Source of the DNA: Climacium dendroides
Taxonomy: Eukaryota > Streptophyta > Bryopsida > Hypnales > Climaciaceae
Assembly: GCA_950106755.1 (NCBI GenBank)
Contig: OX467092.1
Location: 26,178,582 to 26,242,581 of the forward strand
Length of the DNA stretch: 64,000 bases
Direction of reading: 5' to 3'
Part shown: piece by piece, positions 1 to 64,000 of the stretch
How the letters are laid out: each line of letters begins with the position of its first letter
Position numbering within the stretch: position 1 is the first letter of the stretch
Notes under the pieces: generated by a model
The model's input: the letters and a program-made list of their open reading frames with translations, nothing else
Databases searched by the model: none
What the model was told of the DNA's origin: nothing
Position numbers and translations under genes: made by a program

Positions 1-641
1 GAAGGCAATCCATTGAGGGATCTTCCGATAATATGTAAAATGAGGCCGCATAGCTTTTAAAATGAGAATTATACTCCTTTGGAATATTGAATCAATAGGA
101 AATTTCTCGATCCAAGGAAATTGTACCTTTTATATGTGGGATTTTGAGTGTTGGAGCAAATAGATGAATTTGGGATGATGTGAACTCCCATATTTATTGT
201 AAGCATTACATTTGGATTTCATATTGGATTTATATGTGACATTAGAGATTGGGAGATCTCATGAAATATTTCCTAATTTTCTAGAGTATTATATACCATG
301 AAAAAATGATGAGGTAGAATAATGCAATTATGGACAATGGGTAAATTAGTGTAATCACAATTAGATACTAAAGGTGGATTCACCATTTTATAATCATTTG
401 AATGCAACAAGTAGGTGCCATTCAAATCGAATGAAAGCTTTATATTGAGGCCCGAGACCAATCAAATTGTAGTCCTATAATGTGCAGATGTTGCCACTCT
501 ATAAGACCTACATCATTCCTAATATGCAACGCCGATTGAAGTAAATGTGGATGTTCCTAATTGAAAGGATCTACAACAAGCATTACAACAATATCATTCA
601 AAAGTATCCTACGCATTCGAGGATTATTTAAGAGACTTTTC
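1..641. other. AT-rich spacer, no gene seen
   Basis: Only short open frames of about 60 codons occur here, none with a recognisable motif. I see no structural RNA and no repeat of note. Treated as intergenic or long-decayed transposon DNA. Confidence 0.5.
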
Positions 642-719
642 AATATTGTAAGATGGTGGGGATATGGCAGGGTTCTAGTGAATATTGTAAGATGGTGGGG
701 ATATGGCAGGGTTCTAGTG
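642..719. repeat. 39-bp tandem duplication
   Basis: Two identical 39-bp units lie head to tail (642-680 and 681-719), each starting AATATTGTAAGATGGTGGGG. The first bases of a third unit follow. The lack of divergence between the units suggests a recent slippage or unequal-exchange event. Confidence 0.9.
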
Positions 720-999
720 AATAATTCGACAACTCGATAGACATGACATGACATTAGAACCCATGTCCATCAAATAGGATCAATGGGCAAGTTGACTTTT
801 TTATCCTACCTAGGCCACCACATGGATGCTAAGTGGCATCTACATGATAACATTTGAACGACTGCGGGTATGGACGCGGGAAGGGGGGACTGCTTATATA
901 GGGCGACTGCATTGGGTGACCACGTGTAGGGCAACTACTAGTTAGGTAATAAAGTTATAGTGCATTTAGAGGTTTAGATTTAGGAGACTTCTGATACAC

Positions 1000-1465
1000 C
1001 TGTAGTCAGCCCCTTCGTACTTGAACTTGTCTCCTAGGTACATGTAGTTGCCCACTCTGGTACCCGCAGTCGCCCCTTAGGTACTTGCAGTTGCCCCTTT
1101 TAGTACCCACACTACTAGAAAATTTTGTTTTTCTGTTGTTTTGGTCGCGTTGATCCGGTCAAAATTTAACAGAAATCTATTGGTTTCAATAGATTTTTAT
1201 TAGATTTTGACCAGATCAACGCGACCAAAACAACAGAAAAACAAAATTTTCTAGTAGTGCCAAACTCGCGTTTGGTACCTGAACTCACCTCTTAGATCCC
1301 CATAATTGTCCCCTTTGGTACCCGTAGTCACCCTAGTAGACCCATAGTTGCTCTCATAGATCCACAATTGTCCTTCTAAACCTGTAATTGCCCCATTGCT
1401 AGATCTGATGTCACCCCAAGCCTCTAGAGCTACAATTGCCTACTGTTTTCGGCTTGTAGTCGCCT
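1000..1465. repeat. Degenerate ~20-bp tandem repeat array
   Basis: Loosely repeated units of the kind GTAGTTGCCCC-TTTTGGTACC recur many times on both sides of a 150-bp MITE at 1110-1259. The units are diverged and uneven in length. The MITE inserted into an array that already existed. No coding potential is seen. Confidence 0.6.
1110..1259. mobile_element. 150-bp palindromic CACTA-type MITE, copy 1
   Basis: The element begins CACTACTAGAAAATTTTG and ends with the reverse complement of that. The two halves are near-perfect inverted copies of each other, so the whole unit can fold as one hairpin. It is flanked by a 3-bp duplication CCA (1107-1109 and 1260-1262). The CACTA terminus and 3-bp duplication fit the En/Spm (CACTA) superfamily. 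No transposase is encoded, so it depends on an enzyme elsewhere. Two further copies lie at 5604-5753 and 6489-6638. Confidence 0.9.
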
Positions 1466-1819
1466 ATGTTGATGTAGGTTGACCTTTCCACGTAAGAATT
1501 TTTTTGGACAATCGGGCATAAAATACCGGAAATGGGGTGATCGCGCTACGAGCTTGTCTAATATGACAAATACGTGTCCAATATAACATGTGACACTTGA
1601 CAGACAACTTGACACCAAAATCCAAAATCTTGTTCAACTGAACAATCCTAACATATAGTTGGTTGTTACGTGGATTTTCAGATTTGGCAATAAAAATAAA
1701 ATTTGAAAGAATCTTCAGCGGAGAAATACGTCAAAAAAATATGGCCAATGTTGAAGGCTACACTAATGACTACAAGCCATAGTGAGTTTCTCCAATGAAA
1801 TGTTGAAGGAGACTAGGAA

Positions 1820-2113
1820 CACTATAACAAAACATGGTAAAAAAAAAATTGCAGTCAAAATCAACTACGGGTTTTTTTGCCACGGTTTTGTGCAGGCTAA
1901 CTACGCACGCAGTCAATTTCTTTTGCAATTTCCCATTACAATTTTTGGAATTTTTGAGTGTGTAATATATTACACGCTCAAAAATTTCAAAAATTGCAAT
2001 GAAAAATTGCAAAAGAAGTTGATTGTTCACTACACGCACTTGCACAAATCCGTGGCAAAAAAAACGTAGTTGATTTTGACTGCAAGTTTTTTTTGCCATG
2101 TTTTGTTATAGTG
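1820..2113. mobile_element. 294-bp palindromic MITE of a second family
   Basis: It starts CACTATAACAAAACATGG and ends with the matching inverted sequence. The arms continue inward over most of the element around a centre near 1970. The flanking 3-bp duplication is GAA (1817-1819 and 2114-2116). The termini again start CACTA, but the interior is unrelated to the 150-bp family. Overlapping open frames on both strands are consequences of the palindrome, not genes. Confidence 0.85.
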
Positions 2114-2859
2114 GAAGCTAGGCCGAGTTTTCTCGTACTGCCCTTAATGCAAGATCCTCTATTAGTACTAGGAGCACTACCTTCTAGAAATAGCAAGTAC
2201 AATTTAATACACAAAAATGTAAAGAGAGAAGAGGACGTCCAATCATTGTGAGATCTTTCACAACTAATATGCATTACAATAGAACCACTTACTCCAAACA
2301 CACACTAAGCTTCCAAAAAAATTCAACGAGTGAATAACTCATTTGCATCATACAACACAAAAATGAACAATATGTTTAGAGTGGGACTGCAATACCAAAA
2401 TATAATACTAAGAAGGGATGTTGGTGTAGGATTCAAGTCAAATAAAGAAAGTAGTTTAGGTGAAATACTAGAAGTTCAAGAATAATAGTACAAAACAAGT
2501 TATGCATTCAATTGGAACAATAGAATGCATATGACATAATCCTTGGATTGTATCCATTAGACATAGAAGAAAAGGATTATGAGACTTGATTGAGCCAAAC
2601 AGGGAAGGTGAAGTGTTCAATTTGAAATCCACACTTCAGCAAAGTAGGATTGGAAGAATATTCCCAACAAACTGTACAAGCACAATTACAACTACATTGT
2701 CATCCCTACATAAGTAAACAAAATTGAAGGACCATTTTTTGAGTGCATAATTAAAATTTTGCATTATGCTTTAGTAAATTCCTTGGACATTAAGAGGAAA
2801 GTAATGATTAATCTTACAATGAATTTTTTGTGTAGAAGTATGACACCCACTGTGTTGAT
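2114..2859. other. Spacer, no gene seen
   Basis: AT-rich single-copy-looking DNA between the second MITE and the first copia LTR. No open frame longer than background and no repeat or RNA signature was found. Confidence 0.5.
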
Positions 2860-2890
2860 TGTTGAAGAAAGTGAGTAGCATACATTAGAT
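2860..2890 (+). repeat. 31-bp duplicate of a copia LTR start
   Basis: This stretch begins TGTTGAAGAAAGTGAGTAGC, the terminal sequence of the family A LTR. It is followed at once by a second LTR start at 2891. It is either a tandem partial duplication of the LTR end or a stub of an earlier LTR. Confidence 0.6.
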
Positions 2891-3161
2891 TGTTGAAGGA
2901 AGTAAGTAGCATGCATCAAATTGTTTGAGGAAGTTCTTAGTATGGACTAACCTTAGTTAGGTGTTGTTTGTAGCTAAAGCAATGGGCTATTAGAAAAGGG
3001 AAGCCTTCCTAGTGGACACTTATCCCATATGATTAGTCGGGGCACTTGATAGTAGAGTAGTATAAGAAGGCAACCGTTAGCATGGGCTTGACATCCTTTC
3101 ACATACTTTTTGTGATCCCCCTTCATCAGAATACATTACTTTGGTGTTCTTTCTCTCAATA
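2891..3161 (+). repeat. Copia 5' LTR, diverged family A type
   Basis: It runs from TGTTGAAGGAAGTAAG to TTTCTCTCAATA and follows the 272-bp LTR of the intact A element at 38549-38820 with scattered differences. The adjacent primer site at 3162-3175 has one mismatch to the family consensus GGTTATGGGCCCAC. Together with the leader and gag start that follow, it is the 5' end of a decayed element. Confidence 0.85.
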
Positions 3162-3790
3162 GGTTATAGGCCCACTCATGTGAGTTGCTATTAAAGATCA
3201 GATCTCATTGCAAGGTGTGTTGGAGGAGCACTATTTGAGCTCAGAGCAAGTGAAGTTTGGAATTGTTTGGAGCATTTCTATTCAAGATTTGGGCCCTTTG
3301 GTGAGGTATTTCTTTGTCTTGAGTTGATTTGCATTCATTGAGGGCTGGATGTACTTGTTGCGCACTCAAGAGGGCTAATTTGGTGATTCATAACCTTAGT
3401 AGAGAGATAGAATTTGGTCCTTTCTTTAAAAGAGCTAATTTATGCATTTGGTACATCATTGGAGTGATTTGGACCACTTGAGGTTTTATTCAAGTGTTTT
3501 GGAGTACTTGAGTGTACATTGGAGAGATTTGAACCACTTGGGGTTTAATTTGAGTGATTTAGAGCATTCGAGTATGCATTCAAGAGATTTGGACCGCTTG
3601 GAGTCTGATTGGAGTGGAAGGGATCCACAATGGCCACTAGTGATGGAGATGGGGTGAGGGTCATTGACAAGTTCAATGGAGACAACTTTGGCCTATGGAA
3701 GTTCAAGATGGAGATGATCTTGGCTGAGAAGGATTTGTGGAGATTGTGGAGGGCACTGTAGAGGCTTGTGAATCTAATGTCAAGCTAATT
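3162..3790 (+). pseudogene. Decayed copia leader and gag N-terminus
   Basis: After the primer site comes a leader with repeated phrases such as GGAGTGATTTGGACCACTTG, the same kind of leader as in the intact A element. A gag start codon lies at 3630. The first residues match family A Gag, including the motif DKFNGDNFGLWKFKMEMILA. The frame is broken by a small deletion after codon ~37 and then lost. Sequence similarity to gag ends just before the solo LTR at 3794. This is a dead fragment with no protease, integrase or reverse transcriptase attached. Confidence 0.8.
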
Positions 3791-3793
3791 ATT

Positions 3794-4063
3794 TGTTGAA
3801 GATAGTGAGTAATAGCTTTAGGAAACTCTTGTAGGAGCTCTATGTATGGGCTGACCTTAGTTAGGAGTTGTTTGTAGCCAACCAAAGTGCTATTAGAGAG
3901 GGGCAGCCCTAGTATTTGTATATCCCATAAGGTTAGTCATGGCACTTGTTGGTAGAGTAGTATAAGAGGGCAGCCCCTTGCTTTGGGCTCTTTATCCCTT
4001 TCTCATGCTTGTTTTGTAATCCTCTTCATTGGAATTCAATGTTTTGGTATTCCTTTCTCAAGA
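3794..4063 (+). repeat. Solo copia LTR (A/C intermediate type)
   Basis: A 270-bp LTR starts TGTTGAAGATAGTGAG and ends CTTTCTCAAGA. It is flanked by the 5-bp duplication TTATT (3789-3793 and 4064-4068). No internal region is present, so it is a solo LTR left by recombination between the two LTRs of a full element. The last bases read CAAGA instead of the usual CAATA, one substitution. Confidence 0.8.
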
Positions 4064-4226
4064 TTATTATGCTCTCATATTGTTGGCACTTCACTTTAGA
4101 ACTATTAATTATCATTTCAAGGCCCTTTATAGGGATGGTTCAAAAAGAAGGATCACAATAAAAGTCAACTACTACATTCTATAGTTGACCTTTATGAGAA
4201 AGAAAACCCAAAACAAATGAATGATG
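4064..4226. other. Short unclassified spacer
   Basis: About 160 bp between two LTRs with no similarity that I can place. It may be residual host or older element DNA. Confidence 0.4.
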
Positions 4227-4735
4227 TGTTAAAGGAAGTGAGTAGCATGCATCAAATTGTTTGAGGAAGCTCCTAGTATGGATTAACCTTAGTTAGGTGT
4301 TGTTTGTAGCTAAGGCAATGGGCTATTAGAGAGGGGAAGCCCTCCTAGTAGACACTTATCTCATATGGTTAGTCAGGGCACTTGATAGTAGTGTAGTATA
4401 AGAAGGCAACCCTTAGCATGGGCTTGACATCCTTTCACACACTTCTTTGTGATCCTCCTTCATTGGAATACATTGCCTTGGTGTTCTTTCTTTCATTAGG
4501 TTATGGGTCCACTCATGTGAGTTCTTACTAAAGATCAGATCTCATTGCAAGGTGTGTTGGAGGAGCACCTAGGGTCTGATTTGAGAGTATTGGAGCATGT
4601 GAGTGTGCATTGCAAGGACTTGGACCACATGGGGTCTATTTTTAGAGTACTGGAGCACGTGAGTGTGCATTGGAGAGATTTGGACCACTTGGGGTTTAAT
4701 TTGAGAGTATTAGAGCATGTGAGTGTGCCTTCTTG
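4227..4735 (+). mobile_element. Copia LTR plus truncated leader (diverged A type)
   Basis: The LTR runs 4227-4498 and closely resembles the one at 2891-3161. A primer site variant GGTTATGGGTCCAC follows at 4499-4512. The leader then has three ~60-bp units ending GAGCATGTGAGTGTGC. The leader stops abruptly at about 4735 and abuts minus-strand pol sequence, so this is the 5' tip of a broken element. Confidence 0.8.
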
Positions 4736-5524
4736 AGCTTACACTTGAGGTACTCGTCATGAATCACTTCTTCAAGGTTTGAATTGAGAAAGACCGTGAT
4801 AACATCCATCTAGTGCATCTTCAAGTCCATGGTTGCCCCAATTGTTGCCATGCATCGAATGGTACAAAACTAAGCCACGGGAGCAAAAGTCTGATTGAAA
4901 TCTACCCTTCAACTTGAAAATACCCCTTGGCTACCAATCTCGCCTTGTAACATACAATGTTGCTCGATTCATCTTTCTTGGTGCAAAACACCCATTTACA
5001 TCCAACACTTGTACAATTAAGAGGAAGGGGAGAAAGTTCCAATGTACCTTTGTCCATAAGTGATGCATACTCCTCTTACATGGCTTGCTTCCACTTGCTT
5101 GCATTCGCGCTCTTCATCGCCTCACCCACATTGCGTAGATCTCTCACATAGGCTACATTGACGTGTTCTACTTGCTCTTGAAGCAATATGTGGTTCTTCC
5201 ACCATTCTCCAAGTGGCCTCCGTTCCATCCTAGGATATCTTGGGTCCTTCAAAGCATTTCCTTCGTCATTTTTACTTGGTGCCAAACTTGGAGATGGACA
5301 TGTCTTCTCCTTGGGTGTTGGTGGTGTCTCCTCATGGTCCTCCTCATTCTTGGACAAAGCATCCATGCTTGGAGATTTGTCCACCTCAAGCTTGGTTTCT
5401 TCATTGCTCCCACTTGGACACATCTCCGAAGCATCACTTAGTCCTTGCTTGTCTTCCATAAATGTGACATCTTAATTCTTGATGATCTTCTTGGTCTCCA
5501 AACACATTAGCCTATATGCCTTGG
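4736..5524 (-). pseudogene. Family A-like copia pol fragment (integrase C-terminus to RT start)
   Basis: Read on the minus strand, this is the linker after the integrase core followed by the start of reverse transcriptase. An open stretch at 5459-5076 encodes a protein similar to the intact A polyprotein, for example GEWWKNHI and EQVEHVNVA. Further downstream the RT N-terminal region is recognisable but carries stops and frameshifts. The fragment is cut at its upstream end by the C-family LTR at 5525. No start codon or function is expected. Confidence 0.8.
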
Positions 5525-5960
5525 TGTTGAAGTAAGTGAATAGAATGTTGAGATTAGTGAGTACTAGTGTTAGGTCCACTTATAGGAGCTCTTTGTATGG
5601 GCTCACTACTAGAAAATTTCGTATTTTTGTTGTTTTGGTCGCGTTGATCCGGTCAAAATCTGACAAAAATCTGTTGGTTTCAACAGATTTCTGTCAGATT
5701 TTGACCAGCTCAACGCGACCAAAACAACAGAGAAATGAAATTTTCTAGTAGTGGCTGACCTTTGTTTGGTGTTGTTTGTAGCCAACCAAGGTGCTAATAG
5801 AGAGGGGCAACCCTCTAGTGTTGAGTTATCCCATATGGTTAGTCATGGGACTTGTAGGTAGAGTAGTATAAGAGGTCATCCCCTTGCTTGGGCTCTCTAC
5901 CCCTTCCATTCACTTGTTTGTGTTCTCCCTTCCTTGCAATACAAGTTCTTTGCATTCAAT
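5525..5960 (+). repeat. C-family copia 5' LTR, interrupted by a MITE and by the hAT element
   Basis: It begins TGTTGAAGTAAGTGAATAG inside older pol sequence. A 150-bp MITE sits at 5604-5753. At 5960 the LTR is split by the 15-kb hAT transposon, and its last base is at 21010, directly before the primer site. An uninterrupted minus-strand copy of the same LTR at 28677-28939 has neither insertion and shows the single, unduplicated target sequences for both. Confidence 0.9.
5604..5753. mobile_element. 150-bp CACTA-type MITE, copy 2
   Basis: Same family as 1110-1259, with terminus CACTACTAGAAAATTTCG and a near-complete palindrome. Its 3-bp duplication is GCT (5601-5603 and 5754-5756). The C-family LTR copy at 28677-28939 lacks it and carries GCT only once, which confirms the insertion. 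Confidence 0.95.
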
Positions 5961-6780
5961 CAGGGTTGTCCCCGTCGCGTCCGTCCGTCAGGATGTTCGG
6001 ACGGACGTCAGGATCCATCCCCGGCGTCCGTTAGGATGAAATCCAAATGACAACCGGCGATAGAGGATGATTCAGACTACAGAAATGGATGGACGAGCTT
6101 CGTCGACGGGCGCTCTGGACGGCTGCGATGGACGGTCGGATGAACGGTCGATGTGGACGATCCGGTTGGATGGCCGAGATGGACCATCGACCTGGATGGT
6201 CAATTTGGACCGTCGATCTAGACAGTCTGGCTGAACGGTCGATCTAGACGGTCTAGTGGGACGGTCGATTTGGACGGTCGATCTGGACGGTCTGGTTGGA
6301 CGGTCGATCTGGACGGTCTGGTTGGACGGTCAATCTGGACGGCCGAGATGGACGGTCGATCTAGACGGTCTGGCTGGAAGGTCGATTTGGACGGTCTGGA
6401 TGGATGGTCGATGTGGACGGTCTGGATGGATGGTCGATGTGGACGGTCGAGATGGACGGTTAATCTAGACCGTCAATCTAGACGGTCTCACTACTAGAAA
6501 ATTTCGTATTTCTATTGTTTTGGTCGCGTTGATCCGGTCAAAATCTGACAGAAATCCGTTGGTTTCAACAAATTTCTGTCAGATTTTGACCGGATCAACG
6601 CGACCAAAACAACAAAAAAATGAAATTTTCTAGTAGTGTCTGGTTGGACGGTCCGGCTGGACGGTCGATCTGGACTGTCGATCTAGACGGTCTGGCTGGA
6701 CGGTCGATCTGGACGGTCGAGATGGACGGTTTGGCTGGACGGTCGAGATGGACGGTCGGGCTGGACGGTCGGGATGGACG
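5961..6780. repeat. Left subterminal GACGG repeat block of the hAT
   Basis: Dozens of short units of the type GGACGGTCGATCT and GGACGGTCTGGCT occur in direct and imperfect orientation, far richer in G+C than the flanks. They are interrupted by a MITE at 6489-6638. hAT transposases are known to bind short motifs repeated in the subterminal regions (for Ac, the AAACGG motif), so by analogy these may be transposase binding sites. The overlapping open frames rich in WTVDLDG repeats are by-products of the repeat. Confidence 0.85.
6489..6638. mobile_element. 150-bp CACTA-type MITE, copy 3
   Basis: Same family as the copies at 1110 and 5604. The 3-bp duplication is TCT (6486-6488 and 6639-6641). 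It sits within the hAT subterminal repeats, so this MITE moved after the hAT repeat block had formed. Confidence 0.95.
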
Positions 6781-8321
6781 GGCTTTGAATTTGTTGCACT
6801 TAACCCCTAAACATCTGGACTCTTCTCCCAAAATGACAATTTGGAAAATACCATTATAAAGTATGAATTAGAAGAATATTTTGGAATTGGTATACAAATA
6901 GAAGTTGTAGATTTTGAGTTGTAGATTCCATCCGTAAGGTTAGATCCACCAATGCTATCACCAATCTTTTTCTATAAATTTTGAAAGGAAAAATTCAAAA
7001 TTCCTTCAAAATTCAATTACAAGCAAAATATTATCATTCCTTGATTGAAATTTGTTGGAATGGACTTAAAATGAGGTTGTGTTGACATGGTGATTTTTTG
7101 AAATTTTTATACTCTTTACATCTATGACCTCATTTTTGCAAATCCAATTTTGAACTAGGGTCAATGCAAGTTGACCACTTGACACACTTCCACATTTGTA
7201 ATTTTAGAAAAATGTGTATTCTAAGAACAACAAATCTAACCATTAGATAAGACATGAACTAGTCAACTAGATAAAGTATCACCAAAAATTAGGATGACTT
7301 TGATCCAAGCAAAAACCAAACTGAAATAGGAAGCTGAATTTGTTCATCGTCCAAAAAATGGTTAACCCCTACATGCCTAAGGCACCCAAATCTGGTGTTG
7401 TTCAAACTTTGAAGTTAAAAAGTTGTTCTTGAATTCTAGTTATAGCATCAATAATCTGTTCTTAAAAATATGTGATAGTGATTTTTCTATTCTAAACTTT
7501 GTGTAAGGGTACCTATTGCAATCTTGACTTGTTGTAGTATTGAGAGGTCTTGGAAATGTGCCTCAAAAACATTGGATCTTGGAGGAAAAATCACATTCAA
7601 AATTCATTTAAAATTAAAGAAAATATAATATAGATTTTTAAAAGCCATAAATTAATTGGGGTTATACATATTAGGTTCTTTAACCCCATATTTGTTTGGT
7701 CACCAACTTTTTAAATTGGACTTGTGAAAAGAGGATTGTAAGACTTCACATCATTTTTTTAGTTTTAACACCCTCCTAGGCAAACATTATAATCTTTTAC
7801 TCCATAAGTGATATTGTTTAGGATTCCTTTTCTATGAGGTTTCTAACATGCCTAGTTCGAATTTATACAATTACAATTTTTTGAAAATTGATACACCTAA
7901 TGAAAATGTTGACATGTTGTTCAATTTAGAGCAAATTCTATAAAGCTCAAAGCAAACCTTGGGCATCTAGGATGCTAAGGATAAGGGATTAGAGTTTGTT
8001 ATTGAATTTCTAATTACAGAAGTTGCTAAATTGATTTTACATTGTTTGGCAAGAAATTAAAAAAAATAATCCGTGAGGGTTCTACCATCTAAGTATATAA
8101 GATTCTTCTACACTAATAGGAAAACAGCCAATGGATTAACCCAAAAGACAAAGGCAAAGCAACAATACACGAGGTGAAAAGAAAATGATAAATGTACAAT
8201 GCTTTATAAATGCATCAAAACGTGGTACATTGGTTTAGGCTTTACATTGCTCTGCTTTGTACAACTTTAGAAATTTAATTCTATGCATCTATTTATTTGT
8301 ACACAGCGTCATCTAAACTAT
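6781..8321. other. AT-rich interior of the hAT, no gene seen
   Basis: About 1.5 kb of low-complexity AT-rich DNA with only short open frames. It forms the region downstream of the minus-strand coiled-coil gene. No terminators, RNAs or transposon ends were recognised. Confidence 0.5.
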
Positions 8322-10033
8322 CTATTCTACTTCTTCAATTACAATGCCTCGTGCTATGCTGCTTCTCAAAAATCTTTGCAACTCTTGTCTTGATTGCAAA
8401 GTCGTCAAAAGCTGATGTGCGTCATGATCGTATCTGTTGTGTAAATGGGAGAAAATGGCACTCACAAGTGCAGGCTCATGGAAGGTATTGTCTTCAATGT
8501 AGTTCATTTCTTCCTCAAAATTCAATTTACCTTTGAATTCGACAAGCATGCCTTGAGAGTTAAACATTATGCCTTGTGGATGTGGTGCACGCACAAAAAT
8601 GGAGAGGTCCGGGTCCCAATGTCCACCAACAATTTGACCAAAATATATTGGAATTCCAAGTCTGGAGAACTATTCCAATCGATGCTTGCATTCTCGAGCT
8701 TCACCAGCAAATCATCAGTGAACATTTCTTCCACTCGAGGCCACGAGGTCAAGCCAAAATAACGTTCGCCGCCATCATTGAATTCCGCAGCCACTCTCTT
8801 CACTTCACGCTGCATCTGCTCAACCTCGCTTAGTGCTAAGCTGCATGTCAACTTCATGTTGCACATTTGAAGCAGCATGCGTTCCTTCTTCGGGTTTTGG
8901 ACCAACCGCATATTTTGAGCACTTAATGCGGTCATGGTCTGCTCCAAGCCAGCTTGAGCTGTAGTAAGTACCACCACATCTGCCTCGGCTTTGTTAGCGC
9001 GAAGTTCCAAAGCCCGCATAGCGTTTGTCAATTCTTCAACGTGGGCTTTAGTACTTCCAACCTCTGCTTCAGCTCGCTCCGCACGTACACGTATAATATC
9101 CAACGTGGCACCTCCAACACTTGGAAACAAGGACCGTGACCGCACCCTAAACTCGTTTGCATTGCTGGGGCCTGGTCTGTCTTCGTCTGCACCGTATGTA
9201 GCACGTTCGACCACCACATCAAGTGGTGGAATTTCGTCCGTACTCAACCGCCTTTCACGTGCTACGAGGTCGGCCTCGCGTGCGATGAGTCTTGCATTCT
9301 CATCCATAAGGGCCTTCACCCTAGCCCTTTGCCCTTCCAACTCTGCAGCATGTTGTCGTAATGTGGCTTCCTTTTCTGCTTGCAGCGTTTGGACTAATTG
9401 TCGCAAGCGAAGTACTTCATCACCTTCACCTTCCACTCCACCAATCGCATCTTCATTGGGTAGGTCTTCTTCAGTGCCCATGCCACCCTCTACCTCCATC
9501 CCGGGTTGCTCCACTTGCTCTTCCGGGTTTTCTTGCACATTGGGTACGTTGTCCAATGGCACGGCAGGGTTTGGTGGAATGCTGCGAGGTCTATTTGGTG
9601 ATTGACCATGATGCATCTTACCGAGGAAGGTTCTCCAATCCACATCCTTCCCAAGAAAAACTTCTGCATATGCCATTTGGCACAACGAAAGGGTCCCATC
9701 TTTTCTGGATCTCGAACTCCAAATCGCCAATGCCACTTCAATCAATCTCTTCTTGAAGTGCGGATGTCGGCACTGGTCGAAATTTACAACCCCGCATTTC
9801 ACATTTACCTCGTACCGGTCAGGTGCCCAATGGCGGTTGATGTGGGCCCAATCTACGAACTTTCGACACGTCACTCTTGTCCACGGTGAATCTTCATTCA
9901 TCCACCCCTCGTTTGTCATAATCTCCGGGGCATTGAGTGTGCTTCAATCCAAGGTTGCCCTATTCCCCCTCTTCTTTTTACTTGGGGGCTCACCTCCATG
10001 TCCTAAACCTCGTGCTGCATCCTCTCCGTCCAT
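8322..10033 (-). pseudogene. hAT cargo gene: coiled-coil protein of unknown function
   Basis: From a start at 10033 the frame reads a short N-terminus with a basic KKKRGNR stretch, then hits an in-frame TGA at 9944-9946. It is then open from ATG 9919 for 450 codons. The N-terminal ~110 residues are Trp- and Cys-rich (for example WAHINRHWAPDRYEV) and are not a family I can name. An acidic linker follows, then two heptad-like coiled-coil stretches at about residues 167-225 and 275-345 of the 450-codon frame. Near 8650 the frame shifts and continues as PDLSIFVRAPHPQGIMF to a stop at 8322. The gene therefore carries at least one nonsense codon and one frameshift, unless unrecognised introns remove them. 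A TATA-like box at ~10246-10252 and a GACGG block lie upstream. Confidence 0.65.
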
Positions 10034-10241
10034 TCTGGATACCTGTCCCAAATTTCCTGTACCTGTAGTTTGTTTGCGGATACACTGACAATTTGCTTTG
10101 CCTTCTGTTGCGTGAAGGCAACTGAAAAGTGGCAAAACAAATGCCAAATGTATAACACTTCCTCTTGAATTACAATGCAAAGCTTTCTTAAGCCAGGACA
10201 AAGCAACTCAAAAGAGGAAGCGATTTCAAATGAGCCAACAA

Positions 10242-10254
10242 AACATACTTATAC
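10242..10254 (-). promoter_or_regulatory. TATA-like box of the coiled-coil cargo gene
   Basis: On the minus strand the sequence GGTATAAGTATG lies about 210 bp before the likely start codon at 10033. It lies directly downstream of the GACGG-rich block at 10300-10560. The same arrangement is seen at the other two hAT genes. There is no transcript evidence. Confidence 0.4.
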
Positions 10255-10299
10255 CTCCGAATTACCGACCCAATTACGCCCGATAATTAGTACATAATC

Positions 10300-10560
10300 A
10301 TGACGTCCAGCTCAAATCCAGACCGTCCAGGGACGTGGGACGACCCTGGAATGGACGGTCAATCCGTCCACGAAGGTTTGGGACAGGTTTGGAAAGCCGT
10401 CCAGAGGTTCGGGTTAGGTTTGGAAAGTCGTGCAAAGGCTCAGGGCACCGAAAAGAGGATTGGAAAATCATTATGGCGCCGTCTGCGAGTTCCCTCGACG
10501 GCTTGTCCGTTGATCTGGACGGCCTGCTCGTCCCCTCGACGGCTTGTCCTTTGTGGGTTC
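10300..10560. repeat. Internal GACGG-rich block upstream of the coiled-coil gene
   Basis: A GC-rich island in AT-rich surroundings carries many GACGG/CCGTC motifs, including CCTCGACGGCTTGTCC twice. It resembles the subterminal blocks at both ends of the hAT and sits just upstream of the minus-strand coiled-coil gene. Confidence 0.75.
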
Positions 10561-10627
10561 ATGATTGAAATTTTCTATTGCTACGACCAAATGATGTGAA
10601 AAATTCATTCAATTGAAGCAATTTTGG

Positions 10628-10768
10628 ATCTAATGATGAGTGTGTAGTATAGCAAGCGCCAACTACTATCATCATCATACTACTAAAATCATAATGGCCT
10701 CTGGGATATTACAAATGCTACCATTAATACTAGGGGCTTGTGCTTGCTATGCTACGCATTCATTGTAT
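10628..10768. repeat. Small inverted repeat, MITE-like
   Basis: The left arm has GTGTAGTATAGCAAGCGCCA and the right arm has the imperfect complement (GCTTGCTATGCTACGCATTC). A related left arm recurs at about 11338-11400. No convincing target duplication was found, so classification as a MITE is tentative. Confidence 0.45.
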
Positions 10769-11439
10769 CACATATTGATGAAATTTTGATATATTTGAAT
10801 ACAATGTATGATAACGATTTCAATAAGTCTTTAAAATAATAATTTCCAATATATTGTAAAATTACTTCTAATCATGCATATATAAATATCATTGCTTCTC
10901 TTGGCTTTACACTTCTTTGCACTCTATGATTTTGTGTTTTTGTAAGCCTTGAACTTTTATGATTTTAAAATTCTATTGCTACTTCCAAATGATTTGAGAA
11001 ATTTATTCAATTGAAGCGATTTTGGATTTCACAACAATTAAATTGTTCACGAAGTTTTGAAATTTACAAGTTCTTCTTTTCAATTCACCCAGTTTGGGGG
11101 GTGCCATTGTTTGTAACAACAAAGTCAATCTTGGAATGCATTATAATACATGTAGATCTTTTACATATTGCCCATTGCATATATTTTATTCATCATTCAA
11201 TAAATTTCTATTGTACATTTCAATATATGCTTATTTATAAACAAAATTATATAAAGATTTTAGTAGTAAATGGAAGGTTTATTGAAATTTGTGTTCTTTA
11301 TTTTATCTAATACATAAAAATTCAATAAAATTCAAATGATGAATGTGTAGCATAGCAAGCGCCAACCACTACCATACTACTAAAATCACAAGGTCCTTTG
11401 TAATACCATAATTTTACAGAGTGTGATATTACAGAGGCC

Positions 11440-11552
11440 CAATACCTTTATAATATCACATTCTAACACTGTGTTATAATACAAAATTGCAACAGCCACT
11501 CCACTTCCGTAACATCACACAGTGTTAAAATGTGATATTATAAAGGTACAGG
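11440..11552. repeat. Inverted repeat within the hAT interior
   Basis: The arm TACCTTTATAATATCACATT at ~11443 pairs with AATGTGATATTATAAAGGTA at ~11529-11548. The pairing extends inward through the CACTGTGTTA-type sequence. It could be a small terminal-inverted-repeat element; no clear target duplication was seen. Confidence 0.5.
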
Positions 11553-12044
11553 GAATATTATGGATGTTAAGGTATTCTTGGCTTCACACTTCATTCAACT
11601 TGCATGATTCTATGATTTTGAGAATTAACTAGCGGTTATATGAGGATGTCAATATTTCCATTTAAAGATTATATATTCTTTAATTATCTACATTCTATTC
11701 TGTAAACCACCATATTGGTTTACTTTTAATGTAATAGGAAATAAGTAAAATATAGATATGAGTTTTAGATTTAAAAGTGTTAGTATCCTAAATTAAACTA
11801 AAACCATTAGTTAGAAGACTTTTAGTATATAGGACAAGAAACTAGATCAAAATCCAAAGGACAAATGTAATATATTACGGTTTTAGGCGAAACATTTGTT
11901 AGAAAACTATATGAAATATTGGAATCCATTCATCTATTTTTGGATTTGGTCTTACTTCAATTTGAAATTATTTGCTAAAATCACATAAACTTGAGCAACA
12001 TCAAATAGTCTTAAAAGGAAAAATAAGAAAGAGCATTTAAGGTA

Positions 12045-12112
12045 TAGGTTTAGGATATAGGGTGTAGGGTTTAGGGTATAGGGTACAAAGTATAGCGTAT
12101 AGGGTTTAGGTA
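12045..12112 (+). repeat. Degenerate telomere-like TTTAGGG array
   Basis: GGGTTTAGGGTATAGGGT-type units repeat over about 65 bp with many variants. They match the plant telomere unit TTTAGGG in degenerate form. Such interstitial patches are common in plant intergenic DNA. Confidence 0.7.
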
Positions 12113-12244
12113 ACCCGGGTGGGTGGGAGGGACATCCCTAGAAGGGCCTTTCCTATAAATAACAAACAAATCATAATCTAAAAAGTATTTCAAAGATCAT
12201 GGATAGTACAAAGTAGAATGGAGGTCACTCACATCCAACTATAA

Positions 12245-12440
12245 AAGTATCAAATCCATCAAGTCAATAAAATCTTTAGCAAAGATGTATTGTACATAGG
12301 ATTGATTCCATCAAGTCAATAAAATCTTTAGTAAAGATATATTGTACATAGGATCAATCAAGTCAACGTAATAAAATCCTTTACAAAGAAATTTTTATGT
12401 ACATCAAGTCAATAAAATCTTTTGTAAAGAAATATTAAAA
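12245..12440 (+). repeat. Imperfect tandem repeat, ~53-bp unit
   Basis: Units containing CATCAAGTCAATAAAATCTT followed by AAAGATATATTGTACATAGG occur at about 12257 and 12310, with shortened, diverged copies to ~12440. Confidence 0.75.
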
Positions 12441-13684
12441 AAGGATCAAATCAAGAACATCTTTAGATCCTTTCTAAGTAAAAATACCAATACAACATGT
12501 CAATAAATTATAGACAAATCATGTAGTGCTCTAAATCCAAAAACACATCATGATTTAGAACCCAAAGAGAATAGAAATTTGTTGTCAAGGTCTTGGAAAA
12601 AAGTTGCCATGTAGATTTTTACCAAAGAGGCTGTGAACCTCACCTGTCCCCATGACAAACCAAACATCGGAATGTTAGTAAATCGTAGACAAGGTGTCTT
12701 CAGTTCACAGCAGCGTGTTATAGCAGTCACAAAAGCAAAAATCAAACATGAAAACTCAAATCACAAGAAACTTAATTAACAAATTCTAGTCTAGCATCCT
12801 ATGCAGCATAGAAGACCTGTGTAGACGCCATCTCTAGTCCTCACACCAACTACTCGCAGTCCTTTCCAAAGCCAGCCAACAACAGCAAGTTGTGAGGGCT
12901 TGTTGAATTGGTCCAGACCTTTATACCCAAGTAGAGGTATAGGTAAGCCATGGCTAGAGTAGTCCATGCCTAGGTCCTCCACGAAAACCCCAAGGAAATT
13001 TACCTTGAGTTTCTAGAAACGACGGCCTAGCTTCCAAGAAATTATAGCTAGGGACCTAGGTATACAGGTCAAATATCTTCTAGAAGGCTCCCAAAATTAG
13101 TGGAAATCAACCGTTTGTGAATCACAAACGGTGACCCAGACCTCTTCTAGAAACTAATAGCCACCACTTGTTGAACTGGCATGGAACTTCCCATCATGTG
13201 TCAGCCCATCACAAGGTGTAAACACCAAGACTAGAAAGGAGACTAATGATCTCAACTTTGCTACATGTCAACCTACATAGAAGATTCTGATTTTAATCCC
13301 TATGTAAGGTTAAAACTTAACCAAGAAAAAATTATTATCTAGGTGAAGTATGACAATATTTACCCTCTGGCAAAAAAATCCCTTTATTGTAAATCAATCT
13401 TATTGGTGTTAGGAAAAAATCCTATAGCTATAAATTTCAAAAATTCATGGAAAGTAGACATACGGGAGGATGGGAGGGGCTACAATGAACCCATAAATCA
13501 TATGGTAAAAATCTGAAATTTTCACCAAGGATTATAAACAACAAAAATGGTGCAAAATTGAAAACCATTTAACTTGTAGTGGAATTTTTATAAGGGCCAA
13601 CCCCTCATAACCATCCCTTAATCAAAGGAGTATAATTACTAATTCTTTTGATAGAACTAGGCTCTATAGGTACAAACTATGGCA

Positions 13685-13756
13685 TAATATAGGGTTTAGG
13701 GTTTAGGGTTTAGGGTATAGGGTATAGATTATTAGAGTTTAGGGTTTAGGGTTTAC
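13685..13756 (+). repeat. Telomere-like TTTAGGG array
   Basis: Several exact consecutive TTTAGGG units followed by variants and a second short run. This supports a plant source for the window. A further reverse-strand pair of units lies near 14563. Confidence 0.8.
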
Positions 13757-14800
13757 TTGGAAACATAAGTCATAGTTGAAATTACCATATAGATGATCTT
13801 GGTTTTTTTAATTGGGATTATATGTTGAAAGCTCAATTAAATTGTAGAGTTTGAATCGAAGCAAAAATGGATTGTTGAATTAAATTCATATTCTCATAAT
13901 GCATATTGAAGACCAAAAATCAGAGTATAAGTTTATCTTTCAGCATAGATAGGGGAAGTCCCCTTTTTTTGGTGTATTGGATCAAATACAAGGAGTAAAA
14001 ATGTTTGTAATGAATCAATGATTCTATATTATACATTTTTTTTTCGGAGTTTTTTAGATATCTTTTTTAATGATCGATTTTAAAATTAAGTTTACAATAT
14101 TAGAGTTTAGCCATTTTGTCTTTGATTCTATATATTTGATATGGACTTAGTAAATTAGTGAATGTTTGTATGTTTGAATTGAGTACATGCCGGTTGAATA
14201 TTCAAGAAATACTAAATTGTAAAATTGTTAGGTGCACTTACATGTAGGGAAGCTTGGAATCAAAATACAATAATCCCAAAGGTAAAATTACTCTATATGG
14301 AATTCTAATATTCATTGCATTTAAATTTGATCCGTATAAATTATTTAAGTTGCGAGGGATGCCTTGATCGTTGTAATACAAACATTGGCCACGACTTTCT
14401 TATTATGGGTGCAAATGAAATGATGCAATTTTTTATGTGAACATCAAAAATATTCTAGGACTTAAATTAAGATGTTTTGAATATGCCCTTTTGTAATTTT
14501 TGGGGTTGTTTTTTCCTTTATTTATGTGCAACTAAATAAAATTCCATTTTATTCGAGCCTAAACCCTAAACCCTTCATCTGCATTTGAATGTCATTATTG
14601 GTATTTATTTGTACATCCATAGGAACAAACATGAACATTTAATTGGCACTCCAAAACTTCCCGCCACCATAGACAATGTAGTATTTCAAACATGGACACC
14701 TGTCCTGACAAGTCCTAGGGTGGAAAACAAGATAATTGAAAAATTCCCCAAACAAGGATTCGCAATTAATTCCATGCTTCCAGCACTTTGGGCGACAGCT

Positions 14801-14965
14801 TGTTTCGACGGTCTTTTCATCCCTTGGATGCCCTGGACGCCTTGGACGCCCATGGATGGGGGACGGAGTCCGTCCTCTTGACGGCATGATTGTCGATCTG
14901 GACGACGCGACCGTCCACTCGACGGCATGCCCGTCCATCTCGACGGTCATGCCGTCGAGAGGAAA
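14801..14965. repeat. Internal GACGG-rich block upstream of the kinase-like gene
   Basis: A dense cluster of CGACGG, GGACG and CCGTC motifs, several within palindromic CCGTC/GACGG pairs, ends a few bases before the TATA box at 14970. Composition and motifs match the blocks at 5961-6780, 10300-10560 and 20710-20990. Confidence 0.8.
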
Positions 14966-14969
14966 TGGG

Positions 14970-14979
14970 TATATAAAAG
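14970..14979 (+). promoter_or_regulatory. TATA box of the kinase-like cargo gene
   Basis: TATATAAAAG is a canonical plant TATA box, about 185 bp before the start codon at 15163. It directly follows the GACGG-rich block. No open frame separates them. Confidence 0.7.
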
Positions 14980-15162
14980 GGGTTTGGATTCATTTCTGCC
15001 ACAGTCTCTCTTGCTCTGACGGTGCTCACTTGTCTTGGATTGGTTGCAGTCCTTGCTTGGGAGCGCGGGTGCTTGTGAGAGGCTGGTTTGAGGAATAAGG
15101 GGGCGGTTTTTACTTTGTGGAACCCGAATTCCTAATTCCTCTGGATTATCACTACTATCACA

Positions 15163-16806
15163 ATGGCTGGTCGTGATTTCTCGAAGAGGAAGGTTGATGC
15201 ATGGTTTTCAGGAGTTGGAGATGGAACGAGTTTGGACTCGCCTGTGGAATCAGAAAGCCAGATTTCAGAGGCTGTAGCTGCAGAAGGAGCCATAGCAATT
15301 GTGGGTGCGGGAGAGTCTTCGAAGTCAAAGAAAAAACAACGGAAAAGGTACAAGGCCACAAATCTAGAGAAGTGGCCAAGCAAGGTTGCAACTCGCAAAT
15401 TGCATGAAGTGGCGTTGGGTTTTTTTGAGCAGTATTCGATTCCGCAGTTGAACACAACATATGTGTCGCGCGGATTACAGGGGGTGGATGCCATCAAACA
15501 AAAGTTCCACCACATGTTTTGGACAACAATGAGCGAGGATGAGTGGTTGGAAGACTGTACAAAGGAATCCTTCAATCATTGGCTGGAGTCACAAGTGCAA
15601 ACGTGCATCTTCAACCTTGCCCAAGTTGCGGAAAAAATCAAAGGCTTTCAAAAGAGTGTAGTTCCCAAACAACAAGCATTGAATTTGTTGCACAAGAAGG
15701 TGTATTGGTGGCATGAAGCAATGCGGGGACTATCTTCAAACAACATCCGTTCTGCTCCGTGGTTTCAACGAAGTCAAAACTTGGCCTTTGGTCAACAAGC
15801 TGCGGGTGGAGTGGTTTTTCTTGAGAGAGGAGTTGTGGTGGTTCCGTTGTCTGGCCATAACAAACAAGGGGGGCACGGGAGGGTGCGCAAGGTTTGTCTT
15901 CAGAATTCGAACCATATTCCCGAGAATATGGAATTAGCTGGGAAGTCGGCCGTGCGCATTGATGACTTGAAGAAGTCAAGGGAGAAATTGTCCATTGAGG
16001 CATTGGTTTGTCCATGCGATCATTCAGGGGTCATCAAATTCTTTGCCATAAATGACATGACCATATAGTGTTATTCTCAATGGTGGAATGGAGGTACTCT
16101 GGGCGCCATGTTTACCCTTGATGAGAAGACCCGAGATCCAGACGAAATTGGGGAGGTGGCTTACCATGCAACTCCACAAACAATGCAAGCCATGAAACGA
16201 CTTATGGCATACAGACGCAAGCGCACCGAACTTGCGTGGGCGTTGCTCTGCATTGTGGATGCAGTGCAACAATGTTCAGTACTGCACAACGACATCACAC
16301 CGGAGAACATCATGCTTCACTTTCCGAATAACGATGGAAGAACCGTGTGGATTGGTCTATGTGATTGGGGAATGGGTAGCCGCATCAGTGAAGAAACCCC
16401 TTCTTTTTACCAATTCAGTTGTGCAAATAAGTTGCAGGCAACTCGCAAGCAACATTGGTGGGTGGCTCCGGAGTTGATGTACATGGTTGGAGAGACAGGA
16501 ACTTCAACATCTCCTAGTCGCATGGGTAAGCCACCATCTGTTAGTATACACACGGATGGATACTCCATAGGGAGATTGGCTATGAAGGTATGGAAAAAGG
16601 ATCGCGGAAATACAGAGATGATTTCTGACCATACGACATTTGGTACATTTCAAGCGACACTGGGTGAATTGTGCAAGGTGGAGCCACTACAACGACGCTT
16701 AGTGACATTTGCCGTGCAACGTCTAAGTGGTGCTCCAACGTTTTGGACACCACCCGTGGATTGCTACCGCGAGGCCCGGAAAGAACAAGACCTTCAAGAT
16801 GAATAG
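15163..16806 (+). pseudogene. hAT cargo gene: protein kinase-like protein with one in-frame TAG
   Basis: The frame spans 547 codons from ATG 15163 and is interrupted only by TAG at codon 302 (16066-16068), inside the kinase-like domain near the hinge. The frame continues unshifted as YSQWWNGGTLGAMF. The first ~220 residues have a basic stretch (KSKKKQRKR) and match no family I can name. Kinase hallmarks follow: a glycine-rich loop GGHGRVRKV at ~236, catalytic loop HNDITPENIM at ~375 (HRD read as HND, and the usual Lys replaced by Thr), DWG in place of DFG at ~401, and APE at ~435. The catalytic Asp and Asn are kept. It lies convergent to the transposase gene. It could be an atypical or regulatory kinase, or a pseudokinase. 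Captured-gene origin is inferred. Confidence 0.75.
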
Positions 16807-17389
16807 GCGTGCAATGAGGATTAGATGATAGTATATTATCATATAGTTGCAAAATTAATGTTTTCTTAGCAAATGTGGTTACTATAGTATCGGCTTGAGG
16901 ACATCCATAGCAATGTAGCACACTTTGTGCCCTCAATCCATTTTGTACTCGTTTTTATATATATATAAATGTATTTTATCTAAACATTGAGTGTATCTTT
17001 TTTTTATCACACCTCAAACAAGTAAACAACTACAACAAACACCTTGAAGTCAAATTTGACTATCAACCCAAATTTATCTTTTTATTCAAAATCAGTAGAA
17101 TATTTTAATATTTTTGGCTAGTATAAGAATCCATTTTCTATTTATGCCTTTTTTAATTTAATGAAAAAATCTATTTATTTTGATTTTAGAAAAGCTAAAC
17201 ATGAAAATCAAATCATATTAGTTATAATATGTATCAAAATAAATTGAAACTCTTACCATAAATGAAGGATAAAATGAAAGGAACAAAAGTACTACTTCAT
17301 ATTAATGCCGATTTCAATATGTAAGGTATTGAGCTTCAAAATCCATTGCATTTGAAAACATGAAGATCCTATTGTCTTTTGAAAAACAT
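16807..17389. other. AT-rich spacer between convergent genes
   Basis: This is the shared downstream region of the kinase-like gene (plus) and the transposase gene (minus). It contains AATAAA-like and T-rich stretches that would serve as plant 3' ends. No gene is seen. Confidence 0.5.
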
Positions 17390-20300
17390 TCAACGTCTTC
17401 CATGCCTAAGAACGCGCCTAGAAATATTGGCATTTGCTTCTGCTACAATTGGTTCATTACCACTACTTTCTACTCGTGGACCTTGTTGAGGCATTGATCC
17501 TAGATAATCACTATCTCCTGGAACCTCACCATCTTCGCCTATACTAGCACCGATGGACTCGCCATCATCACTGGATGTTGCACTACCACTTTCGCTAGAG
17601 GCATTCGAATTTCGATTTCGTTGTGGTTGAATTATAGAAGACAACGTTTGAAGAGGCCATTGGCCCGTTGCGTCCATAATGCCATCTATACTAGGCCCTC
17701 CTATGTGAACTTCTCTTGAAAATGGTTGGAATGCCGCTTCTTCTCTCGTTAGTCTTCTACGTGTTCTAGGACTCACATGTTGACTAGTAGTACCTTCATG
17801 TCGTGGATGCTTCCCTCGATTATTGGCACGTGTAGGTGGGTGCAATGAAGTCGGGTTTGTAGTCGTACGCTGGGACACCATACTAGCCAATCGTGTACCT
17901 ATCGTTGAAGTGGGTCCATGTAGACGAACTCCGGAATTAGATGGCTTGGCTGAACTTTGGATTTGTTGATTCTCTAGTATTGGTGTTTGACGTTGTAGTG
18001 CAACATCCCTTTGACTTGGAGGGGGCATATCTAATTCTCCACCATGAGGGGGCCCTTCTTTGTGGGTGGTCCTCGTAGGCAATGATTGTGGTACTACTAC
18101 GTCTTGTTCACATCCTCTTTCCATGTCAACACTATCTCTTTCCATTGGGGCATCAACTTGTACATCGATAGGATCTGGATTTAGTAGTCTCGGTGCCACA
18201 ATGTCTTCATTCGTATTTCCCCCGCTTGGCCCAGCATTCCACCCTTGTGGCATTTGTGGTGGACTTCCATCATATCCCTCGTGGTCATTGTCGTTATTAT
18301 CCCCCTCTTCAAAGTCAAATACAGATGCATCAATTAGAGGACGCACTCCTCTCGCCCTCTGAAATCCATGGAATGGTGGGTCATCGCCATCATTGGAACT
18401 ATCATTTGAATTGTCATCATTGGGGTTAGAGCGAACCGAACCACGGTCTAGACCATCCGATTCATCGGTCATGGAATCTTCTAACATCATATTCTCGATG
18501 TACTACCTTGTCGGATTTGCTGCAGCCCTTTCTCTAAGAGTTTTGGAATTGGTGTAAATGTAAACCAATTTCTGAGCACACTCTGATGTCAGTCTATTGC
18601 GTGATTTGTTGTGGACAAACAAATACATGCTCCAATTGCGTTCACACGACGATGTAGAGCACACTTGGGCGAGGATCTTTTTTGCAATTGGTGCAAGTGT
18701 ACGAGCACCGGCTCCGAGAAGGTCCCACCATTCGTGAGTTGCAAATTTAAAGTGTTTACATCGGGAAGTCCACCAAAAATGCCCCGACAATCTCGAAATG
18801 CTTGGTACTCAGACAAAGCTGAAGCAAATGCTTGATCTGGAACAGCCAATTTGCGCAATACTCTCAATATGCCTTCTCTTGCCTCGTCATCATCCATTAG
18901 CAAGACTTCGTCAAGTAAAAAAGGATTCAATAGAGCCCCACCATAATGCAAATCTGTCCTTAACATGTCCCAACGCTTGTAGAAATCATTGATGGTAGGA
19001 ATTGCATACCGTGGTTCCAAAGAAAATGGTGGATCCCGTAGAGATAAAACATGCTTTTCCACCTTTTTCATCACAAGCCATGCCTTGTCTAAGCATGGGT
19101 GCTTGCCATCAAACTCTCTAAGAGCAACCAATACGGGCTCCACTATGTGCACAAAGTTTAAACATCTCCTCCAAAATTCATCCGTTCGTACATACCGTCG
19201 CACATCGTTGGCTTTTCTTTTCTTTTCTTCTGATGTCAATCTCTCTGTGTACTCATTCCATTGCGGATTGTGGACTGTTGATTCTATCGCTACCTTCACA
19301 TGTACCAAACGCTCAATCATAAGGAACATGGTTGCAAAGCGTGTTTCAACGGGATTCTTCAAAATGAGATTAGGAGAATGTCGTCGAAAAATTGCAAGTG
19401 GCATGTGATGTGTGCGAATGTATTTCACAATTGACTTGGCTTTCTTGACTATACTTTTTATCCAATCTTGTTTGCCTCAATCTTCAAGTAGAAGGTCAAG
19501 TGCATGTGCTGAACACCCTTGAAAATATAAGTGTGGAAATCGACAAAGTAACAAAGCATTAGCAGCCAACATGTTCGCTGCATTGTCTGTACAAACTTGT
19601 ACCACATTTTGCGCCCCTACCCTGTCAATATAATCACCCATGCAATTAGCCACATAAGTAGCATCTTTGCGTTCGCCTGTTGTGTCTATGGATCCAAGAA
19701 ATACCTCTCCACTTGTACATGCCAACATGACATTCATCAATGGTCGATGGTTGACATTGTCCCATCCATCAGAGCATATTGTAACGTCGTACTTGTGGAT
19801 TGGTGCCTTTGTCTTCTCCGCTACCATTGCTGCCACTTCGTCGTTTGTAGATTTCATGAGGTTTGTACGAAGTGCATGGTACGCTGGAGGTTTGTAGCCA
19901 ACTCTCGATTCTGATGTTGATTTCATGGCATCCAAAAAAGTTGGATGCCTCGCTACATTGAAAGGTATATTGGCTTCATAGAAGAACTTAGCCCACTTTT
20001 TGTCTAGTACTTGCTTGTTTGATGTATTCATTCCTTCTTGCACAGACAATTGCCTCATTGATCGACTATGGGCCAAACTCGGGTTGGGTGCGTCTGATGA
20101 TCGTACTTGAGAGCTTTGTCCCCTAGTGTTTTCTCCTCCATCGTTTCCTAAGATTGAGGCATCAGGTTCTTGCTCACCACGTACAACACTCGGAAGTACC
20201 ATTGATGGAGATGTCACTTCCACATCCTGTCCACTCCTGTCCGAAGTGCTTGCAGGTATATCCCCTCTGCAATTAAAAAACATTAACTTCACGGCTGTAC

Positions 20301-20472
20301 TAACTTTAGTGCAGGCTCTCACTTCAGGGAGCTTGTCCATTCGTCGGTACCCCAAATGGAAAAGCAACCAATCTTTTCGATAGCTTAGCAAAGCTTCGCA
20401 AAACTTGCAAGCAACTTTTCCATCCACTCGTAGTGTGTACCAAGATTCCCAATGTGATCTTCCTCCACCCAT
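17390..20472 (-). pseudogene. hAT transposase with three lesions
   Basis: The start is ATG 20472. The N-terminus has a BED-type zinc-finger pattern (CKFC with downstream HLGY and C, residues ~20-55). The catalytic region has the expected aspartates in TICSDGWDN (~233) and VCTDNAANM (~290). An in-frame TGA at 19477-19479 follows CSAHALDLLLED, then the frame continues. A frameshift near 18745 leads into the hAT C-terminal dimerisation region (THEWWDLLGAGA, then STSSCERNWS and RNRL). An in-frame TAG at 18503-18505 separates this from a 366-codon acidic, Ser/Asn-rich tail ending at 17390. The enzyme would cut and paste elements with CAGGG ends and make 8-bp duplications, matching this element. 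The tail could instead be a separate gene. As read, the protein is broken. Confidence 0.88.
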
Positions 20473-20683
20473 TGCTCTTATCTATTCTTTCCTACTTGCC
20501 CCTGCATAAGAAAGAAGATTAGTATTCTGTATGAAATGCGATATAGAAGCAATACTTGTTGCTCTCACAACAAGTGCCACCACAACACATTCTTCTTGGA
20601 TTTTGCTTTACCGCAATGGTTGTACTCCAACCAAGTCATGAAAGCCAAAATCAGCAAGGAAAAGTAATCTTGAATAGGCGTAA

Positions 20684-20698
20684 GTCCTTAATATACAC
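20684..20698 (-). promoter_or_regulatory. TATA-like box of the transposase gene
   Basis: On the minus strand GTGTATATTAAGG lies about 215 bp before the transposase start codon and directly downstream of the right GACGG block. It mirrors the layout at the kinase-like gene. Inferred from position and sequence only. Confidence 0.4.
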
Positions 20699-20709
20699 CT
20701 TCAGGGCGT

Positions 20710-21001
20710 TCCTAAAACCCTAAAATCCAGCTAGACGGACTGACGGCTGATGTGTCGACGAGTGGACCCTAAGCCCAACGGAAACGGCCTGCCGTCCGGG
20801 GGACGACCTCACATCCTAGGGACGGCTTACTGTCCGGGAGGCCATCCGGGAGTCCGTCCACAGCTGGACAGACTTCATCCATGCTGAAACGGTCACGTCA
20901 GTATTGGTGACGGATCCTGACGACGTCACGACACGTCAAGACGGATGCGTCATGACATTCGGACGTGAAAAGCCCACGTCACGTCTGGATAGACAACCCT
21001 G
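20710..21001. repeat. Right subterminal GACGG repeat block and terminus of the hAT
   Basis: GC-rich DNA carries GACGGCT, CCGTCC and ACGTCA motifs up to the terminal repeat. It serves both as the right end of the transposon and as the region upstream of the transposase gene. Individual units are more diverged than in the left block. Confidence 0.8.
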
Positions 21002-21009
21002 CATTCAAT

Positions 21010-21339
21010 AGGTTATGGGCCCACTCATGTGAGTTGCAACTTGGTGTTGGGGGACTTTGCAAGTGTTTTCTTGGAGAGGCACCATTGGAGCTTAGAGCAA
21101 GTGGAGTTTGGGGTTACTTGGAGCTTTTGTGTTGAAGATCTTCATGTTTGGTGAGGATCTCTCTTGTTTGGGGTTTCTATGAACCTTTGAGGTCTGATCT
21201 TGCATTTGGCACTTGCTTGGAGGTGTTTTGAGGTGATTCACTTCATATTGGGGTCACTTGGAGTAGATCAGATCATTTGGAGGCCTCATGGAGTAGATCA
21301 GATCATTTGGGGCTTTATTGGAGTAGATCGGGTGGTTTG
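21010..21339 (+). mobile_element. C-family copia: LTR end, primer site and leader
   Basis: The base at 21010 completes the C LTR. The primer site GGTTATGGGCCCAC follows at 21011-21024. The leader contains repeated GGAGTAGATCAGATCATTTGG-like units and is cut at 21339 by a B2 element. The rest of this C element is not found in the window. Confidence 0.85.
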
Positions 21340-24240
21340 TATTGAGATTACAAAGTAATGAATGGAAGAAAGGCTTTACTTAGATGGTAGGAAGATACCA
21401 AGCCACATGAGTGGGCTGAACTTAAGCTAGAAGCCTCTCACTAGTTATCCACAAACCATGTGGGATAACTACCTTTCATGGGCTGCCTTTGACTATGAGC
21501 AATACCCAATGGACTCTAAGACTAACCTAGTGTCTAATGCTACACCTAGGGCTGAATGTACATGGTCAACACTAATATGTACATGTAGTCAACAATATGT
21601 ACTTGATCTTCAACACTCCCACTTTGAGAGTGGTCAAAGGCTCCATGGCCCATCTTCTCAATCAAGTTTTTTGGTGTTGTGGCTTCCCAAGGGCCTTGGT
21701 GAGCACATCAGCCACCATTGCTTGGGTAGGCACATACTTGAGCTCAATCACCACTTCCTCTACTATGGTGGGCTGCCACTTTGAACTCCATGAAATGGTA
21801 TCCATTCCAAGCATAAATATGTAGCCGCTGGTGGATCTCCTATCCACAAATGTCAAATCAGCCTTTGTTGCCACCATGGCATACATCAACCAACCCATTG
21901 CTACCTTGTACCTCCTCTTGCATGGCCAACTCCCACTTGCTTGAATCTCTCCAACACATCACCTTTCGAAGTGAAGATGGATCTCCAACAAAAGCCACAT
22001 TGGCTTGTTCTTCATGTTGTGGGGGGAGAATGTGATTCAGCCACCAATCTCCAAGGGGCTTGCGGGTCCTTGTTGGATAGCGTGGCTCCTCCATGGACTG
22101 ATCTTGCTCTTCTAAGGGTTGATCTTGTTCTCCCAAGGGCTGATCATGCTCTTGCTCCCTTGGTGAAGTGCTTGGAGAAGGAATTGCTGATCTCTTCACT
22201 TGGGGTGTGGCCACCTTCTTCTTGGGATCCACCAAGTCTTCATCTTCCCCTCCTTGTTCTTCATCTTCATCTCCTTCATCTTCTATGTGCACTCTTGGAG
22301 TTGTGCCCACCTTTTGGGCTAGTCCTCCACTTCTCCCACTTGGGCTCATCTCCAAGAACTTGGGATCAGCACCTTCATCCTCCATGAACGTCACATCTCA
22401 ACACTTGATAATGGCCTTGTTCTCCACACACATCAACCTATAAGCCTTGGTTCCCTCACAATAACCAAGGAAAAGACACTTGATGGCCTTGGCATCCAAC
22501 TTGGTCCTCTTGGCACTTGGAACCAAGGCATAGGCAATGCACCCAAAGGTGCGCATGTGAGATACATGGGGCCTAATCCCACTCCAAGCTTCTTGGGGTG
22601 TCATGCTTGTCAAGGCTCGGGTGGGGCACCGATTCCTTGTATAAACCGCTGTAGACACCGCCTCACCCCAAAGCTCAAGATTCAGCCCTTGGACATGAAT
22701 CATAGACCTTGCCATCTCCACAATGGTGTGATTTGCATGCTCCGCTACGCCATTTTGTTGAGGAGTGTAAGGTGCTGATGTATGGTGCTCAATGCCATGG
22801 GCCTTCAAGTACTCCTGAAAGGCCTTGGACACATACTCCCCACCATTATCCGACCGCAGCACCTTCACCTTGCAATCAGATTGGGCCTCCACAAGGGCCT
22901 TCCAAGTCTCAAAACGCCCAAACACCTCACTCTTGCACTTCAGCATATACACCCACACCTTGCGAGAGAAATCATCAATAAATGTCAAAAAATACCTTGC
23001 TCCGCCTATGGTGGTGGTCTTCATTGGTCCGCACACATCGGAATGCACAAGCTCCAATGGCTTGTTGGCCCTTGTTGCCCCATCCTTGGGGAAGGGCTAC
23101 CTTGCTTGTTTGCCCTCAATGCACCCCTTGCACACCCTAGAACTCCAATCATGCTTGCAAGAAGAGAGGTTCAGCCTCTTCACAATGTGTTGGAGGCTCT
23201 TCATGCTCTCCACATTCAAGTGCCCAAGCTTCCTATGTCAAAGCTCCACAAGGTCTCCATGAGCTGATCCTTGGGCAACACATGCCAAAGAAGAGCCATT
23301 CACCTTGGTGAAGTGAAAGTGGTACAAATTGCCCTCCACTTGGTGCCCTCACAACACACCCCACATTGTTGAAATGCACTTTCAAACCTCCCAAACACAA
23401 TTTGCTCACAGAGAGCAAGTTGGCATGCAACTTGGGCACATGGAGTGCCTCTTGGATTTTGATCCTCTTGGTCTCCCCCTTCACTTGCACCTCCACAAGG
23501 ATCAACCCCATGCCAAGGGCCTCCACCACACCATTGTCTCCCAAATAAATCTTCTTCCCCGAAATGGGTTGATAGGTGTGGAAGGCATCACGATGACTGG
23601 TCATATGTTGAGTGGCCCCCGAATCCACTATCCAAGTAAACATATTGGCCTTCTCCCCTCCTCCATGAGTGGCAAAGGCAAAGTCCTCCTCCTCCTCCTC
23701 TTTGGAGGCTTGGTGTGCATTCTCCTTGTCTTTGCCTTGGCTGATCTTGCAATGCCTAGCAATGTGGCCTGATTTGCCACACTTGAAGCATGTCCTTGTC
23801 TCCTTGAAGGCCTTGGTGTTGCCTTCTTTGCCATCTCTTGAAACAAGGGCTGATCCCTCTCCTTGGGACTCATTCTCCTTGCGCTTGGTCACCTCATGCA
23901 TCAAGCGGGCCGTCACAAACTCCATGGTCAGCTCCTTCATAGGCCTTGTCTCCAATGCGGTGATGAGGAACTCATAAGACGGTGGCAATCTCTCCAACAA
24001 GGTCATCACCACATCTCCATCCGTCATGGGTGCCTCCAAACAAGCCAACTCATCCGCAAGGGCCTTGATCTTGTTGACATGATCCAACAAGTCATCCTCC
24101 TCTTGCATCTTGCTAGTGAAGAACTTGCGCCGGAGAAAAAGGATGTTGGAGAGGCTCTTGGTCTCATGGATGTTCCAAAGGGTGGTCCATGCTTGGGTTG
24201 GTCCCTTGCAATGGCGAATGTGTGCAATTTGCCGGTCCAC
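21340..24240 (-). mobile_element. B2 copia element, 3' part (minus)
   Basis: The 276-bp LTR (21340-21615) is followed inward by a polypurine tract and a short RNase H remnant (21898-21662). Then come the integrase, protease and Gag regions up to 24240. It has the B2 internal deletions that remove reverse transcriptase. The Gag-integrase frame has a TGA at the IIKC/DVTF position (about 22395), a TAG near 23098 and another break near 23236. The 5' LTR, leader and Gag start are missing: at 24241 the sequence switches to a plus-strand reverse transcriptase fragment. It is nearly identical to 30971-33818, including the same TGA. Confidence 0.85.
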
Positions 24241-24860
24241 AAGGCACTTCCCGGGTTGAAGCAATCGGGGAGAGCTTGGTATAGGGATATTGATGCCATG
24301 TTTGCAAGGAAGGGCTTCCAAAGAGGCTATGCTGATCACTCTTTGTACACCATGCAAAGTTGTGAGCATTTGGTGATTGTGATCCTCTATGTGGACGATC
24401 TGATCCTCCTTGCAAGTAGCATGACTAAGATGCTTGAAGTGAAGGATATGCTCAAGAAGGAGTATGAGATGACGGATCTTGGAGAGTTGAAGTATTGCCT
24501 TGGAGTGGAGTTTAAGAGGGATAGGGCTGCCGCACCATCACCATGAGCCAACGCAAGTACCTTGAAGAAATTCTCAAGCGCTTCAACATGGAGGAGTGCA
24601 AAGCCATAGGTACACCACTTGACACTCATGGGAAGTTGCCCAAGCTCACGGATGTTGAATTTGAAGACGTGAGGGCTGAAATGCAAGGTGTGCCTTACAA
24701 GGCAGCGGTGGGTTGCCTCATGTATGCCATGGTAGCCACAAGGCCTGATTTGGCCTTTCCGGTGAGTGTGGTGAGTCAACACACGTCCAAGTATGGCCCC
24801 AAGCATTGGGCTGCGGTCAAGAGGGTGATGAGGTACATTCATGGCACACTTGGGCTGAAG
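24241..24860 (+). pseudogene. B1 copia reverse transcriptase fragment
   Basis: The plus strand reads LPGLKQSGRAWYRDIDAMFA and then the active-site motif YVDDLILL, nearly identical to the B1 element at 59754-60350. A single-base loss near 24531 shifts the frame. It ends at 24860 against a B1 LTR. No LTR of its own is attached, so it is a rearranged piece. Confidence 0.85.
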
Positions 24861-27853
24861 TATTGAGATTACAAAGTAATGAATGAAGAAAGGCTTTACT
24901 TAGATGGTAGGAGGATACCAAACCCCATGAGTGGGTTGAACATAAGGTAGAAGCCTTCCATAGTCATCCACATACATCATGGGATAACTAACCTCAATGG
25001 GCTACCTTTGACTACAAACAATACCCAAGAGACTCTAAGACTAACTAAGAGTCTATTGCCACTCCTAGGGCTGAATGTACATAGTCTACACTAATATGTA
25101 CATGTTCTTCAACACTCCCACTTTGAGAGTGATCAGCATAGCCTCTTTGGGGGAGGTGCCATAGGGAGGTGCCATTCACCTTGGTCAAGTGGAGGAGGTA
25201 CAAGTTGCCCTCACGAGGGGCTGATGCAATCAAAACTCCACTTGGTGCCCTCACAACACACACCACTTTGTTCAAATGCACATTCAAACCTCCCAAACAC
25301 AATTTGCTCACCGAAAGCAAGTTGGCATGCAACTTGGGCACATGAAGTGCCTCTTGAATTCTGATCCTCTTGGTCTCCCCCTTCACTTGCACCTCCACAA
25401 GGATCAGCCCCATGCCAAGGGCCTCCACCACACCATTGTCTCCCAAATAAATCTTCTTCCCCGAAATGGGCTGATAGGTGTGGAAGGCATCTCTATGGCT
25501 CGTCATGTGTTGAATGGCCCCCGAGTCCACTATCCAAGTAAACATGTTGGCCTTCTCCCCTCCTCCATGCGTGGCAAAAGCAAATTCCTCCTCCTCTTCT
25601 TTGGAGGCTTGGTGTGCACTCTCTTTGCCTTTGGCTTGGCTGCCCATGCAATGCTTAGCAATGTGGCCTGATTTGCCACACTTGAAGCATGTCCTTGTCT
25701 CCTTGAAGACCTTGGTGTTGACCCCTTTGGCATGTCTAGAGACAAGGGCTGATCCATCTCCTTGGGCCTCATTCTCCTTGCGCTTGGTCACCTCATGCAT
25801 CAAGCGGGCTGTCACAAACTCCATCGTCAGCTCCTTCATAGGTGTTGAAGAACATGTACATATTAGTGTAGACTATGTACATTCAGCCCTAGAAGTAGCA
25901 TTAGACTCTTAGTTCGTCTTAGAGTCTCTTGGGTATTGCTTGTAGTCAAAGGCAACCCATTGAGGTTAGTTATCCCATGATGTATGTGGATTACTATGAA
26001 AGGCTTCTACCTTATGTTCAACCTACTCATGGGGTTTGGTATCCTCCTACCATCTAAGTAAAGCCTTTCTTCATTCATTACTTTGTAATCTCAATAATAG
26101 GCCTTGTCTCCAATGCGATGATGAGGAACTCATAAGACGGTGGCAAGCTCTCTAACAAAGTCATCACCACATCTCCATCCGTCATGGGTGCCTCCAAACA
26201 AGCCAACTCATCCGCAAGGGCCTTGATCTTGTTGACATGATCCAACAAGTCATCCTCCTCTTGCATCTTGCTTGTGAAGAACTTGCGCCGGAGAAAAAGG
26301 ATGTTGGAGAGGCTCTTGGTCTCATGGATGTTGCAAAGGGTGGTCCATGCTTGGGCTGGTCCCTTGCAATGGCGAATGTGTGCAATTTGTCGGTCCACAA
26401 GGTTGATGGCAATGAGAGCAAAGGCCTTCTTCTCCTTCCTCTCAAATGCCTTCTTGGTCTTTGGATCAGCATCTTCACTTGGAGGCGCCTCACTCCCGTC
26501 CACCACCTCCCACAAGTCCTTCTCCGCAAGAATCATCTCCATCTTGAACTTCCACATGCCAAAGTTCTCCCCATTGAACTTGTCAATGATGCGCACGCCT
26601 TCTCCTCCACTTGATGCCATGATGAAGCACCTCCCACTTGTTGGTAGCCCCCCCAAGTGTCTCCAAGAGTTGACAAACTCAATTCAGCCTCCAAACAATT
26701 ATTGAGATTACAAAGTAACAAATAGGGTACTCCACTCTCCAAGGTGCTCAAGACCTCCAATCAGCCCTAGATGGAAGCTACTACTCACAATGAGCACCTC
26801 AAAAACCACAATGACCTCCAACAACCCTAGTTGGATCACCAAGCCAACAAAGAACCCCAATTGGCTCCACAATGCTCACAAGGGCACAAATCAGCCCTCT
26901 AGGGTTCACAAAACCCATTAATTGGCTTCACTCACTCACAAGGGCACTAATCAGCCCTCTTGGGATCACCAAGTCCACTAATTCGCCTCACTCACTCACA
27001 AGGGCACAATTCAGCCCTCAATGGATGGCAAACGCCTCAAGCATCCCAAACATGCTTCCAAGACTTACAATGGACTCTCACTAGATTGCAATAAACACAA
27101 TCATACTCAACAATGCACCAAAGTGCAAAATCAACCACAAAGGACTCCCACTAAAGTGCAATTGGCACAATCTCACTCTACAATGCACCCAAGTGCACAA
27201 TCAGCCTTAAAAGACTCTCACTAAAGTGCAATTGGCACAATCTCACTCCACAATGCACCCAAGTGCACAATTAGCCTCAAATGGCTCTCAATGCACACTT
27301 CTAAGTGCAAACTCAAACTAGGAGCATGCAACCAGCCCTTACTAGGTCTGATTACTATCATAAGCAATGTCTCCACCAAAATGTACTCAAAACCTCACAA
27401 ACTAGCCAATGAGAAAAACAAAAAAACTTTTTTTTTTTTTTTAAATGCACTCCAAGTTTTTCAAAATATTTACTCACACCATATGGTTTATAGGTGGTAA
27501 AACACACAAGGCTGATTGCTCCTCCAAGCTCCATGATCTCCTCCAAATGATTTGAACTTCTCCTTCAAACGCAACTCTAAGTGCGTGGGCCCATAACCTA
27601 TTGAGATTACAAAGTAATGAATGGAAGAAAGGCTTTACTTAGATGGTAGGAGGATACCAAACCCCATGAGTGGGTTGAATATAAGGTAGAAGCCCTTCAT
27701 AGTTATCCACATACATCATGGGATAACTAACCTCAATGGGCTGCCTTTGACTACAAGCAATACCCAAGAGACTCTAAGACTAACTAAGAGTCTAATGCTA
27801 CTCCTAGGGCTGAATGTACATAGTCTACACTAATATGTACATGTTCTTCAACA
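24861..27853 (-). mobile_element. Internally deleted B1 copia element (minus) with both LTRs
   Basis: The 3' LTR is 24861-25114 (254 bp), the 5' LTR is 27599-27853, and the primer site is 27585-27598. Inside are the leader, Gag start near 26617, Gag with a CCHC knuckle, and the protease motif. Then comes a jump to a few codons of reverse transcriptase (RGYADHS) and straight to the pol end QSGSVEEH. Integrase and nearly all RT/RNase H are absent. A solo LTR is inserted at 25843-26096. In the leader at ~26699-26718 a 19-bp LTR-end segment replaces about 190 bp. The flanking 5-mers (TGAAG and TAGAA) do not match, so the outer edges are rearranged. Confidence 0.8.
25843..26096 (+). repeat. Solo B1 LTR inserted in Gag
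   Basis: A complete 254-bp B1 LTR in plus orientation lies within the minus-strand gag of the surrounding element. It has the 5-bp duplication ATAGG (25838-25842 and 26097-26101). Removing it and one copy of the duplication restores the gag sequence seen in other B copies. Confidence 0.95.
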
Positions 27854-28676
27854 TAGAAGAGGAGGAGTTTGCCTTTGCCACACATGGAGGAGGGGTGAAG
27901 GCCAACATCTTTACTTGGATTGTGGACTCCGGAGCCACCCAACATATGACCAGCCATCGAGATGCCTTCCACACCTATTAGCCCATTTCGGGGAAGAAGA
28001 TTTATTTGGGAGACAATGGCATGGTGGAGGCCCTTGGCATGGGGGAGATCCTTGTGAAGGTGAAAGTGAAGGGGGAGACCAAGAGGATTCAAATCCATGA
28101 GGTCTTTCATGTCCCCAAGTTGCATGCCAACTTGCTTTCGGTGAGCAAATTGTCTTTAAGAGGTTTGAAAGTGCATTTCAACATGGTGGTGTGTTGTGAT
28201 GGCACCAAGTGGAGTCCTGATTGCATCAGCCCCTCGTGAGGGCAACTTGTACATCTTCCATTTCACCAAGGTGAATAGCACTTCTTTGGCTTGTGTTGCC
28301 CAAGGATCAGCTCATGAGGACCTTGTGGAGCTTTGGCATAGGAGGCTTGGGCACTTGAATGTGAAGAGCATGAAGAGCCTCCAACACATTGTGAAGGGGC
28401 TGAACCTCTCTTCTTGCAAGCATGATTGGAGTTCTATGGTGTGCAAAGGGTGCATTGAGGGCAAGCAAGCAAGGCAGCCGTTCCCCAAGGATGGGGCAAC
28501 TAGGGCCAGCAAGCCAGTGGAGCTTGTGCATTCCAATGTGTGCGGGCCAATGAAGACCACATCCATTGGAGGAGCAAGGTATTTTTTGACCTTCATTGTT
28601 GATTTCTCTCGCAGGATTTGGGTGTATATGCTGAAGTGCAAGAATGAGGTGTTTGGGCGTTTTGAGACTTGGAAGG
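27854..28676 (+). pseudogene. B-family Gag end, protease and integrase fragment
   Basis: The plus strand encodes the acidic Gag tail, the protease motif DSGATQHMT, and the integrase zinc region (WHRRLGHLN with CKGC). It then carries the integrase core start HSNVCGPM, where B copies usually read HSDVCGPM. The catalytic Asp at this position is thus Asn here. A TAG interrupts the protease region near 27979, and a frameshift follows near 28200. It ends at the C-family LTR at 28677. Confidence 0.8.
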
Positions 28677-28939
28677 TATTGAATGCAAAGAACTTATATT
28701 GCAAGGAAGGGAGAACACAAACAAGTGAATGGAAGGGCTGGAGAGCCGAAGCAAGGGGCTGACCTCTTATACTACTCTACCTACAAATCCCAGGACTAAC
28801 CATATGGGATAACTCAACACTAGAGGGCTGACCCTCTCTACTAGCACCTTGGTTGGCTACAAACAACACCAAACAAAGGTCAGCCCATACAAAGAGCTCC
28901 TACAAGTGGACCTAACACTAGTACTCACTAACTTCAACA
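28677..28939 (-). repeat. C-family LTR (minus), empty-site copy
   Basis: A 263-bp LTR of the same family as the one split by the hAT element. It carries CATTCAAT and the MITE target GCT only once each. It lacks about 21 bp near its start relative to the copy at 5525. Its flanks belong to different B fragments in opposite orientation and show no matching 5-mers, so it marks a rearrangement point rather than a clean solo LTR. Confidence 0.88.
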
Positions 28940-30493
28940 AAGAACTTGCGCCGAAGAAAGAGGATGTTGGAGAGGCTCTTGGTCTCATGGATGTTGCAAA
29001 GGGTGGTCCATGCTTGGGTTGGTCGCGGATGTGTGCAATTTGCTGGCCCGCAAGGTTGATGACAATGAGAGCAAAGGCCTTCTTCTCCTTCCTCTCAAAC
29101 GCCTTCTTGGTCTTTGGATCAGCATCTTCACTTGGAGGCTCCTCACTCCCATCCACCACGTCCCACAAGTCCTTCTCCACAAGAATCATCTCCATCTTGA
29201 ACTTCCACATGCCAAAGTTCTCCCCATTGAACTTGTCAATGATGCGCATGCCCTCTCCTCCACTTGATGCCATGTTGAAGCACCTCCCACTTGTTGGCAG
29301 CACCTAAAGGGGCTCCAACTCAATTCAGCCTCCGAACACTCACTTGGAAGCCAATTGGGCTGAAATGGCAACAATCAGCCCTTCCAAGGCCCTTCCAAGA
29401 TCCTCACAACCCTATGGACGACAAAACACTCCTCCCAAGTGCATCACCTCCTCTCAACACCAGTTCAGACCCTAATGGAGCTCAAAACCACCACATGGAC
29501 ATGATGGGCTAGTGCTACTTCAATTTAGCAAGCCAACTCACAATGCTCCTCACAAATAGGGTACTCCACACTCCAAGGCGCTCAAGCCTTCCAATCAGCC
29601 CTAAATGGATGCTACTACTCACAATGAGCACCTTAAGGACAACAATGACCTCCAACAGCCCTAGTTGGATCACCAATCCACCAAAGCACCCTAATTGGCT
29701 CTCAATGGCTCACAAGGGCACAAATCAGCCCTCTTGGGTTCACAAAGTCCATGAATTGCCTCACTCACTCACAAGGGCACTAATCAGCCCTCAATGCATG
29801 GCAAACACCTCAAGCAACTCAAATATGCTTCCAAGGCTCACAAGGACTCTCACTAGATTGCAATTAACAAAATCACAATCCACAATGCACCTAAGTGCAC
29901 AATCAGCCTCAATGGGCTCCCAATGTACACTTGTAAGCACAAACTCAAACTAGGAGCATGCAACCAGCCCTAACTAGGTCTGATTACTACCATAAGCAAC
30001 CTCTCACCCAAAATGTACTCAAAACCTCACAAATCGGCCAACAAAAGCTCTACAAAAATTTCTTTTTTTTTAAAAAATACACTCCAAAGTTTTTGATATT
30101 GAAAAATGACTCACACCATATGGTTTGTAGGTGAAAAGTGACAAAGGGCTGGTTACTCCTCCAAGCTCCAAGATCTCCTCCAAATGCTTTGAATTCCTCC
30201 CTCAAACGCAACTCCAAGTGCGTGGGCCCATAACCTTTTGAGATTCCAATGTTATGAATGGATGAAAGGCTTTACTTAGATGGTAGGAAGATACCATGGC
30301 CCATGAGTGGGCTGAACATAAGGTAGAAGCCTTTCCCTAGTTATCCACAAACCAGGTGGGATAACTAACAACAATGGGCTGCCTTTGACTAGAAGCAATA
30401 CCCAATGTACTCTAAGCCTAACTAAGAGTCTAATGCTACTCCTAGCGCTGCTTATGTACATGCTCTACACTAATATGTACATGATCTTCAACA
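28940..30493 (-). mobile_element. B-family 5' part: Gag N-terminus, leader, primer site, LTR (minus)
   Basis: Gag from MASSGGEGMRIIDKFNGENF (start near 29272) runs to about 28940 and carries a small deletion. The leader is 29273-30221, the primer site complement is 30222-30235, and the LTR is 30236-30493. This LTR begins TTTTGAG instead of TATTGAG and is an older variant. The 3' part of the element is missing beyond 28940. Confidence 0.8.
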
Positions 30494-30970
30494 ACATGGA
30501 CCAGCCCAAGGGCTTTATTCAAGAGGGGCGTGAGTACCTCAAGTGCAAGCTCAAGAGGGCCATCTATGGGTTGAGGCAATCCGGAAGAGCATGGTACATA
30601 GATGTGGATGCATTGTTTGCAAGGGAGGGCTACAAAAAGAGTCATGTGGACCACTCCTTCTACATCAAGCAAACAAGTACGTATTTGGTGATTGTGATTG
30701 TGTATGTAGATGACTTGATCATCATGACCAACACCATGAGCAAGATGGTGGAAGTGAAGGCCATGTTGAAGAGTCAATATGACATGAGCGACCTTGGTGA
30801 GTTACACTATTGTCTTGGAGTGGAGTTTATAAGGAACCGGGCGGCCCGCACCATCACCATGAGCCAAGGCAAGTACATTGAGGGCGTGTTGAAGCGATTC
30901 AATATGGAGGGATGCAAATCCGTTGGTACACCTCTTGATGTGAAGGAGAAGATGCCCAAGCTCATGGATG
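30494..30970 (+). pseudogene. Outer family A copia, reverse transcriptase part 1
   Basis: The plus strand encodes MDQPKGFIQEGREYLKCKL through the YVDDLIIM active site and on to PKLMD, closely matching the intact A element. It is interrupted at 30970 by a B2 element with duplication GGATG, and resumes at 44695. Its own 5' part is missing because it abuts the LTR ending at 30493. Confidence 0.88.
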
Positions 30971-31487
30971 TATTGAGATTACAAAGTAATGAATGAAGAA
31001 AGACTTTACTTAGATGGTAGGAGGATACCAAGCCACATGAGTGGGCTGAACTTAAGCTAGAAGCCTTTCACTAGTTATCCATAAACCATGTGGGATAACT
31101 ACCTTTCATGGGCTGCCTTTGACTATGAGCAATACCCAATGGACTCTAAGACTAACCTAGTGTCTAATGCTACACCTAGGGCTGAATGTACATGGTCAAC
31201 ACTAATATGTACATGTAGTCAACAATATGTACTTGATCTTCAACACTCCCACTTTGAGAGTGGTCAAAGGCTCCATGGCCCATCTTCTCAATCAAGTTTT
31301 TTGGTGTTGTGGCTTCCCAAGGGCCTTGGTGAGCACATCAGCCACCATTGCTTGGGTAGGCACATACTTGAGCTCAATCACCACTTCCTCTACTATGGTG
31401 GGCTGCCACTTTGAACTCCATGAAATGGTATCCATTCCAAGCATAAATATGTAGCCGCTGGTGGATCTCCTATCCACAAATGTCAAA

Positions 31488-33764
31488 TCAGCCTTTGTTG
31501 CCACCATGGCATACATCAACCAACCCATTGCTACCTTGTACCTCCTCTTGCATGGCCAACTCCCACTTGCTTGAATCTCTCCAACACATCACCTTTCGAA
31601 GTGAAGATGGATCTCCAACAAAAGCCACATTGGCTTGTTCTTCATGTTGTGGGGGGAGAATGTGATTCAGCCACCAATCTCCAAGGGGCTTGCGGGTCCT
31701 TGTTGGATAGCGTGGCTCCTCCATGGACTGATCTTGCTCTTCTAAGGGTTGATCTTGTTCTCCCAAGGGCTGATCATGCTCTTGCTCCCTTGGTGAAGTG
31801 CTTGGAGAAGGAATTGCTGATCTCTTCACTTGGGGTGTGGCCACCTTCTTCTTGGGATCCACCAAGTCTTCATCTTCCCCTCCTTGTTCTTCATCTTCAT
31901 CTCCTTCATCTTCTATGTGCACTCTTGGAGTTGTGCCCACCTTTTGGGCTAGTCCTCCACTTCTCCCACTTGGGCTCATCTCCAAGAACTTGGGATCAGC
32001 ACCTTCATCCTCCATGAACGTCACATCTCAACACTTGATAATGGCCTTGTTCTCCACACACATCAACCTATAAGCCTTGGTTCCCTCACAATAACCAAGG
32101 AAAAGACACTTGATGGCCTTGGCATCCAACTTGGTCCTCTTGGCACTTGGAACCAAGGCATAGGCAATGCACCCAAAGGTGCGCATGTGAGATACATGGG
32201 GCCTAATCCCACTCCAAGCTTCTTGGGGTGTCATGCTTGTCAAGGCTCGGGTGGGGCACCGATTCCTTGTATAAACCGCTGTAGACACCGCCTCACCCCA
32301 AAGCTCAAGATTCAGCCCTTGGACATGAATCATAGACCTTGCCATCTCCACAATGGTGTGATTTGCATGCTCCGCTACGCCATTTTGTTGAGGAGTGTAA
32401 GGTGCTGATGTATGGTGCTCAATGCCATGGGCCTTCAAGTACTCCTGAAAGGCCTTGGACACATACTCCCCACCATTATCCGACCGCAGCACCTTCACCT
32501 TGCAATCAGATTGGGCCTCCACAAGGGCCTTCCAAGTCTCAAAACGCCCAAACACCTCACTCTTGCACTTCAGCATATACACCCACACCTTGCGAGAGAA
32601 ATCATCAATAAATGTCAAAAAATACCTTGCTCCGCCTATGGTGGTGGTCTTCATTGGTCCGCACACATCGGAATGCACAAGCTCCAATGGCTTGCTGGCC
32701 CTTGTTGCCCCATCCTTAGGGAAGGGCTGCCTTGCTTGTTTGCCCTCAATGCACCCCTTGCACACCCTAGAACTCCAATCATGCTTGCAAGAAGAGAGGT
32801 TTAGCCCCTTCACAATGTGTTGGAGGCTCTTCATGCTCTTCACATTCAAGTGCCCAAGCCTCCTATGCCAAAGCTCCACAAGGTCTCCATGAGCTGATCT
32901 TTGGGCAACACATGCCAAAGAAGAGCCATTCACCTTGGTGAAGTGGAGGCGGTACAAATTGCCCTCACGAGGGGCTGATGCAATGAAAACTCCACTTGGT
33001 GCCCTCACAACACACCCCACCATGTTGAAATGCACTTTCAAACCTCCCAAATACAATTTGCTCACCGAAAGCAAGTTGGCATACAACTTGGGCACATGGA
33101 GTGCCTCATGGATCTGAATCCTCTTGGTCTCCCCCTTCACTTGCACCTCCACAAGGATCAGCCCCATGCCAAGGGCCTCCACCACACCATTGTCTCCAAA
33201 ATAAATCTTCTTCCCCGAAATGGGTTGATAGGTGTGGAAGGCATCACGATGGCTGGTCATATGTTGAGTGGCCCCCGAATCCACTATCCAAGTAAACATA
33301 TTGGCCTTCTCCCCTCCTCCATGAGTGGCAAAGGCAAAGTCCTCCTCCTCCTCCTCTTTGGAGGCTTGGTGTGCACTCTCCTTGTCTTTCCCTTGGCTGA
33401 TCTTGCAATGCCTAGCAATGTGGCCTGATTTGCCACACTTGAAGCATGTCCTTGTCTCCTTGAAGTCTTTGGTGTTGCCTTCTTTGCCATGTCTTGAAAC
33501 AAGGGCTGATCCCTCTCCTTGGGACTCATTCTCCTTGCGCTTGGTCACCTCATGCATCAAGCGGGCCGTGACAAACTCCATGGTCAGCTCCTTCATAGGC
33601 CTTATCTCCAATGCGGTGATGAGGAACTCATAAGACGGTGGCAAGCTCTCCAACAAGGTCATCACCACAACTCCATCTGTCACGGGCGCCTCCAAGCAAG
33701 CCAACTCATCCGCAAGAGCCTTGATCTTGTTGACATGATCCAACAAGTCATCCTCCTCTTGCAT
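31488..33764 (-). pseudogene. B2 Gag-protease-integrase frame with one TGA
   Basis: The frame is open from the Gag middle region through the CCHC knuckle, the protease motif DSGATQHMT, the integrase zinc motif and the catalytic core (HSDVCGPM, SDNGGEY). In NGVAEHANHT two Arg are changed to His. A TGA at about 32025-32027 (CGA in intact copies) splits it from the acidic, Gln-rich linker, which ends at the shared B2 deletion point SKWELAMQEEVQGSNGLVDV. The N-terminus of Gag is cut by the insertion at 33819. Confidence 0.85.
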
Positions 33765-34136
33765 CTTGCTAGTGAAGAACTTGCACCGGAGAAAAAGGAT
33801 GTTGGAGAGGCTCTTGGTTATTGAGATTACAAAGTAATGAATGAAGAAAGGCTTTACTTAGATGGTAGGAAGATACCAAGCCACATGAGTGGGCTGAACT
33901 TAAGCTAGAAGCCTTTCACTAGTTATCCACAAACCATGTGGGATAACTACCTTTCATGGGCTGCCTTTGACTAGGAGCAATACCCAATGGACTCTAAGAC
34001 TAACCTAGTGTCTAATGCTACACCTAGGGCTGAATGTACATGGTCAACACTAATATGTACATGTTAGTCAACAATATGTACTTGATCTTCAACACTCCCA
34101 CTTTGAGAGTGGTCAAAGGCTCCATGGCCCATCTTC

Positions 34137-34376
34137 TCAATCAAGTTTTTGGTGTTGTGGCTTCCCAAGGGCCTTGGTAAACACATCAGCCACCATAGCT
34201 TGGGTAGGCACATACTTGAGCTCAATCACCACTTCCTCTACTATGGTGGGCTGCCACTTTGAACTCCATGAAATGGTATCCATTCCAAGCATAAACATGT
34301 AGCCGTTGGTGGATCTCCTATCCACAAATGTCAAATCAGCCCTTGTTGCCACCATGGTATACATCAACCAACCCAT
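34137..34376 (-). pseudogene. B2 RT/RNase H remnant
   Basis: This remnant frame reads LMYTMVATRADLTF joined to VDRRSTNGYMFMLGMDTISW and then to [31 protein letters not shown]. Compared with the full B1 pol, each join marks a deletion. The YVDD motif and the RNase H STTEAEYM and DNQGAIAL motifs are gone. It overlaps the end of the upstream frame in another phase. The same joins occur at 21662-21898, 31292-31528, 55036-55275 and 61310-61549. Confidence 0.85.
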
Positions 34377-36966
34377 TGCTACCTTGTACCTCCTCTTGCA
34401 TGGCCAACTCCCACTTGCTTGAATCTCTCCAACACATCACCTTTCGAAGTGAAGATGGATCTCCAACGAAAGCCACATTGGCTTGTTCTTCATGTTGTGG
34501 GGGGAGAATGTGATTCAGCCACCAATCTCCAAGGGGCTTGCGGGTCCTAGTTGGATAGCGTGGCTCCTCCATGGGCTGATCTTGCTCTTCCAAGGGCTGG
34601 TCTTGTTCTCCCAAGGGCTGATCATGCTCTTGCTCCCTTAGTGAAGTGCTTGGAGAAGGAATTGCTGATCTCTTCACTTGGGGTGTGGCCACCTTCTTCT
34701 TGGGCTCCACCAAGTCTTCATCTTCCCCTCCTTGGTCTTCATCTTCATCTCCTTCATCTTCTATGTGCACTCTTGGAGTTGTGCCCACCTTTTGGACTGG
34801 TCCTCCATTGCTCCCACTTGGGCTCATCTCCAAGAACTTGGGATCAGCACCTTCATCCTCCATGAACGTCACATCTCGACTCTTGATGATAGCCTTGTTC
34901 TCCACACACATCAACCTATAAGCCTTGGTTCCCTCACAATAACCAAGGAAAAGACACTTGATGGCCTTGGCATCCAACTTGGTCCTCTTGGCACTTGGAA
35001 CCAATGCATAGGCAATGCACCCAAAGGTGCGCATGTGAGATACATGGGGCCTAATCCCACTCCAAGCTTCTTGGGGTGTCATGCTTGTCAAGGCTTGGGT
35101 GGGGCACCGGTTCCTTGTATAAACCGCTGTAGACACCGCCTCACCCCAAAGCTCAAACTTCAGCCCTTGGGCATGAATCATGGACCTTGCCATCTCCACA
35201 ATGGTGCGATTGGCACGCTCTGCTACGCCGTTTTGTTGAGGAGTGTAAGGTGCTGATGTATGGTGCTCAATGCCATGGGCCTTCAAGTACTCCTCAAAGG
35301 CCTTGGACACATACTCCCCACCATTATCCGACCGCAGCACCTTCACCTTGCAATCAGATTGGGCCTCCACAAGGGCCTTCCAAGTCTCAAAACGCCCAAA
35401 CACCTCACTCTTGCACTTCAGCATGTACACCCACACCTTGCGGGAGAAATCATCAATAAATGTCAAAAAATACCTTGCTCCTCCTATGCTGGTGGTCTTC
35501 ATTGGTCCGCACACATCGGAATGCACAAGCTCCAATGGCTTGCTGGCCCTTGTTGCCCCATCCTTGGGGAAGGGTTGCCTTGCTTGTTTGCCCTCAATGC
35601 ACCCCTTGCACACCCTAGAACTCCAATCATGCTTGCAAGAAGAGAGGTTCAGCCCCTTCACAATGTGTTGGAGGCTCTTCATGCTCTTCACATTCAAGTG
35701 CCCAAGTCTCCTATGCCAAAGCTCCACAAGGTCTCCATGAGCTGATCCTTGGGCAACACATGCCAAAGAAGAGCCATTCACCTTGGTGAAGTGGAGGCGG
35801 TACAAATTGCCCTCACGAGGGGCTGATGCAATCAAAACTCCACTTGGTGCCCTCACAACACACCCCACCATGTTGAAATGCACTTTCAAACCTCCCAAAC
35901 ACAATTTGCTCACGGAAAGCAAGTTGGCATGCAACTTGGGCACATGGAGTGCCTCATGGATCTGAATCCTTTTGGTCTCCCCCTTCACTTGCACCTCCAC
36001 AAGGATCAGCCCCATGCCAAGGGCCTCCACCACACCATTGTCTCCCAAATAAATCTTCTTCCCCGAAATGGGTTGATAGGTGTGGAAGGCATCACGATGG
36101 CTGGTCATATGTTGAGTGGCCCCCGAATCCACTATCCAAGTAAACATATTGGCCTTCTCCCCTCCTCCATGAGTGGCAAAGGCGAAGTCCTCCTCCTCCT
36201 CCTCTTTGGAGGCTTGGTGTGCACTCTCCTTGCCTTTGCCTTGGCTGCCCTTGCAATGCTTAGCAATGTGGCCTGATTTGCCACACTTGAAGCATGTCCT
36301 TGTCTCCTTGAAGACCTTGGTGTTGACCCCTTTGCCATGTCTAGAGACAAGGGCTGATCCATCTCCTTGGGACTCATTCTCCTTGCGCTTGGTCACCTCA
36401 TGCATCAAGCGGGCCGTGACAAACTCCATGGTCAACTCCTTCATAGGCCTTGTCTCCAATGCGGTGATGAGGAACTCATAAGACGGTGGCAAGCTCTCCA
36501 ACAAGGTCATTACCACATCTCTATCCGTCACGGGTGCCTCCAAACAAGCCAACTCATCCGCAAGGGCCTTGATCTTGTTGACATGATCCAACAAGTCATC
36601 CTCCTCTTGCATCTTGCTAGTGAAGAACTTGCGCCGGAGAAAAAGGATGTTGGAGAGGGTCTTGGTCTCATGGATGTTGCAAAGGGTGGTCCATGCTTGG
36701 GCTGGTCCCTTGCAATGGCGAATGTGTGCAATTTGCCGGTCCACAAGGTTGATGGCAATGAGAGCAAAGGCCTTCTTCTCCTTCCTCTCAAATGCCTTCT
36801 TGGTCTTTGGATCAGCATCTTCACTTGGAGGCTCCTCACTCCCGTCCACCACCTCCCACAAGTCCTTCTCCGCAAGAATCATCTCCATCTTGAACTTCCA
36901 CATGCCAAAGTTCTCCCCATTGAACTTGTCAATGATGCGCACACCTTCTCCTCCACTTGATGCCAT
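34336..36966 (-). CDS. B2 Gag-protease-integrase polyprotein, 876 codons, intact
   Basis: From ATG 36966 the frame is fully open. Gag begins MASSGGEGVRIIDKFNGENF. The zinc knuckle CFKCGKSGHIAKHC is at ~225 and the aspartic protease motif DSGAT at ~279. The integrase has its HH-CC zinc region near 425-465. Its catalytic residues are in HSDVCGPM, RSDNGGEY (~545) and NGVAERANRT (~581). A Gln- and acid-rich linker follows. The frame stops after SKWELAMQEEVQGSNGLVDVYHGGNKG, 16 codons beyond the point where RT should start, because RT is deleted. It could supply particle and integration proteins but cannot make DNA. A near-identical frame lies at 52446-55076. Confidence 0.9.
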   Translation of the reverse strand: MASSGGEGVRIIDKFNGENFGMWKFKMEMILAEKDLWEVVDGSEEPPSEDADPKTKKAFERKEKKAFALIAINLVDRQIAHIRHCKGPAQAWTTLCNIHETKTLSNILFLRRKFFTSKMQEEDDLLDHVNKIKALADELACLEAPVTDRDVVMTLLESLPPSYEFLITALETRPMKELTMEFVTARLMHEVTKRKENESQGDGSALVSRHGKGVNTKVFKETRTCFKCGKSGHIAKHCKGSQGKGKESAHQASKEEEEEDFAFATHGGGEKANMFTWIVDSGATQHMTSHRDAFHTYQPISGKKIYLGDNGVVEALGMGLILVEVQVKGETKRIQIHEALHVPKLHANLLSVSKLCLGGLKVHFNMVGCVVRAPSGVLIASAPREGNLYRLHFTKVNGSSLACVAQGSAHGDLVELWHRRLGHLNVKSMKSLQHIVKGLNLSSCKHDWSSRVCKGCIEGKQARQPFPKDGATRASKPLELVHSDVCGPMKTTSIGGARYFLTFIDDFSRKVWVYMLKCKSEVFGRFETWKALVEAQSDCKVKVLRSDNGGEYVSKAFEEYLKAHGIEHHTSAPYTPQQNGVAERANRTIVEMARSMIHAQGLKFELWGEAVSTAVYTRNRCPTQALTSMTPQEAWSGIRPHVSHMRTFGCIAYALVPSAKRTKLDAKAIKCLFLGYCEGTKAYRLMCVENKAIIKSRDVTFMEDEGADPKFLEMSPSGSNGGPVQKVGTTPRVHIEDEGDEDEDQGGEDEDLVEPKKKVATPQVKRSAIPSPSTSLREQEHDQPLGEQDQPLEEQDQPMEEPRYPTRTRKPLGDWWLNHILPPQHEEQANVAFVGDPSSLRKVMCWRDSSKWELAMQEEVQGSNGLVDVYHGGNKG

Positions 36967-38120
36967 GATGGAGCACCTCCCACTTGTTGGCAGCCCCCCA
37001 AGTGTCTCCTAGAGTTGACAAACTCAATTCAGCCTCCAAACAATCCCTTGGAAGCCAATTGGGCTTAAATGGCACCAATCAGCCCTTGCAAGCACCTCCA
37101 AAGATCCCTCACACCCTAAGAAAGACCCAAGACTCCTAACAAGTGCCTCACCTCCTCTCCACACCATTTCAGACCCTAATGAAGCTCAAAATCACCACAT
37201 GGACATCATGGGCAAATGCTACTTCAAACTAGCAAGCAAACACACAATGGTCCTCACAAATAGGGTTCTCCACACTCCAAGGAGCTCAAGACCTCCAATC
37301 AGCCCTAGATGGAAGCTACTACTCACAATGAGCACCTCAAAAACAACAATGGCCTCCAACAACCCTAGTTGGATCACCAAGCCAACAAAGAACCCCAATT
37401 GACTCCACAATGCTCACAAGGGCACAAATCAGCCCTCTAGGGTTCACAAAAACCCACTAATTGGCTTCACTCACTCACAAGGGCACTAATCAGCCCTCTT
37501 GGGATCACCAAGTCCACTAATTCGCCTCACTCACTCACAAGGGCACAATTCAGCCCTCAATGGATGGCAAACGCCTCAAGCATCCCAAACATGCTTCCAA
37601 GACTTACAATGGACTCTCACTAGATTGCAATAAGCACAATCACACTCAACTATGCACCAAAATGCAAAATCAGCCACAAAGGACTCCCACTAAAGTGCAA
37701 TTGGCACAATCTCACTCCACAATGCACCCAAGTGCACAATCACCCTTAAAAGACTCTCACTAAAGTGCAATTGACACAATCTCACTCCACAATGCACCCA
37801 AGTGCACAATTAGCCTCAAATGGCTCTCAATGCACACTTCTAAGTGCAAACTCAAACTAGGAGCATGCAACCAGCCCTTACTAGGTCTGATTACTACCAT
37901 AAGCAATGTCTCCACCAAAATGTACTCAAAACCTCACAAACCAGCCAATGAGAAAAGAAACAAAACTCCTTTTTTTTTAAAATGCACTCCAAGTTTTTGA
38001 CAATTTACTCACACCATATGGTTTGTAGGTGAAAAATACACACAAGGCTGATTGCTCCTCCAAGCTCCAAGATCTCCTCCAAATGATTTGAACTTCTCCT
38101 TCAAACGCAACTCCAAGTGC
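36967..38120 (-). repeat. B-family copia leader with tandem repeats
   Basis: The untranslated leader of B elements holds ~35-60-bp units ending CTCACTCACAAGGGCACAAA and ~70-bp units carrying AATGCACCCAAGTGCACAAT. A T-rich tract near the primer site completes it. The same leader is found in all B copies with unit-number differences. Short frames in it are not conserved. Confidence 0.75.
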
Positions 38121-38388
38121 GTGGGCCCATAACCTATTGAGATTACAAAGTAATGAATGAAGAAAGGCTTTACTTAGATGGTAGGAGGATACCAAACCCC
38201 ATGAGTGGGTTGAACATAAGGTAGAAGCCTTTGATAGTTATCCACATACATCATGGGATAACTAACCTCAATGGGCTGCCTTTGACTACAAGCAATACCC
38301 AAGAGACTCTAAGTCTAACTAAGAGTCTAATGCTACTCCTAGGGCTGAATGTACATAGTCTACACTAATATGTACATGTTCTTCAACA

Positions 38389-38548
38389 ACAATGTCCACC
38401 AATTTGCCTCACTCACTCTCAAGGGCACAAATCAGCCCTCTTGGGTTCACAATGTCCACCAATTTGCCTCTCTCACTCACTAGGGCACAAATCAGCCCTC
38501 TTGGGTTCACAATGACCACCAATTTGCCTCTCTCTCTTACAAGGGTAC
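38389..38548 (-). repeat. Three 60-bp leader units of the outer B2 element
   Basis: Units beginning ACAATGTCCACCAATTTGCC start at 38389, 38449 and ~38509, the last one cut by the intact A element at 38549. It is part of the leader of the B2 element at 30971-44694. Confidence 0.8.
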
Positions 38549-38820
38549 TGTTGAAGAAAGTGAGTAGATTGGCATAGAATGTTTGTGGGAGCTCTTAGTA
38601 TGGGCTGACCTTAGTTGTGTGTTGTTTGTAGCCAAAGCAATGGGCTATTAGAGAGGGGCAGCCCTCCTAGAGGACCTTTGTCCCATATGGTTAGTCATGG
38701 CACTTAGTAGAAGAGTGGTATAAGAGGGCAGCCCCTAGCATGGGCTTGACACCCCTTTCTCACACATGTTTGTGTTCCCCTTCATTGGAATATATTGGCT
38801 TGGTTTTCTTTCTCTCAATA
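38549..38820 (+). repeat. Family A 5' LTR
   Basis: It runs TGTTGAAGAAAGTGAG to TTTCTCTCAATA. LTR ends are TG...TA with inner CAATA, shared by all copia families here. It is expected to hold the element promoter; GTATAAGAGG near 38718 is the best TATA-like match. Confidence 0.95.
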
Positions 38821-38834
38821 GGTTATGGGCCCAC
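38821..38834 (+). promoter_or_regulatory. Primer binding site, internal initiator tRNA-Met type
   Basis: GGTTATGGGCCCAC is the reverse complement of GTGGGCCCATAACC, the anticodon stem-loop of plant initiator tRNA-Met. It does not match a tRNA 3' end (no TGG at the LTR junction). Drosophila copia is primed by such a tRNA half-molecule. Equivalent sites occur at 3162, 4499, 21011, 27585, 30222, 38121, 44405 and 55652. Confidence 0.85.
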
Positions 38835-39084
38835 TCATGTGAGTTGCTATTGGAGGTGAGATCTCATTGGAAGGTGTGTTGGTGGAGCACTATTGGAGCT
38901 TGGAGCAAGTGGAGTTTGGGGTCGTTTGGAGCATTTCTCTTCACCATTTTGGTGAGGTATTTTCTTGTTTTTGAGTCCATTTGTGCTACTTGAGGGTTGA
39001 TTGTACTTGTTGAGCACTCAAGAGGGTTGATTTGGTGTTTCATAGCCTTATTGGGAGGTAGGGTTTGGCCCTTTCTCCAAAGGG

Positions 39085-39575
39085 GGTGATTTGTGCATTT
39101 GGTACATCAATGGAGTGATTTGGAGCATTTGAGTGTGCATTGGAGAGGTTTGGACTCATTAGGGTCTGATTCGAGTGTATTGGAGCATTTGAGTGCACGT
39201 AGGAGAGTTTTGGACTCATTAGGGTCTGATTTGAGAATATTGGAGCATTTGAGTGCACCTTGGAGAGTTTTTGACTTATTAGGCTCTGAATTGAATAATT
39301 TGGAGCCCTGGAGTGTTCATTGGAGTGACTTGGACCACTTGGGGCCTAAATTGAGTGTTTTGGAGCACTAGAGTGTGCATTGGTGAGATTTGGAGCACTT
39401 GAGTGTGCATTGGAGAGACTTGGACCACTTGGGGTCTGATTTGAGTGTTTTGGAGCACTTAAGTGTGCATTGGAGAGATTTCGGCCATTTGGGGTCTAAA
39501 GTGAGAATATTGGGCCATTAAGGATCTGATTGGAGTGATTTGAGTCACTTAGGCTTCCATTGGAGTGGGAGACCT
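39085..39575 (+). repeat. Tandem repeats in the family A leader
   Basis: Roughly 60-bp units built from phrases such as GGAGCACTTGAGTGTGCATT and GGACCACTTGGGGTCTGATT repeat about eight times before the start codon. Units differ in order and sequence. Similar leaders precede gag at 3442-3630 and 4555-4735. Confidence 0.8.
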
Positions 39576-39580
39576 AAACC

Positions 39581-42500
39581 ATGGCCACTAGTGATGGAGA
39601 TGGCGTGAGGGTCATCGACAAGTTCAATGGAGACAACTTTGGACTATGGAAGTTCAAAATGGAGATGATCTTGGCCGAAAAGGACTTGTGGGAGATTGTA
39701 GAAGGCATGGAGGAGGTACCTACATCTGATGCGGATGTGAAAGTCAAGAAGTCCTATGAGAGAAGGGTCAAGAAGGCCTTCTCCATGATTGCTTGCAATC
39801 TTGTGGATAGGCAACTTGCACATGTGCGAGCATGCAAGGGACCCGCGGAAGCATGGAAGGTGCTTTGCAACATCCATGAGACCAAGAGCTTGTCCAACAT
39901 GCTCTTCATTCGACGCAAATTCTTCACGTGCAAGATGCAAGAGAACGAGGACATGTTGGACCACATCAACAAGGTGAAGGCATTGGCAAACCAACTTGCT
40001 TGTTTGGAGGTTCCTGTCACGGATGGTGACATTGTTATGACTTTGCTTGATAGCTTGCCACCTTCTTATGAGTATCTCATCACGGCGTTGGAGACAAGAC
40101 CTATGGAGGAGCTCACTCTTGACTTCATCACGGCAAGGTTGATGCATGAGGTGTCCAAGAGGAAGGAGAATGAGCCCCAAGAAGGAGGGGCAGCACTCTA
40201 CTCGCGGTATGGCCAAGGGGGGAGCTCACAACCACGCAAGGAGACACGCACATGCTACAATTGTGGTAAGCCCGGCCACCTTGCACGGTTTTGTAGGTTG
40301 CCCAAGAAGGAGAGTGTAAACAAGGCAAGTGTGAAGGAAGTGGAGGAGGACTTTGCATTTGCGGCCAATGAAGGATTTGACAACACCGACATGTTCACAT
40401 GGATTGTTGACTCGGGCGCAACACAACACATGACTTCACATAGGCAAGCATTTCTCACTTATGCTCCCATAAGCAATCGCAAGGTGTACTTGGGGGACAA
40501 CAACCTGGTGGATGCAATTGGCATGGGGTGTATCGTGGTGGAGGTAGAGGTGAAGGGTCAAGTGAGGACCATTCGCATTCAAGATGCGTTGCATGTGCCC
40601 AAGTTGCATGCCAACTTGCTCTCGGTGAGCAAGTTGGTGTCACAAGATTTGAAGGTGCAATTCAACAACAAGGGGTGCGTTTTGGGTGCACCCAATGGAG
40701 AGATGATTGTGACAGCATCAAAAGAGGGCAATTTGTATCATTTGAGGTTCAAGAGCGTGAATGGCACAAGCAAGGCATGTTTGGCGCAAGGTGCACTCCA
40801 CCAACACTCATTGGAGCTATGGCACAAGAGATTGGGCCACCTCAATGAGAAGAGTGTGAAGAGCCTTCAAAGCATGGTGGGAGGCATGCAAGTGGAGAAG
40901 GGCTCTTGCGATTTGAAGTGTGAAGCTTGCATTGAAGGCAAGCAAGCAAGGCAACCATTTCCAAGCGATGGAGGGACAAGAGCAACCAAGGTGTTGGAGA
41001 TTGTGCACTCCGATGTGTGTGGCCCCATGAAGACCACCTCTATGGGTGGTGCAAGGTATTTTTTGACCTTCATTGATGATTTTTCAAGGAAGATATGGGT
41101 GTTCATGCTCAAGTGCAAGAGTGAGGTGTTTGAGAAGTTCAAAGCATGGAAGGCACTTGTGGAAAATGAGTCGGGGCATAAGGTGAAGGTGTTGAGGTCG
41201 GATAATGGTGGGGAATACATGTCCAAGGCCTTGGAGGCTTTTATGAGAGAGCATGGTATTCAACACCAAACTTCAGCCCCTTACACTCCGCAACAAAATG
41301 GTGTGGCGGAGCGTGCTAATCGCACACTAATGGAGATGGCTCGGTCCATGGTCCATGCCCAAGGCCTCACGTATGATCTTTGGGCGGAGGCGGTATCAAA
41401 TGCGGCATACACACGCAATAGGTGCCCTACAAATGCAATAGCTTCGATGACACCACAAGAAGCATGGAGTGGAAAGAGGCCCAACATTGGGCACATGCGC
41501 ATCTTTGGATGCGTTGCATATGCCTTGGATTTGAGTCCCAAACGCTCCAAGCTTGATGTCAAGGGCATCAAGTGTTTACTTATGGGATATTGTGAGGGCT
41601 CCAAGGCGTATAGACTCATGTGTTTGGAGACCAAGAAGATCATCAAGAGTCGCGATGTCTCATTTGTAGAAGACAAGCAAGGGGACACCAATGCTTTGGA
41701 GATATGTCCAAGTGGGAGCAAAGAGGAACCAAAGATTGAGGTGGACAAATCTCCAAGCATGCCCAAGGATGATGAGGACCATGATGAGACACCACCGACA
41801 CCTAAGGAGAAGAGTTGTCTATCTCCGAGCTCTCCACCAATTGAAGACGAGGAGGAAGATGCCTCCAAGGAGCCAAGATATCCTACGAGGGAGAGGAGGC
41901 CGCTTGGAGAATGGTGGAAGAACCACATCTTCCCTCAAGAGCAAGTGGAGCATGTCAATGTGGCGTGTGTAGGAGATCCACGCAACATGGGTGAAGCCAT
42001 GAAAAGCTCGGATGCAAGCAAGTGGGAGCAAGCTATGAAAGAGGAGTATACTTCACTTATGGCCAAAGGTACATGGGAACTTTCTCCTCTTCCTCGTGAT
42101 CGTACAAGTGTGGGATGCAAGTGGGTGTTTTGCACCAAGAGAGATGCATCCGGCAACATTGTGCGTTATAAGGCAAGATTGGTAGCCAAGGGGTATTCAC
42201 AAGTTGAAGGGGTGGACTTTAATGAGACTTTTGCTCCCGTGGCCAAGTTTTGCACCATTCGATGCATGGCGAGTATTGGGGCTACCATGGATTTGGAAAT
42301 GCACCAAATGGATGTCATCACAGCGTTTCTCAATCCTGGGCTTGAAGAAGTGATCTACATGGACCAGCCTAAGGGCTTTGTCCAAGAAGGCCGTGAGTAC
42401 CTCAAGTGCAAGCTCAAGAAGGCCATCTATGGGTTGAGGCAATCCGGAAGAGCATGGTACATGGATGTGGATGCATTGTTTGCAAGGGAGGGCTACAAAA

Positions 42501-43570
42501 GGAGTCATGCAGACCACTCTCTCTACATCAAGCAAACAAGTACGTATTTGGTGATTGTAATTGTGTATGTAGATGACTTGATCATCATGACCAACACAAT
42601 GAGCAAGATGGTGGAAGTGAAGGCCATGTTGAAGAGTCAATATGACATGAGCGACCTTGGTGAGTTACACTATTGTCTTGGAGTGGAGTTCATAAGGAAC
42701 CGGGCGGCCCGCACCATCACCATGAGCCAAGGCAAGTACATTGAGGGCGTGTTGAAGCGATTCAATATGGAGGGATGCAAATCCGTTGGTACACCTCTTG
42801 ATGTAAAGGAGAAGATGCCCAAGCTCACGGATGAAGAGTATGAAGGTGTAAAGGCTGAAATGCAAGATGTGCCTTACAAAGCTGCGGTGGGGAGCTTGAT
42901 GTATGCTATGGTGGCCACAAGACCTGACCTTGCATTTGCCATGAGTGTGGTGAGTCAACACATGGCCAAAAGCGGCCCAAGGCATTGGACAACAGTGAAG
43001 AGGGTCATGCGATACCTCCAAGGAACTTTGGATGCTAAGTTGGTACTTGGCGGCCAGAGCCTAGCATTAGTGGGTTTTTGTGATGCAGATTGGGCCGGAG
43101 ATGCAACGGATAGGAGGTCGACCACAGGCTATGTGTTTATACTTGGAGGTGGTGCCATTTCATGGAATTCAAAGAAACAACCCACCATTGCATTGTCTAC
43201 CACCGAGGCGGAGTACATGGCCATTAGCCAATGCACAAGAGAGGCCATATGGCTAAGGCAACTCATGAGTGATGTGGGATTGGAGCAAGGGAAGAGCACA
43301 TGCATCATGTGTGACAATCAAGGCGCCATTGCCTTGGTGAAGAATCCCATCCATCACTCTCGGAGCAAACACATTGACATACAACACCATTTCATTCGTG
43401 AGAAGGTTGAAGAAGATGTGATTGAGATGAAGTACATTTCCACGGAGCGCATGGTGGCCGATGTGCTTACAAAGGCACTTGGCAAGCCCCGACATGAAGT
43501 TCTTCGCAAGGAGATGGGTTTGACATTGTTTGGCAACAAACAAAGTGGGAGTGTTGAAGAAAGTGAGTAG
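39581..43570 (+). CDS. Family A copia gag-pol polyprotein, 1329 codons
   Basis: One open frame encodes the full Ty1/copia set in the expected order. Gag starts with DKFNGDNFGLWKFKMEMILA; a zinc knuckle CYNCGKPGHLARFC is at ~225 and the protease motif DSGAT at ~277. The integrase zinc region HKRLGH...CEAC is at ~415-450, and the integrase core has HSDVCGPM, RSDNGGEYMS (~539) and NGVAERANRT (~576). Reverse transcriptase has YVDDLIIM at ~996. RNase H has [10 protein letters not shown] (~1166), STTEAEYMA (~1206) and DNQGAIALV. Integrase before RT identifies copia rather than gypsy. The start is the first ATG after the leader repeats, and the frame ends SVEESE inside the 3' LTR, so the polypurine tract is also coding. 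All catalytic residues are present. Confidence 0.97.
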   Translation: MATSDGDGVRVIDKFNGDNFGLWKFKMEMILAEKDLWEIVEGMEEVPTSDADVKVKKSYERRVKKAFSMIACNLVDRQLAHVRACKGPAEAWKVLCNIHETKSLSNMLFIRRKFFTCKMQENEDMLDHINKVKALANQLACLEVPVTDGDIVMTLLDSLPPSYEYLITALETRPMEELTLDFITARLMHEVSKRKENEPQEGGAALYSRYGQGGSSQPRKETRTCYNCGKPGHLARFCRLPKKESVNKASVKEVEEDFAFAANEGFDNTDMFTWIVDSGATQHMTSHRQAFLTYAPISNRKVYLGDNNLVDAIGMGCIVVEVEVKGQVRTIRIQDALHVPKLHANLLSVSKLVSQDLKVQFNNKGCVLGAPNGEMIVTASKEGNLYHLRFKSVNGTSKACLAQGALHQHSLELWHKRLGHLNEKSVKSLQSMVGGMQVEKGSCDLKCEACIEGKQARQPFPSDGGTRATKVLEIVHSDVCGPMKTTSMGGARYFLTFIDDFSRKIWVFMLKCKSEVFEKFKAWKALVENESGHKVKVLRSDNGGEYMSKALEAFMREHGIQHQTSAPYTPQQNGVAERANRTLMEMARSMVHAQGLTYDLWAEAVSNAAYTRNRCPTNAIASMTPQEAWSGKRPNIGHMRIFGCVAYALDLSPKRSKLDVKGIKCLLMGYCEGSKAYRLMCLETKKIIKSRDVSFVEDKQGDTNALEICPSGSKEEPKIEVDKSPSMPKDDEDHDETPPTPKEKSCLSPSSPPIEDEEEDASKEPRYPTRERRPLGEWWKNHIFPQEQVEHVNVACVGDPRNMGEAMKSSDASKWEQAMKEEYTSLMAKGTWELSPLPRDRTSVGCKWVFCTKRDASGNIVRYKARLVAKGYSQVEGVDFNETFAPVAKFCTIRCMASIGATMDLEMHQMDVITAFLNPGLEEVIYMDQPKGFVQEGREYLKCKLKKAIYGLRQSGRAWYMDVDALFAREGYKRSHADHSLYIKQTSTYLVIVIVYVDDLIIMTNTMSKMVEVKAMLKSQYDMSDLGELHYCLGVEFIRNRAARTITMSQGKYIEGVLKRFNMEGCKSVGTPLDVKEKMPKLTDEEYEGVKAEMQDVPYKAAVGSLMYAMVATRPDLAFAMSVVSQHMAKSGPRHWTTVKRVMRYLQGTLDAKLVLGGQSLALVGFCDADWAGDATDRRSTTGYVFILGGGAISWNSKKQPTIALSTTEAEYMAISQCTREAIWLRQLMSDVGLEQGKSTCIMCDNQGAIALVKNPIHHSRSKHIDIQHHFIREKVEEDVIEMKYISTERMVADVLTKALGKPRHEVLRKEMGLTLFGNKQSGSVEESE

Positions 43571-43823
43571 ATTGGCATAGAATGTTTGTGGGAGCTCTTA
43601 GTATGGGCTGACCTTAGTTGTGTGTTGTTTGTAGCCAAAGCAATGGGCTATTAGAGAGGGGCAGCCCTCCTAGAGGACCTTTGTCCCATATGGTTAGTCA
43701 TGGCACTTAGTAGAAGAGTGGTATAAGAGGGCAGCCCCTAGCATGGGCTTGACACCCCTTTCTCACACATGTTTGTGTTCCCCTTCATTGGAATATATTG
43801 GCTTGGTTTTCTTTCTCTCAATA
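43552..43823 (+). repeat. Family A 3' LTR
   Basis: 272 bp, identical by eye to 38549-38820. The gag-pol stop codon (43568-43570) lies 17 bp inside it. Confidence 0.95.
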
Positions 43824-44694
43824 GGTACCAATCAGCCCTCAACGGATGGCAAACACCTCAAGCAACCCAATGATGCTTCCAAGACTGACAATGGACTCTC
43901 ACTAGATTGCAATAAGCACAATCACACTCAACTATGCACCAAAATGCAAAATCAGCCACAAAGGACTTCCACTAAAGTGCAATTGGCACAATCTCACTCC
44001 ACAATGCACCCAAGTGCACAATCAGCCTTAAAAGACTCTCACTAAAGTGCAATTGACACAATCTCACTCCACAATGCACCCAAGTGCACAATTAGCCTCA
44101 AATGGCTCTCAATGCACACTTCTAGGTGCAAACTCAAACTAGGAGCATGCAACCAGCCCTTACTAGGTCTGATTACTACCATAAGCAATGTCTTGACCAA
44201 AATGTACTCAAATCCACACAAACCAGCCAATGAGAAAAGAAACAAAACTCCTTTTTTTTTTTAAAATGCACTCGAAGTTTTTGACAATTTACTCACACCA
44301 TATGGTTTGTAGGTGAAAAATACACACAAGGCTGATTGCTCCTCCAAGCTCCAAGATCTCCTCCAAATGATTTGAACTTCTCCTTCAAACGCAACTCCAA
44401 GTGCGTGGGCCCATAACCTATTGAGATTACAAAGTAATGAATGAAGAAAGGCTTTACTTAGATGGTAGGAGGATACCAAGCCACATGAGTGGGCTGAACT
44501 TAAGCTAGAAGCCTTTCACTAGTTATCCAGAAACCATGTGGGATAACTACCTTTCATGGGCTGCCTTTGACTATTAGCAATACCCAATGGACTCTAAGAC
44601 TAACCTAGTGTCTAATGCTACACCTAGGGCTGAATGTACATGGTCAACACTAATATGTACATGTTAGTCAACAATATGTACTTGATCTTCAACA

Positions 44695-45406
44695 GGATGA
44701 AGAGTATGAAGGTGTAAAGGTTGAAATGCAAGATGTGCCTTACAAAGCTGCGGTGGGGAACTTGATGTATGCTATGGTGGCCACAAGACCCGACCTTGCA
44801 TTTGCCATGAGTGTGGTGAGTCAAAAGTGGCCCAAGGCATTGGGCAGCAATGAAGAGGGTCATGCGATACCTCCAAGGAAGTTTGGATGCCAAATTGGTA
44901 CTTGGAGGCCAGAGCCTAGCATTAGTGGGTTTTTGTGATGCAGATTGGGCAGGAGATGCAACGGATAGGAGGTCGACCACAAGCTATGTGTTTATACTTG
45001 GAGGTGGTGCAATTTCATGGATTTCCAAGAAACAACCCACCATTGCATTGTCTACCACCAAGGCGGAGTACATGGCCATTAGCCAATGTACAAGAGAGGC
45101 CATATGGCTAAGGCAACTCATGAGTGATGTGGGATTGGAGCAAGAGAAGAGCACACGCATCATGTGTGACAATCAAGGCGCCATTGCCTTGGTGAAGAAT
45201 CCCATCCATCACTCTCGTAGCAAACACATTGACATACAACGCCATTTCATTCGTGAGAAGGTTGAAAAAGATGTGATTGAGATGAAGTACATTTCCATGG
45301 AGCGCATGGTGGCCGATGTGCTTACAAAGGCATGTGGCAAGCCCCAACATGAAGTTCTTGGCAAGGAGATGGGTTTGACATTGTTTGGCAACAAACAAAG
45401 TGGGAG
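44695..45406 (+). pseudogene. Outer family A copia, RT end and RNase H
   Basis: Continuation of 30494-30970 after the B2 insertion. It begins at the GGATG duplication, reads EEYEGVKVEMQDVPYKAAVG, and goes on through RNase H ([38 protein letters not shown]). A frameshift occurs near 44830 where QHMAKSGPRHW of the intact copy is damaged. The second acidic residue of the STTEAEYM motif is now Lys. The end QSGSVEESE runs into the LTR. Confidence 0.88.
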
Positions 45407-45668
45407 TGTTGAAGAAAGTGAGTAGATTGGCATAGAATGTTTGTGGAAGCTTTTAGTATGGGTTGACCTTAGTTGTGTATTGTTTGTAGCCAAAGCAATG
45501 GGCTATTAGAGAGGGGCAGCCCTCCTAGTGGTGCCTATAGAGAGGGGCAGCCCTCCTGAAGGGGAACACAAACATGTGTGAGAAAGGGGTGTCAAGCCCA
45601 TGCTAGGGGATGCCCTCTTATACCACTCTTCTACCAAGTGCCATGACTAACTATAACTTTCTCTCAAT
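45407..45668 (+). repeat. Family A 3' LTR with an internal inversion
   Basis: The first ~125 bp match the A LTR. The stretch from about 45560 to 45650 is then the reverse complement of the normal LTR middle (TTAGTCATGGCACTT...TGTGTTCCCC), and the last bases ACTTTCTCTCAATA are normal again. A ~22-bp segment GAGAGGGGCAGCCCTCCT is duplicated at the left breakpoint. Confidence 0.85.
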
Positions 45669-46502
45669 ACACTCTTTACCTTCTCCTATTCACACATTAT
45701 CTACAATCTATTTACAATCAAATCGGAACTGAAAAGGGGGTAGCTAGTCCGACTTTCCCGTTCTTGGTAACCGGAATTGAGTTTAACCTCTGAATCAAGA
45801 CGGATTCGCGTATTGGGCTTGAGGCAAGAAAGACATGGTTGCACTACTCTCCCTTTCTCTTCTCAAACTAACCCTCACCGTAGTCGCTCGCACTACAACA
45901 CTGGCCTATTCGGAAACTCAAATTGTTAAGAAAAATCGGAAACTCTCCAATTAACTATGAAACCTAACGGAAACAATTCCCAAGTTATAACTTGCCGAAG
46001 AAACTGGAAAAAGGTCTGACATTGAATTCTTTCTACTTCTTGTTTCCAACTATTGGTTTTGACGTTTTCGGTCACTGGACCGTTAAGATGGCTGTTGGAA
46101 GTTCGCCGTGAAATCCTCCGGACCACTACTTTGCTCATCATTATCCGGGGATGACTGTTAACTTCCGGTTTCCAGTTTCTATTGAGCCATGTCTTTTGGA
46201 ATACCAACTGAAATCAATCTCATTCCCAGTTATTGATTTTCCGATTCCGATTTTCAGAAGTAACCATTAATTCTATTATGGAGTTAAGGTTTTCCAATTT
46301 TCCGGTTCCAGTTCTTCTCTCTCCCTGTTCTATTTTTATAGCAAAAAGACAAAATTTATCTAGATGAACCCACTATGTCCTCAATTCCTCCTAAAAACTT
46401 CTAAGACCCTATTTAGGACTCCCACATCATCCCATTTTCACTTGTGAGCATCCTCGCGAAACACTAATCTAATTTTTGGACCTTAATGTTTTGGGGACAA
46501 CT
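45669..46502. other. Probable 3' untranslated/LTR region of the gypsy relic
   Basis: No copia similarity and no coding frame. It lies just beyond the integrase C-terminus of the minus-strand gypsy element and shares its CCGGAA-rich style. The second LTR is not in the window, so the LTR limits cannot be set. Confidence 0.45.
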
Positions 46503-47333
46503 TCAAGGACTCCTCTCCTCTAGATCGGAATCCGAGAATGAATCCAGTATATACTTCTTCACCCTAGACCCATTTACTCTGGTTTCCAGACTATCTCCGT
46601 GAAGATCCTCAAGCTGGAGTGATCCATTCAGGAATATTTGTCGGACCCGGTAGGGTCCCATCCACCTGGTATGCAGCTTACTCGGAAACTCTTCACATCT
46701 GTTGTCGTAGAGTAACACCAAACCATTTTCCTTTATTCCATGGTCCTTGGGCAGTTTTGAATCAAAATTTTCCTTTCTTTTGGTCTGGACTTGGATGGTC
46801 CTTTCCAATGCATCCACTTAGGCTTCCTCCAACTCCTCAATAGCCATTAACCGAAAACTTAAATCCTGACTTTGGTCCCCTTGCCTTGCAACCATGACTC
46901 TATGCGTCTCAACTTCCATCTCAATTTTGTGCAACGCAGTCTATCCGAATACAAGAAAGAATGGACTCTTGCTTGTGGTGATCTTTTCCGAGGTATTGTA
47001 GGCATGGACAACTGATGCTAACTTCCGGTCCCAGTCAGTCTTGTGAGTTGAAACCATCTTGTTTAGGATTCTCCCGATAATCCCGTTGGCCCTCTTCGTC
47101 AATCCATTCAACTTAGGATTGTAAGGAGTCGTCTTCCTATGCTTGATCAGGTAAGTCTCCGTGATTAACCAGATCATATCATTCAAAAAATGAGTTCCTT
47201 GATCACTTACCAACTCTAGCGGATGTCCGAACTGCATCATGATTTCTTCGAATAGAAAACATATTGCAGTTTTGGCATCGTTCCTCTTAGTAGCTTTCGC
47301 TTCTACCCATTTGGTAGCATAGTCCGTAGCCAA
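46503..47333 (-). pseudogene. Gypsy integrase core and C-terminus
   Basis: The core part (47333-46941) reads ATDYATKWVEAKATKRNDA, with SDQGTHFLN as the second catalytic aspartate region and typical spacing to YNPKLNGLTKRANGII (E of the DDE triad appears as T or K, so the site is damaged). A broken stretch follows. A C-terminal piece (46817-46503) then has YDNRCEEFPSKLHTRWMGPY, the conserved GPY/F-type module of gypsy integrases. Not functional. Confidence 0.82.
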
Positions 47334-47600
47334 AATGATGTACCTCTTCCTCCGGGTACTGACCGGATTGGTGGATCCAATGAAATCAATCCCCCATTTT
47401 TCAAATGGTGCAAGGGGAATGATTGGGGTCAGTGGCCAATGGTTGCGGAACGAAGGTGCTCCTGCCCTCTAACACTAGTCACATGGACAAATGTCTTTAC
47501 ATCCCGGATCATGGATGGCCACCAGTATCCGGACATCCAGATCCATTGATAGTTGTTATGGCAGCAAAATGTCCTCCTGAGGATCCAGCGTGAAGTGCAA

Positions 47601-47906
47601 TCATAACTTCCTTTCTCTTTTCTCCAAGCACCTCTTTAGTTTTTCGTTTGCTCCCATTTTGAAAAGAATCCCATGAATCAGGGTATACGGTGCCACCTTT
47701 TGCCGAAACACTATCTTCTCTTCAAGTGAATACCCACTAGGAAATCTTTGGCTTACTAGGTAGTCAATGATGTCTTGGAATTCTGATATTTCAATCCCTC
47801 CGATATGGAAGATAGCTGCTTCTTTTTCCATATTCCGAGTTTTCAGTTCTGGAAGTCGTAGGTCAAGGAACTCATCCGGAAATTTAGCAGATATGTCTTC
47901 AACCAC
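47601..47906 (-). pseudogene. Gypsy pol linker between RNase H and integrase
   Basis: About 100 codons, including IIDYLVSQRFPSGYSLEEKI, resemble the connector before the integrase zinc domain in plant gypsy pol. The zinc domain itself is broken between 47600 and 47340. Confidence 0.6.
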
Positions 47907-47987
47907 TTCCGGTCCTCTCTACCTGGAAAGGTAGTCCGCGTTGGAGTTTGCTTTCCCCAGCTTAACTATAACCTCGTAGTTAAACTC

Positions 47988-49195
47988 CTACAGTAGAAGG
48001 ATCCATCGTGCTATCCTTCCGGACAAATCCAGTTTATTTACTAGGTACTTCAGGGAGTCATGATCCGTGTGGAAAATGACTTTATACCTTAGCAAATAGT
48101 GTGTGAACTTCTTACATGCATAAACTACAACAAGGGCTTCTCTCTCAGTCGTGGTATACTTCCTTTCAGTTGCACTCATTTGCTTACTTCTATAGTAAAT
48201 TGGACATTCCGATTTGTCCTTGGCTTGCCATAAGATGGCCCCAAGGGACCATCCGGATGCGTCCAGGGTTACATGGAAATCTTGTTTCCAATCCGGTGGA
48301 GACAGAATGGGTGACTGGACTAGTCTCTTTTTCAACTCCTCAAAAGCTAATTGTCGCTCTTTTGTCCAGATGAACTCCACTTCCTTCTTTAGAAGCTTAG
48401 TCAATGGATTTGCTAATTTGGCATATTCGTCAATGAATCTTCTATAGTACTCCACACATCCTAAAAAACCTCGGATTTCCCGCACACAAGAGGGTGGGAC
48501 AAGTATTAAGATTGCCTTGACCTTGTCGGTATCAACTTCTAGTCCCCTCTTATTCACAATGTGGCCAAGTAAAATTCCGGACTGCATTCCCAAGAAACAC
48601 TTACCCGGATGTAGTTTTAGTCCGGTTTCTCTGCATTTCACGAATGTCTTTTCCAGGTACTCCAGGTGTTCCTCATTCGTACTGAAGACTGCAAAGTCAT
48701 CAATAAATATTTCCAGGAAGTGCCTAAGAAAATCTCGGAAAATATCCATCATTAACCTTTGAAAGGTTCCAGGGGCATACACAACCCGAAAGGCATCCGG
48801 TTAAAAGCAAACGTCCCCCATTCTGTGGTGAACGTTGTCTTCAACTGGTCAACCAGTCGGATCGATACTTGGTTGTATCCGGAAAACCCATCGAGGAAAC
48901 TGTAACATTCTTGACCGGATACATGATCCATGATTATATCCGTGAATGGCAGCGGATAATAATCCTTCTTAGTTGTTGCATTCAGCTTTCGGAAATCTTA
49001 ACAAACCCGGATCTTCACCTTCCCATTTGCTCCCACTTTCTTAGGGACAACTACAATAGGCGAAACCCATTGTGAATTGCTAATTGGGTAAATGAATCTT
49101 GCTTCTAGTAGCCTATTGATTTCCTCCTTCACCATCAATGAGTACTTCGGGTTAAGTCGGTACTGCCTCTGTCTCATCGGAAATGCTCCTTCCAC
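47988..49195 (-). pseudogene. Gypsy reverse transcriptase and RNase H
   Basis: The N-terminal part (49195-48998) has RQRQYRLNPKYSLMVKEEIN and SQWVSPIVVVPKK, typical of gypsy RT. After frame breaks the main part (48782-47988) starts APGTFQRLM, with the active-site motif FIDDFAVF and the thumb motif FLGCVEYYRRFI. RNase H has TLDASGWSLGAIL and TEREALVVVYACKKF, ending HTDHDSLKYL. The region needs at least two frame corrections, so it is inactive. Confidence 0.87.
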
Positions 49196-49765
49196 TAGAT
49201 CGATCCGGTGTTCCCCAAGATCCAGTGGTATCCTACTAAGATCTGCGGGGGTTCATGCAAATACGTCTACGTATTTCTTCAACAATCTGGTGTAACTTCT
49301 CTTCTCATTTCTACTAAGAGATTTTCCCAAGGAAAATGATTTTCCACGCTCCACCTCTATCTTCTCATAGTCAGACGGATTGACTATGTTTTTGATTTGA
49401 CTCGATTCCTGTTCTTCCGGATGGACCGGAAAATCGCTCCAGGGAACATCTATCTTCTCCGCACTTAGTCCCATTGGTGGCAAACTTCCGTTGGTAATCT
49501 GCCGATTAATTCATTCGGATGTCAAAGGTACACTTGCTTCACCCATCGATCTATCCTCCCCTTGACAAGGTATCGAATCCGAAGGACCTCTGTTTTCCGG
49601 TTCTCCCAACTCCACTATGGGCTAAGGGAAACTGAAATCAACTTCGGTCATCCCATCAAACTCTTTCACAAAATAAGCTAGGGTGGAAGATGAGTCTTCT
49701 AGGTCAGACTAGTCCGTCGTGTATCCTTCTGATTGGCTCGTTTCTCCCATGTGTTCCTCCAACTT

Positions 49766-50221
49766 CTAGGGTATCTTGACACTCGGCTTCCCTATAACAA
49801 ACTCCTTCTTTCCCCAATCCACAAGTACTCGGGCAGCATAGAGCCACGGTCTACTAAGCAATATTGGAAATGGCCTTCCCTTATCCACCCGTATAATGAC
49901 GAAGTTCAGAGAGTACATTGTCTCACCAATCCAAGTTGGGACCTGAGAAAGTCGTCCAACCGGGATCACCCTCGACTGATCCGCCATGCGTAACACTTGG
50001 CTCGTAGTTTCAAACTTGGTGAATCCTAAGTCGAAAGTTGTTTCTTCTAACATCAGGTTTACTCCCAAACCTCCATCAACTAACACCTTTGGGATGGTAC
50101 ATCCTTTAATCTCCACTGTGACTTCCGGTGGTCCATAATCTTCAACTTTAGTAAAGTTAACTACTACAGCCGGAAGTTTGAATCTTTGTTTTCTCCTCTT
50201 GGTCCAGGCGTCTCGGATCAA
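49766..50221 (-). pseudogene. Gypsy aspartic protease region
   Basis: Frame of 151 codons with KVLVDGGLGVNLM, matching the D-[ST/G]-G-[SA]-x-N protease motif of plant gypsy polyproteins (the Ser/Thr after Asp is Gly here). The later ILLSRPWLYAARVLVDW is also characteristic. The joins to RT and Gag are disrupted. Confidence 0.72.
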
Positions 50222-50829
50222 CTTTTGATATTGGGCATTGTCTTCAAGAAGTTGCCTGATAGTAACATTGGCTTTCTGATCTCCTGTAGAATGTCATATT
50301 CGTTTTCTTGTTTGACCGGATCTACAATAACTGGATTATCCTCAAACCTTATCCGCGGTGGTGGGATAGATTGTCTGGAAATTGGAACATCCTTACCCCG
50401 ACTACTAGACTCGGAAGCTCTAATCTCTTGACTAATCTCACAACTAATATCCTCTGGGATCCCTCTCGGCTCTACCCCATTTTCCGCGGTTGCTATGGGT
50501 TTGGGTATCCTGGATTCAACTGAGTAGTCAGAACTACTAGAATCCAGACCCCTTTATTCTACTTTTTATATTCTTCCTACTACTATCCTTTTTCCTACTC
50601 CTTTCTGCTCTCCTTTTCTTAGTGGAGCTATGGGTATCTACTCTGTGGATAGTCTTTTCTGGTCTACTAAGTAGCTCCACCCCACCTTGTCAATTTTCCG
50701 GATTCTCAATTCCGATTTTGGATCCGTAATTGAGTCTAGTCTGCTCTCTAGGGGGTATTTCTACTTGTTTATAAGTAATTTTCGGTTGTGGGGCCTTGGT
50801 TGTCCGTATTCTTGGCAATTCTGACAAGG

Positions 50830-51889
50830 AAGGACCATAGGTGTTGCTTGATTTACTCTATAAGGACAGACATTGGCATAGTGATTGGCTCCTCCACAAA
50901 TGAAACAAAAACCGTAAGGTTTAAACTAGGATGTCATACCTAGAGTTATAGGCCTAGGGTCATTTCTGTTCATTAGATTGTTGCGCATCAGCATCTATGG
51001 TGACCTCCCTTTCCCAAATGTAGGCCGGATTTGGAAAATCGGATTCACGTCTCCTTTGTCTTCCTCATCCGGAAGAGTATAAAACACCTCTCCTTCTGGA
51101 CTGACGTAGTTTATCCTTCTGCCAAAAGTTCTATTACACTCATTGGTAAAATGCCCCACCTCCGCATCTAGGACACCATACATTCACCCGGTTAGCCGGA
51201 ACTGTTCTCCTTGGGTTTCGGTTTTCTTCCAAGTTGACCTTGATGGCGTCTAGTGATTCTTGGACCTTCTTCATGAACTCCTTTGTCTCATCTTTCTCCA
51301 ACTTAACTTTGACAACTCTTTTGCCCTTCTCTGCCTTAGAGTGCTTTGTCTGGAGACGGTTCTTAGATCTGGATGTTGATCCGGTTGGGGCTTCAGAATT
51401 TGAACTGTGCGATGGAAAAGTAGGAGTGGCACTGCCATTGTTTGAACTGGAGCTATCCAAGTACCTCCTCCTTCTTCTATCCTTCCCGGAATGCTTCTTG
51501 CCCTATTTCTCTCCTCTCCGGAGTGCATTCCGAAGAGACTGAGCCAAATCTTCATAGTTCTGAGTTGCCTCCATCGCCTCCCTCAGTGTTCCTGGGCGAG
51601 TTTGCCTAATGTAGAATCCCATTTCTTCCGGAAATCCTACGACCTGCCACTCGACTTGTACACTTGGAGCAATATTAGTGGTTAGTTTTTGGATGAAAGA
51701 TTTCACCCTTTGCCCATACTTCCGGACAGACTTGGAATGTTTCATCGTCATTCTGCTTAGTCGTTCCAAAGCTTTGACTTCACCACCTGCCTCTCTAAAC
51801 GTGCGAGTGAACAAGCTGGTAAGCTGGTCCAAGTCATTCCGGATATTGACCGGAACATCTTGGTACCACTTTAGTGCTTCTCCCTTCAA
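50830..51889 (-). pseudogene. Gypsy Gag and zinc knuckle
   Basis: The segment 51889-51503 has MKGEALKWYQDVPVNIRNDL and the retrotransposon Gag signature ending EDLAQSLRNALRRGEK. A Ser-rich linker (51460-51140) follows. Near 50880 the minus strand encodes a CCHC knuckle CFICGGANHYANVC. Frameshifts separate these parts. Confidence 0.75.
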
Positions 51890-52445
51890 CAGCCCCTGGA
51901 AGATGCGCTGCTCCGCCTCAAAATCTTCCTGGTTGGTTGTGACAATTGACTCAAACTCACAAAGTCAGTCATCAACATCTTGGCTTCCATCTCCTCTAAA
52001 CCTACTGTACTTTAGGCACGTAGAACCAACCATCATGTCACTCTCTGAATCCGAGGGTTCCAGATCTGCCAAATGCCTACTAAGTGTGAGTAGTAGCTTC
52101 CATCTAGGGCTGATTGGAAGTCTTGAGCACCTTGGAGAGTGGAGTACCCTATTTGTGTGGGGAATTGTGAGTTAACTTATTGGTTTCAAGTAGAACCAGC
52201 CCATGAAGTCCATGTGGTGGCTTTGAGCTTCATTAGGGTCTGAATTGGTGTGGAGAGGAGGTGATGCACTTGGAGGAGTGTTTTGGTCGTCCATAGAGTG
52301 TGAAGGATCTTTGGAGGTGCTTGGGAGGGCTGATTGGTGCCATTTCAGCCCAATTGGCTTCCAAGGGATTGTTTGGAGGCTGAATTGAGTTTGTCAACTC
52401 TTGGAGACACTTGGGGGGCTGCCAACAAGTGGGAGGTGCTTCATC

Positions 52446-55076
52446 ATGGCATCAAGTGGAGGAGAAGGCGTGTGCATCATTGACAAGTTCAATGGGGAGA
52501 ACTTTGGCATGTGGAAGTTCAAGATGGAGATGATTCTTGCGGAGAAGGACTTGTGGGAGGTGGTGGATGGGAGTGAGGAGCCTCCAAGTGAAGATGCTGA
52601 TCCAAAGACCAAGAAGGCATTTGAGAGGAAGGAGAAGAAGGCCTTTGCTCTCATTGCCATCAACCTCGTGGACCGGCAAATTGCACACATTCGCCATTGC
52701 AAGGGACCAGCCCAAGCATGGACCACCCTTTGCAACATCCATGAGACCAAGAGCCTCTCCAACATCCTTTTTCTCCGGCGCAAGTTCTTCACTAGCAAGA
52801 TGCAAGAGGAGGATGACTTGTTGGATCATGTCAACAAGATCAAGGCTCTTGCGGATGAGTTGGCTTGTTTGGAGGCACCCGTGACGGATGGAGATGTGGT
52901 GATGACTTTGTTAGAGAGCTTGCCACCGTCTTATGAATTCCTCATCACCGCATTGGAGACAAGGCCTATGAAGGAGCTGACCATGGAGTTTGTGACGGCC
53001 CGCTTGATGCATGAGGTGACCAAGCGCAAGGAGAATGAGTCCCAAGGAGATGGATCAGCCCTTGTCTCTAGACATGGCAAAGGGGTCAACACCAAGGTCT
53101 TCAAGGAGACAAGGACATGCTTCAAGTGTGGCAAATCAGGCCACATTGCTAAGCATTGCAAGGGCAGCCAAGGCAAAGGCAAGGAGAGTGCACACCAAGC
53201 CTCCAAAGAGGAGGAGGAGGAGGACTTCGCCTTTGCCACTCATGGAGGAGGGGAGAAGGCCAATATGTTTACTTGGATAGTGGATTCGGGGGCCACTCAA
53301 CATATGACCAGCCATCGTGATGCCTTCCACACCTATCAACCCATTTCGGGGAAGAAGATTTATTTGGGAGACAATGGTGTGGTGGAGGCCCTTGGCATGG
53401 GGCTGATCCTTGTGGAGGTGCAAGTGAAGGGGGAGACCAAAAGGATTCAGATCCATGAGGCACTCCATGTGCCCAAGTTGCATGCCAACTTGCTTTCCGT
53501 GAGCAAATTGTGTTTGGGAGGTTTGAAAGTGCATTTCAACATGGTGGGGTGTGTTGTGAGGGCACCAAGTGGAGTTTTGATTGCATCAGCCCCTCGTGAG
53601 GGCAATTTGTACCGCCTCCACTTCACCAAGGTGAATGGCTCTTCTTTGGCATGTGTTGCCCAAGGATCAGCTCATGGAGACCTTGTGGAGCTTTGGCATA
53701 GGAGACTTGGGCACTTGAATGTGAAGAGCATGAAGAGCCTCCAACACATTGTGAAGGGGCTGAACCTCTCTTCTTGCAAGCATGATTGGAGTTCTAGGGT
53801 GTGCAAGGGGTGCATTGAGGGCAAACAAGCAAGGCAACCCTTCCCCAAGGATGGGGCAACAAGGGCCAGCAAGCCATTGGAGCTTGTGCATTCCGATGTG
53901 TGCGGACCAATGAAGACCACCACCATAGGAGGAGCAAGGTATTTTTTGACATTTATTGATGATTTCTCCCGCAAGGTGTGGGTGTACATGCTGAAGTGCA
54001 AGAGTGAGGTGTTTGGGCGTTTTGAGACTTGGAAGGCCCTTGTGGAGGCCCAATCTGATTGCAAGGTGAAGGTGCTGCGGTCGGATAATGGTGGGGAGTA
54101 TGTGTCCAAGGCCTTTGAGGAGTACTTGAAGGCCCATGGCATTGAGCACCATACATCAGCACCTTACACTCCTCAACAAAACGGCGTAGCAGAGCGTGCC
54201 AATCGCACCATTGTGGAGATGGCAAGGTCCATGATTCATGCCCAAGGGCTGAAGTTTGAGCTTTGGGGTGAGGCGGTGTCTACAGCGGTTTATACAAGGA
54301 ACCGGTGCCCCACCCGAGCCTTGACAAGCATGACACCCCAAGAAGCTTGGAGTGGGATTAGGCCCCATGTATCTCACATGCGCACCTTTGGGTGCATTGC
54401 CTATGCATTGGTTCCAAGTGCCAAGAGGACCAAGTTGGATGCCAAGGCCATCAAGTGTCTTTTCCTTGGTTATTGTGAGGGAACCAAGGCTTATAGGTTG
54501 ATGTGTGTGGAGAACAAGGCTATCATCAAGAGTCGAGATGTGACGTTCATGGAGGATGAAGGTGCTGATCCCAAGTTCTTGGAGATGAGCCCAAGTGGGA
54601 GCAATGGAGGACTAGTCCAAAAGGTGGGCACAACTCCAAGAGTGCACATAGAAGATGAAGGAGATGAAGATGAAGAGCAAGGAGGGGAAGATGAAGACTT
54701 GGTGGAGCCCAAGAAGAAGGTGGCCACACCCCAAGTGAAGAGATCAGCAATTCCTTCTCCAAGCACTTCACTAAGGGAGCAAGAGCATGATCAGCCCTTG
54801 GGAGAACAAGACCAGCCCTTGGAAGAGCAAGATCAGCCCATGGAGGAGCCACGCTATCCAACTAGGACCCGCAAGCCCCTTGGAGATTGGTGGCTGAATC
54901 ACATTCTCCCCCCACAACATGAAGAACAAGCCAATGTGGCTTTCGTTGGAGATCCATCTTCACTTCGAAAGGTGATGTGTTGGAGAGATTCAAGCAAGTG
55001 GGAGTTGGCCATGCAAGAGGAGGTACAAGGTAGCAATGGGTTGGTTGATGTATACCATGGTGGCAACAAGGGCTGA
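52446..55076 (+). CDS. B2 Gag-protease-integrase polyprotein, 876 codons, intact
   Basis: Domain order, catalytic residues and length match the frame at 36966-34336: Gag start MASSGGEGVCIIDKFNGENF, knuckle CFKCGKSGHIAKHC, protease DSGAT, integrase HSDVCGPM / RSDNGGEY / NGVAERANRT. It ends at the same deletion-derived tail VQGSNGLVDVYHGGNKG. Two open copies of a frame with a shared deletion indicate a lineage that multiplied after losing RT. There is no RT or RNase H activity. Confidence 0.9.
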   Translation: MASSGGEGVCIIDKFNGENFGMWKFKMEMILAEKDLWEVVDGSEEPPSEDADPKTKKAFERKEKKAFALIAINLVDRQIAHIRHCKGPAQAWTTLCNIHETKSLSNILFLRRKFFTSKMQEEDDLLDHVNKIKALADELACLEAPVTDGDVVMTLLESLPPSYEFLITALETRPMKELTMEFVTARLMHEVTKRKENESQGDGSALVSRHGKGVNTKVFKETRTCFKCGKSGHIAKHCKGSQGKGKESAHQASKEEEEEDFAFATHGGGEKANMFTWIVDSGATQHMTSHRDAFHTYQPISGKKIYLGDNGVVEALGMGLILVEVQVKGETKRIQIHEALHVPKLHANLLSVSKLCLGGLKVHFNMVGCVVRAPSGVLIASAPREGNLYRLHFTKVNGSSLACVAQGSAHGDLVELWHRRLGHLNVKSMKSLQHIVKGLNLSSCKHDWSSRVCKGCIEGKQARQPFPKDGATRASKPLELVHSDVCGPMKTTTIGGARYFLTFIDDFSRKVWVYMLKCKSEVFGRFETWKALVEAQSDCKVKVLRSDNGGEYVSKAFEEYLKAHGIEHHTSAPYTPQQNGVAERANRTIVEMARSMIHAQGLKFELWGEAVSTAVYTRNRCPTRALTSMTPQEAWSGIRPHVSHMRTFGCIAYALVPSAKRTKLDAKAIKCLFLGYCEGTKAYRLMCVENKAIIKSRDVTFMEDEGADPKFLEMSPSGSNGGLVQKVGTTPRVHIEDEGDEDEEQGGEDEDLVEPKKKVATPQVKRSAIPSPSTSLREQEHDQPLGEQDQPLEEQDQPMEEPRYPTRTRKPLGDWWLNHILPPQHEEQANVAFVGDPSSLRKVMCWRDSSKWELAMQEEVQGSNGLVDVYHGGNKG

Positions 55077-55275
55077 TTTGACATTTGTGGATAGGAGATC
55101 CACCAACGGCTACATGTTTATGCTTGGAATGGATACCATTTCATGGAGTTCAAAGTGGCAGCCCACCATAGTAGAGGAAGTGGTGATTGAGCTCAAGTAT
55201 GTGCCTACCCAAGCTATGGTGGCTGATGTGTTTACCAAGGCCCTTGGGAAGCCACAACACCAAAAACTTGATTGA
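55036..55275 (+). pseudogene. B2 RT/RNase H remnant
   Basis: Same triple-deletion remnant as at 34376-34137: MYTMVATRADLTF joined to DRRSTNGYMF and to QPTIVEEVVIELKY. Overlaps the end of the 876-codon frame in a different phase. Confidence 0.85.
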
Positions 55276-55989
55276 GAAGATGGGCCATGGAGCCTTTGAC
55301 CACTCTCAAAGTGGGAGTGTTGAAGATCAAGTACATATTGTTGACTAACATGTACATATTAGTGTTGACCATGTACATTCAGCCCTAGGTGTAGCATTAG
55401 ACACTAGGTTAGTCTTAGAGTCCATTGGGTATTGCTCCTAGTCAAAGGCAGCCCATGAAAGGTAGTTATCCCACATGGTTTGTGGATAACTAGTGAAAGG
55501 CTTCTAGCTTAAGTTCAGCCCACTCATGTGGCTTGGTATCTTCCTACCATCTAAGTAAAGCCTTTCTTCATTCATTACTTTGTAATCTCAATAGTATCCT
55601 CCTACCATCTAAGTAAAGCCTTTCTTCATTCATTACTTTGTAATCTCAATAGGTTATGGGCCCACGCACTTGGAGTTGCGTTTGAAGGAATAGTTCAAAT
55701 CATTTGGAGGAGATCTTGGAGCTTGGAGGAGCAATCAGCCTTGTGTGTATTTTTCACCTACAAACCATATGGTGTGAGTAAAATTGTCAAAAACTTGGAG
55801 TGCATTTTAAAAAAAAAAAAAGGAGTTTTGTTTCTTTTCTCATTGGCTGGTTTGTGAGGTTTTGAGTACATTTTGGTGGAGACATTGCTTATGGTAGTAA
55901 TCAGACCTAGTAAGGGCTGGTTGCATGCTCCTAGTTTGAGTTTGCACTTAGAAGTGTGCATTGAAAGCCATTTGAGGCTAATTGTGCAC

Positions 55990-56370
55990 TTGGGTGCATT
56001 GTGGAGTGAGATTGTGCCAATTGCACTTTAGTGAGAGTCTTTTAAGGCTGATTGTGCACTTGGGTGCATTGTGGAGTGAGATTGTGCCAATTGCACTTTA
56101 GTGGGAGTCCTTTGTGGTTGATTTTGCACTTTGGTGCATTGTTGAGTATGATTGTGTTTATTGCAATCTAGTGAGAGTCCATTGTAAGTCTTAGAAGCAT
56201 GTTTGGGATGCTTGAGGCGTTTGCCATCCATTGAGGGCTGAATTGTGCCCTTGTGAGTGAGTGAGGCCATTTGGTGGACTTTGTGAATCCAAGAGGGCTG
56301 ATTTGGGCCCTTGTGAGTGAGTGAAGCCAATTAATGGGTTTTGTGAACCCTAGAGGGCTGATTTGTGCCC
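55990..56370 (+). repeat. Tandem repeats in the B leader
   Basis: Two ~70-bp units with GTGCACTTGGGTGCATTGTG are nearly identical (from ~55983 and ~56049), and a third is diverged. Three ~60-bp units built on GAGGGCTGATTTGTGCCCTT follow. The reverse complement of the same array occurs in the minus-strand B copies. Confidence 0.8.
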
Positions 56371-56824
56371 TTGTGAGCATTGTGGAGCCAATTGGGGTTC
56401 TTTGTTGGCTTGGTGATCCAACTAGGGTTGTTGGAGGTCATTGTGGTTTTTGAGGTGCTCATTGTGAGTAGTAGCTTCCATCTAGGGCTGATTGGAGGTC
56501 TTGAGCTGCTTGGAGAGTGGAGTACCCTATTTGTGTGGGGAATTGTGAGTTTTCTTGTTGGTTTGAGGTAGATTCAGCCCATGAAGTCCATGTGGTGGCT
56601 TTGAGCTTCATTAGGGTTTGAATTGGTGTGGAGAGGAGGTGATGCACTTGGAGGAGTGTTTTGGTCGTCCATAGAGTGTGAAGGATCTTTGGAGGTGCTT
56701 GGGAGGGCTGATTGGTGCCAATTCAGCCCAATTGGCTTCCAAGGGATTGTTTGGAGGCTGAATTGAGTTTGTCAACTCTTGGAGACACTTGGGGGGGCTA
56801 CCAACAAGTGGGAGGTGCTTCATC

Positions 56825-59560
56825 ATGGCATCAAGTGGAGGAGAAGGCGTGCGCATCATTGACAAGTTCAATGGGGAGAACTTTGGCATGTGGAAGTTCA
56901 AGATGGAGATGATTCTTGCGGAGAAGGACTTGTGGGAGGTGGTGGATGGGAGTGAGGAGCCTCCAAGTGAAGATGCTGATCCAAAGACCAAGAAGGCATT
57001 TGAGAGGAAGGAGAAGAAGGCCTTTGCTCTCATTGCCATCAACCTCGTGGACCGGCAAATTGCACACATTCGCCATTGCAAGGGACCAGCCCAAGCATGG
57101 ACCACCCTTTGCAACATCCATGAGACCAAGAGCCTCTCCAACATCCTTTTTCTCCGGCGCAAGTTCTTCACTAGCAACATGCAAGAGGAGGATGACTTGT
57201 TGGATCATGTCAACAAGATCAAGGCCCTTGCGGATGAGTTGGCTTGTTTGGAGGCACCCGTGACGGATGGAGATGTGGTGATGACCTTGTTGGAGAGCTT
57301 GCCACCGTCTTATGAGTTCCTCATCACCGCATTGGAGACAAGGCCTATGAAGGAGCTGACCATGGAGTTTGTGACGGCCCGCTTGATGCATGAGGTGACC
57401 AAGCGCAAGGAGAATGAGTCCCAAGGAGATGGATCAGCCCTTGTCTCTAGACATGGCAAAGGGGTCAACACCAAGGTCTTCAAGGAGACAAGGACATGCT
57501 TCAAGTGTGGCAAATCAGGCCACATTGCTAAGCATTGTAAGGGCAGCCAAGCCAAAGGCAAGGAGAGTGCACACCAAGCCTCCAAAGAGGAGGAGGAGGA
57601 GGAATTTGCTTTTGCCACCCATGGAGGAGAGGAGAAGGCCAACATGTTTACTTGGATAGTGGACTCGGGGGCCACTCAACACATGACCAGCCATAGAGAT
57701 GCCTTCCACACCTATCAACCCATTTCGGGGAAGAAGATTTATTTGGGAGACAATGGTGTGGTGGAGGCCCTTGGCATGGGGTTGATCCTTGTGGAGGTGC
57801 AAGTGAAGGGGGAGACCAAGAGGATCAGAATTCAAGAGGCACTCCATGTGCCCAAGTTGCATGCCAACTTGCTTTCGGGGAGCAAATTGTGTTTGGGAGG
57901 TTTGAAAGTGCATTTCAACAATGTGGGGTGTGTTGTGAGGGCACCAAGTGGAGTTTTGATTGCATCAGCCCCTCGTGAGGGCAACTTGTACCTCCTCCAC
58001 TTCACCAAGGTGAATGGCACCTCCCGAGCATGTGTTGCCCAAGGATCAGCTCATGGAGACCTTGTGGAGCTTTGGCATAGGAGGCTTGGGCACTTGAATG
58101 TGAAGAGCATGAAGAGCCTCCAACACATTGTGAAGGGGCTGAACCTCTCTTCTTGCAAGCATGATTGGAGTTCTAGGGTGTGCAAGGGGTGCATTGAGGG
58201 CAAACAAGCAAGGCAGCTCTTCCCCAAGGATGGGGCAACAAGGGCCAGCAAGCCATTGGAGCTTGTGCATTCCGATGTGTGCGGACCAATGAAGACCACC
58301 ACCATAGGAGGAGCAAGGTATTTTTTGACATTTATTGATGATTTCTCCCGCAAGGTGTGGGTGTACATGCTGAAGTGCAAGAGTGAGGTGTTTGGGCGTT
58401 TTGAGACTTGGAAGGCCCTTGTGGAGGCCCAATCTAATTGCAAGGTGAAGGTGCTGCGGTCGGATAATGGAGGGGAGTATGTGTCCAAGGCCTTTGAGGA
58501 GTACTTGAAGGCCCATGGCATTGAGCACCATACATCAGCACCTTACACTCCTCAACAAAACGGCGTAGCGGAGCGTGCCAACTGCACCATTGTGGAGATG
58601 GCAAGGTCCATGATTCATGCCCAAGGGTTGAAGTTTAAGCTTTGGGGTGAGGCAGTGTCCACAGCGGTTTATACAAGGAACCGGTGCCCCACCCAAGCCT
58701 TGACAAGCATGACACCCCAAGAAGCTTGGAGTGGGATTAGGCCTCATGTGTCTCACATGCGCATCTTTGGGTGCATTGCCTATGCCTTGGTTCCAAGTGC
58801 CAAGAGGACCAAGTTGGATGCTAAGGGCATCAAGTGTCTTTTCCTTGGTTATTGTGAGGGAACCAAGGCTTATAGGCTGATGTGTGTGGAGAGCAAGGCC
58901 ATCATCAAGAGTCGAGATGTGACCTTCTTGGAGGATGGAGGTGCTGATCCTAAGCTCTTGGAGATGAGCCCAAGTGGGAGCAATGGAGGACCAGCCCAAA
59001 AGGTGGGCACAACTCTAAGAGTGCACATAGAAGATGAAGGAGATGAAGATGAAGAGCAAGGAGAGGATGATGAAGACTTGGTGGAGCCCAAGAAGAAGGT
59101 GGCCACACCCCAAGTGAAGAAATCAGCAATTCCTTCTCCAAGCACTTCACCAAGGGAGCAAGGGCATGATCAGCCCTTGGTAGAGCAAGATCAGCCCTTG
59201 GAAGAACAAGATCAGCCCATGGAGGAGCCCCGTTATCCCACAAGGACCCGCAAGCCCCTTGGAGATTGGTGGTTGAATCACATTCTTCCCCCACAACACG
59301 AAGATCAAGCCAATGTGGCTTTCCTTGGAGATCCATCTACACTTGGAGAGGTGTTGCATTGTGAAGATGCAAGCAAGTGGGAGTTGGCCATGCAAGAGGA
59401 GTATAATGCCCTCATTGCCAAGGAGACATGGGAACTTGCTGCCCTCCCTTCCAAGAGATCAAGTGTGGGTTGTAAGTGGGTTTTCTCCACTGAAAGGGAT
59501 GCTTTGGGCCACATTGTGAGGTACAAGGCAAGGTTGGTTGCAAGGGGTGGACTTCAATGA
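56825..59560 (+). pseudogene. B1 gag-pol, first part (Gag to RT start)
   Basis: Open from ATG 56825 through Gag, knuckle CFKCGKSGHIAKHC and protease DSGAT. Integrase follows with HSDVCGPM and SDNGGEY; NGVAERANCT has Arg changed to Cys. The linker and the first RT residues VGCKWVFSTERDALGHIVRY complete it. Relative to family A, about 19 nt between two AAGGGGT repeats are missing near 59545. This shifts the frame and ends it at 59560. Confidence 0.88.
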
Positions 59561-60357
59561 GACCTTTGCCCCCGTTGCTAAGTTTAGCACCATTAGGTGC
59601 ATTGTGAGTATTGGGGCAGCCATGGACTTGGAGATGCACCAAATGGATGTGAAGACGGCTTTTCTCAACCCCAAGCTTGAGGAGGTCATCTACATGGATC
59701 AGCCCCAAGGCTTTGTGCAAGAAGGCCAAGGGCATCTCAAGTGCAAGTTGAAGAAGGCACTTCCCGGGTTGAAGCAATCGGGGAGAGCTTGGTATAGGGA
59801 TATTGATGCCATGTTTGCAAGGAAGGGCTTCCAAAGAGGCTATGCTGATCACTCTTTGTACACCATGCAAAGTTGTGAGCATTTGGTGATTGTGATCCTC
59901 TATGTGGACGATCTGATCCTCCTTGCAAGTAGCATGACCAAGATGCTTCAAGTGAAGGATATGCTCAAGAAGGAGTATGAGATGACGGATCTTGGAGAGT
60001 TGAAGTATTGCCTTGGAGTGGAGTTCAAGAGGGATAGGGCTGCCCGCACCATCACCATGAGCCAACGCAAGTACCTTGAAGAAATTCTCAAGCGCTTCAA
60101 CATGGAGGAGTGCAAAGCCATAGGTACACCACTTGACACTCATGGGAAGTTGCCCAAGCTCACGGATGTTGAATTTGAAGACGTGAGGGCTGAAATGCAA
60201 GGTGTGCCTTACAAGGCAGCGGTGGGTTGCCTCATGTATGCCATGGTAGCCACAAGGCCTGATTTGGCCTTTCCGGTGAGTGTGGTGAGTCAACACACGT
60301 CCAAGTATGGCCCCAAGCATTGGGCTGCGGTCAAGAGGGTGATGAGGTACCTTCAAG
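59556..60357 (+). pseudogene. B1 reverse transcriptase
   Basis: The next frame carries FNETFAPVAKFSTIRC, DQPQGFVQEGQGHLKCKL and the active site YVDDLILL. It goes on through MYAMVATRPDLAF to RVMRYLQ. A second deletion just after RVMRYLQ removes the join to RNase H. Catalytic residues are intact. Confidence 0.88.
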
Positions 60358-60939
60358 TTGCAACTTGGGGGGGCCAATGTGAGTTTGCATGGCTTTTGTG
60401 ATGCGGATTGGGCGGGCGATGAGGCGGATAGGAGATCCACCACCGGTTACGTGTTTATGCTTGGATTGGGTGCCATTACTTGGAATTCCAAGAGGCAGCC
60501 CACCATAGCTCTTTCTACAACGGAGGCGGAGTACATGGCCATGAGCCAATGCACCAAGGAGGCCATTTGGCTAAGGCAACTCTTGGCTGATGTTGGCCTT
60601 GTCCAAGAGGGCAGCACACCAATTGGGTGTGACAATCAAGGGGCCATTGCTTTGGCCAAGAATCCCACCCACTACTCTCGGACGAAGCACATTGATGTGC
60701 AACACCATTTCATTCGTGAACGAGTGGAGGCTGAGGTGATTGAGCTCAAATATGTGCCTACCCAAGCTATGGTTGCTGATGTGCTGACCAAGGCCCTTGG
60801 GAAGCCACAACACCAAAACTTGATTGGGAAGATGGGCCTTGGAGCCTTTGACCACTCTCAAAGTGGGAGTGTTGAAGAACATGTACATATTAGTGTAGAC
60901 TATGTACATTCAGCCCTAGGAGTAGCATTAGACTCTTAG
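60358..60939 (+). pseudogene. B1 RNase H and pol C-terminus
   Basis: Reads [41 protein letters not shown] and [12 protein letters not shown], all RNase H hallmarks. It then has the tail [16 protein letters not shown]. The frame runs 70 bp into the 3' LTR before its stop. It is separated from the RT frame by a small deletion. Confidence 0.88.
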
Positions 60940-61123
60940 TTAGACTTAGAGTCTCTTGGGTATTGCTTGTAGTCAAAGGCAGCCCATTGAGGTTAGTTAT
61001 CCCATGATGTATGTGGATAACTATGAAAGGATTCTACCTTATGTTCAACCCACTCATGGGGTTTGATATTCTCCTACCATCTAAGTAAAGCCTTTCTTCA
61101 TTCATTACTTTGTAATCTCAATA
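60870..61123 (+). repeat. B1 3' LTR
   Basis: 254 bp from TGTTGAAGAACATGTACA to TTTGTAATCTCAATA. It is preceded by the polypurine tract AAAGTGGGAG and followed directly by the interior of a B2 LTR in opposite orientation. Confidence 0.93.
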
Positions 61124-64000
61124 CTTTCATGGGCTGCCTTTGACTATGAGCAATACCCAATGGACTCTAAGACTAACCTAGTGTCTAATGCTACACCTAG
61201 GTCTGAATGTACATGGTCAACACTAATATGTACATGTTAGTCAACAATATGTACTTGATCTTCAACACTCCCACTTTGAGAGTGGTCAAAGGCTCCATGG
61301 CCCATCTTCTCAATCAAGTTTTTGGTGTTGTGGCTTCCCAAGGGCCTTGGTGAACACATCAGCCACCATAGCTTGGGTAGGCACATACTTGAGCTCAATC
61401 ACCACTTCCTCTACTATGGTGGGCTGCCACTTTGAACTCCATGAAATGGTATCCATTCCAAGCATAAACATGTAGCCGCTGGTGGATCTCCTATCCACAA
61501 ATGTCAAATCAGCCCTTCTTGCCACCATGGCATACATCAACCAACCCATCGCTACCTTGTACCTCCTCTTGCATGGCCAACTCCCACTTGCTTGAATCTC
61601 TCCAACACATCACCTTTCGAAGTGAAGATGGATCTCCAACGAAAGCCACATTGGCTTGTTCTTCATGCTGTGGGGGGGGAATGTGATTCAGCCACCAATC
61701 TCCAAGGGGCTTGCGGGTCCTTGTTGGATAGCGTGGCTCCTCCATGGGCTGATCTTGCTCTTCCAAGGGCTGGTCTTGCTCTACCAAGGGCTGATCATGT
61801 TCTTGCTCCCTTGGTGAAGTGCTTGGAGAAGGAATTGCTGATATCTTCACTTGGGGTGTGCCCACCTTCTTCTTGGGCTCCACCAAGTCTTCATCTTCCC
61901 CTCCTTGCTCTTCATCTTCATCTCCTTCATCTCCTTCATCTTCTATGTGCACTCTTGGAGTTGTGCCCACCTTTTGGGCTGATCCTCCACTTCTCCCACT
62001 TGGGCTCATCTCCAAGAACTTAGGATCAGCACCTCCATCCTCCAAGAAGGTCACATCTCGACTCTTGATGATGGCCTTGCTCTCCACACACATCAGCCTA
62101 TAAGCCTTGGTTCCCTCACAATAACCAAGGAAAAGACACTTGATGCCCTTAGCATCCAACTTGGTCCTCTTGGCACTTGGAACCAAGGCTAGGCAATGCA
62201 CCCAAAGATGCGCATGTGAGACACATGAGGCCTAATCCCACTCCAAGCTTCTTGGGGTGTCATGCTTGTCAAGGCTTGGGTGGGGCACCGGTTCCTTGTA
62301 TAAACCGCTGTGGACACTGCCTCACCCCAAAGCTCAAACTTCAACCCTTGGGCATGAATCATGGACCTTGCCATCTCCACAATGGTGCGGTTGGCACGCT
62401 CCGCTACGCCGTTTTGTTGAGGAGTGTAAGGTGCTGATGTATGGTGCTCAATGCCATGGGCCTTCAAGTACTCCTCAAAGGCCTTGGACACATACTCCCC
62501 TCCATTATCCGACCGCAGCACCTTCACCTTGCAATCAGATTGGGCCTCCACAAGGGCCTTCCAAGTCTCAAAACGCCCAAACACCTCACTCTTGCACTTC
62601 AACATGTACACCCACACCTTGCGGGAGAAATCATCAATAAATGTCAAAAAATACCTTGCTCCTCCTATGCTGGTGGTCTTCATTGGTCCGCACACATCGG
62701 AATGCACAAGCTCCAATGGCTTGCTGGCCCTTGTTGCCCCATCCTTAGGGAAGGGTTGCCTTGCTTGTTTGTCCTCAATGCACCCCTTGTACACCATACA
62801 ACTCCAATCATGCTTGCAAGAAGAGAGGTTTAGCCCCTTCACAATGTGTTGGAGGCTCTTCATGCTCTTCACATTCAAGTGCCCAAGCCTCCTATGCCAA
62901 AGCTCCACAAGGTCTCCATGAGCTGATCCTTGGGCAACACATGCCAAAGAAGAGCCATTCACCTTGGTTAAGTGGAGGCGGTACAAATTGCCCTCACGAG
63001 GGGCTGATGCAATCAAAACTCCACTTGGTGCCCTAACAACACACCCCACCATGTTGAAATGCACTTTCAAACCTCCCAAACACAATTTGCTCCCCGAAAG
63101 CAAGTTGGCATGCAACTTGGCACATGGAGTGCCTCATGGATCTGAATCCTCTTGGTCTCCCCCTTCACTTGCACCTCCACAAGGATCAGCCCCATGCCAA
63201 GGGCCTCCACCACACCATTATCTCCCAAATAAATCTTCTTCCCCGAAATGGGTTGATAGGTGTGGAAGGCATCACGATGGCTGGTCATATGTTGAGTGGC
63301 CCCCGAATCCACTATCCAGGTAAACATATTGGCCTTCTCCCCTCCTCCATGAGTGGCAAAGGCGAAGTCCTCCTCCTCCTCCTCTTTGGAGGCTTGGTGT
63401 GCACTCTCCTTGTCTTTGCCTTGGCTGATCTTGCAATGCCTAACAATGTGGCCTGATTTGCCACACTTGAAGCATGTCCTTGTCTCCTTGAAGTCTTTGG
63501 TGTTGCCTTCTTTGCCATGTCTTGAAACAAGGGCTGATCCCTCTTCTTGGGACTCATTCTCCTTGCGCTTGGTCACCTCATGCATCAAGCGGGCCGTCAC
63601 AAACTCCATGGTCAGCTCCTTCATAGGCCTTGTCTCCAATGCGGTGATGAGGAACTCATAAGACGGTGGCAAGCTCTCCAACAAGGTCATCACCACATCT
63701 CCATCTGTCACGGGCGCCTCCAAGCAAGCCAACTCATCCGCAAGAGCCTTGATCTTGTTCACATGATCCAACAAGTCATCCTCCTCTTGCATGTTGCTAG
63801 TGAAGAACTTGCGCCGGAGAAAAAGGATGTTGGAGAGGCTCTTGGTCTCATGGATGTTGCAAAGGGTGGTCCAGGCTTGGGCTGGTCCCTTGCAATGGCG
63901 AATGTGAGCAATTTGCCGGTCCACAAGGTTGATGGCAATGAGAGCAAAGGCCTTCTTCTCCTTCCTCTCAAACGCCTTCTTGGTCTTTGGATCAGCATCT
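61124..64000 (-). mobile_element. B2 copia element (minus), running out of the window
   Basis: The LTR is partial (61124-61267), its outer part having been replaced by the B1 element. The B2-type RT/RNase H remnant (61549-61310) and Gag-protease-integrase region follow. It carries two single-base deletions near 62190 and 63117 that shift the frame. It continues beyond 64000 with Gag still open. Confidence 0.87.
61509..63998 (-). pseudogene. B2 Gag-protease-integrase with two frameshifts
   Basis: Three consecutive frames together span the Gag middle through the integrase linker. These are 63924 and beyond to 63067 (Gag, knuckle CFKCGKSGHIVRHC, DSGAT), 63115-62189 (integrase core with SDNGGEY and NGVAERANRT), and 62201-61509 (acidic linker to the B2 deletion point). 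Each junction is a one-base loss relative to intact copies. The Gag start lies outside the window. Confidence 0.85.

What the first reader, a model, noticed from the sequence alone, without database searches (positions are those of the whole stretch)
5961..21001. A 15-kb hAT transposon carrying a kinase-like and a coiled-coil gene
Seen directly: matching CAGGGTTGTC termini, perfect 8-bp duplication CATTCAAT, a subterminal inverted GTCAGGATCC pair, and a hAT transposase gene inside. A paralogous LTR at 28677-28939 has the target once, which proves the boundaries. Known: autonomous hAT elements are usually 2.5-5 kb and carry only a transposase. Inferred: this is a large cargo-bearing hAT lineage, or an Ac-like element that captured two genes with their promoters. 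This is the best candidate for an undescribed system in the window.
Basis: partly seen in the sequence, partly recalled or inferred. Interest (0 to 1): 0.9.

Follow-up and report, generated by a model that had tools for sequence, protein, structure and literature searches.

The report
Three-gene giant hAT transposon family
A land-plant genome holds dozens of copies of an unusually large cut-and-paste transposon which, in every copy read whole, carries a protein-kinase gene and a RING-finger gene beside its transposase, so these look like working parts of the element and not accidental passengers.

Summary
Window 5961-21001 is a 15,041-bp hAT element: 10-bp CAGGGTTGTC ends, perfect 8-bp target duplication, DUF659/hAT-dimerisation transposase. 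It is no one-off capture. In the source genome (412.6 Mb, land plant) 38 of 40 scored 5' ends and 38 of 40 scored 3' ends have the kinase gene at the expected place and strand. Ten further copies fetched whole all carry the same three genes in the same order; 10 of the 11 have perfect 8-bp duplications. A divergent (~80% identical) 16.7-kb copy has the same ends, a 7/8-matching duplication and the same genes, and changes between that lineage and the recent family are depleted of amino-acid changes in all three genes. The 'coiled-coil' gene is a coiled-coil RING-H2 gene whose RING is deleted here; all three window genes are broken. New: GACGG/CCGTC arrays sit at both ends and upstream of each gene, and are rare elsewhere in the element. 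I read it as a hAT lineage with two conserved accessory genes, probably regulatory; their role is inferred. Fungal hATs with an inactivated captured gene are known; my open-literature searches listed no hAT with two maintained accessory genes.

The parts
5961..21001 (.). whole hAT element, 15,041 bp
   Evidence: ends and duplication; ten further whole copies of 13.5-14.9 kb
5953..5960 (.). left 8-bp target duplication CATTCAAT
21002..21009 (.). right 8-bp target duplication CATTCAAT
5961..5970 (+). 5' terminal inverted repeat CAGGGTTGTC
   Evidence: other copies
20992..21001 (-). 3' terminal inverted repeat
   Evidence: other copies
6105..6781 (.). 5' subterminal tandem array of about 13 bp (TGGACGGTCGATC-like), split by a 150-bp foldback MITE at 6489-6638
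   Evidence: the repeat finder; TRF; MITE
8322..10033 (-). remnant of the coiled-coil RING-H2 gene: open piece 8567-9919, C-terminal piece 8322-8594 in another frame, about 482 bp with the RING deleted at about 8646, and an in-frame stop upstream of 9919
10250..10550 (-). GACGG/CCGTC cluster upstream of the RING gene
14870..14979 (+). kinase promoter: about 4 units of a 20-21 bp array (CCGTCCATCTCGACGGCATGA), then TATATAAAAG at 14970-14979
   Evidence: TATA region alignable in the divergent copy
15163..16806 (+). protein-kinase gene, one frame without introns, in-frame TAG at codon 302 (16066-16068)
17390..20472 (-). hAT transposase gene (about 1027 codons in one frame in sister copies), here with an in-frame TGA at 19477-19479, a frameshift near 18.74 kb and an in-frame TAG at 18503-18505
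20473..20991 (-). transposase promoter and 3' subterminal region with a GACGG/CCGTC cluster

Best explanation
This is a dead copy of a long-lived ~14-kb hAT transposon family with three genes of its own: a DUF659-type hAT transposase, a protein-kinase-like protein and a coiled-coil RING-H2 protein. Shown: fixed gene order between fixed ends in 12 copies read whole, genome-wide linkage of ends, kinase and RING genes, 8-bp duplications, and constraint on all three genes between two lineages. Inferred from anatomy and from what is known of hATs: the transposase cuts and pastes the element by the usual hAT route. Inferred: the GACGG/CCGTC arrays at both ends and in all three promoters are binding sites of one element-encoded DNA-binding protein, most simply the transposase, so that transposition and expression of the three genes are coupled; kinase and RING protein (a probable E3 ubiquitin ligase) then act on host or element proteins to keep the element expressed or to tune transposition, for instance by removing a silencing factor. 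I give the three-gene-family statement about 0.95 and a regulatory or anti-silencing role of the accessory genes about 0.35.
For: Own genome: 38 of 40 scored 5' ends (112 candidates) have a kinase 7.7-11.8 kb downstream on the same strand (chance about 0.07), and 38 of 40 scored 3' ends (130 candidates) have one about 4.2-7.0 kb upstream. 54 of 57 RING loci have a kinase head-to-head 3.2-7.2 kb away. Ten of ten further whole copies plus the window carry RING(-), kinase(+), transposase(-); 10 of these 11 have perfect, mutually different 8-bp duplications. A ~80%-identical copy has the same ends, a 7/8-matching duplication and the same genes. Two-lineage comparison: NG86 dN/dS kinase 0.32, RING 0.32, transposase 0.44 against medians 0.59, 0.61, 0.79 within the recent burst; with transitions and transversions counted apart, all six counts lie below neutral, p 5e-12 to 0.006. 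Uninterrupted complete kinase (547 aa) and RING (734 aa) ORFs exist in sister copies. Kinase motifs AGK, alpha-C Glu, DWG and APE are invariant in the 9 proteins aligned; the C3H2C3 ligands are invariant in 3 RING proteins. Array density per kb over 11 copies: 5' end 37, kinase promoter 36, RING promoter 18, transposase promoter 16, rest 0.49; 28 of 31 motifs of the divergent copy lie in the same four places.
Against: No expression, biochemical or movement data. Kinase and RING roles are read from domains: RING scores are below or at the Pfam cut-off (20.0, 25.9 and 27.3 against 27.3 bits), and one of nine aligned kinases lacks the catalytic-loop Asp (P0004). No whole-length transposase ORF was seen: the longest of 11 copies is 918 of about 1027 codons. 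Variation inside the recent burst looks neutral, so constraint rests on one comparison with one decayed copy, with alignment across its frameshifts. Structure predictions failed (mean pLDDT 48.9 and 40.2). The genome-wide transposase search did not complete, so transposase linkage rests on the 12 whole copies. c05 lacks a matching duplication. Linkage in other species is untested.
Confidence: 0.85

Rival explanations
1. Passenger model: an ancestral hAT captured two host genes once; they hitchhike and have no role for the element.
For: Within the recent burst all three genes decay as if neutral: singleton (N+stop)/S 2.19, 2.27, 3.05 against about 2.0 expected for transitions. A fungal hAT amplifies a captured histone gene whose copies are inactivated (PMC6710886).
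Against: Both genes are present and show reduced amino-acid change in a second lineage at ~20% divergence, and near-full-length kinase relatives of 57-83% identity occur in public sequence.
Confidence: 0.15
2. Nested elements: several separate transposons inserted into one another, giving an apparent three-gene unit.
For: End-like GACGG arrays occur inside the element, and a one-mismatch terminus-like site lies at 10339-10348.
Against: Same order and orientation in 11 whole copies at independent target sites and in the divergent copy.
Confidence: 0.02
3. Segmental duplication of a host gene cluster that happens to contain a hAT.
For: Copies of about 95% identity over about 14 kb.
Against: Ten of 11 copies are bounded by the terminal repeats and a different, perfectly duplicated 8-bp target each.
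Confidence: 0.01
4. The accessory genes serve the host (for example in signalling or defence) and the element is kept as a vehicle.
For: Kinases and RING proteins are common in plant signalling (general knowledge); both genes show constraint.
Against: In-frame stops in 10 of 11 kinase, 10 of 11 RING and 8 of 11 transposase genes fit a burst followed by decay; linkage to hAT ends is nearly complete among scored ends.
Confidence: 0.05

Closest known systems
Canonical plant hAT elements (Ac/Ds type; recalled)
   Same: 8-bp target duplication, short CAGGG-type ends, subterminal repeats, transposase with hAT C-terminal dimerisation domain
   Different: about three times longer, with two further conserved genes and repeat arrays in all promoters
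Histone-H3-carrying hAT of Pseudocercospora fijiensis (PMC6710886; abstract and section 6 read)
   Same: large (about 9.5 kb) multicopy hAT with DUF659, 8-bp duplications and a non-transposase gene
   Different: there the passenger is a captured host gene, inactivated in the copies; here two gene families, for which I found no host parent, are constrained between two lineages
ToxhAT, renamed ToxTA, of wheat-pathogenic fungi (PMC12506042, passages read)
   Same: 14 kb, inverted ends, carries cargo
   Different: its authors now place it in Tc1/mariner (TA duplication, 74-bp ends); single copy
VANDAL elements of Arabidopsis with VANC anti-silencing proteins (PMC10398659 abstract; PMC5735166 passages)
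   Same: plant DNA transposon with accessory genes and short, fast-changing tandem arrays in non-coding regions near its genes
   Different: another transposon superfamily (MULE, recalled); VANC is not described as kinase or RING protein in what I read; anti-silencing is shown there and only proposed here

Membership tests
hAT superfamily | 8-bp target-site duplication | tested here: met
   perfect in 10 of 11 whole copies, all targets different; 7 of 8 in the divergent copy
hAT superfamily | short terminal inverted repeats of YARNG type (consensus recalled) | tested here: met
   CAGGGTTGTC; 0-2 changes per end in the 11 copies, the limit of the scan being 2
hAT superfamily | transposase with hAT C-terminal dimerisation domain | tested here: met
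   PF05699 35.5 bits and PF04937 129.1 bits in a 918-aa sister ORF; weak match, E 0.02-0.04, to the C-terminus of Hermes transposase in PDB
hAT superfamily | catalytic DDE residues and BED-type zinc finger | not tested
   catalytic triad not mapped; no BED family listed at E 0.1 in Pfam
   13.5-16.7 kb, three genes
Eukaryotic protein kinase | VAIK-type Lys, alpha-C Glu, catalytic-loop Asp, DFG-type Asp, APE | tested here: met
   K261, E279, D401 and APE invariant in 9 aligned proteins (P0008, frameshifted, left out); HND Asp in 8 of 9; Pkinase just above cut-off in the window, below it in P0010
RING-H2 E3 ligase | C3H2C3 zinc ligands | tested here: inconclusive
   ligand pattern present in 3 of 3 proteins, Pfam score at or below cut-off; absent from the window copy
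VANDAL/VANC-like anti-silencing system | element-encoded protein that binds the arrays and removes DNA methylation | not testable with these tools
   arrays shown; no binding or methylation data

The most novel reading that the evidence does not exclude
A hAT lineage has evolved a built-in control module: a kinase and a RING ubiquitin ligase, each expressed from a promoter made of motif arrays akin to those at the transposon ends, so that one element-encoded DNA-binding protein couples transposition to a phosphorylation/ubiquitination programme that disables host silencing.
Probability: 0.25. Interest if true: 0.88.

Novelty: new variant of a known kind. Interest (0 to 1): 0.72.

Why it matters
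hAT elements are generally taken to be compact one-gene transposons, and cargo on them to be accidental (general knowledge). A hAT family of dozens of loci that keeps a kinase and a RING gene in two diverged lineages would show that cut-and-paste transposons of this superfamily can carry an accessory gene set, as VANDAL elements do for anti-silencing. The arrays shared by promoters and ends make the idea directly testable by binding and reporter assays, and give two transposon-borne protein families for study.

Tried and rejected
Rejected: nested elements and segmental duplication; one-off capture. With the short peptide patterns that the tool chose, no relatives of the kinase or RING proteins were found in viral contigs or bacterial/archaeal genomes. 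AlphaFold models of kinase and RING protein were too poor to use, so no fold search was run. A PDB sequence search gave only FUS3 for the kinase, E 0.0024 and 0.0062. Within-family dN/dS at first looked like constraint (0.59-0.61), but the split by mutation type shows decay close to neutral, so that argument was dropped and replaced by the two-lineage comparison. On checking, the 918-aa transposase ORF proved not to be whole length.
Full report
What is there. Window 5961-21001 starts with CAGGGTTGTC and ends with its complement; these are the only two exact occurrences in 64 kb. CATTCAAT is repeated directly outside. Host flanks joined with the target once match uninterrupted relatives of the same LTR sequence across the junction at 38596-38970, 2938-3288 and 4273-4523. 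Inside are a transposase with DUF659 and Dimer_Tnp_hAT, a kinase gene and a coiled-coil gene.

State of the window copy. The transposase is broken by an in-frame TGA, a frameshift and an in-frame TAG. The kinase frame 15163-16806 has one in-frame TAG at codon 302. The two relatives found for the coiled-coil gene, P0011 (70%) and P0012 (40%), continue into a RING finger. Against three sister copies (c02, c03, c10) the window lacks about 482 bp there, which leaves the C-terminus in another frame; an in-frame stop lies upstream. The window copy also has about 1.58 kb at 12111-13689 that those three copies lack, and a 150-bp MITE at 6489-6638. So this copy is a fossil.

The family. The source genome has 412.6 Mb in 123 contigs. 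The 5'-end search scored 40 of 112 candidates and the 3'-end search 40 of 130; all 40 matched in each case. The kinase search scored 79 of 701 candidates and gave 80 rows, merged to 76 loci. Of 40 5' ends, 38 have a kinase 7.7-11.8 kb downstream on the same strand; of 40 3' ends, 38 have one about 4.2-7.0 kb upstream, two of these 3' ends sharing one kinase. For three of the four misses the lists show a kinase 22-31 kb away on the same strand (my reading of the coordinates); insertions inside the element would explain that. Of 76 kinase loci, 19 show both scored ends, 19 only the 5', 18 only the 3' and 20 neither; as only 40 ends of each kind were scored, 'neither' is not evidence of absence. 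There are 19 distinct 5'/3' pairs, window included, at 13.5-15.1 kb (20 rows, one 5' end pairing with two 3' ends). The RING search scored 57 of 1324 candidates and gave 58 rows, 57 loci: 54 have a kinase head-to-head at 3.2-7.2 kb, two at 20.7 and 26.7 kb, one none.

Whole copies. In ten of ten, and in the window, the order is RING(-), kinase(+), transposase(-). Ten of these 11 have a perfect 8-bp duplication, all of different sequence; c05 does not. Aligned parts are about 95% identical. An uninterrupted complete kinase frame (547 aa) and RING frame (734 aa) each occur in one of the 11 copies. No whole transposase frame was seen: the longest is 918 of about 1027 codons and holds both hAT domains. 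In-frame stops occur in 10 of 11 kinase, 10 of 11 RING and 8 of 11 transposase genes (transposase counted over the 918 codons).

An older lineage. A weaker kinase hit (64-75% protein identity) led to a 16,697-bp copy with ends CAGGGTTGTT and CAAGGTTGTC, flanks ATTTTAAT and ATTTCAAT (7 of 8), and the same three genes in the same order; gene-bearing segments are about 74-83% identical in DNA and much of the intergenic DNA does not align. The two lineages therefore shared the three-gene plan before they diverged. It is one copy.

Selection. Inside the recent burst, changes are mostly C-to-T or G-to-A and close to neutral: singleton (N+stop)/S is 2.19 kinase, 2.27 RING, 3.05 transposase against about 2.0 expected for transitions. 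Median NG86 dN/dS there is 0.59, 0.61 and 0.79, which I take as the practical neutral baseline. Between the lineages it is 0.32 (0.25-0.43), 0.32 (0.26-0.39) and 0.44 (0.36-0.55). With transitions and transversions apart, observed over expected N/S is 0.53/0.51 kinase, 0.64/0.33 RING and 0.72/0.54 transposase, each below neutral (p 5e-12 to 0.006), and N/S is lower than in the burst (Fisher p 0.027, 0.005, 0.0003). The old copy's own decay (9, 7 and 15 stops) pulls towards neutrality, so the test is conservative; sites are treated as independent, and alignment across frameshifts is a weakness. The cargo appears constrained about as much as the transposase.

The proteins. Nine kinase relatives were found, 34-95% identical (the 7996 best candidates were scored), and two RING relatives (7998 scored). 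The nearest relatives of the transposase N-terminal piece are 82, 81, 69 and 69% identical over 72-100% of it; the next with full coverage are 41-43%, some partial ones 50-60%. The spread resembles that of the kinases, as expected if they travel together, but the contigs could not be fetched, so linkage in other species is untested. Kinase motifs are kept in the nine proteins aligned, with one Asn for the catalytic-loop Asp in P0004. The RING pattern is C-x2-C-x14-C-x-H-x2-H-x2-C-x10-C-x2-C.

Promoter arrays. GACGG/CCGTC counts per kb over the 11 copies are 37 at the 5' end, 18 upstream of RING, 36 upstream of kinase, 16 upstream of transposase (also the 3' end) and 0.49 elsewhere; shuffled promoter sequences give means of 1.1-1.2 motifs where means of 10-18 are seen. 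The units differ: 13 bp at the 5' end, 20 bp (CCGTCCTCTCGACGGCATGA) upstream of the kinase just before a TATA box, 20/41 bp upstream of RING, 19 bp at the 3' end; in the four copies run through TRF the kinase array has about 4 to 16 units, and the RING and 3' arrays were not called as tandem in every copy. In the divergent copy 28 of 31 motifs lie in the same four places. This resembles VANDAL arrays, which lie in non-coding regions, form tandem repeats and vary between copies (PMC5735166 passages; PMC10398659 abstract). That likeness is a lead, not a test.

Known or not. ToxhAT, the 14-kb element named as a cargo hAT, is now placed in Tc1/mariner by its authors (PMC12506042 passages). A 9.5-kb fungal hAT carries captured histone H3, inactivated in the copies (PMC6710886 abstract and section 6). 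The open-licence paper searches (29, 70 and 83 returned no paper) listed nothing on a hAT with kinase and RING genes, judged by titles and abstract starts; subscription papers and preprints were not searched. I therefore call it a new variant of a known kind.

Host. A family search for the LEAFY SAM domain (PF01698) gave 5 matches in this genome and none in 14 control genomes; one locus also holds the start of the LEAFY DNA-binding domain (motif recalled). That marks a land plant.

Noticed in passing
window 6489-6638, 5604-5753, 1110-1259: 150-bp foldback MITE with CACTACTAGAAA ends; one copy sits inside the hAT's 5' array with a TCT duplication, another lies about 200 bp outside the element; one more in sister copy c07.
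   Followed up: partly
window 12111-13689: About 1.58 kb present in the window copy and absent from the three sister copies compared (c02, c03, c10), near TTTAGGGTATAGGG-type repeats; nature unknown.
   Followed up: partly
window 11431-11560: 130-bp imperfect foldback present in all 11 whole copies, between RING and kinase genes; possibly an old MITE.
   Followed up: partly
P0010 (protein database): A 34%-identical kinase relative with a long low-complexity N-terminus; suggests that the kinase family is wider than this transposon.
   Followed up: no
window 22398-63924: Many copia-like ORFs (named from recall, no family search run), some of 800-1300 aa; the hAT sits in an LTR related to LTRs elsewhere in the window.
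   Followed up: no
G000:C41:27073470-27089550 (L027, L028): Copy c10 has a duplicated 3' end of about 0.9 kb with two 3' terminal repeats.
   Followed up: no
G000:C2:4652716-4654551: One RING-family locus without a kinase within 30 kb in head-to-head orientation; could be a remnant or a gene outside the transposon.
   Followed up: no
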